Assembly: GCA_021789895.1 (NCBI GenBank)
Contig: JAJYIU010000007.1
Location: 62,001-126,000 of the forward strand
Direction of reading: 5' to 3'
DNA: 64,000 nt
DNA from: Acidobacteriota bacterium
GTDB lineage: Bacteria; Acidobacteriota; Terriglobia; Terriglobales; SCQP01
Below are positions 1 to 64,000 of the stretch, piece after piece. Made by a program: the position numbers and the translations under genes. Within the stretch, counting starts at the first letter, position 1, and each line of letters opens with the position of its first letter. Below the pieces are notes generated by a model, which saw only the letters and a program-made list of their open reading frames with translations, ran no database searches and was not told where the DNA came from.

Positions 1-1
1 C

Positions 2-1333
2 TGGCACTTCAATACCGTCGAAGTGCCGGTCTATTGGGAAACCATCGAGCCGCAGCCCGGCCAATTCCATTTCGGCCAACTGGATCGGATCCTCGCCGGC
101 GCGCGCGCGCACCATCTGCACCTGGTGCTGCTCTGGTTCGGCACCTGGAAAAACGGCGATATGGAATACACCCCCGGCTGGGTCAAGCTCGATCCCGCCC
201 GCTTTCCGCGCGTGCTGACTCGCGCCGGTGAGGCCACCAGCACGCTTTCGCCATTTTGCCGCGCCTGCTTCACCGCCGACCGCGCCGCCCTGCTGCGGCT
301 CTTCCAGCACCTGCGGCAGGTGGATGGCGCCTCCCAGACCGTCCTCATGGTGCAGCTCGAAAACGAAAATGGCGCGCTCGGTTCGCCGCGCGATTACAGC
401 CCCGAGGCCAACCGCCGCTTTGCCGCGCCCGTGCCCGCGGCGCTCCGCTCCCGCCTTAAGCTGGCCGCCGGCAATTGGCGGCAGCTCTTCGGCCGGCGCG
501 CGGACGAAAGTTTCGAGGCCTGGTATGACGCCCGCTACATTGACCGCCTCGCCGCCGCCGCCCGCCGGGTTTACAACCTCCCGGTTTACGTCAATGTCTG
601 GCTGCGCACCCCCAACCACTTCGCCCGCCCCGGCCGCGATTACCCCGCCGGCGGCGCGGTCTACACCGTTTTGAATGTCTGGAAGGCCGCTACCCCCGAC
701 ATCAACATGATCTCGCCCGATATTTATATTTCCGACCGCCGCGGCTATCGCTGGGTGCTGCAAACTTACGCGCGCCCCGATAATCCGCTCTTCATCCCCG
801 AAACCTTGCCTTGTCCCTTCAACTACCCCAACCTCTTCCTCGCGCTGGCGAAATTCGATGCCCTGGGCTTCTCGCCTTTCGGCATTGACAGCCCGCAGGT
901 CTGCCGCCGGCCGGGTGCGCAGGCCATGGCGCCGCTGGGCGTGGAATATGGATTGATCGAGGCCGCGCTGCCGGCGATCCTGCGCGCCCGCGGCACCGCT
1001 AATCTCCGTGCCGCCGTCCCTTATTGGCATGCCTGGACCGAGCTGCTGCGCTTCCCCAATTACGATGTCCAGTTCAGCTTCGACAATGACCAGACCAGCG
1101 GCGGGATGGTCGTCCGCAACGCTCCCGGCGTGTATCTCGTCCTGGGCGCCGGCGTGCGGGTCCAGTTCTTCGCGCGCGCCCCCCATCGCCACGCCCAACT
1201 GCTCCAGGTCGCCCAGGGACGCTATCTCCACGGCCGTTGGCAGACCCGCGATTTGTGGAACGGCGATGAAGTCTATCGCTTCCACCTCCCGGCGAAAGGC
1301 GCGCTGCTGCGCGTCACGCTGACCCGATATTGA
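2..1333 (+). CDS. GH35-family beta-galactosidase-like glycosidase, 5'-truncated by window edge
   Basis: The reading frame is open from base 2 (W-H-F-N-T-V-E-V-P-V-Y-W), so the true start lies outside the window. The N-terminal part seen here is the middle of a TIM barrel: the peptide VEVPVYWETIEPQPGQF is typical of GH35 enzymes of the DUF5597 type. The likely acid/base is the first Glu of QLENENG (codon at 359-361). The likely nucleophile is the Glu of FIPET (codon at 800-802). The C-terminal third should be the beta-rich DUF5597-like domain. Such enzymes hydrolyse terminal beta-galactosides from plant or microbial polysaccharides. The stop is 23 bp before the ribokinase start, so the two may be one sugar-use operon. 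Family is fairly sure; substrate is inferred. Confidence 0.85.
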   Translation, partial: WHFNTVEVPVYWETIEPQPGQFHFGQLDRILAGARAHHLHLVLLWFGTWKNGDMEYTPGWVKLDPARFPRVLTRAGEATSTLSPFCRACFTADRAALLRLFQHLRQVDGASQTVLMVQLENENGALGSPRDYSPEANRRFAAPVPAALRSRLKLAAGNWRQLFGRRADESFEAWYDARYIDRLAAAARRVYNLPVYVNVWLRTPNHFARPGRDYPAGGAVYTVLNVWKAATPDINMISPDIYISDRRGYRWVLQTYARPDNPLFIPETLPCPFNYPNLFLALAKFDALGFSPFGIDSPQVCRRPGAQAMAPLGVEYGLIEAALPAILRARGTANLRAAVPYWHAWTELLRFPNYDVQFSFDNDQTSGGMVVRNAPGVYLVLGAGVRVQFFARAPHRHAQLLQVAQGRYLHGRWQTRDLWNGDEVYRFHLPAKGALLRVTLTRY

Positions 1334-1356
1334 GCGCCGGATTCGCAAGGCAATTT

Positions 1357-2277
1357 ATGTCTACTCCCATCGTCGTCATCGGCAGCCTGAATTACGACCT
1401 TGTCGCCTGCGCGCCGCGCATCCCGGTCGTCGGCGAAACCCTGGTCGGTGAGCGCTTCTTCGAAGAACCCGGCGGCAAAGGCGCCAACCAGGCCTATGCC
1501 GCGGCGCGGCTCGGCGGGCGGGTCAGGATGCTGGGCCGGGTCGGCGACGATATCTATGGCCGGCGCATGCGCGACAACCTCGCCCAGGCCGGCTGCGAGG
1601 TTTCCGGATTGCTGGCCATTCCGCAATGCACCAGCGGCATTGCCTTGATCTTCGTCGCCGAAACCGGCGCCAACTCCATCGTCATCGTGCCTGGCGCCAA
1701 CGACCGCTTTCTCCCCGGCGACATCGCCCGCCAGGAGCCCGAGCTGGCGGGCGCGGGCGTGGCGCTGCTGCAGTTGGAAAATCCGCTGCCGACGGTCGAG
1801 GCGGCCGCCCGCGCGGCGCGCCGCGCCGGCGCGCGCGTGGTGCTCGATCCCGCCCCGGCGCAGCCGCTGCCCGATTCCCTGCTGGAGCAGGTGGACGTGC
1901 TCACTCCGAATGAAACCGAAGCGGCCATTCTGGACGGGCGTCCGCCCTCCCGCCTGGCGCCGGAAGACGCCGCGCCGATCGCGCGCCGGCTGCGGCAGCG
2001 GGGCGCGCGTGCGGTGGTCGTCAAGCTGGGCGAGCAGGGCTGCCTGTTGCTCGAAGATGGCGCCCCCGAGCTGCTCGCCGCCCCCGCCGTCCAGGCGGTG
2101 GATACCACCGCCGCCGGCGACGTCTTCAACGCCGCCTTGGCCGTGGGTTTGAGCGAAGGCTTGGATCTCGCCGCTGCCTGCCGCTTCGCCAACCGCGCCG
2201 CGGCGCTTTCCGTCACCCGCTATGGCGCGCAGGCCTGCGCTCCCGAGCGCCTCGAGGTGGAAAGCTTCCACCGCTAG
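1357..2277 (+). CDS. rbsK: ribokinase (PfkB family)
   Basis: This 306-residue PfkB-family kinase probably phosphorylates ribose at O5 using ATP in the cytoplasm. The N-terminal signature GGKGANQA (about residues 39-46) and the C-terminal signature DTTAAGD (249-255, D255 the catalytic base) are both intact, as are DPAPA and LTPNETEA, which are typical of ribokinases rather than fructokinases. The ATG at 1357 is preferred over an upstream TTG at 1330 because it has GCAAGG seven bases upstream and starts right at the conserved S-T-P-I-V-V-I-G-S-L strand. It follows the GH35 gene closely, which suggests use of sugars released outside the cell. Another pentose or nucleoside substrate is possible. 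Confidence 0.88.
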   Translation: MSTPIVVIGSLNYDLVACAPRIPVVGETLVGERFFEEPGGKGANQAYAAARLGGRVRMLGRVGDDIYGRRMRDNLAQAGCEVSGLLAIPQCTSGIALIFVAETGANSIVIVPGANDRFLPGDIARQEPELAGAGVALLQLENPLPTVEAAARAARRAGARVVLDPAPAQPLPDSLLEQVDVLTPNETEAAILDGRPPSRLAPEDAAPIARRLRQRGARAVVVKLGEQGCLLLEDGAPELLAAPAVQAVDTTAAGDVFNAALAVGLSEGLDLAAACRFANRAAALSVTRYGAQACAPERLEVESFHR

Positions 2278-2432
2278 CCGCTGCGCGCCGGGTTCGGCGA
2301 GGGTTGCCCGCCCGCACACCCCTCCATGTTCGCGATCACGCATTCACTGATCGGGGAAAGAAAGGAAGCCGCCTGCCGCCGGTCATCTGCCGCTGCCGCC
2401 GCCGGGCGCCGCCGTAAAAATAAAATAGAGGT

Positions 2433-2861
2433 ATGTACAGCACGATCTCATGTCCCGAATGGGGACCCTGGCAACTGCTCCCCGCAACCGATGAAGTGTA
2501 TGATCCCCGCCACCACTTCGCGGTGGATCTGGAGCTGATGTCGGATAACAATCGCGTGCTCGACGGCTTGCTTCAGGTCAGCATGAAAAGCTGGAGCCTG
2601 AATGAGCCGCGGGAAATTGATGGGCTGCTGCGCGCGATCAACGACGTGCTCCACCCGGAAGACCGCGAGCCCGGCCAGAGCTTCGACGTGAGCGAGATTA
2701 AATCGCGCATTGCGGCCTTCGTGCATGAGGTGGAAGTCGCCGTGACGCGCCGCCGCCTGACGCCATCGGGGAATGGCAAACACTCCTCCAATGGCGGCCC
2801 GGCCATCGCCGTTTACGCCCTGGCCGATGCCCATCGCGATGCCGGCTGGGTCGTGACCTGA
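2433..2861 (+). CDS. hypothetical protein, 142 aa
   Basis: I do not recognise this family. The product is soluble, acidic in the middle and has no signal peptide or membrane segment. It is rich in predicted helix between about residues 35 and 110, and ends with a Ser/Gly-rich linker and a short hydrophobic A-I-A-V-Y-A-L-A segment. A TAAAAT hexamer at 2421-2426 sits only six bases before the ATG, so a leaderless or near-leaderless transcript is possible; AGAGG also lies directly before the start. Codon use is GC-rich like the neighbours. It stands alone between rbsK and an AT-rich island. An internal ATG at 2538 is an alternative start. Confidence 0.5.
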   Translation: MYSTISCPEWGPWQLLPATDEVYDPRHHFAVDLELMSDNNRVLDGLLQVSMKSWSLNEPREIDGLLRAINDVLHPEDREPGQSFDVSEIKSRIAAFVHEVEVAVTRRRLTPSGNGKHSSNGGPAIAVYALADAHRDAGWVVT

Positions 2862-2889
2862 TGCGGAAACTGCATCGGGCAGGCTTTCG

Positions 2890-2988
2890 GGTGCCGTTTG
2901 GGTGCCGTTTTAATCTATAAAACGGCACCGGGGTAAGTGACTGAATATACGCCATTTAAATCCAATTTTTAGCCTCGGGTGCCGTTTT
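2890..2988. repeat. GGTGCCGTTT direct and inverted repeat cluster
   Basis: Direct copies lie at 2890-2899, 2901-2911 and 2978-2988. An inverted copy AAAACGGCACC lies at 2919-2929. The second direct copy and the inverted copy form a perfect 12-bp stem (2901-2912 with 2918-2929) around a 5-base loop. Spacing is irregular, so it is not a CRISPR array. Confidence 0.75.
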
Positions 2989-3027
2989 GCAAAAAAAATT
3001 AATCAATAGTAGTTTCAACCCTGCTGA

Positions 3028-3137
3028 TTTTGTCTCTTTTTGTCCGCCGTAGCAGCTTATCTTTCACTGCCATATAGATTTATCCCGGCTTCCGGTTGTC
3101 TCAGGCATAGCAACGTGTCTCATTTTTGTCTCTTTTT
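3028..3137. repeat. pair of 14-bp direct repeats TTTTGTCTCTTTTT
   Basis: Identical copies at 3028-3041 and 3124-3137, 96 bp apart start to start, within the AT-rich island. Possibly the flanks of a small excised or inserted segment; no gene lies between them. Confidence 0.55.
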
Positions 3138-3237
3138 ATCGTTTATCAAATTGATAACTAAGCACTTATAAGTATTTAAAATCGGGCTGGCACAATCGGA
3201 TATTGCTTTGTCGGGCGCCATGCTGGTGCCCTGGTCG

Positions 3238-4077
3238 CTATGCGAGACGAATCCCTTGGCCTTCCCTTGTGGCGCACCAGCCTGCCAGCCAATCGGCAAT
3301 CTCTTCCCAGCCGGGCTCGATTGGCAGCATATGCCCGCGGTCGAAAATTTCGAGCGGGCATTGGTATTTGGCTGCCAGCCGGCGCTGCTCGCTCAGCGGA
3401 ATGAGTCGGTCGTCTGAGCCGGCGGCGGCAATGCACGCCGAATGTATCTGGCTCTCGTCCACGTAAATCCGGCCGCCGCACATCTGCACCAGGGCCCGCC
3501 CGGAGTCGGGCACGTCGCGGGCATAGACCGCTCCGCGCAGCTCGGCGGGCAGGCGGTGGTTGATCAATTCGTCTTCCATTTCGCGGCTGAACAGCACCGG
3601 ATCCTGGTTGAGCGAGTGCAGCAGGAGCCGCACCGGCTGGCGCAGCGCCCATCGCCAGAGCGGCCAATAGGCGCGGCGGAACATGTGCCAGGGCGGAGCG
3701 CTGGAGAGAAAGATGTAGCCGGCGCGGTCAAAGCTCTCGGCCAGTTTCTGCGCCATCAGCCCGCCCATGCTGTGTCCCGCGACGAAACAATTGCCGATCG
3801 CCTCCATTGTTCCCGCGGCAAACAGCGCGAAGGTTTCCACGCTGAAATCGCCCAGCCGCCCGTCGGCTTCCAGGCCGGGCAGGTGAGCATGGTAGGGAAG
3901 TTCCGCGGCATAGCTGCGGCGGCCATGCATCTCCGCCAGCCGGCGCTGCATGCCTTCCCAGCACCAGGCGCCGCCGCCCAGCCCGTGCAGCAGCAGCAGC
4001 GGCAGCCCGCGAGACTCGCCCTCCGGCTCGGCAGCAATGCAATCCAGATGCCCCAGGCGCGCGCGGCGAATCGGCAT
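3238..4077 (-). CDS. alpha/beta-fold hydrolase
   Basis: This 279-residue cytoplasmic protein is a classic alpha/beta hydrolase. The oxyanion strand LLLLHGLGGG covers residues 27-36, the nucleophile elbow GHSMGG gives Ser103, the acid is in GSDDRLIP (Asp222/223) and the histidine is His249 in RGHMLPIEP. There is no signal peptide. A lid-like insertion lies at about residues 125-200. The substrate is unknown; esters, lactones or small amides are all possible. It is divergent from the MerR gene, sharing a 112-bp AT-rich intergenic region, so it could belong to that regulator's target set, but no operator was found on its own strand. Confidence 0.85.
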   Translation of the reverse strand: MPIRRARLGHLDCIAAEPEGESRGLPLLLLHGLGGGAWCWEGMQRRLAEMHGRRSYAAELPYHAHLPGLEADGRLGDFSVETFALFAAGTMEAIGNCFVAGHSMGGLMAQKLAESFDRAGYIFLSSAPPWHMFRRAYWPLWRWALRQPVRLLLHSLNQDPVLFSREMEDELINHRLPAELRGAVYARDVPDSGRALVQMCGGRIYVDESQIHSACIAAAGSDDRLIPLSEQRRLAAKYQCPLEIFDRGHMLPIEPGWEEIADWLAGWCATREGQGIRLA

Positions 4078-4139
4078 GGGCTTAGTGTATAGTCACTTTC
4101 CCGGACCGCCACACGCTCAAATTTTTTAAAAGATTTTGC

Positions 4140-4170
4140 TTGACCCTGACGTTGCGTCAGGCCGCAGGCT
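4140..4170 (+). promoter_or_regulatory. MerR-type promoter/operator
   Basis: A -35 hexamer TTGACC (4140-4145) runs into a perfect inverted repeat CCTGACGTTGCGTCAGG (4145-4161, 7-3-7). A weak -10 (CAGGCT, 4165-4170) follows at the 19-bp spacing typical of MerR-family promoters, where the regulator bound to the spacer untwists DNA to permit transcription. It lies 20 bp before the merR start and points to autoregulation. Confidence 0.8.
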
Positions 4171-4189
4171 GGGTGGGAAGGGAAGGCTT

Positions 4190-4951
4190 ATGGCGGCGGA
4201 ACGGCGCTTATTCAATGTGCAGGAGTTCGCCCGGCGCGTGGGCGTAACCGTGCGCGCGCTGCATCATTACGATCGCATTGGGTTGCTGCGGCCGCGCCGC
4301 AACCGTCCGGCCGGGTACCGGCTGTACGGCCGGGAAGAGCTGCTTCGGCTGGAGCAAATCGTGGTGTTGAAGTCGTTGGGGCTGAAGCTGTCCGAGATTC
4401 GGGAAATCCTCCAGCATCCCGGCAGCGTGGCGCTGGTCCTGCGCCGCCAGCGGCGGCTGCTCTCCGAGCGCCGGGCGCAGCTCGATCGCGCCCTCGCAGC
4501 GATTGCCGCCGCCGAAGCTGCCCTCCAGCCCGGTCGCCTGCCCGGCTGGGAAATGCTGCAAAAAATTGTCAAGGAGATTGCCATGCAAAACGAATCCAAC
4601 TGGACGGAGAAGTACTATAGCCCCGAAGCCCGCGCGGCCATCGCGCGCCGGCGCGCGGCATGGTCTCCGGAGTTGCAGGCGGAAGTCAGCCGCCAATGGG
4701 CGGAACTGTTCGCCGATATCGAGGCCGCGCTGGGCGAAGATCCGGCCGGGGCGAAGGCGCAGGCTCTGGCGGCGCGCTGGAGCAAGCTGGTCGCCGGCTT
4801 CACCGGCGGCAACCCCGCGATTCAGCAGGGGCTGAACGCGATGTGGGCCGATCAGCAAAACTGGCCCGCGCCGGCCTCGGCCTACCGCATCAAGCCGGAA
4901 ATTCAGGAGTTCATCCTGAAAGCCATGCGCTGCGGCCCGGCGCCGCGATAA
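4190..4951 (+). CDS. MerR-family transcriptional regulator with TipAS-like effector domain
   Basis: The 253-residue product has an N-terminal winged HTH of MerR type (about residues 7-75, with VRALHHYDRIGLLRP and GYRLY), a dimerisation coiled coil (about 78-112) and a C-terminal helical domain (about 125-245, including W-T-E-K-Y-Y-S-P-E-A) like the TipAS drug-sensing domain of TipAL and the MtaN/SkgA group. It probably activates transcription when a multidrug or peptide ligand binds. The ATG at 4190 follows GGGAAGGGAAGG and starts at the usual distance from the HTH; an in-frame start at 4136 would place the operator inside the gene and is rejected. No efflux gene is adjacent, so the target may be the gene itself or the divergent hydrolase. 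Confidence 0.88.
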   Translation: MAAERRLFNVQEFARRVGVTVRALHHYDRIGLLRPRRNRPAGYRLYGREELLRLEQIVVLKSLGLKLSEIREILQHPGSVALVLRRQRRLLSERRAQLDRALAAIAAAEAALQPGRLPGWEMLQKIVKEIAMQNESNWTEKYYSPEARAAIARRRAAWSPELQAEVSRQWAELFADIEAALGEDPAGAKAQALAARWSKLVAGFTGGNPAIQQGLNAMWADQQNWPAPASAYRIKPEIQEFILKAMRCGPAPR

Positions 4952-4963
4952 ATCGAAGTGTGC

Positions 4964-5713
4964 TTAAAACCAGCTCACGCCGGTACGGGCATACCGCTGG
5001 TTGTTGTAGTACGACGCAAGGCCCGCGCCGATGTAGCCGAGGGCGAAAATGCGCGCCCAGCCGTCGTGCCCGGCGCGGTGCAGCAGCCAGGCGACGCTCA
5101 TGGCGGCGAGCGCGGCGGAAACTTCGGTGGCGGCAAACTCGCCGTGGTGATCCACGATCGAGTTGGTCAGCAGCCATTCCGGCCGTTGTTGCCGCCGGAA
5201 ATCCAGCGTGCTGGTGTAGTCCATCGCCTGTACGCCGGCGATGCCGGCCAGCATGCCCCAGTCTAGCGGCCGTGGCCATCGTTCCGTGCTCGCTTCTCGG
5301 GCTGGCGGTTGCCGGGATTGGAGCCAGGCTTGTACGGCGCCGCCTAAAGCGCCGCTGATGAATCCATAAACCACGGCGGCCCGGGCGCGTGCGCTGGCGC
5401 CGGCCTGGCTTCCCGCCAGTCCCGCCCCGATGCCCAATCCCGCCGCCGCCCCGGCCAGGATACTGGCATGGCTGCTGAGAAAAGGCTTGCGAATGTGAAC
5501 CAAGGTGGTGTTGCCGGCTCGCGTAGGCGCTGCCACCGGCGTCGCCAGCGTTAAGGGTTGGGTGCGCGGCCGGGCCGCTTGCGATTGCTGGGCCGCGGCC
5601 GGACTGGCAAACAGCCCTGCCAGGGCCAACATCATGAATACAAGGCTGACCCGCGGTGAACTCGTGGTTAGGCCCGCGTTTCTGTTTCGGTCGCGTGGAA
5701 GGCTTGGGTACAC
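4964..5713 (-). CDS. exported hypothetical protein with hydrophobic segments
   Basis: The family is not recognised. The 249-residue product has an N-terminal signal-like segment ending in A-S-P-A-A-A-Q (about residue 42). A Gly/Ala-rich hydrophobic hairpin follows at about 84-125 (ILAGAAAGLGIGAGLAG), with two further weakly hydrophobic stretches near 150-160 and 195-210. It ends in tyrosine/asparagine-rich sequence. The start used is GTG at 5713; ATG codons at residues 26-27 would leave a signal peptide without basic residues. It is convergent with the merR gene (12 bp apart) and divergent from the esterase gene (46 bp). Probably an integral envelope protein of unknown role. Confidence 0.6.
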   Translation of the reverse strand: MYPSLPRDRNRNAGLTTSSPRVSLVFMMLALAGLFASPAAAQQSQAARPRTQPLTLATPVAAPTRAGNTTLVHIRKPFLSSHASILAGAAAGLGIGAGLAGSQAGASARARAAVVYGFISGALGGAVQAWLQSRQPPAREASTERWPRPLDWGMLAGIAGVQAMDYTSTLDFRRQQRPEWLLTNSIVDHHGEFAATEVSAALAAMSVAWLLHRAGHDGWARIFALGYIGAGLASYYNNQRYARTGVSWF

Positions 5714-5750
5714 TGATTCATGATTCTACTCTGCTTGGTGATTTCGATGA

Positions 5751-6911
<1,161 letters not shown>

Positions 6912-6972
6912 TTTCGCTTCGAGTTTCGCGGGCTCCTGCGGCGCTTGCGGCGGGGTGCAGTACAATCGCTCC

Positions 6973-7605
6973 ATGCACCTTTCTTCCTTGAGCTCCATGT
7001 CGCTCCTGCTGGCCGTGGGATCGCTGCTGGCCGCCTGCCACAGCCAGACCGCCAAGCTGGGGCCGCAGCCGGCGCCGCCGGGCAACTACACTGCCACCAT
7101 CGAAACCAGCCTGGGGAACATCGAAATCGAGTTGTTTCCCCAGCAGGCGCCGCTGGCGGTGGGCAACTTCGTCGGCCTGGCGCAGGGTACGCAGCCCTGG
7201 AAGAATCCGAAAACCGGCGAAATCGAGCATGGCAAGCCGCTCTACAACGGCACCATCTTTCACCGCGTGATCCCGGGCTTCATGATCCAGGGCGGCGATC
7301 CGCTCGGCACCGGAACCGGCGATCCGGGCTATCAGTTCGCCAATGAGATCGTTCCCGGCCTGGGCTTCGACCGCGCCGGCCGGGTCGGCATGGCCAATGC
7401 CGGCCCGAATACCAACGGTTGCCAGTTCTTCATCACCACCGGGCCGCAGCCGCACTTGAATGGCGGCTATACCGTTTTTGGCCAGGTCACTAAGGGACAG
7501 TCGGTGGTGGATGCGATCTCGAACGTGCCGCGCAACCGTCAGGACCGCCCGCTGACGCCGGTGGTGATTAAAACCATCTCCATCCAGCGCCTACCTAGCG
7601 CCTAA
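6973..7605 (+). CDS. cyclophilin-type peptidyl-prolyl isomerase, probable lipoprotein
   Basis: The cyclophilin fold is clear: FHRVIPGFMIQGGDP (active-site Arg), N-T-N-G-C-Q-F-F-I-T and V-F-G-Q-V occur in the usual order. The N-terminus carries a lipoprotein signal with lipobox LAAC (Cys22 from the ATG at 6973), so the enzyme is probably tethered in the periplasm and helps fold exported proteins. The ATG at 6973 is preferred to a GTG at 6955 because it gives a normal n-region; an ATG at 6997 would remove almost all of it. It lies 61 bp after the esterase gene and is convergent with the repeat/TPR gene. Length (210 aa) fits bacterial periplasmic cyclophilins. Confidence 0.9.
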   Translation: MHLSSLSSMSLLLAVGSLLAACHSQTAKLGPQPAPPGNYTATIETSLGNIEIELFPQQAPLAVGNFVGLAQGTQPWKNPKTGEIEHGKPLYNGTIFHRVIPGFMIQGGDPLGTGTGDPGYQFANEIVPGLGFDRAGRVGMANAGPNTNGCQFFITTGPQPHLNGGYTVFGQVTKGQSVVDAISNVPRNRQDRPLTPVVIKTISIQRLPSA

Positions 7606-7642
7606 GCCGCCGTCTGCTGCCAGGCTATTTATCCTGCCGCCG

Positions 7643-8830
7643 CTAGCGGCCCTTCTCGCCATTGCTGCTTGCCGGCGCGGCCGGCTGGTAGGGCATGCCA
7701 TACGTCGTGAATCGGGTATCCAGCGTCGCATCCAGCTTCAGCGCGGCGGCATAATCGGCCTGCGCGGCGTCGGTTTCGCCCAGCCTTCGTTCCGCCAGGG
7801 CGCGGCCGTAGAGCGAGCTGGCCAGCTTGGGGGTTATCTTTAACGCCGCGTTATAGTCGCTCAGCGCCGCATTGGCGTTTTGCAGCTTGAGATATACGAA
7901 GCCGCGGCTGTCGTAAGCTTCGTCATAATTCGAAAAATCCGCTATCGAGGCGTTGCAGTCGCTCAGCGCCCGCTGCAGCCGCCCCAGGATGGCTTCCGAC
8001 CAGCAGCGGTCGTTCAAGTACACGTAATTGTTCGGATCATAGTTCAACGCGGTGCTGTATTCGCGCACCGCAAGCCGGTAGTCGTGGCGGTTATAGGCGG
8101 TTTGACCGAGTTTAAAAGCGGCCAGAGCGGCAGGCGGAATCGCAACAACGTCCAGGCTGCCATATCGCACCCAGCGATACCCGTCCGCATGCAGAAAATT
8201 GCCATCCCCGGCGCAAAGCAGGTGAGGCTTGCCGCTCACAGGCATGTTTTTCGGCTGGGGGATGACTTCGTAATTGTGCGGATCGTTGGGATAGGCCCAG
8301 CGCCAGCACACGTCGGGATGAAAGCTGCCGCTGCCGTTGCCGACCAGGTGCGGATGGCCGGGAATCGGTTCTCCCGCCGGGACGGGTTCGACCGCATAGT
8401 TGTTTTGATCGTTGGGATTGACCCATCGCCAGCCCATGGCGGGATGAAACTTTCCGGTGCCGTCGCAGCGTAAGTTTGGATAATTGCTTGGGGTCGCGCC
8501 TGCCGCCTGCGGGGTGACTTCGTAATTGTGCGGATCGTTCGGATACACCCAGCGCCAGCACGCTTCGGGATGAAAGCTGCCGCTGCCGTTGCCGACCAGG
8601 TGCGGATGGCCGGGGATCCCCACATTGTTGGGCACCGGTTCGACGGCGTAATTATGGGGATCGTTGGGATAGAGCCAGCGATAGCCCATTTGCGGCTTCA
8701 GATTGCCGTCTGCGGAGCGCACCACGTGCGCCGGCAGGGATTGCCCCGCCGCCGGCAGGGCCGAGAAGGCTAACCCGCACCAGATAATGCCCAAAAATAT
8801 CGGCCAATGCCAACGCTGCCGCAGCTTCAT
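7643..8830 (-). CDS. secreted protein with five 42-residue W-R-W/Y-P-N-D repeats and TPR domain
   Basis: The 395-residue product has a Sec signal peptide (about residues 1-30). A repeat region follows with the aromatic triplet Y/W-R-W at residues 50, 92, 134, 176 and 218, exactly 42 residues apart. Four units continue with x-(Y/N)-P-N-D-(P/Q)-(H/N)-N-Y-x-V, and the fifth is degenerate. Units 1 and 3 share GHPHLVGNGSGSFHP and end in similar sequence, which suggests duplication of a two-unit block. The C-terminal half (about 235-375) has three or four TPR-like helical pairs with phrases such as A-V-R-E-Y-S-T-A-L-N-Y-D-P. It is likely a periplasmic or surface binding protein; I do not know the repeat family. 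GGGAGGAG precedes the ATG. Confidence 0.8.
   Translation of the reverse strand: MKLRQRWHWPIFLGIIWCGLAFSALPAAGQSLPAHVVRSADGNLKPQMGYRWLYPNDPHNYAVEPVPNNVGIPGHPHLVGNGSGSFHPEACWRWVYPNDPHNYEVTPQAAGATPSNYPNLRCDGTGKFHPAMGWRWVNPNDQNNYAVEPVPAGEPIPGHPHLVGNGSGSFHPDVCWRWAYPNDPHNYEVIPQPKNMPVSGKPHLLCAGDGNFLHADGYRWVRYGSLDVVAIPPAALAAFKLGQTAYNRHDYRLAVREYSTALNYDPNNYVYLNDRCWSEAILGRLQRALSDCNASIADFSNYDEAYDSRGFVYLKLQNANAALSDYNAALKITPKLASSLYGRALAERRLGETDAAQADYAAALKLDATLDTRFTTYGMPYQPAAPASSNGEKGR
8156..8683 (-). repeat. five 126-bp coding repeats (42-aa period)
   Basis: Within the gene at 7643-8830, residues 50 to about 225 are built from units of exactly 42 residues. The first and third units, and the second and fourth, are more alike than neighbours. 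The last unit keeps Y-R-W but loses P-N-D. Confidence 0.85.
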
Positions 8831-8872
8831 GCTATCTCCTCCCGGAAATAGGGCTTATGTGCCTGCGTATCT

Positions 8873-8901
8873 TATATAACAGGCTTACTATCTGAATGCA
8901 A
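8873..8901 (-). promoter_or_regulatory. promoter of the repeat/TPR gene
   Basis: On the minus strand TTGCAT (8901-8896), a 17-bp spacer and TATATA (8878-8873) form a good vegetative-type promoter. The transcript leader would be about 35 bases and contains the strong Shine-Dalgarno GGGAGGAG. Confidence 0.6.
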
Positions 8902-8944
8902 CTATATCGTCGGGCGGAAAGCCCCTGCATGTATTTTCCCTGAT

Positions 8945-9259
8945 TTATTTCGGCCCGAAGTTGCGGGCCAGGTAATCCACCAGGGCCGGCTCGTCGTCAG
9001 GGTTGACGGGGGCGCCGAGCTGGATCATCTGGTTCACGGTTTTCTGCCAGCTCGCGCGGCTTTGCGGATGTTGGCGAAGCATGTCGAGCGAATGGCAGCC
9101 GCTGCAACCGGATTGCACGAGCTGCATGATTTGCGCATCTTGAACGCTCATCGCCGCCGCTCCGGCGGGGGGCCGAGGCTCCGGTTTGCGGTCGGCCAGC
9201 GCGACGATTACGGATATGCCGATCGCCAGCAATAAGAGAAGAATCGCGGGTTGTTTCAA
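8945..9259 (-). CDS. membrane-anchored monoheme c-type cytochrome
   Basis: A 104-residue protein with a single hydrophobic anchor (about residues 4-22) and one heme-binding motif C-S-G-C-H (52-56). Downstream W71, M78 and the ending V-D-Y-L-A-R-N-F-G match small class-I-like cytochromes in which Met78 could be the sixth ligand. It should face the periplasm and carry electrons. A TTG at 9259 is preferred as start because AAGGGAG lies six bases upstream; the TTG at 9265 abuts it. The gene is 24 bp after mtnA and looks like the last gene of the CPBP-pyrE-mtnA operon, an unusual place for a cytochrome. Partner proteins are not apparent. Confidence 0.78.
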   Translation of the reverse strand: MKQPAILLLLLAIGISVIVALADRKPEPRPPAGAAAMSVQDAQIMQLVQSGCSGCHSLDMLRQHPQSRASWQKTVNQMIQLGAPVNPDDEPALVDYLARNFGPK

Positions 9260-9283
9260 GCCCAACTCCCTTTACCTTCCATC

Positions 9284-10354
9284 TTAGCCTGCCTCCGCGC
9301 CGGTCGCGGCGCCGGCGAGCGCCCGCAGGCTTTCCGCCAGGGGCGGGCGCGCCACTCCCGCTTCGGTCACAATCGCGCTGATGTAGCGGTGCGGCGTGAC
9401 GTCGAAGGCGGGATTGCAAACTGCCAGCCCTTCCGGAGCGATGCGCACCCCCTGCAGATGCGTGACCTCCTCCGCAGCGCGTTCCTCGATCGGGATGGCG
9501 GCGCCGCTGGCAAGCGAGAGGTCGAGGGTCGAAAGCGGCGCCGCGACGTAAAACGGCACGCCGTTCTCCTGCGCCAGTACGGCCAGCGAATAGGTGCCGA
9601 TTTTATTGGCGGTGTCGCCGTTGGCGGCAATGCGGTCGGCGCCGACGATGATGGCTTGAATCGCGCCTTGATGGAGAAAATGCCCCGCCATGTTGTCCGT
9701 AATCAGGCGCACGGGAATGCCATCCTGCTGCAGCTCCCAGGCGGTGAGCCGGGCGCCTTGTAAAAACGGGCGGGTCTCGTCGGCATAGACTTCGAGCCGC
9801 TTGCCGGCGGCGATGGCGGCGCGAATCACCCCCAGCGCGGTGCCGAAGCCGGCGGTCGCCAGCGCGCCGGCATTGCAGTGAGTGAGCACGCGGCCGGCAT
9901 CGGGCATCAGCCCGGCGCCGTTCGCTCCCAGCCGGCGATTGATGGCAATGTCTTCCTCGTATATCGCCCGGGCTTCGGTCACCAGCCGTTCTTCCAGCCG
10001 CGCGGGCGAGTCTTGCGCCGCCTGTCCTGCGGCGAAAACCTGGCGCATGCGCGCCAGCCCCCAGACCAGGTTGACCGCGGTCGGCCGGGTGCGGAACAAA
10101 CGATCGCATATGCGCTCGAATTCCGCCTGCAGGCGGGCGCCGGTTTCGCCCCGGCGCAGCGCCGCGCGCCCCCCCAGCGCCGCCCCCATCGCCGCGGCGA
10201 CCCCGATCGCCGGCGCTCCGCGCACCACCATCGTGCGGATCGCTTCGGCGACTTCCTCATAGTTGCGGCAAAGCCGGTAGGCGATTTGTCCCGGAAGCAG
10301 CCGCTGATCCAGCAGCCGTACTCCCTCTTCCGTCCATTCCAGCGTGGGTAGCAT
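9284..10354 (-). CDS. mtnA: S-methyl-5-thioribose-1-phosphate isomerase
   Basis: MtnA converts methylthioribose-1-phosphate to methylthioribulose-1-phosphate in the methionine salvage pathway. The 356-residue product keeps the catalytic Cys160 (THCNAG) and Asp240 ([19 protein letters not shown]) at the positions known for the bacterial enzyme, plus the [10 protein letters not shown] motif near residue 42. The ATG at 10354 gives a typical length; the longer open frame upstream is pyrE sequence read in another frame. No other methionine-salvage gene is visible here. It sits 29 bp after pyrE and probably shares its transcript. The paralogous eIF2B-alpha and ribose-1,5-bisphosphate isomerase families are less likely. 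Confidence 0.93.
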
Positions 10355-10383
10355 GCATTCCGTCCTTGGCAGCGAGGCAGGAA

Positions 10384-11007
10384 TTAACTCGTCTGCGCCG
10401 CAGGATGAGTTTCCAGCCAGCGCCGGATTTCGCCCGCTTGAAAAATCGAGGCGAAGGGACAATCGCGCCCCCAGCGCTCGCGCCAATAGCGATGGAGATT
10501 TTCCCGGCCGCCGGCCTCCTCCCGTTCCACCAGGCAAACCACTGCGGCGATTTCGAGCCCGGCGCCGTCCGCCGCCTCCACCGCTTGCAGCGCGGAGCCG
10601 GCGGTGGTGCAAACGTCTTCGACGATGGCCACCCGCTGCCCCGGCCGGGTTTCACCTTCGATCAAGCGGCCGGTGCCGTGGGTCTTTTCCGCTTTGCGCA
10701 CCAGGAAGCCATTGATCGGCGGCGGCGCTTGCGCCGAGAGCACGGCGATCGCGGTGACGATCGGGTCGGCGCCCAAGGTCAATCCGCCTACCGCCTCCGG
10801 CGGCTGAGGCAGTTGCCGCAATGTTTCCAGGAAAACCTGCCCGGTCAGCCGGCCGCCTTCGGCAGCGAGCGTGGTCAGCCGGCAATCCACGTAATAAGAG
10901 CTGGTGCCGCCTGAAGCCAGCTTGAACGTGCCCAGGCGAAAGGAACGCCGGGCCAGCAGCTCGAGCAGGCGTTGGCGGGCGGTGGCGGGAAAAGTCGTGG
11001 CGGTCAT
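10384..11007 (-). CDS. pyrE: orotate phosphoribosyltransferase
   Basis: PyrE joins orotate to PRPP to make OMP, the fifth step of UMP synthesis. The 207-residue protein has the PRPP-binding signature [14 protein letters not shown] (126-139), F-K-L-A-S-G-G near residue 28 and [10 protein letters not shown] (104-113) for the catalytic loop. It is cytoplasmic and dimeric in its family. The start codon overlaps the stop of the CPBP protease gene by four bases, so the two are translationally coupled. It is separated from the pyrR-pyrB-pyrC operon by about 10 kb. Confidence 0.93.
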
Positions 11008-12095
11008 CCGTGCAATCCGTGAAAGTTGGTATAGCCGTGAGTCTGAATATATAGCAGTCCGAAGAGCACGGCGTTATAGCTGAGGTGCAGCAGCCAACTG
11101 GCGGTCAGCGAGCCGGTATAGGCGCGCACCGCGGTGAGAATGATGCCGACCAGCACGAGCAGCAGGACGGGCCCCCAGGCGCTGGCCAATTGCGAGCTGT
11201 GCATCAGGCCAAACAGAATTCCGGTGATGACGATCGCCAGCAATTCCGGCTGGCGCAGGCGCGCCAGCAGCCGGAATATCAGGCCGAGCAAATCGGCCCA
11301 CAGTGGCGCGCCCAGGCCCAGCAACACCGCTGCCAATAGCCACCAGCGGGTTTGGACCGGCACGGGCTGCGCTTGCATCCGGTGGAGGGCGATGATGAGC
11401 AACGATCCCAGGGCCAGGGCGATGGCGCCAGACCAGAACCAGGGACGCCAGCGCCGCGCCTCTGCCGGCGTCATGCCTTCGGCAAAACTGCGCCGCAGGC
11501 TGGGATACAGCAGGCCGCGGAAAAAGAATTCCTCGAACAGCGGCGCCAGCGCGACGCCGTAAATCGCCAGCGGCCAGGCCGTTTGCGGCGAGAACATCCG
11601 ATCCACGGGCAAATGATGCGGAATTTGGATCAGGCGGGAAAGCAATTGCACCCCAATCGCCAGCGCCACTGCGCCCACCATGATGGCGGCCGCATGCCCG
11701 GAGCTTACCCGGCGCCAATGTATGGCTTGCCAGAAACGGGCATGATAATGCGAGTCCAGCCAGGCGGCGGTGAAGATCATGCCGGCAGCCATGGCCACCG
11801 CTTGCGCCGCCAGCAGCAGGAACACCGACGAGGAGCCCGTCGCCGGCGCGCGCGCGCCCGCCGACATCCGCATAATCAGCCAGACCAGGCCGGCCGCGGC
11901 CGACGCGAGGAGCAGGCAGCCAATAGTAAAAACGGTTACCACCGCCACGTCGCGGCCATTCCAAACGGGATCGCGCGGCGGCGGTGGCGGGCCCGCCGTA
12001 ACCATGGCCAGGTCCGGCTCCGGCGGCAGCTCGATTTCATGGGGTGGCTCATCCGGCGGCGGCGCCGGGAAGGGAAATGGATCTTCAGGTTCCAA
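11004..12095 (-). CDS. CPBP-family intramembrane metalloprotease
   Basis: The 363-residue membrane protein carries the three CPBP/Abi motifs: EEFFFRG (Glu188, Glu189, Arg193), F-G-L-M-H (His299) and HLSYN (His337, Asn341). These form the glutamyl intramembrane protease active site of the Rce1 family. The N-terminal 48 residues are a proline- and acid-rich cytoplasmic tail, followed by about eight predicted membrane helices. The distance between motifs 1 and 2 is longer than usual and includes extra hydrophobic segments (about 220-280). Its substrate is unknown; in bacteria such proteins act in peptide maturation or self-immunity. It heads the CPBP-pyrE-mtnA-cytochrome gene string. Confidence 0.88.
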   Translation of the reverse strand: MEPEDPFPFPAPPPDEPPHEIELPPEPDLAMVTAGPPPPPRDPVWNGRDVAVVTVFTIGCLLLASAAAGLVWLIMRMSAGARAPATGSSSVFLLLAAQAVAMAAGMIFTAAWLDSHYHARFWQAIHWRRVSSGHAAAIMVGAVALAIGVQLLSRLIQIPHHLPVDRMFSPQTAWPLAIYGVALAPLFEEFFFRGLLYPSLRRSFAEGMTPAEARRWRPWFWSGAIALALGSLLIIALHRMQAQPVPVQTRWWLLAAVLLGLGAPLWADLLGLIFRLLARLRQPELLAIVITGILFGLMHSSQLASAWGPVLLLVLVGIILTAVRAYTGSLTASWLLHLSYNAVLFGLLYIQTHGYTNFHGLHG

Positions 12096-12237
12096 ATTAT
12101 TAGTGGATCACAGTTTCGGTGCTTAAAACGCGTCCTCGCCCTCAATTCCACTCGCGGCGGCGCACGAGTCCGCCGTCGCGAAGTTAAAAATGCTGAAATC
12201 GAAGCTCAGCGGCGCTTACCGCTTCGCCCGCCACTGT

Positions 12238-15009
12238 TCAAGCCAGCAGCGGGCGCAGTGCTTGTCCGGTATGGCTGGCGGAGATCGCGGCCACCTTTTC
12301 CGGCGGGCCTTCCGCCACCAGCCGGCCGCCGTCTTCACCGCCTTCCGGGCCGAGGTCCACGATCCAGTCGGCGGTTTTGATGACGTCCAGATTGTGCTCG
12401 ATGACGATCACGGTATTGCCCAGCGCGACCAGGCGGGATAGCAGCTCCAGCAATCGCCGTATATCTTCGAAATGTAATCCGGTGGTCGGTTCATCCAGCA
12501 AATAGAGCGTGCGGCCGGTCTGCCGCCGGCTGAGCTCGCGCGCCAGCTTAATGCGCTGCGCCTCGCCGCCGGATAGCGTCCCCGCCGGCTGGCCGAGATG
12601 AAGATATCCCAGCCCGACTTCGGCCAGAGTTTCCAATTTTTGGCGTACGCGCGGCAGGTTGGCCATCGCCTCGAGCGCTTCCTCCACCGTCGCCTCCAGC
12701 AGGTCGGCGATCGAGCGCCCCTGGTAGCGCACCGCCAGCGTTTCCTGGTTATAACGCCGCCCGCGGCAGACTTCGCAGGGTACATAGGCGTCGGGCAAAA
12801 AATTCATCTCGATGCGCCGTTCGCCCTCGCCGCGGCAGGCTTCGCAGCGGCCGCCGCGCAGGTTGAAGCTGAAGCGCCCGGGGGCATAGCCGCGGGCGCG
12901 TGCTTCCGGCAGCAGCGCGAAGAACTCGCGCATCGGCGTGAAAACTCCCGTATAGGTCGCCGGGTTGGAACGCGGCGTGCGCCCGATCGGCGCCTGATCG
13001 ATTCGCAGCACCTTGTCCAGCCGCTCGGCCCCTTCCAGGGCGCGGTGGGCGCCGGGGCGCCGCCCGCTGTGGTAAATCGCGCGCAGTAGCGCGGGATAGA
13101 GAATGTCGTTGATCAACGTGCTTTTTCCCGCGCCCGAAACCCCGGTTACCACGGTCAGGCAGCCCAGCGGAAAGGCGATGTCGAGCTGGCGCAGGTTGTG
13201 CTCGCGCGCGCCAAGCACGCGCAGCCAGCCATTCGCCGGCGGCCGGCGTAATTCCGGCAGGGGTATGGCGCGTTGGCCGGAGAGATACTGCCCGGTAAGC
13301 GATTCCGGCCGGCGGGCGATTTCCTCCGGCCGGCCGGCGGCGATCAGAAAACCGCCGTGGATGCCGGCGCCGGGGCCGAGATCGAGCACCTGATCGGCGC
13401 GTTCGATGGTTTCGCGGTCGTGCTCGACCACCACCAGGGTATTGCCTAGGTCGCGCAGCCGCGCCAGGCTGTCGAGCAGGCGGGAGTTATCGCGCGCGTG
13501 CAGGCCGATGGAAGGCTCATCGAGCACGTACAAGACTCCGCGTAATTGCGAACCGATTTGTCCGGCCAGGCGGATGCGTTGCGCCTCGCCGCCGGAAAGG
13601 GTGGCGGCGGCGCGATCCAGGCTGAGATAGCTCAGCCCCAGATCGAGCAGGAATTGCAGGCGGCGCAGGCACTCGGCGATGATTTTGCCGGCGAGCAGTT
13701 GTTCGCGCGGATTGAGCGCCAGTTGGGCAAGGCTATCGCGCGCGCTGGCCAGCGGCAGTGCGCACAGCCCGGCGATCGAGCGCCCCCCCACCTGCACCGC
13801 CAGGCTCTCCGGACGCAGCCGCTGTCCCTGGCAGGCCGGGCAGGCGGCCGGCAGGGTATAGCCGAGCAGCCATTCGCGCTCGGATTCCTCGGCCGCTTCC
13901 GCCTGCGCATGAAACCAGCCCAGCAGGCCGGGAAATTCGCCTTTGCCGTTCCCCTGCAGCAGCAGCTTTTTTTCGGCCTGGCTCCAATCCTTCAGCGGGC
14001 GCCGCAGTTCCAGACCCTCGGCGCGCGCCAGCTCGCGCAGCCGGTGCTGCAGGCTGGAGGAAAGCAAGGCGGGGGCCAAGCCGCCGCGCAGCAGCGGCTT
14101 GGACCAGTCCGCTACGATGCGGTCCGGATCGAACTCCCATTGTTGCCCCAGTCCGTGGCACTGCGGACAGGCGCCATAAATGCTGTTGAAGGAAAACGAG
14201 CGCGGCTCGAGCGCCGGCAGGCTGATGCCGCAATGCGGACAGGCGAGTTTTTCCGAATAGATGGTTTCCTCGCCGTCCGCGCGGGCAATTTGCACCAGTC
14301 CGCCCGCCAACCGCATGGCCGTCTCCAACGACGCCCGCAGGCGGGTTTCGATTCCCGGCCGCAGCGTCAGCCGGTCCACCACGATCTCAAGCGTGTGATT
14401 GCGGCGCCGGTCGAGCGCGATCGCTTCGTCCAGCCCTCTGAGCGCGCCATCCACCCGGATCCGGGTAAACCCCATGCGCGCCCAATCCTCCAGTTCCTTG
14501 CGGAACGCCCCCTTGCGCCCGCGCACCACCGGCGCGAGCACCATCAGGCGCGCCGGCTCGCCGCCGGCCGGCGCCGCCGTCTCGAGTACGCGCTCGACCA
14601 TGCTCTCGGCGCTTTGCGCGGCAATGCGCCGCCCGCACTGCGGGCAGTGAGGCACGCCGATGGAGGACCAGAGCAGGCGCAGGTAATCGTAAATTTCCGT
14701 AACCGTGCCCACGGTCGAGCGCGGGCTGGCGGCGGTGGTTTTTTGCTGGATGGCGATGGCCGGGCTTAATCCCTCGATCCCGTCCACCTCCGGCCGCTCC
14801 ATTTGCTCCAGAAACTGGCGCGCATAGGCGGAGAGCGTGGCCAGATAGCGGCGTTGGCCTTCGGCGTAGAGCGTATCGAAGGCCAGGCTGCTCTTGCCCG
14901 AGCCGCTCAGCCCGGTGACGACGGTGAGGCGGTTGCGGGGAATCTCGACCGTGAGATTTTTCAGATTATGCTGGCGCGCGCCCTGAATTTTGATCCGTTC
15001 AATCGCCAT
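12238..15009 (-). CDS. uvrA: excinuclease ABC subunit A
   Basis: UvrA is the damage-recognising ATPase of nucleotide excision repair. The 923-residue product has two ABC ATPase modules with Walker A sequences GLSGSGKSS (about 31-39) and GVSGAGKST, and two L-S-G-G-E-A-Q-R-I signatures. It keeps paired zinc-binding cysteines ([34 protein letters not shown]). Length is close to the usual 940. The ATG at 15009 starts the conserved [19 protein letters not shown]. The start overlaps the end of the upstream membrane-protein gene by 11 bp. No uvrB or uvrC is in the window, but mfd, which hands lesions to UvrA, is present about 40 kb away. Confidence 0.97.
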
Positions 15010-15652
15010 GGCTTCCGGTCTGCATGGGGCGGGGCGCCAGCGCGGCTGCCAACAGCCCCAGCGCGAGCAGGTAGAGCCCCGCCTGGGGAATGAATTGCAG
15101 TTGCCGGGCAAGCCCGCGCGTCCAGGCATGCAGGAACGGCAGCGCCGAGTTGGCCCGGTTCAATGCCTGATGGAGTTCCCTCTCGGCCGCCGAACTCAAC
15201 CAGCGCGAGATCAGAATCGCATAAACCGCCGCGAGCGTGCCGGCGAGGGCGCAGCCGCGCATGGCGCGCGGTCGGCGCAATAGGGCCAGCACGAGGGTGA
15301 GGAGCGTAAAAATCAGCGCCAGATAAAGCGCCGCCGGCACCAGCGCTCCAAGCTTGAAGACCAGCGGCAACGGATGATGCCCGGGTAAAGCCTGCCCCAG
15401 GTTGGCGCGCAGCCGCTTGAGATCGTGGAACCAGTGCGTCGGCAGCCGGCCGCGGTGGTGCCGCCAGAGGGCCTGCAAGCTAAGCCAGCCGATACCGGCC
15501 AGACTCCATCCCCGAGAGGGTTGCAGCGGAATATAGATTTCCAGCGCCGGCAGCCATAAGCTGATCGCCGCCAGGCCTAGCGCCGGCCAAGCCAGGAGTG
15601 GAATGCCGGCGCGCGCGCGGCGGCTCATATCCGCGGCGCCGGCCGCTGCCAT
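14999..15652 (-). CDS. membrane protein of unknown function
   Basis: The 217-residue product has four hydrophobic segments (about residues 17-40, 96-120, 128-147 and 184-208). A basic, aromatic loop (about 62-90) and an Arg/Asn/Ala-rich helical loop (about 150-180) lie between them. I do not recognise the family. It overlaps the start of uvrA by 11 bp and follows the 65-residue coiled-coil gene by 22 bp, so it is part of the minus-strand block. An ATG at 15628 is an alternative start that removes the first eight residues. A DNA-repair role cannot be inferred from position alone. Confidence 0.65.
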
Positions 15653-15674
15653 CCTGCCATCGCCGCTCGGCCGC

Positions 15675-15872
15675 TCAGGCCGCCTGTTTTTGCTGGTTGC
15701 GCAATTTCAACACTTCGCGCCGCGCCCGATCCAGCAGTCGCATGGCTTGTTCGAGTTTGTGTTCCGCTTCCTGCCGGCGTTGCACGGAATACACGTGCCG
15801 GGCCAGTTCGATTTGCAGTGCTTCGACCTTGCGATACGCGGAACGATACGCGCGTTCTTGCGGAGTTTCCAT
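15675..15872 (-). CDS. small coiled-coil protein, 65 aa
   Basis: The product is almost wholly charged helix with heptad-like spacing of Leu/Ala/Val from residue 15 to 60 (V-E-A-L-Q-I-E-L-A-R through R-R-E-V-L-K-L-R). It has no signal peptide or membrane segment and ends in a basic/Gln tail. GTGAGG lies four bases before the ATG at 15872, which supports expression. It sits between maf (67 bp) and the membrane-protein gene (22 bp). Function unknown; it may oligomerise or bind a partner. Confidence 0.6.
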   Translation of the reverse strand: METPQERAYRSAYRKVEALQIELARHVYSVQRRQEAEHKLEQAMRLLDRARREVLKLRNQQKQAA

Positions 15873-15939
15873 GCCTCACCACGCTATTTTCTCACCGCTT
15901 AAGGTGGGTGCGGAGGTAAACGCAGATGCGTTACTTAGA

Positions 15940-16566
15940 TTATAGCGAAATCCAGCGCCTGTGCGCTTGAATCGTCCGGCCGATGCCGGATTGGCGGGCG
16001 CGCCACAAGCGGCCGACGCCCGCCAGCGGCAGGCCGACGACATTGTCGTAATCGCCCTCCAGCCGGGTAATGAAGCCGGCGGCGCCGCCCTGTATGGCGT
16101 AGGCCCCGGCCTTGTCCATCGGCTCGCCCCCGGCCACGTAAGCGGAAATCTCGGCGGCCGTCCAGCGCCGCATCCAGACCCGCGTGGCGATGGCGATTTG
16201 CCAGCCGCGCTCATGTTCCGGGTCGTAGAGTGCCAGCCCTGTCCATACGCGATGCCGGCGGCCGGAAAGCCGGCGCAGCATGGCCTGCGCCTGCCGCGGC
16301 GAGGCCGGCTTGCCCAGCAGTTTGCCGCTGTATTCCACTGTCGTGTCCGCGGCCAAAATCGCCAGCCGGGCAGTGGGCGCCTTCGCTGCGGCGGCTTCCG
16401 CTTTTTCCCGCGCCAGCCGCAGCACATAGGCGCGCGCCCCTTCTTTCGGCCGCGGGCGTTCGTCAATTTCGACTGAAAGCCGGCGAAAGCTCCATCCCGC
16501 GCGGCGCAGCAAGGCGCTCCGCCGCGGCGAGGCGGAAGCCAGAATCAGCCGCGGCTTGCCGCTCAC
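15940..16566 (-). CDS. maf: Maf-family nucleotide pyrophosphatase
   Basis: Maf proteins hydrolyse dTTP/UTP or modified nucleotides to monophosphates and influence septum formation. The 208-residue product has the N-terminal L-A-S-A-S-P-R-R (9-16), the acidic A-A-D-T-T-V-E-Y motif with L-G-K-P, and the C-terminal GGAAGFI...EGDYDNVVGLPL segment. The GTG at 16566 is taken as start because it forms a GTGA overlap with the upstream gene's stop and places the S-A-S-P-R-R motif at the usual distance. The upstream open frame has no conserved sequence. The housecleaning role is known for the family; the exact nucleotide preference is not predictable here. Confidence 0.92.
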   Translation of the reverse strand: MSGKPRLILASASPRRSALLRRAGWSFRRLSVEIDERPRPKEGARAYVLRLAREKAEAAAAKAPTARLAILAADTTVEYSGKLLGKPASPRQAQAMLRRLSGRRHRVWTGLALYDPEHERGWQIAIATRVWMRRWTAAEISAYVAGGEPMDKAGAYAIQGGAAGFITRLEGDYDNVVGLPLAGVGRLWRARQSGIGRTIQAHRRWISL

Positions 16567-17891
16567 GCCGAAACGGACCTTTCCCGGTTGTTTACCGCTC
16601 CATCGCGCCGGCGGTTCCGCAGCCAGCCCCACAGCAGCAGGCCATACAGCGGCAGAAATTCCCATAGCTGCCAATTGGTTTGGCGGTATGCCGTCGAAAT
16701 CAGTGGAGGGTAGGCCAATACGACGATGCTGCTGAAGCATAGCCAGGCCGGATCGGGATCAAGCGCCAGCCAGGGAAGCAGCCAGAGCACGTACACCGGC
16801 AGCAGCCGCGGTAACAGCAGCAGTGCGGAAGCGGCAATCAGTTTGGCCATCCGCGCCGGTTCCAGTTTGTGCGCGGAAATCCAGCTCAGCAGGGCGGCAA
16901 ACGCCGCCAGCGCGGCAATCCGCACCGGTAAAGTCAAACCGGCGCCGAGCAGCCGCGGAAGCAGGGAAATGCCGCCGTTGGCATATCCGGCAAGCCATAG
17001 CCGCAGGCTGGCGGAAAGATTGCGTCCCCAGGCCGGCAGAAAGAAATGTTTGTTAAAAAACAGGTAGGGCAGGCTGCAGACGATGACCGGCGCCAGTAGC
17101 CACAACCAGCGCCGTCGCCGCTGTTGGCGCAGCCACGCCGGCAGCAGCGCCAGCGCCGGCAGGCCCAGCATCGCCGCCAGCCCCATCGCCAGATGACTGA
17201 GGCGATCCCATTCGCCTGCCAGGTAGAAGGATGCGACCAGCAGGCACATGAATATGGCGATAAAGTGCCCATTGGCTCCGGCTTCGATCACCGCCAGCGG
17301 CGACCAGGCATAGATGAGCGCCCGCTCCCGGGGTAGCCCTCGCCGGCGCAGCCAGCCTGCCAGCGCCAGAATCGTCAGTAGGTCGAAACCTATGGGGATG
17401 AGCTTTTCCTCCCACGGCCTCGGAAACCAGCGGTAGTTCCAGCGCGCGACCAGCTCCGCCAGCGGCGGCGCGGCGGCCGCCAGTTGCTTGTGCTTCAGAC
17501 GGCCGTAATCGGGGCCGCGCATGGGGACGAAGATCGGATTTTCCGGGGCGAAAAAGTAAGGGTTGAATGGCGGCGAGTAAGACTGGATTTTGCCTTCCCA
17601 ATGATGGCGGTAAAACGAGTGCGAAAGGCTGGGCGGCAGCGGGAGCAAGGTCAGCCGGAACAGCAGGGCCGCGCCCACGATCAGCCACCAGGCCGAACTC
17701 CGCAACCTGCTGCCCGCGGCCAGTACGATCCATACCGCAATCAGATAAAATAAAGCTGCCGACAGCGCCCAGGCGAGCAGGGGGATGGCATGGCGGCTTA
17801 AATCTCCAAGCCGGAGCATGGCCACCATCGCCGCCTCGATCAGGACGGCGAGCAGGAACAGGGCTGGCGTTCTCAAGCGGCCCAGGGTCAT
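16563..17891 (-). CDS. GT-C-fold membrane glycosyltransferase-like protein
   Basis: A 442-residue protein with about ten membrane helices. After the second or third helix it has R-L-T-L-L-P-L-P-P then SHSFYRHHWEG (90-100) and N-P-Y-F-F-A-P-E-N-P, the layout of polyprenol-phosphate-dependent GT-C mannosyltransferases (DUF2029/GT87-like). In relatives I know, the S-D-D-x-Y-R-Y-x-W-D-G motif provides the catalytic aspartate; here the first acidic pair is S-H-S and only Glu99 remains. Activity is therefore uncertain. It is translationally coupled to maf (4-bp overlap) and divergent from the GT2 gene, which also acts at the membrane. Confidence 0.7.
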   Translation of the reverse strand: MTLGRLRTPALFLLAVLIEAAMVAMLRLGDLSRHAIPLLAWALSAALFYLIAVWIVLAAGSRLRSSAWWLIVGAALLFRLTLLPLPPSLSHSFYRHHWEGKIQSYSPPFNPYFFAPENPIFVPMRGPDYGRLKHKQLAAAAPPLAELVARWNYRWFPRPWEEKLIPIGFDLLTILALAGWLRRRGLPRERALIYAWSPLAVIEAGANGHFIAIFMCLLVASFYLAGEWDRLSHLAMGLAAMLGLPALALLPAWLRQQRRRRWLWLLAPVIVCSLPYLFFNKHFFLPAWGRNLSASLRLWLAGYANGGISLLPRLLGAGLTLPVRIAALAAFAALLSWISAHKLEPARMAKLIAASALLLLPRLLPVYVLWLLPWLALDPDPAWLCFSSIVVLAYPPLISTAYRQTNWQLWEFLPLYGLLLWGWLRNRRRDGAVNNRERSVSA

Positions 17892-17970
17892 CGGCTGGCT
17901 TACTATAACCGATTGCGGCGCCGGGGCCGCGGCCGGATGTCCGCTGGAGCAAGTTTTTTCCAGCAGTTGA

Positions 17971-19626
17971 ATGAAATTATTTATGTCCGCCGTGATTGCC
18001 TATCTTGCCGTTTGGCTCGATTCCACCCCAAGTTGGTGGCTCTACATCCGCCACCAATGGCTGAATCAGACCTTCACCAATGGCGCCGCCGGTCAGCCGC
18101 TGTACCAGCTCAACTCTTTCGATATTTCCCTGCTGATCCCTTATTTCCTGGTGCTCGGCATCCTGGCTTTCTACGGCTTTCACCGCTACTGCCTGGTTTA
18201 CCTCTACTATCGCCATCGGGGGCGGCGCGCCACCGAGCCCGCCGCGCGTTTTGCCGAACTGCCGCCGGTGACCGTGCAGTTGCCGCTTTATAACGAGCGC
18301 TTCGTCGTTGATCGGCTCATTGATTCCGTCTGCCGCCTGGAGTATCCCGCCGGGCGGTTGGAAATCCAGGTGCTCGACGATTCGACCGACGAGACGGTCG
18401 AAGTGGCCCGCGCCGCGGTCGAGCGCGCCCGCGCCCGCGGACACGCGATCGAATATTTTCATCGTTCCAACCGCGAGGGCTTCAAAGCCGGCGCCCTGCA
18501 GGCGGGCATGCGCTCGGCGCAGGGCGAGCTGATCGCCATCTTCGACGCCGATTTCGTCCCTCCGGCCGACTTTTTATTGCGCACGGTTCATTTCTTCACC
18601 GATCCGAAACTGGGCATGGTGCAGACCCGTTGGGGCTTTATCAATCGCGATTACTCCTGGCTCACCCGGGTGGAATCAATCCTGCTCGACGGCCACTTCA
18701 TCCTGGAGCATGGCGGCCGCTACCGTTCCGGCCTGTTTTTCAACTTCAATGGCACCGCCGGCATCTGGCGGCGGCAGGCGATTGAGCAGGCGGGTGGATG
18801 GCAGCACGACACGCTGACCGAAGATACCGATCTTTCCTATCGCGCCCAACTGGTGGGTTGGAAATTCCTCTACCTGCCCGAAGTGGAGTGCCCCTCCGAG
18901 CTGCCGGTGGATATGAATGCATTCAAGGTGCAGCAAGCGCGTTGGGCCAAGGGTTTGATTCAGACTTCGAAAAAAATCCTGCCCCGCCTGCTGTGCAATC
19001 CCGGCGTCTCTCCGCGTGAAAAATTGGAGGCCTGGTGGCACCTCACCGCCAATATTTCCTATCCGCTCATGATCGTGCTTTGCATCCTGCTGTTGCCCGC
19101 CATGATCGTGCGCTTCTACCAGGGCTGGTTCCAGATGCTATATCTCGACCTGCCGCTGTTCATTGCCGCCACCATGTCGGTTTCTTCGTTTTATATGGTG
19201 GCCCAGCGCGAACTGTATCCCCGGGCCTGGAAATCGGTGCTGATCTTCATGCCGCTGGTGATGGCGGTCGGCATCGGCTTGACTGTCACCAATACCCGCG
19301 CGGTTCTGGAAGCCCTGTTCGGCATCCGCAGCCCTTTTCAGCGCACCCCGAAATTCCGCATTGAAACCCGTAAAGACCGGGTCGCGGGCGTCGCCTACCG
19401 GCGCAAAATCGGCTGGTCGCCCCTGATCGAGCTGGCGTTAGGCTCCATCTTCGCCTGGGTCACCTTCTACGCCATCCAGAACGAAAACTACCTTACCGTG
19501 CCCTTCCTGCTGCTCTTCGTCGGCGGTTACTGGGTCACCGGCTTGCTATCGCTTTTCCAGGGCCGGCGGCCCCGCTCCCAGCCGGTCGCCCTCGAAACGG
19601 CGCTCACCGCCGGCCAGGATTCCTGA
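17971..19626 (+). CDS. processive family-2 glycosyltransferase (cellulose/mannan synthase-like)
   Basis: This 551-residue inner-membrane enzyme has two N-terminal hydrophobic segments (about 5-15 and 51-80), a GT-A domain (about 97-330) and C-terminal membrane helices. The D,D,D,QxxRW pattern is complete: Asp136-Asp137, DAD at 192-194, TED at 283-285 and QQARW at 321-325. This is the subgroup of CESA-like/CslA glucomannan synthases and glucosyltransferases that polymerise sugars while extruding the chain. No bcsB, bcsZ or other synthase partners are adjacent, so the product polymer is unknown. The ATG at 17971 is the likely start. It is convergent with the tonB-like gene (13 bp). Confidence 0.9.
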   Translation: MKLFMSAVIAYLAVWLDSTPSWWLYIRHQWLNQTFTNGAAGQPLYQLNSFDISLLIPYFLVLGILAFYGFHRYCLVYLYYRHRGRRATEPAARFAELPPVTVQLPLYNERFVVDRLIDSVCRLEYPAGRLEIQVLDDSTDETVEVARAAVERARARGHAIEYFHRSNREGFKAGALQAGMRSAQGELIAIFDADFVPPADFLLRTVHFFTDPKLGMVQTRWGFINRDYSWLTRVESILLDGHFILEHGGRYRSGLFFNFNGTAGIWRRQAIEQAGGWQHDTLTEDTDLSYRAQLVGWKFLYLPEVECPSELPVDMNAFKVQQARWAKGLIQTSKKILPRLLCNPGVSPREKLEAWWHLTANISYPLMIVLCILLLPAMIVRFYQGWFQMLYLDLPLFIAATMSVSSFYMVAQRELYPRAWKSVLIFMPLVMAVGIGLTVTNTRAVLEALFGIRSPFQRTPKFRIETRKDRVAGVAYRRKIGWSPLIELALGSIFAWVTFYAIQNENYLTVPFLLLFVGGYWVTGLLSLFQGRRPRSQPVALETALTAGQDS

Positions 19627-19639
19627 GGCTAAGGTTGGA

Positions 19640-20626
19640 TTAAAACAGGTGGAAGCTGACGCTGATCTGCGCGCGCTCGGCGATGGGATGGCCATTCAAC
19701 ATAGACGGTTTGAACAGCCATTTCTTCACCGCCTCGATGGCTTTCTCATCCAGACCCAGGCCGAGACGCTTGGCCACGGTGATGTGGTGCGCTTTGCCAT
19801 CTACCCCAATCGTCACCCACAGCACGACGGTTCCCTGAAACTTAGCCTCGCGCGCGGCATTGGAATATTCCGGATCGGGATCGTAAATCACCACCGGATC
19901 GCTGATTCCCGCCCCTTCCGAGGCGGCGCCGCCGCCGGCATTATAGCCGCTGCCGGGGCCATAGCCGTTGCCGTTCCCGGGACCAATTCCGCCGCCGCTG
20001 CCGCTGCCGATTCCGGACAGGCTGCCGGGGCCGTTCGAGGGCGCTATCAACTTCACCGTCGGCTGGCCGAATTGCGGCAGATTGGGCTGCGGCAGGCTTA
20101 TATGCTGCACGACGATGGACGGCGGTACCGGCAGCTTGGGTTGAATCTTCGGTTTTTGCACGATCGGGGGTGCGATGGCGTGCCGGAAGCGCAATGGCGC
20201 CCGTCCGCGGCTGGGCGGGCGAATCGAGTGCGTGCCGCCGCCCCCGCCGCCGCCCATCCGCTTATGTCCCTGTGCGGTGGTGGGCAGGAAGAGCGGCGTT
20301 ATCTGCGCCATCTGCTGGAATTCCTTCCCCACCTGGCGATGAAAGATCGGCAGCAACAGCAGCCCGATGATCAGCAGGTGCAGGAAAAACGCTCCGATGC
20401 GGCTGGCTGCCCGCGTTTTCAGGTCTTCCGGAGTCCAGATCTCCTTCACTGGTATCGGTTTGGATTCCAGTTCCAGCGGCGGCGGCGGGGGCGCGAAACG
20501 CGCCTGAAAATTCGCTTTGAGCGACCGCCAGAGCGAAGGCGATTCGATTAAAGGTGCATATTCCGGCTCTACGGCTGACGACGTAGAACGGTTCCCGATA
20601 TCCAGGTTGGATTGCTGTTCGGCCAA
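19640..20626 (-). CDS. TonB-family energy transducer
   Basis: The 328-residue protein has a cytoplasmic N-terminal tail (1-80), one membrane helix (about 83-100, IGAFFLHLLIIGLLLLPIF), a Gly/Pro-rich periplasmic spacer (about 120-245) and a C-terminal TonB domain (about 250-328) with FQGTVVLWVTIGVDGKAH and K-K-W-L-F-K-P. TonB domains pull on the plug of outer-membrane receptors. The long cytoplasmic tail before the helix is longer than in E. coli TonB. The start is TTG at 20626. It lies 127 bp after pyrC on the same strand. ExbB and ExbD are not in the window. Confidence 0.87.
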   Translation of the reverse strand: MAEQQSNLDIGNRSTSSAVEPEYAPLIESPSLWRSLKANFQARFAPPPPPLELESKPIPVKEIWTPEDLKTRAASRIGAFFLHLLIIGLLLLPIFHRQVGKEFQQMAQITPLFLPTTAQGHKRMGGGGGGGTHSIRPPSRGRAPLRFRHAIAPPIVQKPKIQPKLPVPPSIVVQHISLPQPNLPQFGQPTVKLIAPSNGPGSLSGIGSGSGGGIGPGNGNGYGPGSGYNAGGGAASEGAGISDPVVIYDPDPEYSNAAREAKFQGTVVLWVTIGVDGKAHHITVAKRLGLGLDEKAIEAVKKWLFKPSMLNGHPIAERAQISVSFHLF

Positions 20627-20753
20627 TAGGCCCCCGTCAATGGGAAGATCGGCTCTAGCCGGCCACCTTGCAGACTAGCGCCTAGAATATAAGACGCATT
20701 TTAGCACGCTGGAGATTCTGAAAACATGCAACCGCGCCCGCCCCTGGAACGGC

Positions 20754-22049
20754 TTATCCGGTAGCCGCTTCGCGTTGCTCCAACTGGTAAGCCAGCCGGC
20801 CGCCTACGATTGTAAAAATAGCTCGTCCCTGGAGTTCCCAGCCTAGAAATGGGCTATTCCGGCTTTTCGAGTGCAGGCTTTCCGCGCGGCAGGTCCATTT
20901 GCGCAGGGGATCGAATACCGTCAGGTCGGCCAGGCTGCCGTTCGCCAGCTTCGCCCCAGGCAAGCCGAAAATCCTGGCGGGCGCGGTGGTGAAAGCCTGC
21001 ACCATGCGCATCAGGCTGATGCGCCCTGCCCGCACCAGCGCCAGCGCTAATGGCAGCGCGGTTTCCAACCCGATGATGCCAAAGGGGGCGCGGGTGAACT
21101 CCTGTTGTTTTTCATGCGCCGCATGCGGAGCATGGTCGGTGGCGATGGCCTCGATCACCCCCTCCGCCAGCGCTTCGATCAACGCTTCCCGGTCGCTGCG
21201 GCTGCGCAGCGGCGGATTCATCTTGAAGTTGGCATCGTAATCGCTCACGTCCTCGTCCGACAGCGTCAGGTGATGGGGGGTCGCCTCGGCGGAAGCGCGC
21301 ACGCCGCGGGCGCGCGCCTGGCGCAGCAGCGCCACCGACGCGGCGGTGGAAATGTGCGCGATGTGCAGATGGGCGCCGGTCTGCTCGGCCAGCAGCAGGT
21401 CGCGCGCGACCATCACCGCTTCCGAGGCGGCGCTGATGCCCGGCAGCCCCAGCCGGTAGGAGGTAGCGCCCTCGTGCATTACCCCTCCGGCCGACAAGTT
21501 CAAATCCTCGCAGTGCTCGATCACCGGCAGGCCGAAGTTGGCGGCGTATTCCATGGCGCGGCGCAGGCGCTGCCCGTTCATCACCGGACGCCCGTCGTCG
21601 GAGATCGCCACCGCCCCGGCGGCGCGCATCCCGCCGATCTCGGCCAGGCGCTCGCCCTGGCTGCCGGCGGTGATGGCCCCGATCGGATACACTCGCGCCC
21701 GCCCCAGTTCGCGCGCCCGCTGGATCAGGTAGGCTGTGCCGCCAGCCTGGTCGTTCACCGGCTGCGTATTGGGCATGGCGCAAATCGCGGTGAATCCGCC
21801 TGCCACCGCGGCTTGGGTGCCGCTGGCGATGTCTTCCTTGTATTCCTGCCCGGGCTCGCGTAGATGCGTATGCAAATCGATGAAGCCGGGTGCGATCACC
21901 AGCCCGCTGCAATCGAGCACTCCCGGGCCGTCGGCGGCGATGCCGGCGCCGGCTTCGCGAATGCGGTCTTCGTGGATGACCACGTCGCCGATTTCATCCC
22001 GCCCGCTGGCGGGATCGAGCAGCCGTCCGTTTTTCAGGATCAGGCTCAT
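20754..22049 (-). CDS. pyrC: dihydroorotase
   Basis: PyrC closes carbamoyl-aspartate to dihydroorotate. The 431-residue length marks the type I (multifunctional/Gram-positive) class. Metal ligands are visible in DLHTHLREPGQ (His60, His62), and DHAPH (305-309) supplies the catalytic aspartate region. I-E-H-C-E-D and H-I-A-H-I-S-T are also present. The start overlaps the pyrB stop by four bases (ATGA), so the two are translationally coupled. In some bacteria a type I dihydroorotase pairs with aspartate transcarbamoylase as a complex; the overlap fits that. No sign of inactivation. Confidence 0.95.
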   Translation of the reverse strand: MSLILKNGRLLDPASGRDEIGDVVIHEDRIREAGAGIAADGPGVLDCSGLVIAPGFIDLHTHLREPGQEYKEDIASGTQAAVAGGFTAICAMPNTQPVNDQAGGTAYLIQRARELGRARVYPIGAITAGSQGERLAEIGGMRAAGAVAISDDGRPVMNGQRLRRAMEYAANFGLPVIEHCEDLNLSAGGVMHEGATSYRLGLPGISAASEAVMVARDLLLAEQTGAHLHIAHISTAASVALLRQARARGVRASAEATPHHLTLSDEDVSDYDANFKMNPPLRSRSDREALIEALAEGVIEAIATDHAPHAAHEKQQEFTRAPFGIIGLETALPLALALVRAGRISLMRMVQAFTTAPARIFGLPGAKLANGSLADLTVFDPLRKWTCRAESLHSKSRNSPFLGWELQGRAIFTIVGGRLAYQLEQREAATG

Positions 22050-22984
22050 CCCGTTGCCGCCTTGGCCGGTTCGGGTTCCGCCACCGGGCTGGCCAGCAGC
22101 CGCTCCAGCACCGCCATGCGGATCAAAACCCCGTTCTCTACCTGCTCGCGAATTACCGATTGCGGTGAATCGGCGACTTCGGCGCTGATTTCCACCCCGC
22201 GAATCATCGGCCCGGGATGCATCACCAGCGCCTGCGGACGGGCCAGCCGCAGCCGTTCCGGCGTCAGCCCGTACTCGCGCGCGTATTCCGCTTCATTGGG
22301 GAAAAAGCCGGCCTGCATGCGCTCTGTTTGCAGCCGGAGCACCATCACCGCGTCGGCGCCGTCCAGCGCCTCCTCCAGCCGGCAGGTTGCCCGCACCCGC
22401 GGCCCGTACGCCGCCGCCAGTTGCGCCGGCAGCAGGGTCCCCGGGCCGCACAGCCGCACCTGCGCTCCCATTTGCGTCAGCAGCAGCAGGTTGGAGCGCG
22501 CCACCCGGCTGTGCAGGATGTCCCCGACAATTACGATTTCCAGCCCTTCGATGCGGCCGAAGTGCCGCCAGAGGGTATAACCATCGAGCAGCGCCTGGGT
22601 GGGGTGCTCGTGCATGCCGTCGCCGGCGTTGACCACGGTCGCATGCACGTTGCGCGCCACCAGGTGCGGCGCCCCGCTCGCCGAGTGGCGGATCACGATC
22701 CCATCCACCGCCATCGCCTGCAGCGTGTAGACCGTGTCCAGCAGCGATTCGCCTTTTTCGATGCTGCTTGCCTGGGCGGTGACCGAAACCGTTTCGGCGC
22801 CCAACCGGCGGGCGGCCACTTCGAATGAGGTGCGCGTGCGGGTGGAAGGTTCGTAAAAAAGCAGCAGCAGCCGCCGCCCCGACAGCCGCCGTTCCGGCGC
22901 CTGCTGCTGAAAGCGCCGTGCCTGGTGCAATATCGCCCAGGCCTCGTCCATCCCCAGTCCTTCGATGCCCAGCAGGTGCTTCAT
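22046..22984 (-). CDS. pyrB: aspartate carbamoyltransferase catalytic subunit
   Basis: ATCase makes N-carbamoyl-aspartate, the committed step of pyrimidine synthesis. The 312-residue product has the carbamoyl-phosphate loop F-Y-E-P-S-T-R-T-R-T-S-F-E (43-55) and HPTQALLDGYT (about 126-136). H-P-G-P-M near residue 256 completes the active site. No pyrI regulatory subunit is seen. It is the middle gene of pyrR-pyrB-pyrC: 42 bp after pyrR and overlapping pyrC. Confidence 0.96.
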   Translation of the reverse strand: MKHLLGIEGLGMDEAWAILHQARRFQQQAPERRLSGRRLLLLFYEPSTRTRTSFEVAARRLGAETVSVTAQASSIEKGESLLDTVYTLQAMAVDGIVIRHSASGAPHLVARNVHATVVNAGDGMHEHPTQALLDGYTLWRHFGRIEGLEIVIVGDILHSRVARSNLLLLTQMGAQVRLCGPGTLLPAQLAAAYGPRVRATCRLEEALDGADAVMVLRLQTERMQAGFFPNEAEYAREYGLTPERLRLARPQALVMHPGPMIRGVEISAEVADSPQSVIREQVENGVLIRMAVLERLLASPVAEPEPAKAATG

Positions 22985-23026
22985 ATTCTTCCGCCAGCGC
23001 TGTCCGGCGCGCGCCGGCAGCGCGGC

Positions 23027-23590
23027 CTAGCGGGCCTCCACCAGCAACACTTTTTCCATGTCGTCAATTTCCTTCAATTTGACTTCGATGATTTCCCGGT
23101 CCGTCGTTTGCACGTACTTGCCGATAAAGGAGGCCTCGATCGGCAGCTCGCGGTGCCCCCGGTCAATCAGCACGCAAAGCTGCACCCGCTTCGGCCGGCC
23201 CTGATCGAAGATGGCGTCCAGCGCGGCGCGGGTGGTGCGGCCGGTGTAAAGCACGTCGTCCACCAGCACCACGTTCTTGCCTTCCAGCGGCACGTTGAGC
23301 TGGGTGCCTTTGAGCACCGGCTTCTGGTCCACGGTCGAGAGATCGTCGCGATAGAAGGTGATGTCCAATTCGCCGACCGGAACCGGGCGCGATTCGATGC
23401 GCGCGGCCAGGGTTCCCAGGCGCTGCGCCAGGGGCAGCCCCCGTCGGCGTATGCCCACCAGCACCAGATCGTCCACGCCGTTATTTTTTTCCACGATTTC
23501 ATGCGCCAACCGCACCAGCGTACGCTCGATTTCCGAGGCCGACATCAGTTGCGCTTTCGGTTGGAGGAGGGGTTTTTCAGCGGATGCCAT
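23027..23590 (-). CDS. pyrR: bifunctional pyr operon regulator / uracil phosphoribosyltransferase
   Basis: PyrR of the phosphoribosyltransferase fold binds pyr mRNA leaders in Gram-positives and often has uracil phosphoribosyltransferase activity. The 187-residue product has the PRPP loop N-V-V-L-V-D-D-V-L-Y-T-G-R-T (106-119), V-G-I-R-R-R-G (45-51) and a C-terminal P-I-E-A-S-F-I-G. The ATG at 23590 gives the usual length; a frame start at 23638 lies within a palindrome and is less likely. It heads the pyrRBC operon after a leader of up to 190 bases. I found no good match to the classical PyrR-binding RNA consensus in that leader. Confidence 0.92.
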   Translation of the reverse strand: MASAEKPLLQPKAQLMSASEIERTLVRLAHEIVEKNNGVDDLVLVGIRRRGLPLAQRLGTLAARIESRPVPVGELDITFYRDDLSTVDQKPVLKGTQLNVPLEGKNVVLVDDVLYTGRTTRAALDAIFDQGRPKRVQLCVLIDRGHRELPIEASFIGKYVQTTDREIIEVKLKEIDDMEKVLLVEAR

Positions 23591-23629
23591 GGCGAGTTCA
23601 TGATAACAAAAAGCGTGAATGGCCGAGTC

Positions 23630-23646
23630 GGACAGCATTGCTGTCC
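23630..23646 (-). promoter_or_regulatory. 17-bp palindrome in the pyrR leader
   Basis: GGACAGCATTGCTGTCC is a perfect 8-1-8 inverted repeat 40 bp upstream of the pyrR start. It could be a DNA operator or a leader hairpin. Confidence 0.5.
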
Positions 23647-23780
23647 AAGAATGCCGGCCGAAGCGCGAGGTTCCTTCCAGATCTTGCGTCTATGAACGGC
23701 AAAATATTTCCGACAGCCATATGTTTCGAGTGGGATCCGGTTTCGGCCGGTCCCTTGCGATAGCGTCAGCGCCTAAACTT

Positions 23781-23799
23781 AAAAAGCGGCCGTGCCGCC
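23781..23799 (-). terminator. Rho-independent terminator after the ThyX-like gene
   Basis: On the minus strand GCGGC-ACG-GCCGC followed directly by TTTTT, about 58 bp after the stop of the gene ending at 23857. The same GCGGC can instead pair with an upstream GCCG, so an attenuator-like choice is conceivable since pyrR lies downstream. Confidence 0.65.
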
Positions 23800-23856
23800 T
23801 GCGGCATCGTCGAGCCGGGTGGCCGGCATTTTGCGGGAATACTTAAGGGCCGGGGC

Positions 23857-25455
23857 TTAGCGCTCGGCCAATTCCCGTTCCGGATCGGGCCGGCGCACGC
23901 GCAGGTGTTCGGCAAAGTCCGGGTACCGCTGCCGCAGCGCTTCAAACATTTCCCACGCGGTTTCGCGATAGGAAAAATGTCCGCCCGGCGCGGTACGTAG
24001 CTCGATCAGGTAGGCGGCCTCGGCGGCGTCCATTTTGAACAAGGTGCGCTTGCGATAAGCCAGCGAGATCAGGTAGGGAGCGGCGGTCGCGGGCAACTGC
24101 TCGGCCGTCTGTCGCGCGGCCAGCAGGGTTGCCTGGTACTCCGCCGCGGCGCCGTAGGCAATCACCGGCGCGGGGGTTTCATATCCGTGCTGGAAGCTGG
24201 CGGCCTGGTGAATCTGCACGCAGCGCCGGTGCCGGTGCAGGTCGCGGAATCCCCCCAGGTCCATGAAGATATCGAAGAGGAAACCGTAACCGGAGCGCCA
24301 TTCGCGCGCCAGCTCGTCATGCGCTCCGCGGCGGCGCAGTCCGGTTTCCAGAATCTCCTTGCGCCGGCGGGCGGAAAGTCCTGACACAAATTCAGTAATT
24401 TGCTGGTAGGGCAGGTCGCAGGCGCCGTAGAGGAGCGTCGAGGCGGCTTCCAGCTCGAACCCGCCGGGCTCGATCAAGGTTACCCTCGCCGCCGGCTGCG
24501 GTTCGGCGCCGCCCAGCAGTTCCTGGGCGAGCTGGCGCAGCTCGCGCCGGGCTGCGATGAGATAGGGATTAGGCTCGGCGTATTTCACCAGCGTCGGCAG
24601 CGCCGGCGCCGGCCGGCCGATTTGCTCCAAGGCCGACGCCAGCGCAGGGTCGCCGCCGCCGAGCGCCTGCGCGGCCTCGCGCAGCATCGCCCGCCGCGGA
24701 TCGTATGCCGGCGTCGCGGCCGCCTGCTTCAGCGCCTGCCCCAGCTCGCGCACTTCGGCATATTCGGAGGAAAGCAGGCGCGCAATTTGGGATTCCAGCG
24801 TGCGCGCGCTGACAATCTGTCCCAGGCTGGTCATGGTCGCCAGCGGCAGCAGGTAGCGCGCCACGTCGAAGGCCCGGGCCCGAAGCGCGCGCGCGAAGCG
24901 CTCCGCCTCCATTCCTTCTGGACAGGGCGTGCGATCGCAATAGGCGCGCCAGATTTTTTCGCTGAGGGTGTGATACGCCTGAAACAAACCGGCCAGGGCG
25001 GTTTCGTACCGGGTTCTCTGTTCAGCGGTTAGCTCGGCCGGCACGTGCCAGTCCCCGCTGCGAAACCGCTGGTAGCGGGTGGAGCGTTCCTGCCCATCCC
25101 AGCGGTTTTCATCCACCGCTTCGATCGCCGCCAGCAGCGATAACCGCTCGATGGCGAAGCCCACGTGCGCCAGGTCCGCGATGGAGCGGTGCCCATACTG
25201 AAAATAGAAGGTATTGAGGAATTTTTCCGCTTTCTGGCGGTCGATCTCACGCAGGCTTTCCGTCAGTGACAGCGCGGAACGGCTGTAGCGCGCCATCGCG
25301 TAAGCCAGCACTTCCGGCTCGACGCCCCAGAGCGCGAAGACTTGCGCCCCATCGGCCGCTTCGCACCCCGCCGGGTTGGGCTGCTCTGGCGTGCGGCGGT
25401 CAGGAAAGGCGGGCGAAGGCGCGCCGGGCAGGGCTGGGTCGTGGGCGTTGGGCAT
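23857..25455 (-). CDS. tandem ThyX-like (FAD-dependent thymidylate synthase family) protein
   Basis: At 532 residues this is twice the length of ordinary ThyX. The N-terminal half has the ThyX-like layout E-K-F-L-N-T-F-Y-F-Q-Y-G-H-R-S-I-A-D (77-94) and ends its motif with Q-E-R-S-T-R-Y (122-128), but the R-H-R of the ThyX signature is replaced by about D-E-N (115-117). The C-terminal half has D-L-P-Y-Q-Q-I-T-E-F-V-S-G-L-S, an HRHRRCVQ stretch near residue 408 and R-T-A-P-G-G-H-F-S-Y-R. This suggests an ancient internal duplication in which the halves kept different parts of the site. It may still methylate dUMP or may have a different role. Residues 1-35 are Pro-rich and probably disordered. 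Confidence 0.72.
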   Translation of the reverse strand: MPNAHDPALPGAPSPAFPDRRTPEQPNPAGCEAADGAQVFALWGVEPEVLAYAMARYSRSALSLTESLREIDRQKAEKFLNTFYFQYGHRSIADLAHVGFAIERLSLLAAIEAVDENRWDGQERSTRYQRFRSGDWHVPAELTAEQRTRYETALAGLFQAYHTLSEKIWRAYCDRTPCPEGMEAERFARALRARAFDVARYLLPLATMTSLGQIVSARTLESQIARLLSSEYAEVRELGQALKQAAATPAYDPRRAMLREAAQALGGGDPALASALEQIGRPAPALPTLVKYAEPNPYLIAARRELRQLAQELLGGAEPQPAARVTLIEPGGFELEAASTLLYGACDLPYQQITEFVSGLSARRRKEILETGLRRRGAHDELAREWRSGYGFLFDIFMDLGGFRDLHRHRRCVQIHQAASFQHGYETPAPVIAYGAAAEYQATLLAARQTAEQLPATAAPYLISLAYRKRTLFKMDAAEAAYLIELRTAPGGHFSYRETAWEMFEALRQRYPDFAEHLRVRRPDPERELAER

Positions 25456-25531
25456 GAACTCGGCCCTAGTATAACCGCCGCTCTCGCGCTTTCCGCTTGC
25501 TTCCCGGCGCCGGGCTTGAAATGCTGCGACT

Positions 25532-26938
25532 ATGGCCGCTCCCTCGCCCGCGCGGCGCGCCGCGGCGCAAATCCTGATGGCGGTGGAATCCCGCGAGGCG
25601 TGGGCTTCCGAGTTGCTGCGCGCCCGCGGCGCCGGGCTGTCGCCCGCGGATCGCGCGCTGGCTTCCGAGTTGGTGTTGGGAGTGTTGCGGCGCCGGCAAT
25701 GGCTCGATCATCGCTTGAACGCTGTCCTGGCGCCGCGCGGCTGGAGTGTCGAGCGCCTCGATTCCGGCTTGCGCGCGGCTTTGCGTTTGGGCCTCTATCA
25801 GCTCATCTGGCTGGAACGCATTCCGGCCGCCGTCGCCGTGGATCAAAGCGTCGGCCTGGCGCGCGTGCTGCGCCTGGCCTCCGGCGCCGGATTGGTCAAC
25901 GCCGTCTTGCGCAACTGCGCCCGCGCCTCCGACCTGCGCGCTGCCTCCGCCCTCTGGCCGGGGCCCGCCGATTGGAACGATTCTGGCTTCCAGGCCTGGT
26001 TATCGCACCCGCCCTGGCTGTTATCGCGTTGGCGCGCCCGCTTCGGCGAGGCCGCGGCCCGGGAGATTGCGATTTACGACAACGCCGCGCCGCCGCTGCA
26101 TCTCTGCTTTCATCCCGGCCTCGACCCGGAGCGCGTCCTCGGCGAATTGGCTTCGCAGGGAGTGGTTGCGGAGCCCCTGTGGCTGCGCGGCGCTTGGGTC
26201 GTGCGCTCCGGCGAGGCCACGGCCGTTGAAAGCTTCCGGTGCCGCCGCTATTGGATCCAAACCGCTGCTTCCCAATTCATGGCCTGGCTGCTTTTGGCGG
26301 GCGCTCCGGCTGTGCCGGCTGACGGGTCGGTGGACGCCTGCGCGGCTCCCGGCGGCAAGGCGGCTTTGCTGGCCGCCGCCGGCGGGCCGGTCCTGGCAAT
26401 CGAGCTGCACTGGAAGCGCGCCGTGCAGATGCGGCGCCGCTTTCCTGCCGTTGCCGGTGTGCCGGAGTCGCCCGCCTGGCCGGGCTTGCATGCGGTCGCG
26501 GCCGATGCCGCTCGCGGCTGGCCCGCGGCATCTGCCTTTTCCCGCATCCTGCTGGACGCGCCCTGTACCGGATCGGGCACGCTGGCCCGCAATCCGGAAT
26601 TGCGCTGGCGCCTGCAGCCGTCCGATCCGCCCCGCTTGGCCGAACTCCAAGCCCGGCTGCTCGCCTCGGCCCTGCGCCAGGCCGCGCCCGGCGCCCGGCT
26701 GCTTTATAGCGTCTGCTCGCTGGAACCGGAGGAAGGCGAGCAGTTGATCGCTCGCGCCTTGGAAACCCTGCCCGCCTGGCGCCCTCTGTCGCTGGCGCCC
26801 TTGGCCGCCGCCATGCTGCAAGCCGGACGCCTGCATCGCCTCCCCTCCGGCGCCGTGTTTTCCGGCCCCTTTCTGTCCTTGCCCCCCGGCCCCGAAACCG
26901 GCGCTGGTTTTTTTGCGGCCATGCTCGCGCGCGACTGA
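25532..26938 (+). CDS. rsmB: 16S rRNA (cytosine-C5) methyltransferase, RsmB/NOL1 family
   Basis: The 468-residue protein has an N-terminal NusB-like helical RNA-binding domain (about 5-145) and a C-terminal Rossmann methyltransferase domain. The SAM loop is D-A-C-A-A-P-G-G-K. Motif IV is DAPCTGSGTLARNPELRW with Cys345, and motif VI is Y-S-V-C-S-L-E-P-E-E-G-E with Cys395, the catalytic nucleophile of this family. The combination NusB plus Sun domain marks RsmB (m5C967 of 16S rRNA in E. coli). It is divergent from the ThyX-like gene with only 76 bp between starts. The frequent partners fmt and def are not adjacent here. Confidence 0.92.
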   Translation: MAAPSPARRAAAQILMAVESREAWASELLRARGAGLSPADRALASELVLGVLRRRQWLDHRLNAVLAPRGWSVERLDSGLRAALRLGLYQLIWLERIPAAVAVDQSVGLARVLRLASGAGLVNAVLRNCARASDLRAASALWPGPADWNDSGFQAWLSHPPWLLSRWRARFGEAAAREIAIYDNAAPPLHLCFHPGLDPERVLGELASQGVVAEPLWLRGAWVVRSGEATAVESFRCRRYWIQTAASQFMAWLLLAGAPAVPADGSVDACAAPGGKAALLAAAGGPVLAIELHWKRAVQMRRRFPAVAGVPESPAWPGLHAVAADAARGWPAASAFSRILLDAPCTGSGTLARNPELRWRLQPSDPPRLAELQARLLASALRQAAPGARLLYSVCSLEPEEGEQLIARALETLPAWRPLSLAPLAAAMLQAGRLHRLPSGAVFSGPFLSLPPGPETGAGFFAAMLARD

Positions 26939-26955
26939 CCGCCGCGTCCGGATAT

Positions 26956-26989
26956 AAAAAATCGCCCGGCGCAGGCGATGCGCCGGGCG
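26956..26989 (-). terminator. Rho-independent terminator of the BON gene
   Basis: On the minus strand a perfect 11-bp stem (CGCCCGGCGCA / TGCGCCGGGCG, 26989-26963, 5-base loop) is followed by A and six T (26962-26956). It lies 25 bp after the stop of the BON-domain gene. Read on the plus strand it could also slow transcription from rsmB but lacks a T tract. Confidence 0.88.
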
Positions 26990-27013
26990 AGATGGTTCCA
27001 GGCAGGTTTTGAA

Positions 27014-28897
27014 TTAGAGCAATGCGGGCGGAGGATTCTGTGGCGTTCCGCCGGTTTGCACCTTGATGTGGTTTTTCACTTTCAGCCCTTGCGCGGCCTC
27101 GCGCGCAATCTTCGCGGCGCGGGCTTTGTCATGGTGGCTGTTGACCGTGCCGCTCAGAACCACATGATTGCCGCTGACCGCTACCATCACGTTGCTCAGG
27201 GCCGGATCAGCCTGCAACTGGTTCTGAATCTGAGTTTGAACATTGCTGTTCGCGCTCGGCTGCGTGCCAGCCTGCTGCCCCGACTGGCCGTTCTGTTGGC
27301 TGCTGGGAGGATACGCCTGCTGGTTCTGGTTTTGCTCGTTCTGATTCTGCTGGTTCTGGTTTTGCTGGGTGGCCGACGGCTGCTGCTCCTGCTGCTCTTC
27401 TTGCTGTTGCTGCGCGTTCGGTTGCTGTTGGGCGTTCGGCTGCGATTGCGGGGTCATGCTGCCCGACTGGTTGGTCTGTGAGCTGCTGGAGCTCGATTGC
27501 GATTGCGAGGAGGAGTATGGCGGCTGCGGGTTGGGCGTCGCGCCCGGCTGGCCCTGGCTTTGCGGAGTCGCCGACGGCGAGGCCGCGCCGCTGTTCGAGC
27601 TGCTCGAGGCGCAAGGGCAATTGTTGTTCGCCGTGCCCTGCGCTGCGGCCGATGCGCTGGGATTGGCGCTGGACGTGGCGCTGGAACCGACGGTGATATT
27701 GTTGATTACGTTGGTAACTCCAGCCACCGACTGCGCCACCGACTGGGCTTGATCTTTGGCCTCTTCCGTGGGAACGGTGCCGCTTAAAGTGACATTCCCG
27801 CTGTTATCGGCCGTGGCTTGCACCGGGTATTGTGCGAGTTGGCTGTTCGACTGGATGGTTTGCATGACCTGGTTTTGCAGCGTCACGTTATTTTGCACAT
27901 TGGTGGTGTTTTGCGACGTGCCGGCCCCGGACGATGCCGAGTTGCTGCTCGGATTTGAACCGGGCGTTTGCTGGCCGCTCGACTGCTGTTCGCTCGATTG
28001 CTGTTCACTCGATTGCTGTTCAGCCGATTGCTGCCCTCCGCTGGCGCTCGAGCTGCTGCTTGAGCTGCTGGGTGGCATCGCGCTGGAACTGCTGCTCGAC
28101 CCGCTGGACGGCGGTTGCATCGGCGTGGCGCTGGAGTTGACCTTGAGGTCGTTGTCCACTTTGGTGACGCCCGCCACCGCTTTCACCAGCCGCGTCGCCC
28201 GCTTCTTGTCCGCTTTGCTGGGAACGGTGCCGCTCAGTTGCACATGACCCTTGCTATCCACGGTCGCGGTCAGGTTGTACTGCGATAGCTCGGCGTCCGA
28301 CATCAGCGCCTGGGTCACTTGCGACTGCAAATTATTGCCCATCCCCGCCTGCGCGGAGGGGTTGCTGGCCGCCGTCTCGCCCTGGTTTTGATTTTGTTGG
28401 CTCGGGGTTTCCGTGGGCGTGCTGGTGCCGTTTTGTTCCTGCCCCGGCGAGGCTTGGTTTTCCGATTGACCTACCGTGGACGATGCCGCCGCGCCGTTTC
28501 CGCCGCTGACGGTGATCTGGTTGTTGACGCTCACCACTCCCGCTACTGCGTCCGCCAGTTGCTCGGCGTGTGTTTTCGCTGATTTCGTCGGCACGCTGCC
28601 TTGTAAGGTCACCTGGCCGCTGCTCACCGTGGCGGTGATGCCCGCGTTTTGAAGTGCCGGGTCGGTGTTGATCGCGTTTTGAACCTGTTGTTGGATTTGC
28701 GAGTCGCTCAACGCGGGTTGTTGCTGTTGCTGCTGGCCCGACGGCGAAGTGGCCGACGGGTTGGTTTGCGAGGGCGTATTCGGCGAGTTCGGCTGATTCG
28801 GCTGGGTGGTCGAGGGTTGCTGGGCAACCGCCATACCGCCTCCCAGACCGATGGCCAGCGCCAGAATCGCCCATCGGTTTGCACTCAATAACTTCAT
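27014..28897 (-). CDS. secreted four-BON-domain protein with Gln/Ser-rich linkers
   Basis: The 627-residue product has a signal peptide (residues 1-25, cut after A-V-A). Four BON domains follow at about 66-131, 188-254, 336-404 and 552-614, each with the V-x-L-S/Q-G-x-V pattern and a closing V-x-N-x-I-x-V strand. Linkers are low-complexity: poly-Gln near 55-60, Ser runs and Q-Q-S-S-E repeats at 265-310, and Q/N-rich sequence at 480-550. A single CPC is at 427-429. BON domains bind phospholipid or envelope components in OsmY, DolP and secretins, so an envelope-stabilising role is likely. GAGGGAG lies before the ATG at 28897; the frame upstream has no coding character. Confidence 0.85.
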   Translation of the reverse strand: MKLLSANRWAILALAIGLGGGMAVAQQPSTTQPNQPNSPNTPSQTNPSATSPSGQQQQQQPALSDSQIQQQVQNAINTDPALQNAGITATVSSGQVTLQGSVPTKSAKTHAEQLADAVAGVVSVNNQITVSGGNGAAASSTVGQSENQASPGQEQNGTSTPTETPSQQNQNQGETAASNPSAQAGMGNNLQSQVTQALMSDAELSQYNLTATVDSKGHVQLSGTVPSKADKKRATRLVKAVAGVTKVDNDLKVNSSATPMQPPSSGSSSSSSAMPPSSSSSSSSASGGQQSAEQQSSEQQSSEQQSSGQQTPGSNPSSNSASSGAGTSQNTTNVQNNVTLQNQVMQTIQSNSQLAQYPVQATADNSGNVTLSGTVPTEEAKDQAQSVAQSVAGVTNVINNITVGSSATSSANPSASAAAQGTANNNCPCASSSSNSGAASPSATPQSQGQPGATPNPQPPYSSSQSQSSSSSSQTNQSGSMTPQSQPNAQQQPNAQQQQEEQQEQQPSATQQNQNQQNQNEQNQNQQAYPPSSQQNGQSGQQAGTQPSANSNVQTQIQNQLQADPALSNVMVAVSGNHVVLSGTVNSHHDKARAAKIAREAAQGLKVKNHIKVQTGGTPQNPPPALL

Positions 28898-29333
28898 GAT
28901 TTCTCCCTCTGCATAGGTGCATGGAATCGTTGGCGCTGCCGCCTCGGGTCGGGACACTCTCCACTCCTCGACGGTCGCGCCTTTGCTTTGGTTCGATTGC
29001 CCACTCCGGGGGAATGAGTTGTCCATTGTTCCCTTAAACTCATCCGGCGTGGCTCTGCCGACGGAAGCTGCATGGAAGAATTCGGCACTGAACTGCGGAA
29101 AAATCGCCGGCGAGGTGGGAAGCCGCTGAATTGGGAGTTGAATTTTGGCCTGGGAAGCCGTCGAGTTAACCTCTGGCGGACTGTCTCTATGCCCTCCCGG
29201 TTAGCGGCTCCCGGCATCGGTGCGGGGGCGTAATCCGGCGGCCCGGCTGCCAAGTTGCTTCCCCCGGCAGTGACTCTGGTTTATGATGACCTACATCATC
29301 GCGCACGCAATGTCTATAGCCTGACCGGCGAAA
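28898..29333. other. 436-bp divergent intergenic region
   Basis: It separates the BON gene (minus) from the GGDEF/HD-GYP gene (plus). I see no convincing small gene. A hyphenated palindrome ATGATG-N5-CATCAT (29283-29299) lies 35 bp before the plus-strand start, overlapping a possible -10 TATGAT (29282-29287). Confidence 0.6.
29283..29299 (+). promoter_or_regulatory. hyphenated palindrome upstream of the GGDEF/HD-GYP gene
   Basis: ATGATGACCTACATCAT is a perfect 6-5-6 inverted repeat, overlapping a candidate -10. It could be a repressor site. Confidence 0.4.
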
Positions 29334-32300
29334 ATGAGTATTTTCCCTTTATCGCTGGCGCTGTCTCTGATCTGTTCGGCGGTGTTCCTGGCTCTCGCCT
29401 GGATCCGGCGCCAGGATATCTTTCTGCGTTCCTGGCTATTGGCCTGGCTGGGCCTCAGTTTGAGCGCCGGTTTGAATGAATTGCATTGGGGCTTGTATGC
29501 CCCCTTCCGCCATGCCCTGAACACCACCTTGTTGTTTTGGGCGCTTTCCTTCCTGTATTTATCGGCGCAGCAGCTCAACCGCGTCCAATTTAAAAGCCTC
29601 ATCCCGCCGCCCGCGTCCGCCACCCCCCTCGCTCCGCCGCGCAATTGGCCGCCCACCTGGTTCTGGCTCGGCGGCGCGCTCTGGGCCTCATTGGTGCTCA
29701 GCGACCGGTTGCCGCATACTCCGTGGCTGCGCCTGCCGGAAATCCTCGCTTTCCTGATTGCCGGCATGGAATTCAGTCTGGTCCAGCGCCGTCCCTGGCC
29801 GCAGCGCTTTCTTGGCGTCGCCATCCTGTTCTGGGGGCTGGCGGTGCTTTGGCGCCAGGGGTTGGTGGCCGCCGCCATCCTGCCGGCGATGTCGCTGGAA
29901 ATGCCCGCCCGCACCCTGCTGGCGCTGTGCATGCTGCTGGTGATCTACGATGAAGAAACGCGCAGCGCCGGCCGCCATCTCCTGGCGCTCTCCAATCTGC
30001 AGTTGCGCGGCCATGGCGCGGTGCGCCCTGAAGACTTGCATGGCGTGCTGGCGACGCTGCATAAGCGCGTCTTGAGCCAGTTCTCCCGCCAGGCGCTGCT
30101 CTGGATCTCGCCCGAATTCGGCCTCGGTTCCGGCTCCTTCTATTCCGGCTTCAGCCCTGGCTTTTTGGAATATCTGCATTCCACCGGCGCCGGAGTGCTG
30201 CGCGATTTGTTGCCGCGCTTCGGCGGGTTTCTGGTGTTGCACGATTTGCGCCGCCCCGCCGAGCTTGGCGCCCTGGCCGACAACCCGGAATTTCAGCAGT
30301 TGATCCGCCGCCTGCGGGCGGAGAACATGCCCGGCTTCACTGCCGTCGCGCTGCAGGCGCATCGCCAGGTGCAGGGCCTGATCCTGATCGGGCATGAGCG
30401 CCGCCGCGGCTTGCTCGCCGACGAGGTGCGCATTGTCTTCATCCTCGCCGGCCAGCTCGCCGTCGCGCTGGAAAATTACCGCCTCGCCGCCGAATCCCTG
30501 CGCCGCGGCAAGGAATACGAGCTGCTGACCCATGTCGGCACCGCCATCAGCTCCATCCTCGATCGCGACAGCTTGTTCCGCATGATTCACTCTGAACTCG
30601 GAAAGCTGATGGACGTGAGCAATTTCTATGTTGCTTTTGAGCAGCCCGGGGACGAAGAAATCAGCTTCGAATTCGAGATCGAACACGACGTCCTGCTGCC
30701 TTCGCGCCAACGCCCTCGCGCCCAGGGCCTGACCGAGTTCATCATTCAGACCGGACGGCCGCTGTTGATTCCACGCGGCGTGTCCGAGTTCCTCGAAGCC
30801 AAGGGCATTCAGGCCAGTGGCCGTCCTGCCCGGTGCTGGATGGGCGTCCCGATTCTGCGGCCCGGCCGCCCTTCCGGCGTGATTGCGCTGCAGAATTACG
30901 ATCGCGAAGACGTTTTCGATGCCGGACACCTCCGCCTGCTCGAAATAGTTGCCGGCCAGGCCTCGGTTGCGATGGAAAACGCCCGCCTGTTCACCGAAGA
31001 GCAGCGCAGCAACCGCGAGTTGCAGTTCCTGAACCGGATCGCTCACATTGCCATCTCCACCTTCGGCCCGCCCCAGGCCATGCTCCAGGCGGTAGCTCAG
31101 GAAATCCAGGCGGCTTTCGATTGCGATTATGTCGCTTTGGGCCTGGTCGGCTTCCGCGCCGCCGAAGTGGAGTTTGAAGCGGTCGCCGGCCGCCTGCCGC
31201 CGTCCTCGCGCCCGCCGCGGCTCAGCCTGCGCCAGCCGCCGCTGTCGGAGGCGATACATCGGCGTCAGCCATGCCGCTGGAGCTCGGAAAGCGGCTCGCC
31301 GCCGCCCACTCTCCATCCCCAGGCGTGCAGCCAGTTCATTCTCCCCGTCTGTTATGCCCAGCAGGTGCTCGGCATCCTGGTGCTGGAAAGCCGCCTCCCC
31401 GGCGCGTTCCCCGCCGAACAGGTGCGTACGCTTCAGACCCTCAGCGATCAGCTTGCCGCCGCGCTCAATAACATCATCATTTTCCAGAGCATGGAACAGC
31501 AGGCGATCACGGACGGCCTGACCGGCTTGAAAACCCGGCGCTTCTTCATGGAAGCGCTGCAGGCCGAGTGGAAACGCTCCGCCCGCACCGGCCGGCCGTT
31601 GACCCTGCTGCTGCTCGATCTGAACAATTTCAAGCAGCTCAACGATACCCTCGGCCATCTAGAAGGCGATGCCGCCCTGCGCCGCACCGCGCGCATCCTG
31701 GAGCAGAAATGCCGCGCCAGCAATATCATCGCCCGTTTCGGCGGAGATGAGTTCACCATCCTGTTGCAGGAAACGTCCAAGCAACAAGCCCCGGCGCTGG
31801 TCGAGCGCCTGTGCCTGGCGCTTGAGCAGGATGCGCTGCTGCGCGAGCGCGGCCTCAGCGCCAGCTTTGGCTTAGCCTCCTTTCCCGAAGATGGCGCCAC
31901 CCCGGAGGAGGTATTGCGCGCCGCCGATCTCGATATGTATTCCGCCAAGCACGCCGCCGCTGCGCAGGGCGCCGGCTATCGCCTGCGCCATACCCCGCCA
32001 TCTTTGGATTCGCCCGCTTCGCTGGATGCCGCCTTGCCGGGGCTGTTGTCGCTGACCGCCGCGCTCGATGCCCGCGACCTGCTCGGCCCGGGACACCACG
32101 AGCGCGTGGCGCAGTTGGCCTGGCGCCTGGCGCGAGCTTTATCCCTGCCCGAGGCGGAACAAGACCGCATCCGCCTCGCCGGCCGCCTCCACGATCTCGG
32201 CAAGTGCGGCTTCAGCGGCGAGTTCCTGCGCCAGCCGCGCCTGCTTGCCGCCGACTGGTCTTTGATGCGCCGCCACCCCGCCTTGGGCGCCGAAATGCTG

Positions 32301-32615
32301 CGCGGCCTCGAAGGCGGGGAGCCCATTGCCGCATACGTCGCCGCCCATCACGAGTGGTTCAATGGCCAAGGCTATCCGCTCGGTCTGAGCGGCGAAGCGG
32401 TGCCCCTGGGCGCTCGTATGATCGCCCTGGCCGAAGCCTATGACGCCATGACCCACCCCATTCCCGCTCGCCAGCCCGTCTGTTTTACTCCCGAGGCCGC
32501 TGCCAGCGAGCTGCAGCGCCTCGCCGCCATCCAGTTCGATCCACAACTGGTCGAGGCCTTTCTGCGCCTCTTGCGCTCCCCGCTTTCGGTCTCCGCGCTT
32601 TCGCAATCGGTTTAA
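29334..32615 (+). CDS. membrane GAF-GGDEF-HD-GYP signalling protein
   Basis: A 1093-residue c-di-GMP protein. Residues 1-210 hold about seven hydrophobic segments; about 330-700 contain GAF-like domains (F-Y-V-A-F-E-Q-P-G-D, W-M-G-V-P-I, Q-A-S-V-A-M-E-N-A-R-L); about 715-875 are a GGDEF domain with R-F-G-G-D-E-F-T-I-L intact; and about 895-1085 are an HD-GYP domain with HDLGK near 952 and HHEWFNGQGYP near 1003. It could both make and break c-di-GMP in response to a membrane or small-molecule cue. The inhibitory I-site R-x-x-D reads R-A-S-N, so product inhibition may be weak. It is followed 56 bp later by murJ. Confidence 0.88.
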   Translation: MSIFPLSLALSLICSAVFLALAWIRRQDIFLRSWLLAWLGLSLSAGLNELHWGLYAPFRHALNTTLLFWALSFLYLSAQQLNRVQFKSLIPPPASATPLAPPRNWPPTWFWLGGALWASLVLSDRLPHTPWLRLPEILAFLIAGMEFSLVQRRPWPQRFLGVAILFWGLAVLWRQGLVAAAILPAMSLEMPARTLLALCMLLVIYDEETRSAGRHLLALSNLQLRGHGAVRPEDLHGVLATLHKRVLSQFSRQALLWISPEFGLGSGSFYSGFSPGFLEYLHSTGAGVLRDLLPRFGGFLVLHDLRRPAELGALADNPEFQQLIRRLRAENMPGFTAVALQAHRQVQGLILIGHERRRGLLADEVRIVFILAGQLAVALENYRLAAESLRRGKEYELLTHVGTAISSILDRDSLFRMIHSELGKLMDVSNFYVAFEQPGDEEISFEFEIEHDVLLPSRQRPRAQGLTEFIIQTGRPLLIPRGVSEFLEAKGIQASGRPARCWMGVPILRPGRPSGVIALQNYDREDVFDAGHLRLLEIVAGQASVAMENARLFTEEQRSNRELQFLNRIAHIAISTFGPPQAMLQAVAQEIQAAFDCDYVALGLVGFRAAEVEFEAVAGRLPPSSRPPRLSLRQPPLSEAIHRRQPCRWSSESGSPPPTLHPQACSQFILPVCYAQQVLGILVLESRLPGAFPAEQVRTLQTLSDQLAAALNNIIIFQSMEQQAITDGLTGLKTRRFFMEALQAEWKRSARTGRPLTLLLLDLNNFKQLNDTLGHLEGDAALRRTARILEQKCRASNIIARFGGDEFTILLQETSKQQAPALVERLCLALEQDALLRERGLSASFGLASFPEDGATPEEVLRAADLDMYSAKHAAAAQGAGYRLRHTPPSLDSPASLDAALPGLLSLTAALDARDLLGPGHHERVAQLAWRLARALSLPEAEQDRIRLAGRLHDLGKCGFSGEFLRQPRLLAADWSLMRRHPALGAEMLRGLEGGEPIAAYVAAHHEWFNGQGYPLGLSGEAVPLGARMIALAEAYDAMTHPIPARQPVCFTPEAAASELQRLAAIQFDPQLVEAFLRLLRSPLSVSALSQSV

Positions 32616-32671
32616 AATCGCCCGCCCTGCCGCTCCCTTAGTTTTGCCAAGCTGTCCTATCCTGTTGCTGC

Positions 32672-34312
32672 GTGTCTTTACCTCGCTCCAGCGCCCGCCC
32701 CCGTCTCACCGGCCTGCACCTGGGCCGGCTCGGCCAGATCGTGTTCTGGATGATGGCCGCGGTGGCGCTCTCGCGCGTGATCGGCTATATCCGCAACGCT
32801 TATATCGCTTATGCCTTTGGCGCCAATAAATTCGTGGATGTTTATGTTGCCGCCTTTACCCTTCCCAACTGGCTCAATTACCTGGCCGCCGGCGGCACCC
32901 TTTCCATCACCTTTATCACGCTCTTCAGCGGCTATCTGGCGCGGGGAGAGGAAGAGGAGGGCTATCGCGTCTTTTCCACCGTCCTCAATTTCCTCTTCCT
33001 CTTTCTCGCCACCGGCGTGGCCCTGGGCGAGTGGCTGGCCCCGCGCCTGTTGCGCCTCTATCTGCCCGCCTTTTCTCCGGCGCAGTTGGCCTTGTGCATC
33101 CGCCTCACCCGCATCCTGCTGCCGGCGCAGATCTGCTTCGGCCTGGGCGCGATTCTATCGGCTTTGCTTTATGCCCGCGGCCGTTTTTTCCTGCCCGCGG
33201 TCGCGCCCCTGGTATATAGCCTGTTCGTAATCTTCGGCGGCGTGCTGCTGCGCGCGCGCCTGGGCATTGACAGCCTCGCCTGGGGCGCGCTCGCCGGAGC
33301 GCTGCTCGGGCCGCTGCTGTTGCCGCTCGCCGGCGCGCGGCAGGCCGGCTTGCGCTATTTCTTCCAGCTCCGCTTGCGCCACCCCGGATTTCGCGAGTGG
33401 CTGCGCCTCACCTGGCCGCTGATGATCGGCGTTACCCTGGTCAGCGCCGATGATTGGATCATGCAGCCGCTGGCGGCGCATGTGCACGGCCTGATCTCGC
33501 TGCTCAATTATGCCAAGCGTCTGGATTACGTTCCCATTGCCGTGCTCGGCCAGGCCGTCGGCCAGGCGGGCATGCCGTTCTTCGCCCGCCTCGCCAGTGA
33601 AGGCGATTGGAAGGGCTTCGGCGTGACCCTGGAACGCACCGTCTGGCGCACCGCCGCCGGTGCGCTGCTGGTCTCAAGCGCCATGGCGGCGCTCAGCCTG
33701 CCGCTGGTGCGGCTGATCTACCAGCGCGGTCTATTCCTCCCCGCCGCCGCCCGCGCCACCGCCTTCTATCTCGCCCTTTTCCTGCTCGCGCTGGTGTTCT
33801 GGAGCGTGCAGAACCTTTACGCCCGCGCCTTTTATGCCGCCGGCAATACCTTGACCCCCATGCTCGCCGGCACCCTGCTGACCGCGGCCATGATCCCGGT
33901 CTATATCTTCTTCGCCCATCGCTGGCGCGGCCTTGGCCTGGTCCTGGCCTCCGATCTGGGCATCGCGCTCTATGCCGTCCTGTTGGGCTGGTTGTTATCC
34001 CGCCGCGGCCTGCTGTTGCACCCCCGCCGCCGCCGCGGACAACTGGCGCGCCTGCTGCTGCTTTGCCTCGTCGCCGGCGGCGCCGCCCTCGCGCTCGTGC
34101 GCCTGCTCGAACCCGCCCGTTATCGTTGGCTGCCGGAATTGGGCGTGCTTACCCTGGCCGGGCTGGTCTGGATGCTGCTGGCGGCTTTGCTCGCCCGCGC
34201 GCTCCGCCTCGATCCGCTGCTGCGCGAGGCCATGTCGCTGCTGCGCCGCGCCGCCCTCAAACTTGGTTGGCTGAAGCCCGATGCTCGCGACGACGCTCCC
34301 TGGCGCGCCTGA
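32672..34312 (+). CDS. murJ: lipid II flippase MurJ
   Basis: The 546-residue polytopic protein of the MOP superfamily moves lipid II across the inner membrane for peptidoglycan synthesis. It has about 14 membrane helices and the family sequences S-R-V-I-G-Y-I-R-N (near 35), A-F-G-A-N-K-F-V-D-V-Y, Y-L-A-A-G-G-T-L-S-I-T-F and A-V-G-Q-A-G-M-P-F-F (near 295). The start is GTG at 32672. Length fits MurJ (510-550). The C-terminal tail beyond the last helix is basic and short. It probably shares a transcript with the upstream signalling gene. Confidence 0.9.
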   Translation: MSLPRSSARPRLTGLHLGRLGQIVFWMMAAVALSRVIGYIRNAYIAYAFGANKFVDVYVAAFTLPNWLNYLAAGGTLSITFITLFSGYLARGEEEEGYRVFSTVLNFLFLFLATGVALGEWLAPRLLRLYLPAFSPAQLALCIRLTRILLPAQICFGLGAILSALLYARGRFFLPAVAPLVYSLFVIFGGVLLRARLGIDSLAWGALAGALLGPLLLPLAGARQAGLRYFFQLRLRHPGFREWLRLTWPLMIGVTLVSADDWIMQPLAAHVHGLISLLNYAKRLDYVPIAVLGQAVGQAGMPFFARLASEGDWKGFGVTLERTVWRTAAGALLVSSAMAALSLPLVRLIYQRGLFLPAAARATAFYLALFLLALVFWSVQNLYARAFYAAGNTLTPMLAGTLLTAAMIPVYIFFAHRWRGLGLVLASDLGIALYAVLLGWLLSRRGLLLHPRRRRGQLARLLLLCLVAGGAALALVRLLEPARYRWLPELGVLTLAGLVWMLLAALLARALRLDPLLREAMSLLRRAALKLGWLKPDARDDAPWRA

Positions 34313-34336
34313 GCTGCCGCCGGCAAAGGCGCTTAT

Positions 34337-35131
34337 TTAAAAAATCTTCCCCAGCTTGTGCTTGATATCCGGCCAGAATTCGGCTTCCACATTGAAGATG
34401 GCGGTCCCGCCCAGATCCCAGTAAATGCGCGAGAGCGTATGGCCGGTGTTCCGCTCGTTTTGGGGATAGTACAGGTTTGAGGTCACCGCCGCCAGCACCG
34501 TCCCGCTGGTGGCGCCGCTGGCGAAGGTCCAGCCGCCGCTGTCGGTGCGGGCGATGAATACCCGCGACAGCGCATACCAGATCCGCGTCCCAAATCCCGC
34601 CCGCCGGCCCAGCCGGAAATAGCGCGGGTCCTGATGCAGCCAACGGGGAAACAGATAATCTCCGAAGAAACCGGAGATGGTCGAATCCAGCAGCGCCGAG
34701 CCATAGCACTTGCCGTAGCTGTCCAGCCCGCTGCCGTAGCCGCAAAATCCATCCGTGTGGGAGTGCTCCAGCCCGGCTTCCGCCGCTCCCGCCGCCAGCC
34801 CGATTGGATCGTAGGCTCCTTGCTCCCATTCCAGTAACTTTTCATGCGCGCTGAGCGGCACGAATTTGTGCCGGTAGTCCACGTTATAGGCGGGGATGAC
34901 GAAGAAAATATGTTTCGGCGAGCCCGCCAGGGCGGCTTTTGCCCGCCGCGGTGGCTTCGCCTGCTGTTTCCGCCCTGCCGGCGTCGCGGGTGGAGCATTG
35001 CCAGCAGCGGCCGGCGCCGCCACCGCATGAGTTTGCTGCGGCGGAGGCGTGGAGATGCGTTGCCCGGCCGCCGGCACTGCCAGCGCGGCGAGCAACGGCA
35101 AGGCCAACAGTACGGGCTGGAGGGAATTCAT
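34337..35131 (-). CDS. exported protein of unknown function
   Basis: A 264-residue secreted protein with a signal peptide (about 1-24, cut after A-A-G-Q region), a Pro/Ala/Lys-rich linker to about residue 70 and a compact domain beginning F-F-V-I-P-A-Y-N-V-D-Y-R. That domain contains S-Y-G-K-C-Y-G-S-A-L-L-D, D-Y-L-F-P-R-W-L-H-Q-D-P-R-Y-F-R-L-G and S-G-G-W-T-F-A-S-G. From memory, similar sequences are common in Acidobacteriota and always exported, but no function is known to me. Two Cys (in FCGY and KCYG) could form a disulfide. It is convergent with murJ (24 bp) and divergent from the next gene. Confidence 0.7.
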   Translation of the reverse strand: MNSLQPVLLALPLLAALAVPAAGQRISTPPPQQTHAVAAPAAAGNAPPATPAGRKQQAKPPRRAKAALAGSPKHIFFVIPAYNVDYRHKFVPLSAHEKLLEWEQGAYDPIGLAAGAAEAGLEHSHTDGFCGYGSGLDSYGKCYGSALLDSTISGFFGDYLFPRWLHQDPRYFRLGRRAGFGTRIWYALSRVFIARTDSGGWTFASGATSGTVLAAVTSNLYYPQNERNTGHTLSRIYWDLGGTAIFNVEAEFWPDIKHKLGKIF

Positions 35132-35308
35132 GTTCGGAATCTTCCGGCGGGGAAGCGCTCTTCTTCACTATCCCATAAAACGATTTCAGGTTGAAAGCAC
35201 CCCCGCTCCGCTCGCGGCCGCCGCCTTCGTCCTTTCCGCTTCTTTTTCGGCCCGGACCGAATTACAATCGGGGGCGGTTTGGCGCGTTTCGCCGTTACGG
35301 AATGAACT

Positions 35309-36373
35309 ATGAGAATTCGTTTCCGGCTCCCGGGGATGTTCTTATTGGGCTTGGCCCTGGCAAGCAGCGCCGCGGGGCAAGCCGCGCCCGCCGCCGCGCC
35401 GCAGCGCTGGGCCCGGTTGGGCGATTTTCGCCTCGATAACGGCGCCGTCATCCGTGACTGCCGCCTCGGCTATCGCGTGGCCGGCAAGCTCAATTCCGCC
35501 CGCTCCAACGCGATCCTGTGGCCGAGTTGGTTTACCGGCACCGCCGGCAGCCTGCTCAATTACGCCGGCCCGGGACGCATGCTCGATCCCGGTAAATATT
35601 TCATCATCTTCGTGGATGCGCTCGGCGACGGGGTTTCCAGCTCGCCCTCCAACAGCCGTCTGCAGCCGGGACTGCGCTTTCCGCGCTTTTCCGTCCGCGA
35701 TATGGTGCGTTCCGAGCATCGGCTGGCGGCCCAGGTGCTTCACCTGCCCCATCTCCTGGCCGTCATGGGCATTTCCAAGGGCGGCATGCAGTCGTTTCAA
35801 TGGGCGGTCAGCTACCCCGGTTACGTGAGCAAAATTATTCCCATTGTCGGCTCGCCCCGTCCGGCGGCCTACGATCGCCTGCTCTGGCGCACCGGCATCG
35901 AGATCATTCGACATTCCCGCGGTTTCGACCGCGGCGCGTATCGCCACCCTCCGCCCCTGCCGGCGCTCTGGGATTTGACTTCCCTGAATCTCACCACCCG
36001 CTCGTATCGCAATCGCCGCACCTCGCTGGCGGCCTTTCCCGCCTGGCATCGCCGCATCGAGCATCCCGCCGCCCCCTTCGATGCCGATAATTGGCTTCGC
36101 CAGGCCCAGGCCATGATGCGGCTCGACGTCGCCCGCCCCTACGGCGATAGCATGCGGCGGGCCGTGGCGCGGGTCCGCGCGCGCATGCTGATCGTGCCCT
36201 CCGCGCGCGACCACATGGTCACGCCTGGCCCCGCCGAGGCCTTTTATCGCCTGCTTCCCGCCGGCCAGGGACGATTGCTGCTGCTTCGCTCCGATTGCGG
36301 GCATACCGCTCCCGGCTGCGAAGCGGCGCGGCTCGCAGCCGCCGTGCGGCGCATGCTTCGGGGGGCGCATTGA
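35309..36373 (+). CDS. exported MetX-like alpha/beta hydrolase
   Basis: The 354-residue product resembles homoserine O-acetyltransferase (MetX) in layout: G-Y-R-V-A-G-K-L-N near residue 54, Y-F-I-I-F-V-D-A-L-G-D-G-V-S-S-S-P-S-N, and the nucleophile elbow GISKGGMQSFQW with Ser156. The acid is in S-A-R-D-H-M-V (about 301) and His in C-G-H-T-A (about 331). Unlike MetX it has a signal peptide (about 1-24), and a Lys stands where MetX has a small residue after Ser. It is therefore more likely a periplasmic or secreted hydrolase than a methionine-pathway enzyme. It may form an operon with the methyltransferase-like gene 90 bp downstream. Confidence 0.8.
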   Translation: MRIRFRLPGMFLLGLALASSAAGQAAPAAAPQRWARLGDFRLDNGAVIRDCRLGYRVAGKLNSARSNAILWPSWFTGTAGSLLNYAGPGRMLDPGKYFIIFVDALGDGVSSSPSNSRLQPGLRFPRFSVRDMVRSEHRLAAQVLHLPHLLAVMGISKGGMQSFQWAVSYPGYVSKIIPIVGSPRPAAYDRLLWRTGIEIIRHSRGFDRGAYRHPPPLPALWDLTSLNLTTRSYRNRRTSLAAFPAWHRRIEHPAAPFDADNWLRQAQAMMRLDVARPYGDSMRRAVARVRARMLIVPSARDHMVTPGPAEAFYRLLPAGQGRLLLLRSDCGHTAPGCEAARLAAAVRRMLRGAH

Positions 36374-36463
36374 GGTGGATATTACGCCGGCGCCCGGAAC
36401 GTAGGTAATTCTATTGGCGCGAACGCGCGCCGTCTGCCGGGCTTTTCCAGCCGGGGAGGGAAT

Positions 36464-37075
36464 ATGCGCATTACCGATACCTTGCCGATCATCATCCTCG
36501 ATTATTCCTGGATGGCGCTCGGGATCTTCTTTCTGGTGTTGTGGTGGCGCACCAATAAAATCAAGCAGCGCGAGTCCAAGCCGCTGCGCGTTCTGGATAA
36601 AGTCTTGATCTGGGGCGGCTATATTGCATTGTTGAGTCTGGGCCCGGTGAACAAATCAGCCGGCGGCGCTTGGTCCCTGTCCTGGCGGCATTGGAATCTG
36701 CCGTTATTCCTGGCCCACCCCGCGCTGCAAGTTGCGGGCTTGGCGGTCGCGATGGCGGGGCTGCTCCTGACCGGCTGGGCGCGCGGAGTGCTGGGCCGCT
36801 ACTGGAGCGGGACGGTCGCTCTCAAACAAGACCACCGCTTGATCTCGCATGGCCCTTATCGCTTCGTGCGCCATCCGCTCTACAGCGGCCTCTTGCTGGC
36901 CGCGATCGGCACCACCCTGGTGCTCGACGGCGCTCATTGCCTGCTCGGCCTGGCCTTGCTGTTGCTGGCTTTTGTCAGCCGCGCCCGGCGGGAAGACGCC
37001 TTGCTTGCCTCGGAATTCGGCCCCACCTTCGCCGCGTATCGGCGCCGCACCGGCCTGCTGGTGCCGGGCCTCTGA
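36464..37075 (+). CDS. isoprenylcysteine carboxyl methyltransferase-like membrane protein
   Basis: The 203-residue integral membrane protein has about five helices and the ICMT/PEMT signature H-G-P-Y-R-F-V-R-H-P-L-Y-S-G (about 128-141), which binds S-adenosylmethionine. A C-terminal E-F-G-P-T-F-A-A-Y-R-R-R segment completes the site. Bacterial members methylate small or lipid substrates that are mostly undefined. GGGGAGGG stands six bases before the ATG at 36464. It is convergent with the esterase gene at 37101. Confidence 0.82.
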   Translation: MRITDTLPIIILDYSWMALGIFFLVLWWRTNKIKQRESKPLRVLDKVLIWGGYIALLSLGPVNKSAGGAWSLSWRHWNLPLFLAHPALQVAGLAVAMAGLLLTGWARGVLGRYWSGTVALKQDHRLISHGPYRFVRHPLYSGLLLAAIGTTLVLDGAHCLLGLALLLLAFVSRARREDALLASEFGPTFAAYRRRTGLLVPGL

Positions 37076-37100
37076 GCGCCGCTAGCGGTGCGCGGCCGGA

Positions 37101-38081
37101 TTATCGCGACGCCCGGCCGGCGAAATTGGCCGCCGCGAATTGCAACGCCGCCGGCAGCCGCGCCGCGAAATAGCTCCAGTCGTGCCCGCCTGGATACAGG
37201 TGGAACTCATGCGGCACGCCCAACTGCAGCAACCGCCGGTGCAGCTCCAGCGCCCCCTGCTGGAACCCATAATCGTCCTGTTGGCCGCAGTCGAATTCGA
37301 TCTTCAGGCCGCTTAAATGCCGCCGGCTTTGCGCCAGCGTGAAAGGCGAATTGCGCGCCCAGAAGCGCGGATTGGGCGGCATGCCGAAAATGCGGCCGAG
37401 ATAGCGCAGGCGCCGCCGCGTGAGCGGATCATTCACCGCCGCGACCGGCGGACGCCGCAACAGCATGGCGCTGTGCGCGCTCACCGACCCGAACCGCTGC
37501 GGATATTTGAAGGCCAGGTGCAGCGCCCCATAGCCGCCCATCGAAATTCCCAGCAAGGCGCGGTTGCGGCGGCCGGGCAGCGTGCGGTAGCGCTGCCCGA
37601 TCCAGCCGGGCAATTCGCGCATGAAAAAATCTTCATACCGCATCCGGCCGTCGTAGGCATTGATGTAGAAACTGTTGAAGCTGTCGGCGCTGACGATCAG
37701 AAATGGCCGGAGTTGATGCCCCTGCCAGAGATCGTCAATCAGCATCCAGGCTTGGCTGTTGACCAGTTCCTCGGCGCTGCCTCCCAGCCCTGGCAGATAA
37801 TACAGCACCGGGTATCGTCGCCGCGGCGGGCGGTTGTAGCCGGGCGGCAGCAGCACGCAGAAATTGACCTTCCGGTCCAGAATCCGGCTGTGGTAGGCCA
37901 GGCACTGCACCCTGGCCCCGGGGTTGGCGGGCGCGGCGTTCGTGGCCGGCGGCGCCGGGGTGCTGACTTTCGCGGGCGCACGGGAGGGGGCCGCGGGGTG
38001 GGAAAACTCCACCCGGTCCATCAGCCAGCCGGCCGCCATGACCATCGCAATCAGCGCCAGCCAGCGCAGCACTTTATTCAT
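37101..38081 (-). CDS. secreted/anchored esterase (esterase D, Ag85-like)
   Basis: The 326-residue protein has an N-terminal signal or anchor (1-21), a Pro/Ala linker (25-55) and an esterase-D type alpha/beta domain. Visible elements are YLPGLGGSAEE (95-105), Ser180 in LLGISMGGYGAL, acid in C-G-Q-Q-D-D-Y-G-F and His in GGHDWSYF. The fold is shared with S-formylglutathione hydrolase, mycolyltransferase Ag85 and CE1 esterases. It lies 68 bp after the ABC permease gene on the same strand and may be co-transcribed with the exporter. The substrate is unknown. Confidence 0.83.
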   Translation of the reverse strand: MNKVLRWLALIAMVMAAGWLMDRVEFSHPAAPSRAPAKVSTPAPPATNAAPANPGARVQCLAYHSRILDRKVNFCVLLPPGYNRPPRRRYPVLYYLPGLGGSAEELVNSQAWMLIDDLWQGHQLRPFLIVSADSFNSFYINAYDGRMRYEDFFMRELPGWIGQRYRTLPGRRNRALLGISMGGYGALHLAFKYPQRFGSVSAHSAMLLRRPPVAAVNDPLTRRRLRYLGRIFGMPPNPRFWARNSPFTLAQSRRHLSGLKIEFDCGQQDDYGFQQGALELHRRLLQLGVPHEFHLYPGGHDWSYFAARLPAALQFAAANFAGRASR

Positions 38082-38149
38082 AAGTCAGTGTAGGCATAAT
38101 CCGCCGGCGGCGCGGGTAGCGGTTGGCTAGCCCCTCGCGGCAGCGCGGC

Positions 38150-39481
38150 TCATTCATAGCGCAGCGCTTTGATGGGATCGAGCCGGGCCGCCCGCGCCGC
38201 CGGATAGAGTCCCGCCAGCAGGCTGATGAAAATGGCAAAGCCGATCGCGCCCAGCGCCAGCCACCACGGCACCATGGAAACCTCAACCGCGGGCAGATTG
38301 CGGCGGTTGAGATAGATCGCCGTCCCCCAGTTCAGCCCTCGCCCCAGCGCCCACCCCAGGATGACTCCTGCAATCCCGCCGGCCAGGCCCATCACCCCGG
38401 CTTCCATCAGGAATAGTTTTTTAATTTCCAATTCGCCCGCGCCCAGGGCCTTCAGTACGCCGATTTCGCGCCGCCGCTCGAGAATCGCCATCACCAGCGT
38501 GTTGATGATGCCCAGCGAGGCGACCGCCAGCGCCAGGCTGCCAAACACGCCCAGCAGCAGGTCGAAAATCGCAAACACCAGGGCCAGCCGCCGGCTCGCG
38601 TCCTGGAGCGAAAAAGTGCGGAAGCCCATGCCCCGGATCGCCGCCTCCGCCGCAGGCACGTCGCTGGCCGATTGCAGGTTCACCGTCAGGCTGGAATAAT
38701 TCCGGCCGGCGCCGGCGCCCTGCACCACGTTGCGCAAGTCGCTCACCTCCGCTACCTGCAAGCGCTCCGCGAGCGATTGCGGGATGAACACCCGGCCGGG
38801 CATGAATCCGCTGAATCCGAACACCGGCTGCGAGAAAATGATGCCGACGATGCGCAGGCGCTCGACCTGCGGCACGATGGCGAAGCCGGAGGCATCGCTC
38901 CCTGGCGCGGCGGGCAGGGGCTCCCGCCGGGCGTAGCGCAAGTCCAACTCCTGGCCGAGCAGGCGGTGCGGATGCGCCGTCAATTGCTTCGCAAAACTGT
39001 CCTCGAGTATCGCTTCCCGGGCTTGCGGGCCGGAAAAATAACGGCCTTTCATCCCCGTGAAGGCGTCGTTGTGGCGCGCCAGGTTGGGCACGCCGGCGAT
39101 CGCGGTCGTATAGGGATGCCCGTCGTAATTGACCTCGTTGATGAAGCGAACCTGGTTGTAAACCTCGGTCACGTGCGGCAGCCGCCGCAACGCGGCCAAG
39201 GCGGCGCTATCGAGCGGGCGCGAGGGCTGCGGCGGCTTCGCCGGCGTGTGCGCCAGGCGGCGAAGCCCGCGAAAATCGATCTTGCGCGTGACCAGGATGG
39301 AATTGAACAAGCCGCTGTGCGACAGCCGCGACGAGGCGAAATGCTTGAGCCCGGCCCCCAGCGAGAGCATTGCCACCAGCGAGGCGCCACCGACCGCAAT
39401 GCCCAGCGTCGTCAGGCTGTTCCGCAGCAGCGCCTCCCGCAGATTGCGTCCCGCCAGCTCGGCCATGTCGCGCGGTTTCAT
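38150..39481 (-). CDS. MacB/FtsX-family ABC transporter permease
   Basis: The 443-residue subunit has the FtsX/MacB topology: one N-terminal helix (about 20-45, T-T-L-G-I-A-V-G-G-A), a large periplasmic domain (about 50-315) and three C-terminal helices. The conserved cytoplasmic coupling segment R-R-R-E-I-G-V-L-K-A-L-G-A lies at about 350-362 and the C-terminus is P-I-K-A-L-R-Y-E. Such subunits form mechanotransmission exporters for lipoproteins, peptides or macrolides. Its start overlaps the ATPase stop by four bases. No MacA-type adaptor gene is adjacent, so it may be a LolCDE-like or peptide-export system. Confidence 0.9.
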   Translation of the reverse strand: MKPRDMAELAGRNLREALLRNSLTTLGIAVGGASLVAMLSLGAGLKHFASSRLSHSGLFNSILVTRKIDFRGLRRLAHTPAKPPQPSRPLDSAALAALRRLPHVTEVYNQVRFINEVNYDGHPYTTAIAGVPNLARHNDAFTGMKGRYFSGPQAREAILEDSFAKQLTAHPHRLLGQELDLRYARREPLPAAPGSDASGFAIVPQVERLRIVGIIFSQPVFGFSGFMPGRVFIPQSLAERLQVAEVSDLRNVVQGAGAGRNYSSLTVNLQSASDVPAAEAAIRGMGFRTFSLQDASRRLALVFAIFDLLLGVFGSLALAVASLGIINTLVMAILERRREIGVLKALGAGELEIKKLFLMEAGVMGLAGGIAGVILGWALGRGLNWGTAIYLNRRNLPAVEVSMVPWWLALGAIGFAIFISLLAGLYPAARAARLDPIKALRYE

Positions 39482-40218
39482 GCCTGCCCGCCTTCCGGCT
39501 CCGCCGCCGGCGCCGCGGCTCCATCCGCCGCCAGTAGTCCGTCTTGCAGCGCCAGAATTCGCCCGGCATAGGCTTCGGCCAGCGCGCGTTCGTGCGTCAC
39601 CATCAGGATCGTGACGCCCAGTTCGCGGTTGATCTCGCGGAACAGCTCCAGTATCTGGCGGCCGTTGCGGCTGTCCAGGTTGCCCGTGGGCTCATCCGCC
39701 AGCAGGATGCCGGGCCGGTTCACCAGCGCGCGCGCAATCGCGGCGCGCTGCTGTTCTCCCCCGGAAAGTTCGCTGGGACGATGCCCGCGGCGCGCCGTCA
39801 GGCGCACCCGCTCCAGCGCCGCCGCCACCCGCGCCGCCCGCTCCCCGCGCTCCACTTCGGCCAGGCGCAGCGGCAACTCCACGTTTTCCTCCAGCGTCAT
39901 CCGCGGCAGCAGGTTGAAATTCTGAAATACCATGCCCACCGTTTGCCGCCGGTGGCGCGCCAGCTCGGCCGCGCTCATCGCCCCCAGTTCGCGTTCCCGC
40001 ACATACACGGCCCCGGCGCTGGGATGGTCCAGCCCCGCCAGCAGGTTCAGCAGCGTGGATTTTCCCGAGCCGCTCGCGCCCAGCAGCGCCGTAAATTCCC
40101 CGGCGGCGATCGCCAGCGTGACTTGCTCGACGGCGCGCACCACAACTGCCCCGCGGCGATAGTGTTTCGACACTGCTTCCGTGCGTAGCGCCGGAGCGGA
40201 GCTGGATAACGGGTTCAT
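39478..40218 (-). CDS. ABC transporter ATP-binding protein (LolD/MacB type)
   Basis: The 246-residue ATPase has Walker A G-A-S-G-S-G-K-S (47-54), Q-loop F-Q-N-F-N-L-L-P (98-105), signature LSGGEQQR (151-158), Walker B with DEPTGNLD (175-182) and the switch His209 in V-T-H-E. The D-E-P-T-G-N-L-D signature marks the MacB/LolD/FtsE subgroup, matching the adjacent FtsX-type permease to which it is translationally coupled. GGGAA precedes the ATG. It is divergent from the DUF2339 gene across 170 bp. Confidence 0.94.
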   Translation of the reverse strand: MNPLSSSAPALRTEAVSKHYRRGAVVVRAVEQVTLAIAAGEFTALLGASGSGKSTLLNLLAGLDHPSAGAVYVRERELGAMSAAELARHRRQTVGMVFQNFNLLPRMTLEENVELPLRLAEVERGERAARVAAALERVRLTARRGHRPSELSGGEQQRAAIARALVNRPGILLADEPTGNLDSRNGRQILELFREINRELGVTILMVTHERALAEAYAGRILALQDGLLAADGAAAPAAEPEGGQA

Positions 40219-40388
40219 CGTGGCATTCCCAATTACGATTTGGCGCGCTTCGGAGTTTCATCCTCCCCGCAAATCGGCGGCGCTGGTAACGATGCCGCCC
40301 GGGCCTGCCGCATGCAATTGCAGGGCAACGGCGGATCGCTGATGGCTGCATTTGGCGCTATAGTGAGGATGCCTTTGCGGCGGCGCGC

Positions 40389-42374
40389 ATGCGGTATGCG
40401 ATTCCCTACCTGCTGCTATTGATCGCCGGCCTCTTGATTACCGGCCCGGTTCTGGCGCTGGTGGCGATTTCGCGGCTGCGCCGGCTGGAACGTTATCTCG
40501 CCTCCGGTAGCCGGCATCCGGAGACTGCCCAGTTGGCAGCACGCCTGGATGCGCTGGAACAGGCCTGGAACACCACCGCCGTTTCCGGCCCTGCGCCGGC
40601 GGCCGGCCAGACCTTCGTCGCCGCGGCTTCCAGCGCCCCGGGAATGGCTTCGTCGCCGCGGCCTGCGCCTACGGCGGCGGCTGCGGCGGCCTTGCCTCCA
40701 TCGCTGAAATCTCCCGCCGGCGAAAACGCCCCCGCCACGGCCGGCATTCCCGAAGAGGTGGAAAACGTGATTGCGGGAAGATGGCTGCACTATATCGGCA
40801 TCGCCGCCATCTTCTTTGCGGTGGCATTTTTCCTGCAGTACGCGTTTCAGAACCACTGGGTCGGCCCGCCCGCGCGAGTCGCGATTGGCATTCTGGCCGG
40901 CGGCGCGCTGCTGGTTTGGAGCCGCCGTCTTTTGCGCTTCGGCCATGGCCATTTCTCTCTCGGCATCGCCGGCCTGGGCGGCGGCGTGCTCTATCTCTCG
41001 CTTTGGGCCGGATGGCACAGCTACCGCCTGTTCAGTCCGGTCGAGGCATTAGCCGCGTTGCTGGCCCTCACCGTATTGATGGTCGCCTGCTCGCTCGATC
41101 GCAATTCCCAAACCCTCGCCGCACTCTCTATGATCGGCGGATATCTGGCACCCGCCTTGCTTTCCACCGGGCGCGATCACGAAACGGTCTTGTTTCTCTA
41201 TCTCGCCGTCTTGAGCCTGGGTATGCTCGCCGTCGAGCGCGTGCGCGGCTGGCGCTCGCTGCCCGTCCTGGCCTGGATTGCCGTCGAACTGCATTTCTGG
41301 GTCTGGTATCGGCTTTACGGCGCGGCCGGCAGGGGGGCCGCTGCCGCTGGCCACCCTCACTGGTTCCCGCTCGGTGAAACCCTACTTTTTGCCGCGGTAT
41401 TTTATCTGATTTTCGCCGCCCTGCCGTTGGTGCGCTCTGCGGCCGCGATCGCCGGCGAATCCGCTCCGCCTGCTCTGCGCGGCGGCGATTATCTGCTTTC
41501 CGCCTGCAACCTGCTCGGCTTCCTGCTCGCCCTCTGGATGCTGCTCGCGCCTGCGCACCGCTGGGATCTGACCTTGGCCCTGCTGGCGCTGTCGGCCGTG
41601 CTGCTGCTCTTCGCCCGCCGCCTGCCGCCGGCGCGGCGCTGGCACCAGGCGATGGCATTGCTGGCGGTCACCATGGCGCTGGCCGCTCGCTTCGATCGCC
41701 AATGGCTGACCCTGGCCTGGACGCTGGAAGGCCTGCTGCTCGTTTGGGCCGGCGCCGGCGCGCCCTTCCGCCGCCGCTCCGCGGCTCCCACCGCGGACGT
41801 CCCGTGGCTGCGCAACGCCGGCCTGGGGCTTTATTGCCTGGCCGCCATGCGCCTGCTGGCTGCGCTCGCGCCGGCCACACGCCTCATCTGGAATGCGCGC
41901 TTCCTCGACTTCCTGGCGCTCGCCCTCGGCTGCGCCCTTGCCGCCCGCCTGCTGAGCCCCGGCCCGGATGGCGCCGGCCATTTCCGTTTTCGCCTGCTCG
42001 CCGCCGCCGCCCACGCCTTTTTGCTGCTGGCCCTCTCGCTCGAAGTTTGGGATTACTTCCGCCCCCTCCCGGGTGGATCCGGGCTGGCCGCCGGGAGCTT
42101 GAATCAACAACTCGCGCTCACCCTGCTCTGGGTCGTGTACGCCACCGCGCTCTGCATCGTCGGATTCCGGCGCCGCCTCCCGCTGCTGCGCTGGCAGGCG
42201 CTGGCGCTGTTCGGCCTCACCGCCTTCAAGGTGTTCTTCTACGATCTTTCCTTCCTGACCCGCATCTATCGCGTGCTCTCTTTCCTGGTGCTGGGGCTGG
42301 TGCTGCTGCTCGTCTCCTTCGCCTATCACCAACGCTGGCGTTCGCAAAAAATTCCCGTACGGCTGCAGCGCTGA
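40389..42374 (+). CDS. DUF2339 polytopic membrane protein
   Basis: The 661-residue protein has one N-terminal helix, a coiled/low-complexity cytoplasmic or periplasmic linker (about 30-118, Ala/Pro-rich), then the DUF2339 core beginning at about 122 with G-R-W-L-H-Y-I-G-I-A-A-I-F-F-A-V-A-F-F-L. About 17 further hydrophobic segments run to the C-terminus. R-V-A-I-G-I-L-A-G-G-A-L and S-M-I-G-G-Y-L-A-P are typical of the family. Function is unknown; it is common in Gram-negative bacteria. It is followed after 15 bp by a secreted hydrolase-like gene, probably on the same transcript. Confidence 0.86.
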   Translation: MRYAIPYLLLLIAGLLITGPVLALVAISRLRRLERYLASGSRHPETAQLAARLDALEQAWNTTAVSGPAPAAGQTFVAAASSAPGMASSPRPAPTAAAAAALPPSLKSPAGENAPATAGIPEEVENVIAGRWLHYIGIAAIFFAVAFFLQYAFQNHWVGPPARVAIGILAGGALLVWSRRLLRFGHGHFSLGIAGLGGGVLYLSLWAGWHSYRLFSPVEALAALLALTVLMVACSLDRNSQTLAALSMIGGYLAPALLSTGRDHETVLFLYLAVLSLGMLAVERVRGWRSLPVLAWIAVELHFWVWYRLYGAAGRGAAAAGHPHWFPLGETLLFAAVFYLIFAALPLVRSAAAIAGESAPPALRGGDYLLSACNLLGFLLALWMLLAPAHRWDLTLALLALSAVLLLFARRLPPARRWHQAMALLAVTMALAARFDRQWLTLAWTLEGLLLVWAGAGAPFRRRSAAPTADVPWLRNAGLGLYCLAAMRLLAALAPATRLIWNARFLDFLALALGCALAARLLSPGPDGAGHFRFRLLAAAAHAFLLLALSLEVWDYFRPLPGGSGLAAGSLNQQLALTLLWVVYATALCIVGFRRRLPLLRWQALALFGLTAFKVFFYDLSFLTRIYRVLSFLVLGLVLLLVSFAYHQRWRSQKIPVRLQR

Positions 42375-42389
42375 GCCGCCTCGTCGTTT

Positions 42390-43379
42390 ATGCGTTTCCT
42401 CTTCCCGTTTCTCCTGGCTTTTCTTGCCCCGCTCCCGCTGCCGGCCGCGCAGGCTGCGGCTCCGGCCGCGGCGCCGCCGTTGCCGCCGGCGCAGGCGCCG
42501 TTGCATCCGCCGCATGATCGCTGGATCCGCATTCCCGCGGGCGAGTTCATCCTGCGCGCATTCCCCGCCGCGCCTTATCCCGATCCCAGCCGCGCCCGCG
42601 GCTATACCTACCAGGGCCGCTTCTATTCCGCCGCCGCGCATTACCGTGATTCGACCGTGGGCATTTTCATCCCCCGCGGCTATCGGCGCGCCCTCCGGGT
42701 GAATTACATCATCCATTTTCACGGCTGGAACAACCATGTCGCGCGCGTCCTGCGCCGTTATCGCCTGCCCGAGCAGGTGGCCGCCGCCCGCGCGAATGCG
42801 ATTCTGCTGGTGCCGCAGGGCCCCTACGATGCGCCCGATTCCGGCGAGGGCAAATTGAGCCATCGCCCGGGCGATTTTGCCCTGCTGCTGCGGCAAATCA
42901 CCGCCTGGCTGCGCCGGCAGGGCATCCTCCGCACGCGCCGCATCGGCGAAATCCTCCTCAGCGCGCATAGCGGCGGATATCATGGCGCGGCGCAGTCGCT
43001 GGCGATTGGCGGGCTGGCGGACCGGGTGCGGCAGGTGATGCTCTTCGATGCCGCCTATGGCGGTCTGCCGGCGTTTGCCGGGTGGATGCAAGCCGGCCGC
43101 CATCGGCGTTTCGTCAGCGTCTTCACCGATGACACCATCGCCGGCAACGTCCGCCTGATGGCGGCTTTTCAGGCGGCACAGATACGCTTTCGGGTGCTGC
43201 GTTCTGCCGGTTTGAACCGCGCCCTGGCCCGCCATCACGGACGCTGGCGTTGGAACGGCGCGCGCGCCATTTTTCTCTATACGCCGCATCTGCCGCATGA
43301 CCTGACCCTGCAGGACCGCGGCTATTTTCGATTATTTCTGGCCGCCGCCCATCTGCCCCGCGTTCGCGGCTCTCGTTAA
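42390..43379 (+). CDS. secreted alpha/beta-hydrolase-like protein
   Basis: A 329-residue exported protein with a signal peptide (1-22) and an Ala/Pro linker. The domain has an H-F-H-G-W-N-N-H oxyanion-type strand (109-116) and a nucleophile elbow S-A-H-S-G-G-Y (Ser194). Candidate acid residues are in F-T-D-D-T-I and a late His in P-H-L-P-H-D. The fold resembles esterase/depolymerase-type hydrolases, but the elbow A-H-S-G-G differs from the usual G-x-S-x-G in its first position. The last 48 bp overlap the 3' end of the convergent GT2 gene. Confidence 0.7.
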   Translation: MRFLFPFLLAFLAPLPLPAAQAAAPAAAPPLPPAQAPLHPPHDRWIRIPAGEFILRAFPAAPYPDPSRARGYTYQGRFYSAAAHYRDSTVGIFIPRGYRRALRVNYIIHFHGWNNHVARVLRRYRLPEQVAAARANAILLVPQGPYDAPDSGEGKLSHRPGDFALLLRQITAWLRRQGILRTRRIGEILLSAHSGGYHGAAQSLAIGGLADRVRQVMLFDAAYGGLPAFAGWMQAGRHRRFVSVFTDDTIAGNVRLMAAFQAAQIRFRVLRSAGLNRALARHHGRWRWNGARAIFLYTPHLPHDLTLQDRGYFRLFLAAAHLPRVRGSR

Positions 43380-44156
43380 TTCCCCGGCCGCCGGCGCTAG
43401 GCGCTGCCAGCGGCAGCGGAACAGCGTCCACACCGCCGAACAGCCGTCGCCCCAGCCGATCTTTTTCCCCTGCCGCTTATTGCGTCCCGCGAAGCCGATC
43501 GGCAGCTCCAGAATCGCGCAGCCCCGGCGCAGAATTTTGGCCGTGATCTCGGGCTCAAGATCGAAGCCGTTCGCTTCCAGCCGCAGCGCCCGGAAAACCG
43601 AGGCGCGGGCCATTTTGTAGCAGGTCTCCATATCGGTCAGCCGGCAGCCGTAGAGCCGGTTGGTGAGCCAGGTCAGCAGGCGGTTGGCCAGGGCATGGTC
43701 AGCGCGCATTCCCATCCGTTCGCCGCCGGCGTGGAAGCGCGTCCCATAGACTACGTCCGCTTCGCCGCGCGCGATCGGCTCCAGCAGCCGCGGCAGTTCG
43801 GCGGGATCGTATTCCAGATCGGCGTCCTGGATCACCCACACATCGCCCTGCGCCAATTGCATTGCGGTGCGAATCGCCGCCGATTTGCCGCGATTGCGCG
43901 GGTGGTGCGCCACCCGGCAGCCCGGCCGCTGGGCATAACGCTCCAGCAAATCGGTGGACCCGTCGCTCGAGCCGTCGTTCACCAGCACCAACTCCACCGA
44001 CACCGGGAATTCGATTTTGGCCAGCCGTTCCAGCAACGACGACAGCGTGGCCGCCTCGTTATAAACCGGGATCAGGATCGAGAGCATCTGCACCGCCGGG
44101 CGGGCGGTATCGCGGTCGCGTCGGTCCGCAATGCGGGCGGCTGCAGGCGTGGCCAT
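43332..44156 (-). CDS. family-2 glycosyltransferase (dolichyl/polyprenyl-phosphate type)
   Basis: A 274-residue soluble GT-A enzyme with S-I-L-I-P-V-Y-N-E-A, L-V-N-D-G-S-S-D-G-S-T and the metal-binding QDADLEYDP. D-M-E-T-C-Y-K-M-A and a C-terminal W-x-D-G segment follow. It belongs with DPM1-like enzymes that move a sugar from a nucleotide donor to polyprenyl phosphate, which would feed membrane GT-C enzymes such as those at 16563 and 45639. It lacks C-terminal membrane helices. The ATG at 44156 gives 23 extra residues before the conserved strand; ATG at 44087 is an alternative start. The 3' end overlaps the convergent gene by 48 bp. Confidence 0.88.
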   Translation of the reverse strand: MATPAAARIADRRDRDTARPAVQMLSILIPVYNEAATLSSLLERLAKIEFPVSVELVLVNDGSSDGSTDLLERYAQRPGCRVAHHPRNRGKSAAIRTAMQLAQGDVWVIQDADLEYDPAELPRLLEPIARGEADVVYGTRFHAGGERMGMRADHALANRLLTWLTNRLYGCRLTDMETCYKMARASVFRALRLEANGFDLEPEITAKILRRGCAILELPIGFAGRNKRQGKKIGWGDGCSAVWTLFRCRWQRLAPAAGELTRAANAGQMGGGQK

Positions 44157-44327
44157 GGCAGTTCAAATCCCCAGGAAGCCGTCCAGAGGACGGCTGTATT
44201 CGATACATCTTAGTGCATCGGCCGGCAAGGTGCAATTGTGATAGCCCCGGCGCCTGAACTTCGGGTCCCAGGCCGCCGTCGGTGGCGGCCATGCCGCGCG
44301 GTCTTTGCGTGGCGGCCGTGCCGTTTT

Positions 44328-44515
44328 CGCTCCGCCGTCCATCCCACCCCCCCGCCGCTCATCGCCCTTTTTCCGCCGCCGATCGCTTTTCCGCCGGCCG
44401 GCGCTGTTGCCGGGGCTCAGGCTCGAAGCATGAACAAATCACGCCGCTTCCTGATGTGCTTTTTCTGGACCTTGCTCAGCCTGACGGCCCTGCGCCTCCC
44501 GGCCCGCGCCGATTG
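44328..44515 (+). repeat. 188-bp direct repeat, copy 1
   Basis: Covers the upstream region and the signal-peptide codons of the first small secreted paralogue. It matches 44944-45131 with about six differences. Identity stops right after the signal-peptide cleavage site. Confidence 0.9.
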
Positions 44516-44930
44516 TGCAGGTGGTTTCATGGCCGGCTTTGGACGCCAGCCGGGGCCGCGGCCTAATTTGCAGACTTTCGGCATTCGCTTTGGGGGCGGA
44601 AGCTGCCTGCTGGCATTCGATCTCGATCTCGAACGAGTGCAACGGAAATTCGGTTTTACCTCCGCTTTAGGAGTTATGTTGCCTCTTAGCCCAGCCATTC
44701 CATTGAGCAAACGTCGTTTTTTTGATTTTTACGCTTATCCCGGCGTCGGCTATCACCTCGGCGGCGGTGGCTTGCATGGTTTTGCATTTATTACCGCCGG
44801 AACCTTTATCAATTTGAGTGCCGATACCGGAATGCTGCTTGAATACCGCCGCCGCATTCGCTTTAATGCCTCGCATCCTGATGCCGGCTGGCAATTTGAA
44901 ATTGGATATGTGTTGATTGTACAAGATTGA
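44430..44930 (+). CDS. small secreted protein, paralogue A
   Basis: A 166-residue protein with a clear Sec signal peptide (residues 1-27, M-N-K-S-R-R-F-L through L-P-A-R-A). The mature part is Gly/Phe/Tyr-rich with alternating hydrophobic stretches and contains YPGVGYHLGGGGLHGF. It ends in A-G-W-Q-F-E-I-G-Y-V-L-I-V-Q-D. The pattern would fit a small outer-membrane beta-barrel, but I do not recognise the family. The frame is open upstream to 44238, yet the ATG at 44430 is chosen because it starts the signal peptide and because the same ATG is kept in paralogue B. The two genes are 616 bp apart, start to start. Confidence 0.72.
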   Translation: MNKSRRFLMCFFWTLLSLTALRLPARADCAGGFMAGFGRQPGPRPNLQTFGIRFGGGSCLLAFDLDLERVQRKFGFTSALGVMLPLSPAIPLSKRRFFDFYAYPGVGYHLGGGGLHGFAFITAGTFINLSADTGMLLEYRRRIRFNASHPDAGWQFEIGYVLIVQD

Positions 44931-44943
44931 TCTGAAACTTGGC

Positions 44944-45131
44944 CGCTCCGCCGTCCATCCCGCACCCCCGCCGCTCATCGCCCGTTTTCCGCCGCCGATC
45001 GCTTTTCCACCGGCCGGCGCTGTTGCCGGGGCTCAGGCTCGAAGCATGAACAAATCACGCCGCTTCCTGATGTGCTTTTTCTGGACTTTGCTCAGCCTGA
45101 CGGCCCTGCGCCTCCCGGCCCGCGCCGACTG
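44944..45131 (+). repeat. 188-bp direct repeat, copy 2
   Basis: Second copy of 44328-44515, offset 616 bp, about 97% identical. It covers the region upstream of paralogue B and its signal peptide; its first bases lie 14 bp after the stop of paralogue A. Confidence 0.9.
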
Positions 45132-45540
45132 CCTGATCGGATTCAATGTCATGCATGGCATGCAGTCCGGCCCGCATGCTGACTCCAATGCTCTGGGGTT
45201 GGAAGGTGTATGCCCATTAGACGTGCGATTGCAGATAAATCAAATTGGGAACCATATAGGCCTCAGCACTTCGATGGGATTATTAATTCCATTTGGTTTA
45301 AAGCGGTTTTTAAAAAATGGGTCCGTTCGCTGGATACCATATCTGCAGGCCGGACCCGGCTATCATTTCGGTGGCGGCGGCTTGCATGGTTTTGGCTATG
45401 CTGGCGGCGGCGTTTTTTGGCATTGGGAAAAAAATGAATTTGTGCAACTTGATTTCACCCAACGCTTTCGATTCCGCACGACCCGCACCAATGCCGGCTG
45501 GCAAATTGGCATTGGCCTGGTCTGGATTGTGCAGGATTAA
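45046..45540 (+). CDS. small secreted protein, paralogue B
   Basis: A 164-residue protein whose signal peptide is identical to that of paralogue A. The mature part is diverged, sharing mainly A/P-G-x-G-Y-H-x-G-G-G-G-L-H-G-F in the middle and A-G-W-Q-I-x-I-G at the end, and again closing in I-V-Q-D. It has two Cys (in D-C-L-I and V-C-P-L) close to the mature N-terminus. It sits directly after A in the same orientation. Likely exported to the periplasm or outer membrane; unknown function. The near-identical leader and promoter segment implies recent duplication of that part or gene conversion. Confidence 0.72.
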   Translation: MNKSRRFLMCFFWTLLSLTALRLPARADCLIGFNVMHGMQSGPHADSNALGLEGVCPLDVRLQINQIGNHIGLSTSMGLLIPFGLKRFLKNGSVRWIPYLQAGPGYHFGGGGLHGFGYAGGGVFWHWEKNEFVQLDFTQRFRFRTTRTNAGWQIGIGLVWIVQD

Positions 45541-45638
45541 GGGGAGCGCGGTCGGTCCGTCCCCGTTGGCTTCCGCTCCGCTGGGTCTGGCTCCGGTCAT
45601 TCACAACTAAAATCTAAAATCCATCACCTAAAACCAGT

Positions 45639-47312
45639 ATGCTGGCCGCCCCGCCCCTGGCCTACCACCCGCCGCGCCGGCAACCTTGGTTTCGCCCTCG
45701 CCGCCTCGCTTGGGCCATTTTGCTCCTTGGTCTGGCGGCGCCGGCGGCGCTGACGCTGTCTCGCAATCTGCCCCGGATCGGGTTGCATCATGACGTGATT
45801 TATCCCGAGGCGGCGGGCGCGCAACTGGCCCTCTGGACGGCGCAAACCGGACGCGTATTTCCGCCGCTCCAGCGCCCGCCCTTCACCCCCGCCATCTACG
45901 GCCCGCTGTTTTATCTTTCCCTGGCGGCCCTCGCCCGTACTCGGCATGCCTCGCTCTTTGCCCTGCTGCTCGCCGGACGCCTGGCCTCGCTGGCGGCGTA
46001 TCTGGGCCTGGTCGCGATCGTCATTTTCTTCAATCGCCGCCGCGGATACGCCTGGCCGGCATCGCTGGCCGCCGGGCTGGCGCTGGCCGGCATCCCTGCC
46101 TTTTCCGCCTGGATCGTCTGCGCGCGCCCCGATCTGGCGGCGCTGTTTTTCGGCATCCTGGGCCTGTGGCTGGCCGATGGCGCCGCCGGCCAGGCTTCGG
46201 AACGCCGGGCGCGTGCGGCTTGGCTCGGCGCGGGCGCGGCTTGCGCCGCCGCCTGGCTGCTGAAGCAATCTTTCGTGGCGGCCCCGCTGGCGATCCTGGC
46301 CTGGCTGCTGTGGCGCCGGCGGCGGCTGGCGGCGCTGATCTTTCTTTCGGTCTGCGCGCTGCCGGTCGCGGTAGTGCTTGGCGCGCTCTGGCTGCGCGGG
46401 GAGCCGGTGCTGACTTCGCTGCTCCGCCTGCGCCATGCGCTGCTGCAGCCGCGTCTAGGCTTGAGCATTCTCGCCGGCGAACTCCGCCTCCCAGGTCATC
46501 TGCTGCTGCTGGGTTTGGGCGGCTTGGGCTGGCTGCGGGAATTGCGCTCTGCCGGGCGCGCCCGCCCGCTCGCCTTGCCGGCCGTCTATTTCCCTCTGGC
46601 CTGGACCCTGCCGGTCTGGCCCATCCTGCAAAGCGGCGGCGGCGGCAATTACCTGTTCGAGGCCTGGACCGCCTGCGCTTTGCTGCTGCCCGAGGGCTTG
46701 CGGGCGCTCGCCGCCTGGGGCGGGCAAATCCATGCCCGCCTCGCCCCCGACCGTTTTCGCCTCCGACCGCTTGCCGCCCTGGCCGGACTAACGCTGCTGG
46801 CCGCCGCCGGCTGCGGCTTGTTCTTCGCGCGTCTGCTCAAGCCTTCCTACATCGTCCGCCAGCGCGGCTTCGCAAGCTTGCGACGCCTGCGCCCGCTGCG
46901 CGTTTTCTCCAGCGACGATTACCTCACTATCCATGGACGCCGGCCGGAATTCCTCGACCCCGACCTGGCCCACATCCTCGCCCTGACCGGACATTTCTCC
47001 CCCGCCCCTATCCTCGCCCGCCTGCGCCGCCGCCGCTACGACCTGCTGTTGCTCGGCATCTGGCACGGCGCACTGCCCGCCTACCGCGGCATCTCGTATT
47101 ACAGCCGCGCCGAAATCCGCGCCATCCGCCGCCATTACCTCCCCGTTTGCGCCGCTTACGGCCTCAGCGCCTGGCGCCCACGCGGCCGCCCCGCGCCCAT
47201 CACCGCCGCCGCGCTCAGCCGCACCCTCGGCCGCCATTGCCGCCGCCGCCCCTTCCAACTCCTCCCCGACGGGCGTTATCGCTGGCCGCCGCGCCCCGCC
47301 CCGGCACGCTGA
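45639..47312 (+). CDS. polytopic membrane protein, probable GT-C glycosyltransferase
   Basis: The 557-residue protein starts with a basic tail and a helix (about 23-42). A short periplasmic loop follows with H-H-D-V-I-Y-P-E-A-A-G-A, where the Asp/Glu pair is at the position of the GT-C/GT39 catalytic loop. About nine more helices run to residue 400. A soluble C-terminal part (about 405-557) contains F-S-S-D-D-Y-L-T-I-H-G-R-R-P-E-F and is rich in Arg/Pro. The layout fits glycosyltransferases that use polyprenyl-phosphate sugars, which the GT2 enzyme at 43332 could supply. The donor, acceptor and true function are not known. Its start lies 98 bp after paralogue B, behind an AT-rich CTAAAA-type tract (about 45606-45636). 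Confidence 0.65.
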   Translation: MLAAPPLAYHPPRRQPWFRPRRLAWAILLLGLAAPAALTLSRNLPRIGLHHDVIYPEAAGAQLALWTAQTGRVFPPLQRPPFTPAIYGPLFYLSLAALARTRHASLFALLLAGRLASLAAYLGLVAIVIFFNRRRGYAWPASLAAGLALAGIPAFSAWIVCARPDLAALFFGILGLWLADGAAGQASERRARAAWLGAGAACAAAWLLKQSFVAAPLAILAWLLWRRRRLAALIFLSVCALPVAVVLGALWLRGEPVLTSLLRLRHALLQPRLGLSILAGELRLPGHLLLLGLGGLGWLRELRSAGRARPLALPAVYFPLAWTLPVWPILQSGGGGNYLFEAWTACALLLPEGLRALAAWGGQIHARLAPDRFRLRPLAALAGLTLLAAAGCGLFFARLLKPSYIVRQRGFASLRRLRPLRVFSSDDYLTIHGRRPEFLDPDLAHILALTGHFSPAPILARLRRRRYDLLLLGIWHGALPAYRGISYYSRAEIRAIRRHYLPVCAAYGLSAWRPRGRPAPITAAALSRTLGRHCRRRPFQLLPDGRYRWPPRPAPAR

Positions 47313-47364
47313 TCGCTGCGCCCGCCGCGGCCGCGCGGCGGCTCCGCTATACTAGTCCTCAGTC

Positions 47365-47535
47365 ATGTCCACATTCCTGCTTTCCGCCTGGCTGGCGCAT
47401 CCCTCCTTATTGCGCCATCTGACCGAACCCCGCCTGCTCAGCCTCGGGCTCAAGCTGGTGGACCTGGTGACGCTGGCCATCCTCTTTGCTGCCATCGTCG
47501 GGCTTACCGCCTGGCTGGCGACCCACTCGAAATAA
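47365..47535 (+). CDS. 56-residue single-helix membrane peptide
   Basis: A short open frame (M-S-T-F-L-L-S-A-W-L ... L-A-T-H-S-K) with one strong membrane helix at about residues 33-51 (V-T-L-A-I-L-F-A-A-I-V-G-L-T). A TATACT hexamer at 47348-47353 is placed so that transcription would start only a few bases before the ATG, making a near-leaderless message. No Shine-Dalgarno is evident. It lies 52 bp after the GT-C gene. Codon use is GC-rich. Unknown function; could be a small membrane regulator or chance. Confidence 0.45.
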   Translation: MSTFLLSAWLAHPSLLRHLTEPRLLSLGLKLVDLVTLAILFAAIVGLTAWLATHSK

Positions 47536-48225
47536 CGCCAGACATCACCCTTCACCCGGCTTGCGGCTGGATATTCGCGTACAGGGCCGCGTGTTGCCGG
47601 CTACGCGCCGCTGCGGGCGCGATTTTGATCGGGCGGCCACCCGCCCGCTACGAACGACTCAATCCTGCTTTCGCCCCATCCGGCCAGATTCCGCCACTGG
47701 CCATCCTGTCCTTTTCTGTCGCGGAGCCGGCAATAGATAAATAAGTCTTTATTTATCCTTAAGTTAGTTGTTCAACGAAAAAATGTATTCGATCTGGCTG
47801 CGGCGCCGCGCCTTCCTCGATCGGCTTTCTTGCCGTAGCAAACTACAACTTTCTGGGGGGAAGCCCGGTACCTTATCAGTGTGACCCAAGCAATTTGACG
47901 ATGTGATCAGGGCTACGTTCAAGTATGAGTCGAGTCATTGTTGCACCGGCGTGCGCCAACTAATTTTGGATTGTGCCATCACGATTCCAGCGATTTCTGT
48001 GCGCGCCATCGTCACAGCGAATGCCCCCGAAATCGGCGCCGCTACGCGTGGGTGAAATCGCGCAACCCTGCGGCTCGGCGCGCAGGGATGAAAGTGGCCG
48101 GACCACCAAATGAGTCTAAAAGTTAAGTTAGCTGGGCATATAGTTGATTGGTTACTCGGATGCAACCAGCACCTTGATCGTGTGCGCTGCGGTTGAGGCG
48201 CGGAAAGCGAATGAGGCGGAAGATT
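47536..48225. other. 690-bp intergenic region upstream of the decaheme cytochrome
   Basis: I find no credible gene on either strand. It holds a GC hairpin (47630-47647, 7-bp stem, no T tract), an A/T palindrome (47736-47757) and a drop in GC from about 47730 to 48180. The regulatory signals of the cytochrome-porin operon should be here, but no promoter stands out. Confidence 0.6.
47736..47757. promoter_or_regulatory. A/T-rich palindrome GATAAATAA-N4-TTATTTATC
   Basis: A perfect 9-bp inverted repeat with a 4-base spacer in an otherwise GC-rich genome, 469 bp before the cytochrome start. The GATAAATAA arms loosely recall Fur-type iron boxes, but the match is not exact. Candidate operator. Confidence 0.4.
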
Positions 48226-49200
48226 ATGAGACAACATGGCCTGGAGCGAGGCTGGGGATGGGCAGTGAGCCTGGCGGTGATCGGCCTGGCGGGTTGGGGC
48301 CTGGGCCAGCAGCCGGCCAAGCCCGCGAAACCGGCCGGCTATGTCGGGGTGTCGGTCTGCAAGATGTGCCACCCCGCTCAGTATCAGAGCTATCTCGCCA
48401 ATCCCATGTCGCACCGGGCGGCCATGCTGGCGGCGGCGCGGCGCGCCGGCCTGCCCCGGATCAGCGGCTGTGAAAGTTGTCATGGTCCGGGTGCGGCGCA
48501 TGTGAAAGCGATGGCCGGCGCCGGCGGCGATGCCGCCAAGATTCATGCCATCTATAAGCGCCAACTGGTCTGGGGCTTTTTCCCCGGCAATGGCGCCAAG
48601 GCCAATAGCCAGCGCTGCCTCGCCTGCCATGCCACCGGCCTGCAGCAGGCGCATTTCGCGCATTCGGTGCATCTGGACAACAACGTCGGCTGCCTGAACT
48701 GCCATACCGTGCATGGCAAGCATTCCGGGGCGCATTTCCTGCTGGCTTCCCAGCCGCAGCTCTGTTACCGCTGCCATCTGCAGCAGCGGGCTCAGTTCCA
48801 GTTGCCCTGGCATCATCGCGTCAACGAAGGCCTGGTGCGCTGCAGCGACTGCCACGATCCCCACGGCAGCCTGATTCAAACCCAGTTGCACCAGGGCCCG
48901 GCCGGCGACCAGGTCTGCTTCAAATGCCATGAGGACAAGCAGGGCCCGTTCGTGTACGAGCACGAGCCGGTCAAGACCGAGGGCTGCACCGATTGCCATA
49001 CCCCCCACGGCTCGCCCAACCCGCACCTGCTGAAAGTGGCCAACGTCAACCAGCTCTGTCTCCAGTGCCATACCGCTTCCAGCTTCAGCGGCGCGCCCGG
49101 CACCCCGAGCTTCCACAATCAGGCCGCGCAGTTCCAGGCCTGTACCCTCTGCCATACCCAGATTCATGGTTCGAACCTCGATCCGGCTTTCACCCGTTAG
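48226..49200 (+). CDS. decaheme c-type cytochrome (DmsE/MtrA/PioA family)
   Basis: The 324-residue product has a Sec signal peptide (about 1-28) and ten C-x-x-C-H motifs, whose first Cys are at 45, 82, 131, 156, 180, 206, 231, 254, 278 and 306. This is the hallmark of MtrA, PioA and DmsE, which sit inside an outer-membrane barrel and pass electrons across it. Many extra His (H-S-V-H, H-G-K-H, H-H-R-V) can serve as distal ligands. The chain is of typical length for the family. GAGGCGGAAG lies before the ATG; an in-frame ATG at 48211 is an alternative. The porin gene follows 22 bp later. No DMSO reductase gene is nearby. Confidence 0.94.
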   Translation: MRQHGLERGWGWAVSLAVIGLAGWGLGQQPAKPAKPAGYVGVSVCKMCHPAQYQSYLANPMSHRAAMLAAARRAGLPRISGCESCHGPGAAHVKAMAGAGGDAAKIHAIYKRQLVWGFFPGNGAKANSQRCLACHATGLQQAHFAHSVHLDNNVGCLNCHTVHGKHSGAHFLLASQPQLCYRCHLQQRAQFQLPWHHRVNEGLVRCSDCHDPHGSLIQTQLHQGPAGDQVCFKCHEDKQGPFVYEHEPVKTEGCTDCHTPHGSPNPHLLKVANVNQLCLQCHTASSFSGAPGTPSFHNQAAQFQACTLCHTQIHGSNLDPAFTR

Positions 49201-49222
49201 TCGAGCTGAGGAGAGATTGGTT

Positions 49223-51730
49223 ATGCCTAAATATCGCAGCAGCGCATGGTTGACCCGCTTGGCCCCGGCCGGGTTGCTGGGCGTCCTTCTGGCGCTGGCC
49301 CCCTTCCATGCCGCGGCGCAGTCGCCCGCCACCGGCACCGATTGGAATGGCTTTAACGTCCAAAACACCATCGTGTTGGGCGGCCGCGCCACTTCCACCT
49401 CCGGCAACCTGGAGAATTACGACACCATGGTCAATCTCCATTCCGGGGTGCGGCTGTTGAACTTCAATCTCGGCCTGCGCTCCCTCTCCGGCACCAAAAG
49501 CTGGTTCGACGAATTGCAGTTGAGCGGCTTTGGCTTCGGCGGAGACCCCAATGACGTCGCCCGGCTGCGGATCAGCAAGTCCAAGGCCTACGACTTCTCC
49601 GCCTTGTTCCGGCGCGATAACTATTTCTTCGGGTACAACTTCCTCGCGAACCCGCTCAACCCGAATAACTCCACCCCCACCGTGCCCATCACCACCGCCA
49701 TCCATGGCATCAACTACGTGCGCGATATGGGCGACTACAACCTCACGCTGCTGCCGCAGTCGAGCTTCCGCATTCGCCTGGGGTATTCGCACCTGCGCGA
49801 AACCGGGCCCTCGCTCACCACCGTCGGCGCGGCCATGAGCAACGGCGTGGCCGAAGTCGGAACCGACGCGAAGCTGAATCAGGAGTTCTCGACCTCAACC
49901 GACATGTACCGCGCCGGCTTCGATATCTACCCCGCCGCCCGCACCCGTTTCTCCTTCATGGAACTGGTGCAGCACACCAAGGGCGATACTTCGCTGGAAG
50001 ATCTCAACCAGCTTTTCGTTTTGCCCAACGGCACTCCGGTGGACCTGGGCGAGGTCTGGAATACCAAGGGCGGCTCGCCTTGCGCCTCGCCGTTTTTAAC
50101 CCCGCCCACGAATCCGCAGACCGCCAATCCCGCCTGTTCCGGCCTGATCGCCTATACCGGCGACACCATGCCGCGCATCACCATGCCCACCGAGCAGGTC
50201 GCGCTCGAAAGCAACTACTTCCGCAAATTGTCGCTGGATGGCACATTCAGCTACACCTCCGGCGTGCTGCGCGACGCCAACGAATATGACCGCTGGGCCG
50301 GCTACTCCACTCGCATCCTTTCCGCCGCCGACAATGAAACCGCCACCGGGCGTTCCAAGCGCGTGCTGGTCAACGGCGACCTGGCCGCCGTTTACGATGC
50401 CACCTCGAAGCTGCACATTACTGAATCCACCACCTACAACTCCTTCCGCATTCCTTCCCAGCTCGGCTTCCTGGTGCTGAACACCTATTACCAGGCGCCG
50501 CCTTCGCTGATCGGGACCCCGGCGGTTTTCAATGCCACCAACTGCCCGGCGCCTTACACGGCCGCCAGTTGCCCGCAGCATAACTCGTCATCCGCTCCGG
50601 ATGCCGCCCTTGGCAATGCTTTGATGTATTTGGGGCAGAATTATTTGACCGAGACCGTTCGCGCCGGCTATGACTTCTCGCCCCGCTTCGGCGCCCAGCT
50701 CGGCTACCGCTACAGCTACCGCACGATTTACGACTACAACGCCCTGGATTACACCAGCGAAACTTTCTATCCCGGCGGTTCCACCGGCGCCTCCGAAGCC
50801 GCGCGCGGCGATTGCGCCCTGCCCAAGGGCGGCGCTTTCCCCGCCTCCCTGCCCGCCGGCTGCACCCTCCAGGCAGATGGCTCGGTCGTCTTCACCGGCT
50901 TCACTCCCGGCAGCGATACCCAACACAATCAGGGCGTCGCGATCCACGGCAATTCGGCGTTGTTCAATACCTGGGCGCTGCCGGCCAACAATCTCCGCCT
51001 CAGCTTCAGCCTGGAATTGTTCTCCGCCGATCATTCCTTCACCCGCATCACCCCGCGGCAGTACCAGCACTATATCGTGCAGGTCAATTACAAGCCGCTG
51101 ACCTGGGCCCAGTTGGCGAGTTGGATCAACCTCTACAACGGGCGCGATAACGTCGCCGAAGTGAACAATAAAGAGCACGATCGCAGCTACGGCGTCACCG
51201 CCACTATCAACCCCCGCGACAGCCTGTTCTTCGATCTCGGCTACAACTACGACAACATTTACACGCAGGCGATCGAGTGCTATTCGCTGGGCTTCGGCCC
51301 GCTCCCGGCCAATGCCACCGCCTGCCCCGAAGCCGGCTCGCCGGTGCCCATCGGCGCGCTCTCGACCTATAGCGACAAGCAGCATTCCGTCAATGCCGAC
51401 CTGCTATGGAAGCCGGTCGCGCCGCTCTCCCTGCGGGTGGGCATGGCCGGCAGCTACGTCAAAGGCCTGCCGATTTTCTTCAATCTCAATGGCATCGCTA
51501 CCGGCAACTTCATCAATTCCCGCACCCCCTGGGGGCCGCTGAGCTTCAATTATCAGGAGCCTTACGCCGGCTTTACGTATTCGTTCACTAAAAACGTGGC
51601 TTACACCATGAATTGGCAGCTTTACGATTACCGCACCCATGGCAACCAGACGCCGGCCGGGCTGGCCCCGCTCGGGACGCAGAATTTCAAGGTAAACACC
51701 ACCACCTTTGGCATCCAATTCTCGCTGTAA
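49223..51730 (+). CDS. outer-membrane beta-barrel porin, MtrB/PioB type
   Basis: The 835-residue protein has a signal peptide (about 1-29, cut after H-A-A-A-Q) and then alternating amphipathic strands with aromatic girdles throughout, for example R-L-G-Y-S-H-L-R and F-D-L-G-Y-N-Y-D-N. Placement 22 bp after a decaheme cytochrome, with GAGGAGAG before the ATG, makes it the barrel that sheaths the cytochrome, as MtrB/PioB do. Length is at the large end of the family. Eight Cys fall in four close pairs (near 290/305, 439/448, 530/545, 685/700), probably in loops. The Shewanella N-terminal C-x-x-C is absent. Family assignment rests on topology and context. Confidence 0.8.
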   Translation: MPKYRSSAWLTRLAPAGLLGVLLALAPFHAAAQSPATGTDWNGFNVQNTIVLGGRATSTSGNLENYDTMVNLHSGVRLLNFNLGLRSLSGTKSWFDELQLSGFGFGGDPNDVARLRISKSKAYDFSALFRRDNYFFGYNFLANPLNPNNSTPTVPITTAIHGINYVRDMGDYNLTLLPQSSFRIRLGYSHLRETGPSLTTVGAAMSNGVAEVGTDAKLNQEFSTSTDMYRAGFDIYPAARTRFSFMELVQHTKGDTSLEDLNQLFVLPNGTPVDLGEVWNTKGGSPCASPFLTPPTNPQTANPACSGLIAYTGDTMPRITMPTEQVALESNYFRKLSLDGTFSYTSGVLRDANEYDRWAGYSTRILSAADNETATGRSKRVLVNGDLAAVYDATSKLHITESTTYNSFRIPSQLGFLVLNTYYQAPPSLIGTPAVFNATNCPAPYTAASCPQHNSSSAPDAALGNALMYLGQNYLTETVRAGYDFSPRFGAQLGYRYSYRTIYDYNALDYTSETFYPGGSTGASEAARGDCALPKGGAFPASLPAGCTLQADGSVVFTGFTPGSDTQHNQGVAIHGNSALFNTWALPANNLRLSFSLELFSADHSFTRITPRQYQHYIVQVNYKPLTWAQLASWINLYNGRDNVAEVNNKEHDRSYGVTATINPRDSLFFDLGYNYDNIYTQAIECYSLGFGPLPANATACPEAGSPVPIGALSTYSDKQHSVNADLLWKPVAPLSLRVGMAGSYVKGLPIFFNLNGIATGNFINSRTPWGPLSFNYQEPYAGFTYSFTKNVAYTMNWQLYDYRTHGNQTPAGLAPLGTQNFKVNTTTFGIQFSL

Positions 51731-51770
51731 ATGCACCGCGATCAAGCTGCAATGTTGACTCGATTTCAGC

Positions 51771-51796
51771 GGCCAGGCTGGCCTCCCAGCCTGGCC
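51771..51796 (+). terminator. strong hairpin between porin and monoheme cytochrome genes
   Basis: A perfect 11-bp stem GGCCAGGCTGG / CCAGCCTGGCC with a 4-base loop, 41 bp after the porin stop, followed after six bases by TTTT. It may partly terminate or protect the upstream mRNA. Confidence 0.5.
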
Positions 51797-51924
51797 CGCC
51801 CGTTTTCCGCGCACGGGAAAGTGGAAAGTTTCGGAACCCCGGCCTCCACGGGTTCATCTAATAAAGTGGCGAGGCAGAATGGCTCCGCCTCGGCGGCCTG
51901 ACCCGCCAGGAAAGGGATCGCAGG

Positions 51925-52263
51925 ATGAAAACCCAACGCTTGCAATGGCTGGCTATGCTGGCGGCGCTGGCCGCTTTCGCGCTGCTGCCGATAATCGCGC
52001 GCGCTCAAACCGCGCATTCCATGTTCAATTCCAAGTGCGCCGCCTGCCACGGCGCCGATGGCGCCGGTACCACAGCGATGGGACGCATGATGCATATCCC
52101 CAGCTTCAACTCAGCGCCGGTGCGCAAAATGACCAACGCCAAGCTGGCTGCGATCATCACCCATGGCAAAACCCCCATGCCGGCTTTCCAGGGCCAGTTG
52201 ACCAAACGCCAGATCGGCGAGTTGGTGGAATACATCCGCACCCTGCAGAAACAAAAAAGATAA
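51925..52263 (+). CDS. periplasmic monoheme cytochrome c (class I)
   Basis: A 112-residue protein with a signal peptide (1-27) and a small class I cytochrome fold: heme motif C-A-A-C-H (38-42), sixth ligand Met85 in T-P-M-P-A-F, and a C-terminal helix I-G-E-L-V-E-Y-I-R-T-L. Such soluble carriers move electrons between the inner-membrane chain and periplasmic partners. It lies 194 bp after the porin gene in the same direction, so it is the natural electron donor or acceptor of the decaheme-porin complex. AGG lies three bases before the ATG at 51925. Confidence 0.9.
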   Translation: MKTQRLQWLAMLAALAAFALLPIIARAQTAHSMFNSKCAACHGADGAGTTAMGRMMHIPSFNSAPVRKMTNAKLAAIITHGKTPMPAFQGQLTKRQIGELVEYIRTLQKQKR

Positions 52264-52385
52264 TCGCCCCCGCCTTCCACGCGGGAAGCTTGAGCCTGAC
52301 AGTGTTTGACTGAAGCCGCGGCGGTAGTGTTCCCACCCCACCGGAGCCCAGCCGCATACATGGCCGCCCGCCCTCCGGCTTGCAA

Positions 52386-52412
52386 CTAAATCCTAAAAAC
52401 TAAAAACTAAAT
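52386..52412 (+). repeat. A/T tract with CTAAAA-type repeats
   Basis: CTAAATCCTAAAAACTAAAA and two more partial units lie 54-80 bp before mfd. A related tract of CTAAAA units stands just before the gene at 45639. Confidence 0.5.
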
Positions 52413-52452
52413 CTGAACACCTGGCGGCGGCCCACGACTCCGCCGCCGAGGT

Positions 52453-52467
52453 ATGAATAGTATTCAT
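52453..52467. promoter_or_regulatory. 15-bp palindrome overlapping the mfd start codon
   Basis: ATGAATAGTATTCAT is a perfect 7-1-7 inverted repeat whose last two bases are the A and T of the mfd ATG. A bound repressor or an mRNA hairpin here would block initiation. Confidence 0.45.
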
Positions 52468-55400
52468 GCCCGCAGCCCACCCCATCCTGCCGCTGGCGCG
52501 CGAGTTCCTGCTGGAAATGGCAGAGCGCTCGGGCGCGGCGCCGCTGGAGCGCGCCATCGCCGCCGGCGTGCGGCCTCGCGCCGACGGACTGATTCCGGCG
52601 GCGCAGTCGCTGCTCGCGGTCTGGTTGCACCGCCTGAGTGGACGCCCGGTGCTGTTGCTCGCCGCCGATAACGCGGCGGCGGAGGAACGCTGCCGCGAGC
52701 TGGCATTTTTTCAGGCGATGACGCACGGCGCCGGCCCCGGCGAAGAGCCGCCGCTGGTTCTGCCCGCCTTCGAACACGACCCCTACGAAGGCCTCGCCCC
52801 GCATGAGGAAATTCTCGAACGCCAGGCGCTGGCGCTGTGGCGCGCCGCCAATGGCGCCGCCGCCCTGCTGGTCGCCCCCGCCGCCGCGGCGCTGCTGCGC
52901 CTCGGTCCGCCGGAATCCTATCGCATTCTCGGACGAAGCCTCCGCCGCGGCGAACGCCTCGAACTGGAAGAGCTGGTCGTCCACCTCCGCCGCGTCGGCT
53001 ACCGGCAGGATGAGTTGGTCGAGATGCCGGGACAGTTCGCCCGCCGCGGCGGCCTGCTCGATCTCTACAGCCCCGAAGCCGAATGGCCGCTGCGAGTGGA
53101 ATTTTTCGGCGATGAAATCGAGTCGCTGCGCCAGTTCGATCCCGCCACCCAGCGCTCCACGCAGGCTTTGGAGCAGGCGTGGCTGGCCCCGCTGGCGGTG
53201 GCCGGGCTGCCCGAAGCTGAAGACCGCGGTATGGCCGCCGGCTGGGCCGGCTTGCTCGCCGCCGCCCCCGGCGGCGAGCCCGGCCGGCACTCCATTCTCG
53301 ACCTCAATCCCCGCGCCCTGGTCCTGGTTTCCGAGCCGGAAATGGTCATGGCGGAATGCCGCCGCTGGTGGGAACGGCTGGAGCGCCGTTACCGCCAGGC
53401 CGCCGACCTGGCCCGCGCCGCCGGCCTCACGCCTCCGCCTCCCGCCGAGCTTTTCCATGCCCCTGCCGAGCTCGAGTCCTGGATCGCCGACGTGCCCGGC
53501 GCCGAACTGCGCGAGCTGCATATTTCTCCACCCCAGCCTGCATCCGGCCGCAACGCCGCCACTTGCGCGAATGCCGGCGCCGCCCACCTCGAACCCGATG
53601 CCGTCAAACGCGGCCGCCCTGAGCTCGAAGCTGAGCAGCGCGGCCGCCTCGAACTCGAGGCTGAGGCTTGGCTGCTGCGCGCCAATGCCCCTGGTTCACA
53701 ATCGCCCGCCGCCGGCTCCGCCTCATCCGCCCCACCCCCGCCCGCCGCCGGTTCCCCGTCACCGCCTGGGTTTTCTTACGCCACCCGCCCCGCGCCGCAT
53801 CCCGTGGGCGGCATTGCCCGTCTCCTGGAGGAGCTACGCCGCCGACTGGATGCCGGCGAGCGTCTGCTGCTGGTGGCCGCCAATCCCGGCGAACTGGAAC
53901 GGCTGAGCGATGTACTGCTGGAAAACCATCTTCCCTTCCAGCTCGGCATCCGTCCCGCCGGCGGCGGCGACTGGCTGGCCGAAAAAGCCCACACCCGCGC
54001 CGCGGCCGCCGCTCCGCTGCTCGTCGCCGGCGGGCTGGCGCGCGGCCTGGAATGGCGCAGCGAGTGGCGCGGCCAGTCCGTGGCCGCAGTGATCTTCGGC
54101 AATGCCGATCTGCTGCCGCGTGAAGCCGCCGTGCCCTCGCCCCCGCCTCGCGCCCGCTCCCGCCTGGGCGCTTTCCTCGGCGATTTCCGCGACCTCAAGC
54201 CCGGCGATTTTGTGGTCCATCTGGAGCACGGCATCGCCCGCTACCAGGGGCTGGCTAAGATGCCCGCCACCGGCGGCGCCGCCGAAGCCGAGTTCATGCT
54301 GCTCGAATACGCCGAGGGGGCCAAGCTTTACCTGCCGCTGACCCGCATGGACCAGGTGCAGAAATACCGCTCCGGCGACGGCGCCCAGCCTCCGCTCGAC
54401 CGCCTCGGCGGCACGCAGTGGGCGCAGCGCAAAAACCGCGTCAAGCGCGCCATGCAGGACATGACCGACGAGCTGCTCAAGCTTTATGCCGCCCGCCAGA
54501 CCGCCCGCATCGAGCCGTGCGGCCCCGATGCGCATTGGCAGCGCGAGTTCGAAGACGCTTTCCCCTTTGTCCTCACCGAAGACCAGGCGCGCGCCATCGA
54601 AGACGTCCGCCGCGACCTGCTGCAGCCCCGCCCCATGGACCGCCTCCTGGTCGGCGACGTGGGCTACGGCAAAACCGAAGTTGCCATGCGCGCCGCCTTC
54701 AAGCTGGTGAGCGAGGGCCGCCAGGCCGCCGTGCTCGCCCCCACCACCGTGCTTGCCTTCCAGCATTTCGAAACCTTTCGCAACCGCTTTGCCGCCTTTC
54801 CCGTACGCATCGAACTGCTCAGCCGCTTCCGCTCCCGCGCCGAGCAGGCCGCGGTGCTCGAGGCCCTCGCCGCCGGCCAGGTGGATATCGTGATTGGCAC
54901 CCACCGCCTGCTCTCCAAAGACGTACGCTTCCAGCGCCTCGGTCTGCTGGTGGTGGATGAAGAGCAGCGCTTTGGCGTCCGCCACAAAGAACGCCTGAAA
55001 CAGCTCAAGCAGGAAGTCCACGTGCTGGCGCTCTCCGCCACGCCCATTCCCCGCACGCTCAACATGTCACTCGCCGGTTTGCGCGACCTTTCCGTCATCG
55101 AAACCCCGCCCAAAGACCGGCTGGCCATTCAGACCGTCGTCGCCGGCGGCGGCGAAGAGCTCGTGCGCCAGGCGCTTGAAACCGAGCTGGAGCGCGGCGG
55201 CCAGGTCTTCTACATTCACAACCGCGTCGAATCTATTTGGGAAACTGCCGCCTGGCTGCAGGAACTGGCTCCCGCCGCCCGCATCGCCGTCGCTCACGGG
55301 CAAATGGACGGCGCCGGCCGCAGCCGCGCCGCCGCCGCCGAGCGCGCCTCCCTTGGCGCGCGCCGGGCGTTGGCGGGCCGCCGCGGCCCGGACCCCGATC

Positions 55401-56377
55401 GCGATCGAGCCGGCGCGGCCGCGTCCGGGCCGGAAGCGCCGCGCGGCGAAGCCGAGCTCGAGCGCGTCATGCTCCGCTTTATCCGCCACGAGGCCGACAT
55501 CCTGGTCTCCACCAGCATTGTCGAAAACGGCCTCGATATCCCCCTCGCCAACACCATCATCATCGAGCGCGCCGATCGCTTCGGTCTGAGCGAGCTGTAT
55601 CAGCTTCGCGGACGCGTCGGACGCTCCAACCGCCGCGCTTATGCGTATCTGCTCGCCCCCTCGCTGAGCGAGTTGTCGCCCCTGGCGCGCAAGCGCCTCG
55701 CCGCCATGCGCGAGTTCAGCGACCTCGGCGCCGGCTTTAAAATCGCCGCCCTCGACCTCGAACTGCGCGGCGCCGGCAACCTGCTTGGCGCCGAGCAGAG
55801 CGGGCACATCGAAGCCGTCGGCTTCGATCTCTACCTGCGCATGCTGGAGCAGACTGTGCGCGAGCGCCGCGGCGAAGCCCCGCCCGCCGGCGGCGAAACC
55901 GCGATCCAGATTCAACTCGGCATTGAAATCGGCATCCCCGAAAGCTATATCCCCGGCGAAACCCAGCGGCTGCGCATGTACAAGCGCATTGCCGAGGCCG
56001 GCGAGGAAGCCGCCCGTGAAGACGTCGCGCGCGAACTCGCCGACCGCTTTGGCCCGCCGCCCCCGCCGGTGCGCCATCTGCTCGCCTACGCCGCGATCAA
56101 GGCCGCCTGCCTGCGCCTCGGCCTGCGCGCCCTCGAACGCCGGCGCGACCAACTCGTCCTCCACTTTGCCGCCGATGCCGGCGCCGGGCTCGACCGGCGA
56201 AAACTGGCCGAACTGGTAGCCCGGCTCCGCGGCGCGCAGCTCAGCCCGCAAGGCGTGCTCAAGCTCCCCTTCCGCGCCGAAGGCCCCGTCGCCACCCTCG
56301 AGGCGGTGCAAAAGCTGCTCGCCCAGCTCGCCGCTCCCCCCGGCCCGGCGAGCGGCGGCGCCCGCAATCACCGCTGA
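52466..56377 (+). CDS. mfd: transcription-repair coupling factor Mfd
   Basis: Mfd removes stalled RNA polymerase and recruits UvrA. The 1303-residue protein has an N-terminal UvrB-like module (about 1-350), an RNA-polymerase-interacting domain starting [13 protein letters not shown] (about 576), and a RecG-like helicase with [11 protein letters not shown] (about 729-740), DEEQRFG (about 831), [10 protein letters not shown] and [11 protein letters not shown]-terminal TRCF domain follows. Length exceeds E. coli Mfd (1148) because of two insertions: a Pro/Ala/Ser linker with a repeated R-G-R-x-E-L-E-A-E unit (about 355-440) and about 46 Arg/Ala-rich residues (948-996) between H-G-Q-M and E-L-E-R-V-M. 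Frame continues cleanly after both. Confidence 0.95.
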
Positions 56378-56456
56378 GAGCCCGCCGGTCCCAACCCCGC
56401 GGGGGAATTGCGCCCCGCCCCGCCAAGCCGCACAATAGGATTTGCATACCTGCGGC

Positions 56457-57305
56457 ATGCTGCCTCAACTCACCCTCGGCAAGTTCGAGTTGACCGTCAT
56501 CTCCGACCATATTTACCGTTCCGACGGCGGACAGATGTTCGGCGTCGTGCCCAAGCGTTTGTGGAGCGAGAAAATCGCCGCCGACGAGCTCAACCGCATT
56601 CCCTTGGCCATGAACTCGCTGCTGGTGCGCGCCGGCGGCGAAACCGTACTCATCGAAACCGGCGCCGGCAACAAGCTCAATCCGCGGCAAATGGAAATCT
56701 GGGCCGTGGACCCCCGGCGCGACTACCTCGAGCGCCTCGCCGCCGCCGGCTTTCCCGCCGACGGCATTGACGTCGTCATCAACACCCACCTCCACTTCGA
56801 TCACTGCGGCTGGAATACCCTCCGCGATGCCGAAGGCCGCATCCAGCCCGCCTTCCCCCGCGCCCGCTACTACGTCCAGCGCGGCGAGTGGGAGCGCGCC
56901 CGCGAACAGCACGAGCGCGACCGCGTCAGTTACCTCGACGACAACTACACCCCCCTGGTCGAATCCGGCCGCATGACCCTGCTCGAGGGCGATCGCGAGC
57001 TGCTGCCCGGCATCCGCGTGCGCGTGCTCAGCGGCCACACCCGCTATATGCAAGTGGTCGAACTGCGCTCGGCGGGCGAGTGCGCCTGCTACATTTCCGA
57101 CCTCATGCCCACCCGCTGGCACTTATCCCCCACCTGGCTGACCGCCTTCGACCTCTACCCGCTCGAAACCATCGCCAACAAGCGCCGCCTGCTCGAGCAG
57201 GCCGCGCGCGAACGCTGGCGCCTGGTCTTCACCCACGATGCGGAAGTCCCCTGGGCCGAAGTGGAACGCGGCGAGAATGGAAAATTCCGCCTTCGCCAGG
57301 CTTGA
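56457..57305 (+). CDS. metallo-beta-lactamase-fold hydrolase
   Basis: A 282-residue cytoplasmic MBL-fold protein with NTHLHFDHCG (His111, His113, Asp115, His116), L-S-G-H-T (about His197), Y-I-S-D-L-M-P-T and a final F-T-H-D, so both metal sites are complete. The family includes lactonases and other hydrolases of small esters or phosphoesters; the N-terminal strand E-L-T-V-I-S-D-H resembles quorum-quenching lactonase-like proteins. The ATG at 56457 begins the conserved sequence; a TTG at 56442 is possible and is closer to AGGA. It follows mfd by 79 bp. Confidence 0.88.
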   Translation: MLPQLTLGKFELTVISDHIYRSDGGQMFGVVPKRLWSEKIAADELNRIPLAMNSLLVRAGGETVLIETGAGNKLNPRQMEIWAVDPRRDYLERLAAAGFPADGIDVVINTHLHFDHCGWNTLRDAEGRIQPAFPRARYYVQRGEWERAREQHERDRVSYLDDNYTPLVESGRMTLLEGDRELLPGIRVRVLSGHTRYMQVVELRSAGECACYISDLMPTRWHLSPTWLTAFDLYPLETIANKRRLLEQAARERWRLVFTHDAEVPWAEVERGENGKFRLRQA

Positions 57306-57382
57306 GCCGCCGGTTTACATACACACCCCTGCCGTCACCCGGCATCGCAACTTAAATAAATCGCGAACGGGGAGGTTTCACT

Positions 57383-58246
57383 ATGAGTACGGTGCGAAGC
57401 ATTGAACGGCGCATTTTCCAGCGCCGCCTGGCGGACCGGGAACTGCATACTCTGGCCGCTTCCCAGGTGGCCCTGCCGCGGCGGCCAAGCGAGTGGGGCG
57501 GCATCTGGTCCGGGTACATGATCTTCGCCGGCGTTGCCATCTTGCTGCTGAGTTTTGTATTGGGCGTGGGATTCTCGTCAGTCAATCCCATGCGCCCTTC
57601 CTCCTGGGCCGGAGCAGGCAGCGGCATGGCGATTTGGAGCGTGATCGTGCTGCTCATCGCAACTTTCATTGGCGCTTGGGTGGCCGGCCGCACCCCGGCA
57701 TCCACCCGCCGCCAGGGCATTGCCAAGGGCCTGGTGCTCTGGGGCATGATCCTGCTCTCCGCGCTGTTCATCAGCGCCTGGGTCGCCGGCCAGGCAATCA
57801 ACGTTGCCGCTTCCGGCACCGTCGCCGCCGGCAACGCGCTCACCGGCGCTTCGCGCACCGGGGTGACCGTGTTGCAGGGCAGGCTGCGGAACGATGGTTT
57901 TAACGTCTCCCGCGCCCAGGCCGCCGATATCGGCGCCCGCATCGCCGCCGGCCATAATGGCAGCGCCGCCACCGCGCTTGCGCACGATAGCGGCCAGCCG
58001 CCGGCTGCGGCCACCACCGAAGTCGGCAAACTGCGCAGTTCAGTCGCCGGCATTGGGGGCAATGTGAGCAGCCTCGCCGCGAAAGCCGCGCCGGCCGCCA
58101 AAAGCAGCGGCAGCACCCTCGCCTGGGCCTACTTCTGGCTGGCGCTGATCACACTGTGCTGCGCCGTCGCCGGCGGCGCCCTTGGCGGCGGTGGATTGCG
58201 CCGCACCTCCGCCAGTCCGCGCGCACCGGCCGCGCCGCTCGCCTGA
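57383..58246 (+). CDS. membrane protein of unknown function
   Basis: The 287-residue product has a basic N-terminal tail and helices at about 46-66, 80-100 and 115-137. An Ala/Gly/Ser-rich periplasmic region (about 140-250) carries a short motif V-S-R-A-Q-A-A-D-I-G-A-R, and a last helix lies at about 250-272. The family is not recognised. GGGGAGG lies seven bases before the ATG. The region resembles a stress-type or permease-related membrane protein, but no conserved catalytic residues are visible. Confidence 0.68.
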   Translation: MSTVRSIERRIFQRRLADRELHTLAASQVALPRRPSEWGGIWSGYMIFAGVAILLLSFVLGVGFSSVNPMRPSSWAGAGSGMAIWSVIVLLIATFIGAWVAGRTPASTRRQGIAKGLVLWGMILLSALFISAWVAGQAINVAASGTVAAGNALTGASRTGVTVLQGRLRNDGFNVSRAQAADIGARIAAGHNGSAATALAHDSGQPPAAATTEVGKLRSSVAGIGGNVSSLAAKAAPAAKSSGSTLAWAYFWLALITLCCAVAGGALGGGGLRRTSASPRAPAAPLA

Positions 58247-58469
58247 GGCGGTTCCGCGCCTGCGCGCGGAGTCTGCAACCCGGCAAGGGGCCAAACATAC
58301 CTGCGGAACTGCGCCCAGCGCAATTCCGCAGGAACGGCGCCCGGCCCATGCCCGGGTTCCGGCTGCCGGATGATGGCTGATCGCTCACGGCTGACAGTTC
58401 GCAGTGGGCGAAGCGATCAGCCTCAGTGGCGGGCTGGTGGAGCGCCGCTAACTGCAAGCTGCCGGTTTG

Positions 58470-58766
58470 TCAGAATTTAAATAAATCGTCCAGCTTCTTC
58501 CGTGCCGACTCGGACGGATTTTCCCTGGGCGCCTGGTTGACGGCCACCACCGAGAGCGGAGAAAAATAGTCGCAATAATTATTGCGATCCTTGGCCCGCA
58601 CCCACTCCGCCTGGGTTTCCCGGCATTCGTTGTGCTTGCTTGGATCGAAATGCCGGCAGTTGCGGCAAACGTGCAGGTCCGCATCGCAGCCGGCGCAGAC
58701 GGCGCGGGTCGAAACCTTCTCGCCGCTGAGCAACCGCAATTCGCGCCCGCACTTCCAGCAGTTCAT
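58470..58766 (-). CDS. small double zinc-ribbon protein, 98 aa
   Basis: Eight cysteines (residues 3, 6, 24, 27, 34, 37, 48 and 65) can form two zinc sites: C-W-K-C-G with C-A-G-C-D, and C-R-N-C-R-H-F with two later Cys. The C-terminus is a short charged helix, S-A-R-K-K-L-D-D-L-F-K-F. It has no signal peptide. Function is unknown; zinc ribbons of this kind bind nucleic acid or proteins. It is divergent from the small BON gene, sharing a 149-bp intergenic region with a TATA-type palindromic element. Confidence 0.75.
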   Translation of the reverse strand: MNCWKCGRELRLLSGEKVSTRAVCAGCDADLHVCRNCRHFDPSKHNECRETQAEWVRAKDRNNYCDYFSPLSVVAVNQAPRENPSESARKKLDDLFKF

Positions 58767-58853
58767 GCCTCCAGCCTAAACCTCACCCCCCGGCCGGCGC
58801 AAACCTGCAGCGCGGAGCCGCTCACGCCGCCGCTTTCGCCAGAGTATGGTAAC

Positions 58854-58859
58854 TATACT
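58854..58859 (+). promoter_or_regulatory. possible -10 element of the small BON gene
   Basis: TATACT about 57 bp before the BON start. No convincing -35 is seen. The complement reads TATAGT-like on the other strand, so the element could serve both divergent genes. Confidence 0.35.
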
Positions 58860-58915
58860 GAATAGGCTCTCCGCCGCCCGGACCCGGCGGAGATGGCGCC
58901 CGAGAGGATCCAACC

Positions 58916-59218
58916 ATGCTCCTGTTTCGCTCCCTGGTGATGCGTTTGGCCCTGGCATTCGGCCTGCTGGCCGCATTCGCCGCAACCCCTGCCGTTGCCC
59001 AGCTCAGCAACAAAGCCGTACATGACCAGATCAAGCGCGATCTGAAAAAGCACTCCGCCCTGGCCAAAATTCAGGTCACCGTGGATCGGGGCGAAGTGGT
59101 GCTGACCGGCACCGTCATGAATGCCCTACAGCAGCAGCAGGCGGGAAGAATTGCCCATAACGACGCCCCCGGCATGGTCGTGCTCAACTACGTCGCGATC
59201 CAGCGGAAACCGCATTAA
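58916..59218 (+). CDS. secreted single-BON-domain protein
   Basis: A 100-residue protein with a signal peptide (about 1-28, cut after P-A-V-A-Q) and one BON domain (about 32-97) with K-I-Q-V-T-V-D-R-G-E-V-V-L-T-G-T-V. It is a small relative of the four-BON protein at 27014. BON domains attach to lipids or envelope partners. GAGAGG precedes the ATG at 58916. It lies 196 bp before the desaturase gene in the same direction. Confidence 0.85.
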   Translation: MLLFRSLVMRLALAFGLLAAFAATPAVAQLSNKAVHDQIKRDLKKHSALAKIQVTVDRGEVVLTGTVMNALQQQQAGRIAHNDAPGMVVLNYVAIQRKPH

Positions 59219-59414
59219 CGCCACCCATTCCAGGCCCGGGGCGAAGTTGCTCCACTGAGCATGCTAAACTGTAGCGGCTGGTCATTCATGCCGCCTGGCG
59301 CCGTTCCAGTTATTCAGGGCAGGGAAGCGGGGGGCCGAGCGGTCAACTTCCTCCCGTTCCGGTGCTGATCCCCGTCCTTGCCGCCGGTCGTTACCCGTAC
59401 GCTGCTCCTCCGCT

Positions 59415-60188
59415 ATGCTCTGGCTCTGGGCGCTCATTTACGCCATCGTAATCTTTCAGCTTTCCTCGCTGGCGACCACCATTTATTTGCATCGCGCCGC
59501 CACTCACCGCGCCCTCGATCTGCATCCTGCCATCGAGTTGGCCATGCGGATCGAGCTTTGGCTCTTCACCGGCATCGTCACTCGCGAGTGGGTCGCAGTA
59601 CACCGCAAACATCATCATCACACCGACGTGCTCGGCGACCCCCACAGCCCGGTGTTGGAAGGGTTGTGGGCCATCCTGCTGGCCAATGCCTGGTATTACA
59701 AGCGCGAAACCCGCAATCCGGAAACCCTGCAGCGTTACGCCCGCGATATTCCCCAACGCTGGTTCGACCGCTGGATGCTCGACCGCGGCGGCTGGGGCAT
59801 TGCCCTGGGCGCCGCCCTCACCTGCGGCCTGATGTCCCTGCTCGGCGCCCGCCCGCTGGCTGCCCTGGCCTGGGGACTCTCCGCCTACCTGCTCCAGGGC
59901 CTGCTCTACATCTTCGCCAATGCGCTGATTAACGGCGCCTGCCACGCCATCGGTTATCGCAATTTCCAAAACCCCGCCACCAACCTGCGCTGGGTCGCCT
60001 GGCTCTCCGCCGGCGAAGGGCTGCACAATAACCACCACCAGTTCCCCAGCTCCGGCAAGCTCAGCCTACACCGCAGCGAAGTGGACCCCGCCTGGCCGGT
60101 CATACGCCTGCTCCGCAGGCTCTCCCTGGCCCGCGTTCGCCCCCTTCCCCGCGCCCTCGCCGCCCCTGCCGACCCGCCCGCCGCCTGA
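59415..60188 (+). CDS. acyl-CoA/acyl-lipid fatty acid desaturase
   Basis: A 257-residue integral membrane di-iron enzyme that introduces a double bond into fatty acyl chains. The three histidine boxes are present: H-R-A-A-T-H (26-31), H-R-K-H-H-H-H (63-69) and H-N-N-H-H near residue 209. N-A-C-H-style additional ligand sequence N-G-A-C-H appears before the last box. Hydrophobic segments alternate with the boxes as in stearoyl-CoA desaturases (OLE1/DesA type). It is shorter than eukaryotic forms. Probably adjusts membrane fluidity. The ATG at 59415 lies within a TATGCT sequence; the promoter is not clear. Confidence 0.9.
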   Translation: MLWLWALIYAIVIFQLSSLATTIYLHRAATHRALDLHPAIELAMRIELWLFTGIVTREWVAVHRKHHHHTDVLGDPHSPVLEGLWAILLANAWYYKRETRNPETLQRYARDIPQRWFDRWMLDRGGWGIALGAALTCGLMSLLGARPLAALAWGLSAYLLQGLLYIFANALINGACHAIGYRNFQNPATNLRWVAWLSAGEGLHNNHHQFPSSGKLSLHRSEVDPAWPVIRLLRRLSLARVRPLPRALAAPADPPAA

Positions 60189-60412
60189 GCCGTAATCCGG
60201 TTTTTAACCGCGTCCAGTAAGGCCGCGCCGCCCTCAGGCTTGCGGCTATAGCCCCGGCTTAGTTTCCCAAGTTATTGGATTGCAGGGATTAGAAGGATAT
60301 AAATTCTATCAACCGGCGGCTTTCGCGCCGGCCCGTTCGACTAAATTTGAATCGCGCATTTGTACATTTTCATACCAGGTGTATACTGTCTGCGCAATTC
60401 GGGGAGTCATAG
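60189..60412. promoter_or_regulatory. intergenic region with promoter of the DUF3857 operon
   Basis: TTGTAC (60360-60365), 16-bp spacer and TATACT (60382-60387), with T-G just before the -10, form a good vegetative promoter. GGGGAG (60401-60406) is the ribosome site for the ATG at 60413. The rest of the region holds nothing recognisable. Confidence 0.65.
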
Positions 60413-62419
60413 ATGAAAACAATAAGCCGGCTCTATAGACACAAGCTCTCTCGGTACATCCTTTTAGCGCTGGCCGGACTGGCTTTGGCGCTGCCGGCAT
60501 GGGCCGGCTGGCCCAAGCTGACTCCCGCCGAGCGGCAATTTACCGCCCCGCCGGTGGCGCCGGGGGCGGCGGCGGTGATCCTGGAAAAGACGGTCTATTG
60601 CGACAACGTCAAGAACACCATCCGGCGCTTTTTCCGGATCAAAATCCTGCGCTCGGCCGGACTCGAATGGGCCACGGTCAAAGTTCCTTACATTGATAAC
60701 AGCATGAAAATTTCCCATGTCGAAGGCCGCACGGTCGAGCCGGACGGGACCATCGTACCGTTTCAGGGCAACGTGTGGCGTGCGGTCATGGTGAAAATCG
60801 GCGATGAAAAGATTAAGGCGATGGAATTCGATCTGCCCCAGGCGCGGGTAGGCAGCATTCTCGATTACCGCTATACCATCGCGCTGCGCGGCGGTGGTTT
60901 GCAAGACAATGGCGGCTACTTCGTCGAGACCATTCTGCTCCCCAATACCACCTGGCACCTGCAGAGCGATCTGTTCGTGCGGCGCGAGGATTACACCCTG
61001 TTGGCGAACCACAGCTATAACTTGCACTTGCTGATGATCGGACTCACGCCTCAACAGCGGCCGAAACGCGTAGGCGCGCTTTACACGCTGGAGTTAAAGG
61101 ATGTTACCCCATCGCCCAACGAGCCTTTTTCCTTGCCGGCGGTGGACGTTCTTAAAAGCGTGCGATTCCTCTATTCCACGCATTCATTCGGACTGGAGAG
61201 CGCTCGAGTCTACTGGCGTGAACTGGCCAAACAATATGCTTATGCGGCGCGCCATTTTATTGGCAACCCCAAAGACTTGCGCCGCTGGCTCGTAGGGGTG
61301 AACCTGAGCGGCACGCCGGAGCAGAAACTGCGCGCGATCTATGCGCGCGTCTTGCAGATTAAAAACCTCTACCTCGGCGCGCACGTCGTTTCGCCGCGCC
61401 AAAACCATTCGGTCAAAGACGTGCTCAAGCACGGCTACGGCTACGGCACCGAGCTGAACCTGACCCTGATCGGCCTGGCTCGCGCCGCCGGTATCCCCGC
61501 CTGGTGGGTGCACAGCGGGCGGCGTAATGCCATGCGATTTATCCGCAGTTGGCCGGATTCGGATCAACTCAACAATGACCTGGTGATGGTGCAGTTGGGA
61601 ACTAAGCCGGTGTTCCTCGATCCCGAGGCGGGCTGTCCCTACGGCGTCCTGCTCTGGTACGAGGACCACGTAACCGGCCTGGTTGCCAACCACAAGGGCG
61701 GCCAATTCGTCTCCGTTCCCTTCCAGTTGCCCCGTGCCGCCATGCGCGAGCGCCGGCTCGACCTGCATTGGCAGGGCGGCGCAGCGCCGGGCTGGCAGGG
61801 AACGCTGACGGTTCAATTTCACGGGCTGCTGGCGATGCAATGGGGCGACCGCTGGCGCACGCGCGACGCCGCCGGGCGCCAAAAGGCCCTGGATCAACTG
61901 GCGCGGAACTGGCTGCCGGCCAGCGCCAGGCTGAAAAATACCTCCAGCCACGGCTGGCAGGTGGGCGCGCCGCTGCTCTCCGCCGTCTGGCAGGTGACGC
62001 TTCCTGCGTCTTCGCCTTCCACCTTCTGGCCGCAGGATATTCTCAATGCCCGCCACCCGCCGGTGCTGGTGGCCGAAAACCGCCTTGAACCGATCTATTT
62101 CCATTACCCCTACCTCAACCAGGACACCATCCGCCTGTTGCTGCCGCCCGGCGTCTCGGCCCGCAATCTGCCCCCGGCTACGATCATTCCCAACCCGCCG
62201 AATTCGAAAGCTGGACTGGTGTTTGTAGAACGCGCGGCCCTACAGCATGCATCCCAGGGTGACATGCTAACCATCCATCGCCGGATGCAACTCAATATGG
62301 AGCTGGTGCCGGTGATATATTACGCGCCCTTGAAGAACCTTTTCTCGGTGATGACACAAACCGACCGCCAACGCATCGTGCTGGCCGGCCAGCCCACCGC
62401 CGCCCTGCAAAAGCAATGA
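60413..62419 (+). CDS. exported DUF3857 protein with degenerate transglutaminase domain
   Basis: The 668-residue product has a signal peptide (about 1-31), an N-terminal DUF3857 domain (about 50-230) and a transglutaminase-like domain (about 290-420). A beta-rich C-terminal region follows. The family triad is Cys-His-Asp, but the Y-G-D-C-K-D equivalent reads Y-G-Y-G-T-E with Gly345 in place of Cys, and the His position is Asn388 (L-N-N-D). Only the Asp in L-D-P-E (403) remains. The protein is probably a non-catalytic partner. The stop overlaps the ATG of the next, apparently active paralogue (ATGA). A promoter is just upstream. Confidence 0.86.
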   Translation: MKTISRLYRHKLSRYILLALAGLALALPAWAGWPKLTPAERQFTAPPVAPGAAAVILEKTVYCDNVKNTIRRFFRIKILRSAGLEWATVKVPYIDNSMKISHVEGRTVEPDGTIVPFQGNVWRAVMVKIGDEKIKAMEFDLPQARVGSILDYRYTIALRGGGLQDNGGYFVETILLPNTTWHLQSDLFVRREDYTLLANHSYNLHLLMIGLTPQQRPKRVGALYTLELKDVTPSPNEPFSLPAVDVLKSVRFLYSTHSFGLESARVYWRELAKQYAYAARHFIGNPKDLRRWLVGVNLSGTPEQKLRAIYARVLQIKNLYLGAHVVSPRQNHSVKDVLKHGYGYGTELNLTLIGLARAAGIPAWWVHSGRRNAMRFIRSWPDSDQLNNDLVMVQLGTKPVFLDPEAGCPYGVLLWYEDHVTGLVANHKGGQFVSVPFQLPRAAMRERRLDLHWQGGAAPGWQGTLTVQFHGLLAMQWGDRWRTRDAAGRQKALDQLARNWLPASARLKNTSSHGWQVGAPLLSAVWQVTLPASSPSTFWPQDILNARHPPVLVAENRLEPIYFHYPYLNQDTIRLLLPPGVSARNLPPATIIPNPPNSKAGLVFVERAALQHASQGDMLTIHRRMQLNMELVPVIYYAPLKNLFSVMTQTDRQRIVLAGQPTAALQKQ

Positions 62420-64000
62420 CCCCCCGAGCCACAGGTTGGCTGCCGCGATGGGGCGAGCGCCTGCTGGCCGGGCTGCTGGTCTGCCTGCCGGCAGCCGCCT
62501 TCGCCGCGCCCCATCCGCCCGACTGGCTGAAGCCGTTTCTGAAATTTCAGTTATCGCCCTCGATCCAACTGGCCGCGCTGCCGGGGACGCCGCCCGCCAT
62601 GCGCGTTAAACTTTTGCGCCGGCAGCAGCTCGAGCAACAATTGCTCCGCCGCCATCCGCGCGGCGTGCTGCTGCTGCGCGAAACCCGGCTGCGGGTCCAC
62701 GGCAACGGGCAGATCACCGGCCGCTATCGCCTGGTGTACCGCATCCTGCGCCCGCAGGGCAGCGATCTGGCCAGCTTCTCGGTTTATGATTCGCCCACCT
62801 GGCGGGTCAAGCGCTTTCGCGCCTGGGAGGTGCCGCGCCAGGGCGACCCGGTGCGGCAACGCCGCAAAGACGCGATGGCGGTGAATCCCTACATCGGCTT
62901 TCCCGGCTACAGCGACAGCCTGACCTTGACCCAGCAACTGCCCACACCCCAGCCCGGCACGGTCATTGCCTACGACATACGCGACCGCGAGCAGCCGCAA
63001 ATCCTCGAACACGAATGGAGCTTCCAGCAGGACGTCCCGGTGCTCGAAGACCGTCTGATCGTGCGGCTGCCGAAAGGTTGGGAATACAAAGCGGCATGGC
63101 GCAACTGGCCCGCTACGGCTCCGGCCACCGCGGGCGCGGGCGGCTACCTGGAGTGGGATCTGCGGCGCGTTCCGGCGGTGCAATTGGAGCCGCGCATGCC
63201 GCCCGCTGCAGCCGTCGCCGGCAGCCTGACCCTGACCTTCCTCCCGCCGCAGCCGCTGCGGGCGTTGACCTTGTCCCCGGTCAACTGGCGCGCGGTCGGC
63301 CAATGGTACGGTCAACTCACCGCCGGGCTGGCCGTGCCCACGCCCGCCATCCAGGCCAAAGCCGCGGCGCTGGCGCAGGACCAGGCCAGCCTCCCGGCCA
63401 AGGCCCGGGCGGTGGCGGAATTTGTGCAGCACCAGATCCGCTATGTCTCGATTGATCTCAGCAAGTCCGGCGGCTACCGCCCCCATTCGGCGGGCGAGGT
63501 ATACAGCAATTCGTATGGCGATTGCAAAGACAAGGCCACGCTGTTGATCGCGATGCTGCAGACGCTGGGCCTGCGCGCGCATTACGTGCTGCTCAACCAC
63601 CGGCGCGGCAATGTGGATGCCACCGCATCCAGCATCGGCGACGTGGACCACGCCATCGTGGCCATTGACTGGCCCGCCGGGCTGAGCACGGACGGCTTGT
63701 ATGCCCTGCACGACTATCCCGGGCTGGGGCGGCTGCTGTTTTTCGATCCCACCTACGACGACACGCCCTGGGGTTGGCTGCCGGCCGAAGAACAGGGCGG
63801 ACAGGCGCTGGTCGCCGGCGTGGCCGCCGGCGGCGACCGGGTGCGCCTGCCGGTGCTCGGCGCCGCGCTCAACCACCGGCTGCGGGCGGGCAGCCTGGTG
63901 ATGCAGAGCGACGGCTCGCTGCGCGGGCGCATGCGAGAAATCTGCAGCGGCAGCTTCGCCAACCGCGGCATCGAGCTGATGCACATGCTGCCGGAACGGC
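62416..64000 (+). CDS. exported DUF3857/transglutaminase protein, 3'-truncated by window edge
   Basis: The frame opens at an ATG overlapping the previous stop and runs to the window end (at least 528 residues). It has a signal peptide (about 1-31, ending A-A-F-A-A-P), a DUF3857 domain (about 75-240) and a transglutaminase core. The triad is intact: Cys370 in S-Y-G-D-C-K-D-K-A, His412 in V-D-H-A-I-V and Asp444 in F-F-D-P-T. DUF3857/transglutaminase proteins occur in pairs in Acidobacteriota and Bacteroidota; their substrates are not known. Here the active copy follows a dead copy, which suggests a heteromeric pair. Confidence 0.86.
   Translation, partial: MTPRATGWLPRWGERLLAGLLVCLPAAAFAAPHPPDWLKPFLKFQLSPSIQLAALPGTPPAMRVKLLRRQQLEQQLLRRHPRGVLLLRETRLRVHGNGQITGRYRLVYRILRPQGSDLASFSVYDSPTWRVKRFRAWEVPRQGDPVRQRRKDAMAVNPYIGFPGYSDSLTLTQQLPTPQPGTVIAYDIRDREQPQILEHEWSFQQDVPVLEDRLIVRLPKGWEYKAAWRNWPATAPATAGAGGYLEWDLRRVPAVQLEPRMPPAAAVAGSLTLTFLPPQPLRALTLSPVNWRAVGQWYGQLTAGLAVPTPAIQAKAAALAQDQASLPAKARAVAEFVQHQIRYVSIDLSKSGGYRPHSAGEVYSNSYGDCKDKATLLIAMLQTLGLRAHYVLLNHRRGNVDATASSIGDVDHAIVAIDWPAGLSTDGLYALHDYPGLGRLLFFDPTYDDTPWGWLPAEEQGGQALVAGVAAGGDRVRLPVLGAALNHRLRAGSLVMQSDGSLRGRMREICSGSFANRGIELMHMLPER

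Follow-up and report, generated by a model that had tools for sequence, protein, structure and literature searches.

Do three adjacent genes in the genome of an acidobacterium encode a route for electrons across the outer membrane and, if so, in which direction would the electrons travel? Soils and peat hold large numbers of Acidobacteriota, which may respire iron or humic matter there, and Terriglobia are common soil bacteria. The host here is a soil acidobacterium, represented by a draft genome that is 95.5% complete; the window, the whole stretch of DNA analysed, covers 64,000 nucleotides. An earlier note on it described a 324-residue protein with ten haem-binding motifs, followed after 22 bp by an 835-residue protein and after another 194 bp by a monohaem cytochrome, and read the set as a trans-outer-membrane conduit. 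Genes and gaps are as described:

48226..49200, + strand: DEC, an exported decahaem c-type cytochrome of the DmsE/MtrA family (324 aa)
49223..51730, + strand: POR, a predicted MtrB-fold, 26-strand outer-membrane barrel outside the MtrB/PioB models (835 aa)
50000..50140, + strand: outer loop of POR that joins strands 9 and 10 (residues 260-306) and holds the conserved C287/C305 pair, from the model loop map
51925..52263, + strand: CYT, an exported class I monohaem cytochrome c, probably a periplasmic carrier (112 aa)

Each protein begins with a hydrophobic stretch that, judged by eye, resembles an export signal. In the nearest relative, a member of the same genus, DEC, POR and CYT are 84, 75 and 59% identical to those of the host, and both gene order and flanking genes are kept.

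The ten CXXCH motifs of DEC start at residues 45, 82, 131, 156, 180, 206, 231, 254, 278 and 306; shuffled versions of the protein held 0.10 on average and at most 2 (20,000 tries). All ten are invariant in 54 relatives, together with eight other histidines that, from their conservation, could be distal haem ligands. DEC scores 237.6 bits against the DmsE/MtrA model TIGR03508 (cut-off 192.2), making it a member, and its best PDB match is MtrA (6r2q_A, E 2.2e-30). The AlphaFold model of DEC has low confidence and contains no haem (pLDDT 64.6), and hence was used solely for its top fold match; MtrA was the sole significant one.

POR is less easily placed. The earlier note had proposed profile searches of both proteins: the DmsE profile recognized DEC, and the MtrB/PioB models PF11854 and TIGR03509 left POR unmatched, as did Pfam. 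True MtrB/PioB proteins from Acidobacteriota served as a control, and all 11 of 11 match TIGR03509. MtrB, PioB and MtoB are reported to have 26 strands. The AlphaFold (AF2) model of POR (pLDDT 86) likewise forms a barrel of 26 strands; its periplasmic turns are short (2-9 residues), and its outer loops reach 52 residues. Its top match among solved structures is MtrB (6r2q_B), at Z 25.4 with 588 of 649 residues aligned; the next match reaches 15.4. Moreover, hhalign comparison of the POR profile with the MtrB/PioB profile, the one barrel profile compared, gave a probability of 97.7 (E 1.7e-12) over 504 columns, at 10% identity. The outer loops also carry four cysteine pairs; of 71 relatives compared, 94% have C287 and 97% have C305. 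Judged by profile comparison and modelling, POR is a branch of the MtrB-fold porins that standard family models miss.

According to the earlier note, the conduit reading would fail if the 835-residue protein did not model as a barrel wide enough for the cytochrome, or matched an unrelated receptor family. The protein does model as a barrel; the width of its lumen was gauged through strand number, which equals that of MtrB, PioB and MtoB; and TonB receptors score about 15, roughly 10 Z units below MtrB. Might POR nonetheless be an ordinary outer-membrane receptor or transporter, unrelated to the adjacent DEC and forming no conduit? It has no family assignment, and in a Pfam scan of 11 POR family members single relatives graze generic barrel models. 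Against this stand the lead of MtrB by 10 Z units and the gene order, a survey of which the earlier note had advised: DEC lies immediately 5' of POR in 79 of the 80 related loci, which come almost entirely from Terriglobia, and the remaining locus ends at a contig end. Furthermore, the cytochromes divide into two groups by porin type, the POR-linked DECs forming one group (support 100/99) separate from the MtrB-linked DECs. An ordinary receptor is thus a very improbable explanation. Across the phylum, 93 of 396 genomes have a match to the POR profile, and near relatives have POR alone in 26 of 60 cases; none was found in plasmid records.

The third gene encodes a protein with one CXXCH that matches PF13442, class I cytochrome c (E 4.2e-15), and is not a HiPIP of the PioC type. 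In 48 of 71 loci it comes after POR, and CYT is a probable periplasmic electron carrier. Other haem proteins of the host genome were considered among the CXXCH sites listed. The earlier note had seen no MtrC/OmcA-like surface cytochrome nearby, and this extends to the whole draft genome (95.5% complete), where the best TIGR03507 score is 21 bits against a cut-off of 209; a conduit that lacks a known surface cytochrome and uses a soluble shuttle therefore fits. Indeed, MtrAB without MtrC moves electrons across membranes (PMC4245776). Large proteins with 11 and 13 haems near the modules of relatives were considered as MtrC-like surface cytochromes and rejected, being, as judged by eye, membrane-anchored or CbcL-like.

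Together, a DmsE/MtrA-family DEC and an MtrB-fold POR support the conduit reading, and we consider it likely that DEC, POR and CYT constitute a trans-outer-membrane porin-cytochrome conduit that carries electrons outward to an external acceptor. The analysis shows how the proteins are related in sequence and fold, that the genes are conserved together, and that partner genes are present; from these we infer that the proteins would form a complex and that electrons would flow through it. POR would span the outer membrane as a 26-strand barrel, and DEC, loaded with haem and inserted into POR, would act as a ten-haem wire from periplasm to cell surface. Quinol would be oxidized at the inner membrane by an ImcH-like protein or a Rieske/cytochrome b complex, both encoded elsewhere in the genome, and CYT would shuttle electrons through the periplasm between that oxidase and DEC. 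The outward route would thus run from quinol through the inner-membrane oxidase, CYT, and DEC within POR to the external acceptor, for which Fe(III) oxide and humic quinones are candidates. The host cell probably passes respiratory electrons in this way to external iron minerals or humic matter. Both host quinol oxidases are encoded on contigs other than the one that carries DEC, POR and CYT: the ImcH-like gene adjoins a second monohaem cytochrome gene, and the Rieske/cytochrome b operon adjoins a gene for an FNR-like regulator.

The outward direction is favoured because of two features of related loci: quinol-oxidizing modules and CRP/FNR-type palindromes. Such modules occur in 41 of 60 loci (ImcH-like, 17; NapC-like, 15; cytochrome b, 13), and CbcL-like proteins at two (L124 and L169), called by eye from multiple haems together with cytochrome b561-type helices; about one-third of related loci hold no recognized quinol module within the available locus DNA. 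The palindrome GTGA-N6-TCAC lies 5' of DEC in 30 of 72 loci, where 1.7 would be expected. Upstream of DEC in the window there is no good regulator site, the best having 3 mismatches at 10 fixed positions, and a sigma-70 promoter scan around the module found nothing above chance. The classic FNR box TTGAT-N4-ATCAA was also tried 5' of DEC and rejected, as it shows no enrichment.

Gene context does not fix the direction, because bc-type complexes can run in reverse in iron oxidizers. The same conduit could work inward in the style of PioAB and MtoAB, with Fe(II) or another external donor feeding DEC, then CYT, then the respiratory chain. The reversibility of bc complexes would allow this, no surface cytochrome was found, as in Pio and Mto, and CYT, with its one haem, resembles the Mto carrier PmcA, which connects MtoA with the inner membrane (PMC13390432). 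The neighbours in relatives argue otherwise: they are quinol-oxidizing modules, most often ImcH-like, accompanied by CRP/FNR-family regulator genes (14 of 53 loci) and by [NiFe] hydrogenase (3 loci), and a motif scan detected no haem-copper oxidase in 80 loci. This context favours electron export over uptake of the Pio type, and we regard an inward conduit as unlikely.

Alternatively, the conduit might serve one particular extracellular reductase, with its gene at another locus, in place of minerals or humics. DmsE and DmsF serve DMSO reductase in Shewanella, and DEC is a member of the family that takes its name from DmsE. Unlike the DmsEFABGH system, with DMSO-reductase subunits beside the pair, no molybdopterin or DMSO reductase occurs among the ten neighbours scanned (38-62 kb), in line with the absence noted earlier, and related loci encode quinol oxidases but share no terminal reductase. 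A dedicated reductase is accordingly quite improbable, and export to minerals or humics remains the preferred reading.

How does this system compare with known conduits? Like Shewanella MtrAB/MtrCAB (6r2q), it pairs a decahaem DmsE-family cytochrome with a 26-strand barrel nearest MtrB, encoded by adjacent genes. It differs in that POR is only about 10% identical to MtrB, falls outside PF11854 and TIGR03509, and has the four outer-loop cysteine pairs; no MtrC was found; a monohaem gene follows the porin; and relatives have ImcH-like, NapC-like, CbcL-like or bc quinol partners. PioABC (Rhodopseudomonas) and MtoABD (Sideroxydans) also lack a surface multihaem cytochrome and rely on a small carrier in the periplasm; MtoD and PmcA are monohaem c-type proteins like CYT. 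Those systems take up electrons, whereas context in relatives here suggests export; moreover, POR is outside the PioB/MtoB model and CYT, unlike PioC, is not a HiPIP. The earlier description of a PioAB-like, two-component conduit with a soluble shuttle consequently holds for the parts list and fails for family membership and carrier type. The Geobacter pair GSU2203/GSU2204 likewise combines a decahaem cytochrome with a partner gene, but DEC scores below cut-off against NF041028 (189.8 bits; cut-off 325), as does the window POR against NF041027 (12.3 bits; cut-off 350). Several PORs reach marginal matches to NF041027 (best E 1.5e-5); the CXXCH found in that family is missing from POR. The MtrCAB Group 5 of Acidobacteriia (PMC8805035) is also a decahaem-porin conduit; it includes mtrC and a tetrahaem cytochrome with no quinone oxidoreductase nearby, whereas MtrC was not found here and quinol modules are common near DEC-POR genes in relatives.

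The host also encodes, on contig C22, a rare fusion of a ten-haem MtrA-like domain and a barrel in one chain, for which we found no published precedent and which was absent from a scan of viral contigs. This fusion is closer to GSU2203/GSU2204 than DEC-POR is. Cyc2 (PMC8406198) similarly joins cytochrome and barrel in one chain, but with one haem instead of ten; DEC and POR are unfused.

The machine is of a known kind; the separate porin branch, the modular quinol partners and the predicted operator appear to be new. On balance, we think that Terriglobia have their own conduit branch, unseen by MtrB/PioB models: a DEC-POR core, usually with CYT, would be joined to interchanged quinol oxidases (ImcH-like, NapC-like, CbcL-like or bc) under a CRP/FNR-family regulator, and some members, including the host, would also have the fused second decahaem wire and barrel. 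Because surveys based on MtrB/PioB HMMs miss POR, they probably undercount the conduits of soil genomes. Acidobacterial mtrA/mtrB homologues were reported in 2013 and 2018, in overlapping strains of the same phylum (PMC3669403, PMC5900883); the accessible portions of both surveys list homologues, with no mention of a distinct porin branch, linkage to CYT, quinol modules or an operator. Where an ImcH-like quinol oxidase is encoded next to a decahaem-porin pair, two halves of the pathway are joined that a 2018 survey had not found together. One strain in those surveys, Edaphobacter aggregans DSM 19364 (L149), is a cultured relative with the module, and the presence of the module in cultured relatives makes the question of iron and humic respiration directly testable.

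The three neighbouring genes for a decahaem cytochrome (DEC, 324 residues), a predicted barrel (POR, 835 residues), and a class I monohaem cytochrome c (CYT, 112 residues) constitute, as judged from sequence and modelled structure, a real and conserved porin-cytochrome conduit of known kind, whose function, direction, and acceptor are predicted. The window covers 62001-126000 of contig C17 in a draft genome (3.75 Mb; 79 contigs; 95.5% complete), whose closest named relative is Acidobacteria MAG YP1.bin64. DEC, POR, and CYT were all found where the earlier note had placed them:

48226-49200, DEC, with ten CXXCH motifs
49223-51730, POR, 22 bp after DEC
51925-52263, CYT, 194 bp beyond POR
52466-56377, mfd (TRCF and DEAD domains), the next gene downstream of CYT

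Scanning ten neighbouring genes revealed no further redox genes. At 44328-45538 two copies of a 188-nt stretch (97% identity; spacing 616 nt) form a tandem duplication that yields two small exported proteins without Pfam matches, which share a signal peptide but have diverged in their mature parts.

POR has no family assignment in Pfam, NCBIfam, or PHROGs, and PF11854 matches nothing in the whole genome. These models are not weak in this phylum, because among 199 Acidobacteriota genomes PF11854 detects true MtrB/PioB porins in 55, and TIGR03509 matched all 11 true acidobacterial MtrB/PioB proteins tested. Two orders of evidence tie POR, as a predicted relative, to MtrB. First, comparing a profile of 71 PORs with one built from 11 MtrB/PioB proteins gave an alignment of 504 columns at about 10% identity (probability 97.7). 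Second, an AlphaFold model from the 71-sequence alignment (mean pLDDT 86; pTM 0.79) matched MtrB first among solved structures, both by Foldseek (E 6.4e-15) and in a second comparison (Z 25.4; 588 of 649 residues at 3.8 angstrom), in which the runner-up, a TonB receptor, reached Z 15.4. The porin fold proposed in the earlier note thus holds up against that of an unrelated receptor: the model contains 26 membrane strands, as published for MtrB, PioB, and MtoB (PMC10654088). Its predicted loops are arranged as in an outer-membrane barrel, with periplasmic turns of 2-9 residues and outer loops of up to 52. The long outer loops hold all four cysteine pairs, and conservation of C287/C305 (94/97% of relatives) and C686/C701 (100/77%) suggests that they are disulphide-stapled.

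DEC exceeds the DmsE cut-off (237.6 bits; cut-off 192.2) and falls below that of GSU2203 (189.8 bits; cut-off 325), and is therefore classed with the former. Its ten CXXCH motifs and a C-terminal HGSN are invariant across 54 relatives. In the PDB, DEC is closest to 6r2q chain A, the MtrA subunit of the Mtr complex. (That chain is labelled "Cystathionine beta-synthase" in the PDB copy searched, which could mislead automatic annotation.)

A search covering one genome per species revealed 172 stretches that encode POR relatives, of which 80 were examined. DEC lies immediately upstream of POR in 79 of these (the remaining locus begins 215 bases before POR, L108), and CYT follows POR in 48 of the 71 with sufficient sequence. 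All titles name Acidobacteriota or Terriglobia, except for one unassigned bacterium MAG and one Betaproteobacteria (L150, 5728-9722); the latter carries an acidobacterial-type module whose DEC nests among acidobacterial DECs, so its label probably is a binning or naming error. In a tree with some long branches, POR-linked DECs (support 100/99), MtrB-linked decahaem proteins (99/98), and the fused proteins described below (100/100) each form one group. Each cytochrome group matches one porin type; therefore, cytochrome and porin types travelled together. True MtrAB pairs (PF11854; L173-L184), present in 55 of the 199 Acidobacteriota genomes, coexist with DEC-POR in some Terriglobales (G024, G027).

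For Arctic peat, decahaem proteins of the MtrA type from acidobacteria were put forward as iron-reduction markers (PMC3669403); a list of mtrA/mtrB candidates covers 13 Acidobacteria genomes, with a complete operon in none (PMC5900883); and five Acidobacteriia carry MtrCAB, including the surface cytochrome (PMC8805035). Among open-access papers, no description was found of a separate porin branch, the DEC-POR-CYT unit, interchanged quinol modules beside DEC-POR, or the operator considered below.

A module expected to oxidise quinol lies within 41 of 60 loci: ImcH-like (17), NapC/NrfH-like trihaem (15), or Rieske plus cytochrome b (13). The ImcH-like proteins combine PF03264 with a CX3CH motif, both traits of ImcH according to PMC6295460, which found no mtrAB genes next to imcH. 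CbcL-like proteins occur in two loci (L124, L169), and CRP/FNR-family regulators in 14 of 53 long loci. Three loci of the same set encode a [NiFe] hydrogenase (large subunit at L044 10855-12600, L122 14400-16109, and L127 2-994), suggesting hydrogen as donor in these relatives. Two sets of genes elsewhere in the genome likely are partners split from the module:

L061 7590-9543 (contig C46), a monohaem cytochrome (CYT2) and an ImcH-like protein
L062 5902-9393 (contig C70), an FNR-like regulator, Rieske protein, and cytochrome b/c

Since bc complexes can run in reverse, the conduit might instead serve Fe(II) oxidation, but this role fits less well with its gene company in relatives. The conduit's association with quinol oxidases, hydrogenases, and regulators of anaerobic type better suits an anaerobic respiration that ends on an external acceptor; outward flow is thus the better fit, on gene company drawn mostly from relatives.

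Within the 350 bp upstream of DEC, 30 of 72 loci (among L093-L172) carry the palindrome GTGA-N6-TCAC, whereas the background of these contigs predicts 1.7 (Poisson p 7e-27, with related loci not fully independent). This putative operator resembles a CRP-type site, and TRETVSR or TRETxTR is the recognition helix of several neighbouring regulators, as well as of the one in our genome. The window contains no good site. Elsewhere in the genome, a seven-haem cytochrome has an exact copy 48 bp ahead of it (L052 7877), a further site lies between the FNR-like regulator and the Rieske/cytochrome b operon, and one with two mismatches precedes the CYT2-ImcH pair. The palindrome could serve to predict a regulon.

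The same genome encodes a putative second conduit in a single open frame:

C22 9839-12952 (L051 6840-9953), a fused decahaem-barrel protein

A ten-haem GSU2203-like domain is followed by a linker of about 90 residues and a GSU2204-like barrel, which matches the MtrB/PioB profile (probability 97.2). Uninterrupted orthologues in three other genera (L064, L065, L066), and two adjacent genes in the same order in a fifth genus (G034, L067), argue against an assembly artefact. By sequence, this gene appears to be a natural fusion that joins a ten-haem MtrA-like cytochrome to an MtrB-like barrel. The only precedent found in the open literature is Cyc2, likewise a cytochrome-barrel fusion but monohaem. 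The fused barrel is rare: among 396 genomes in the phylum, 7 have strong matches to it.
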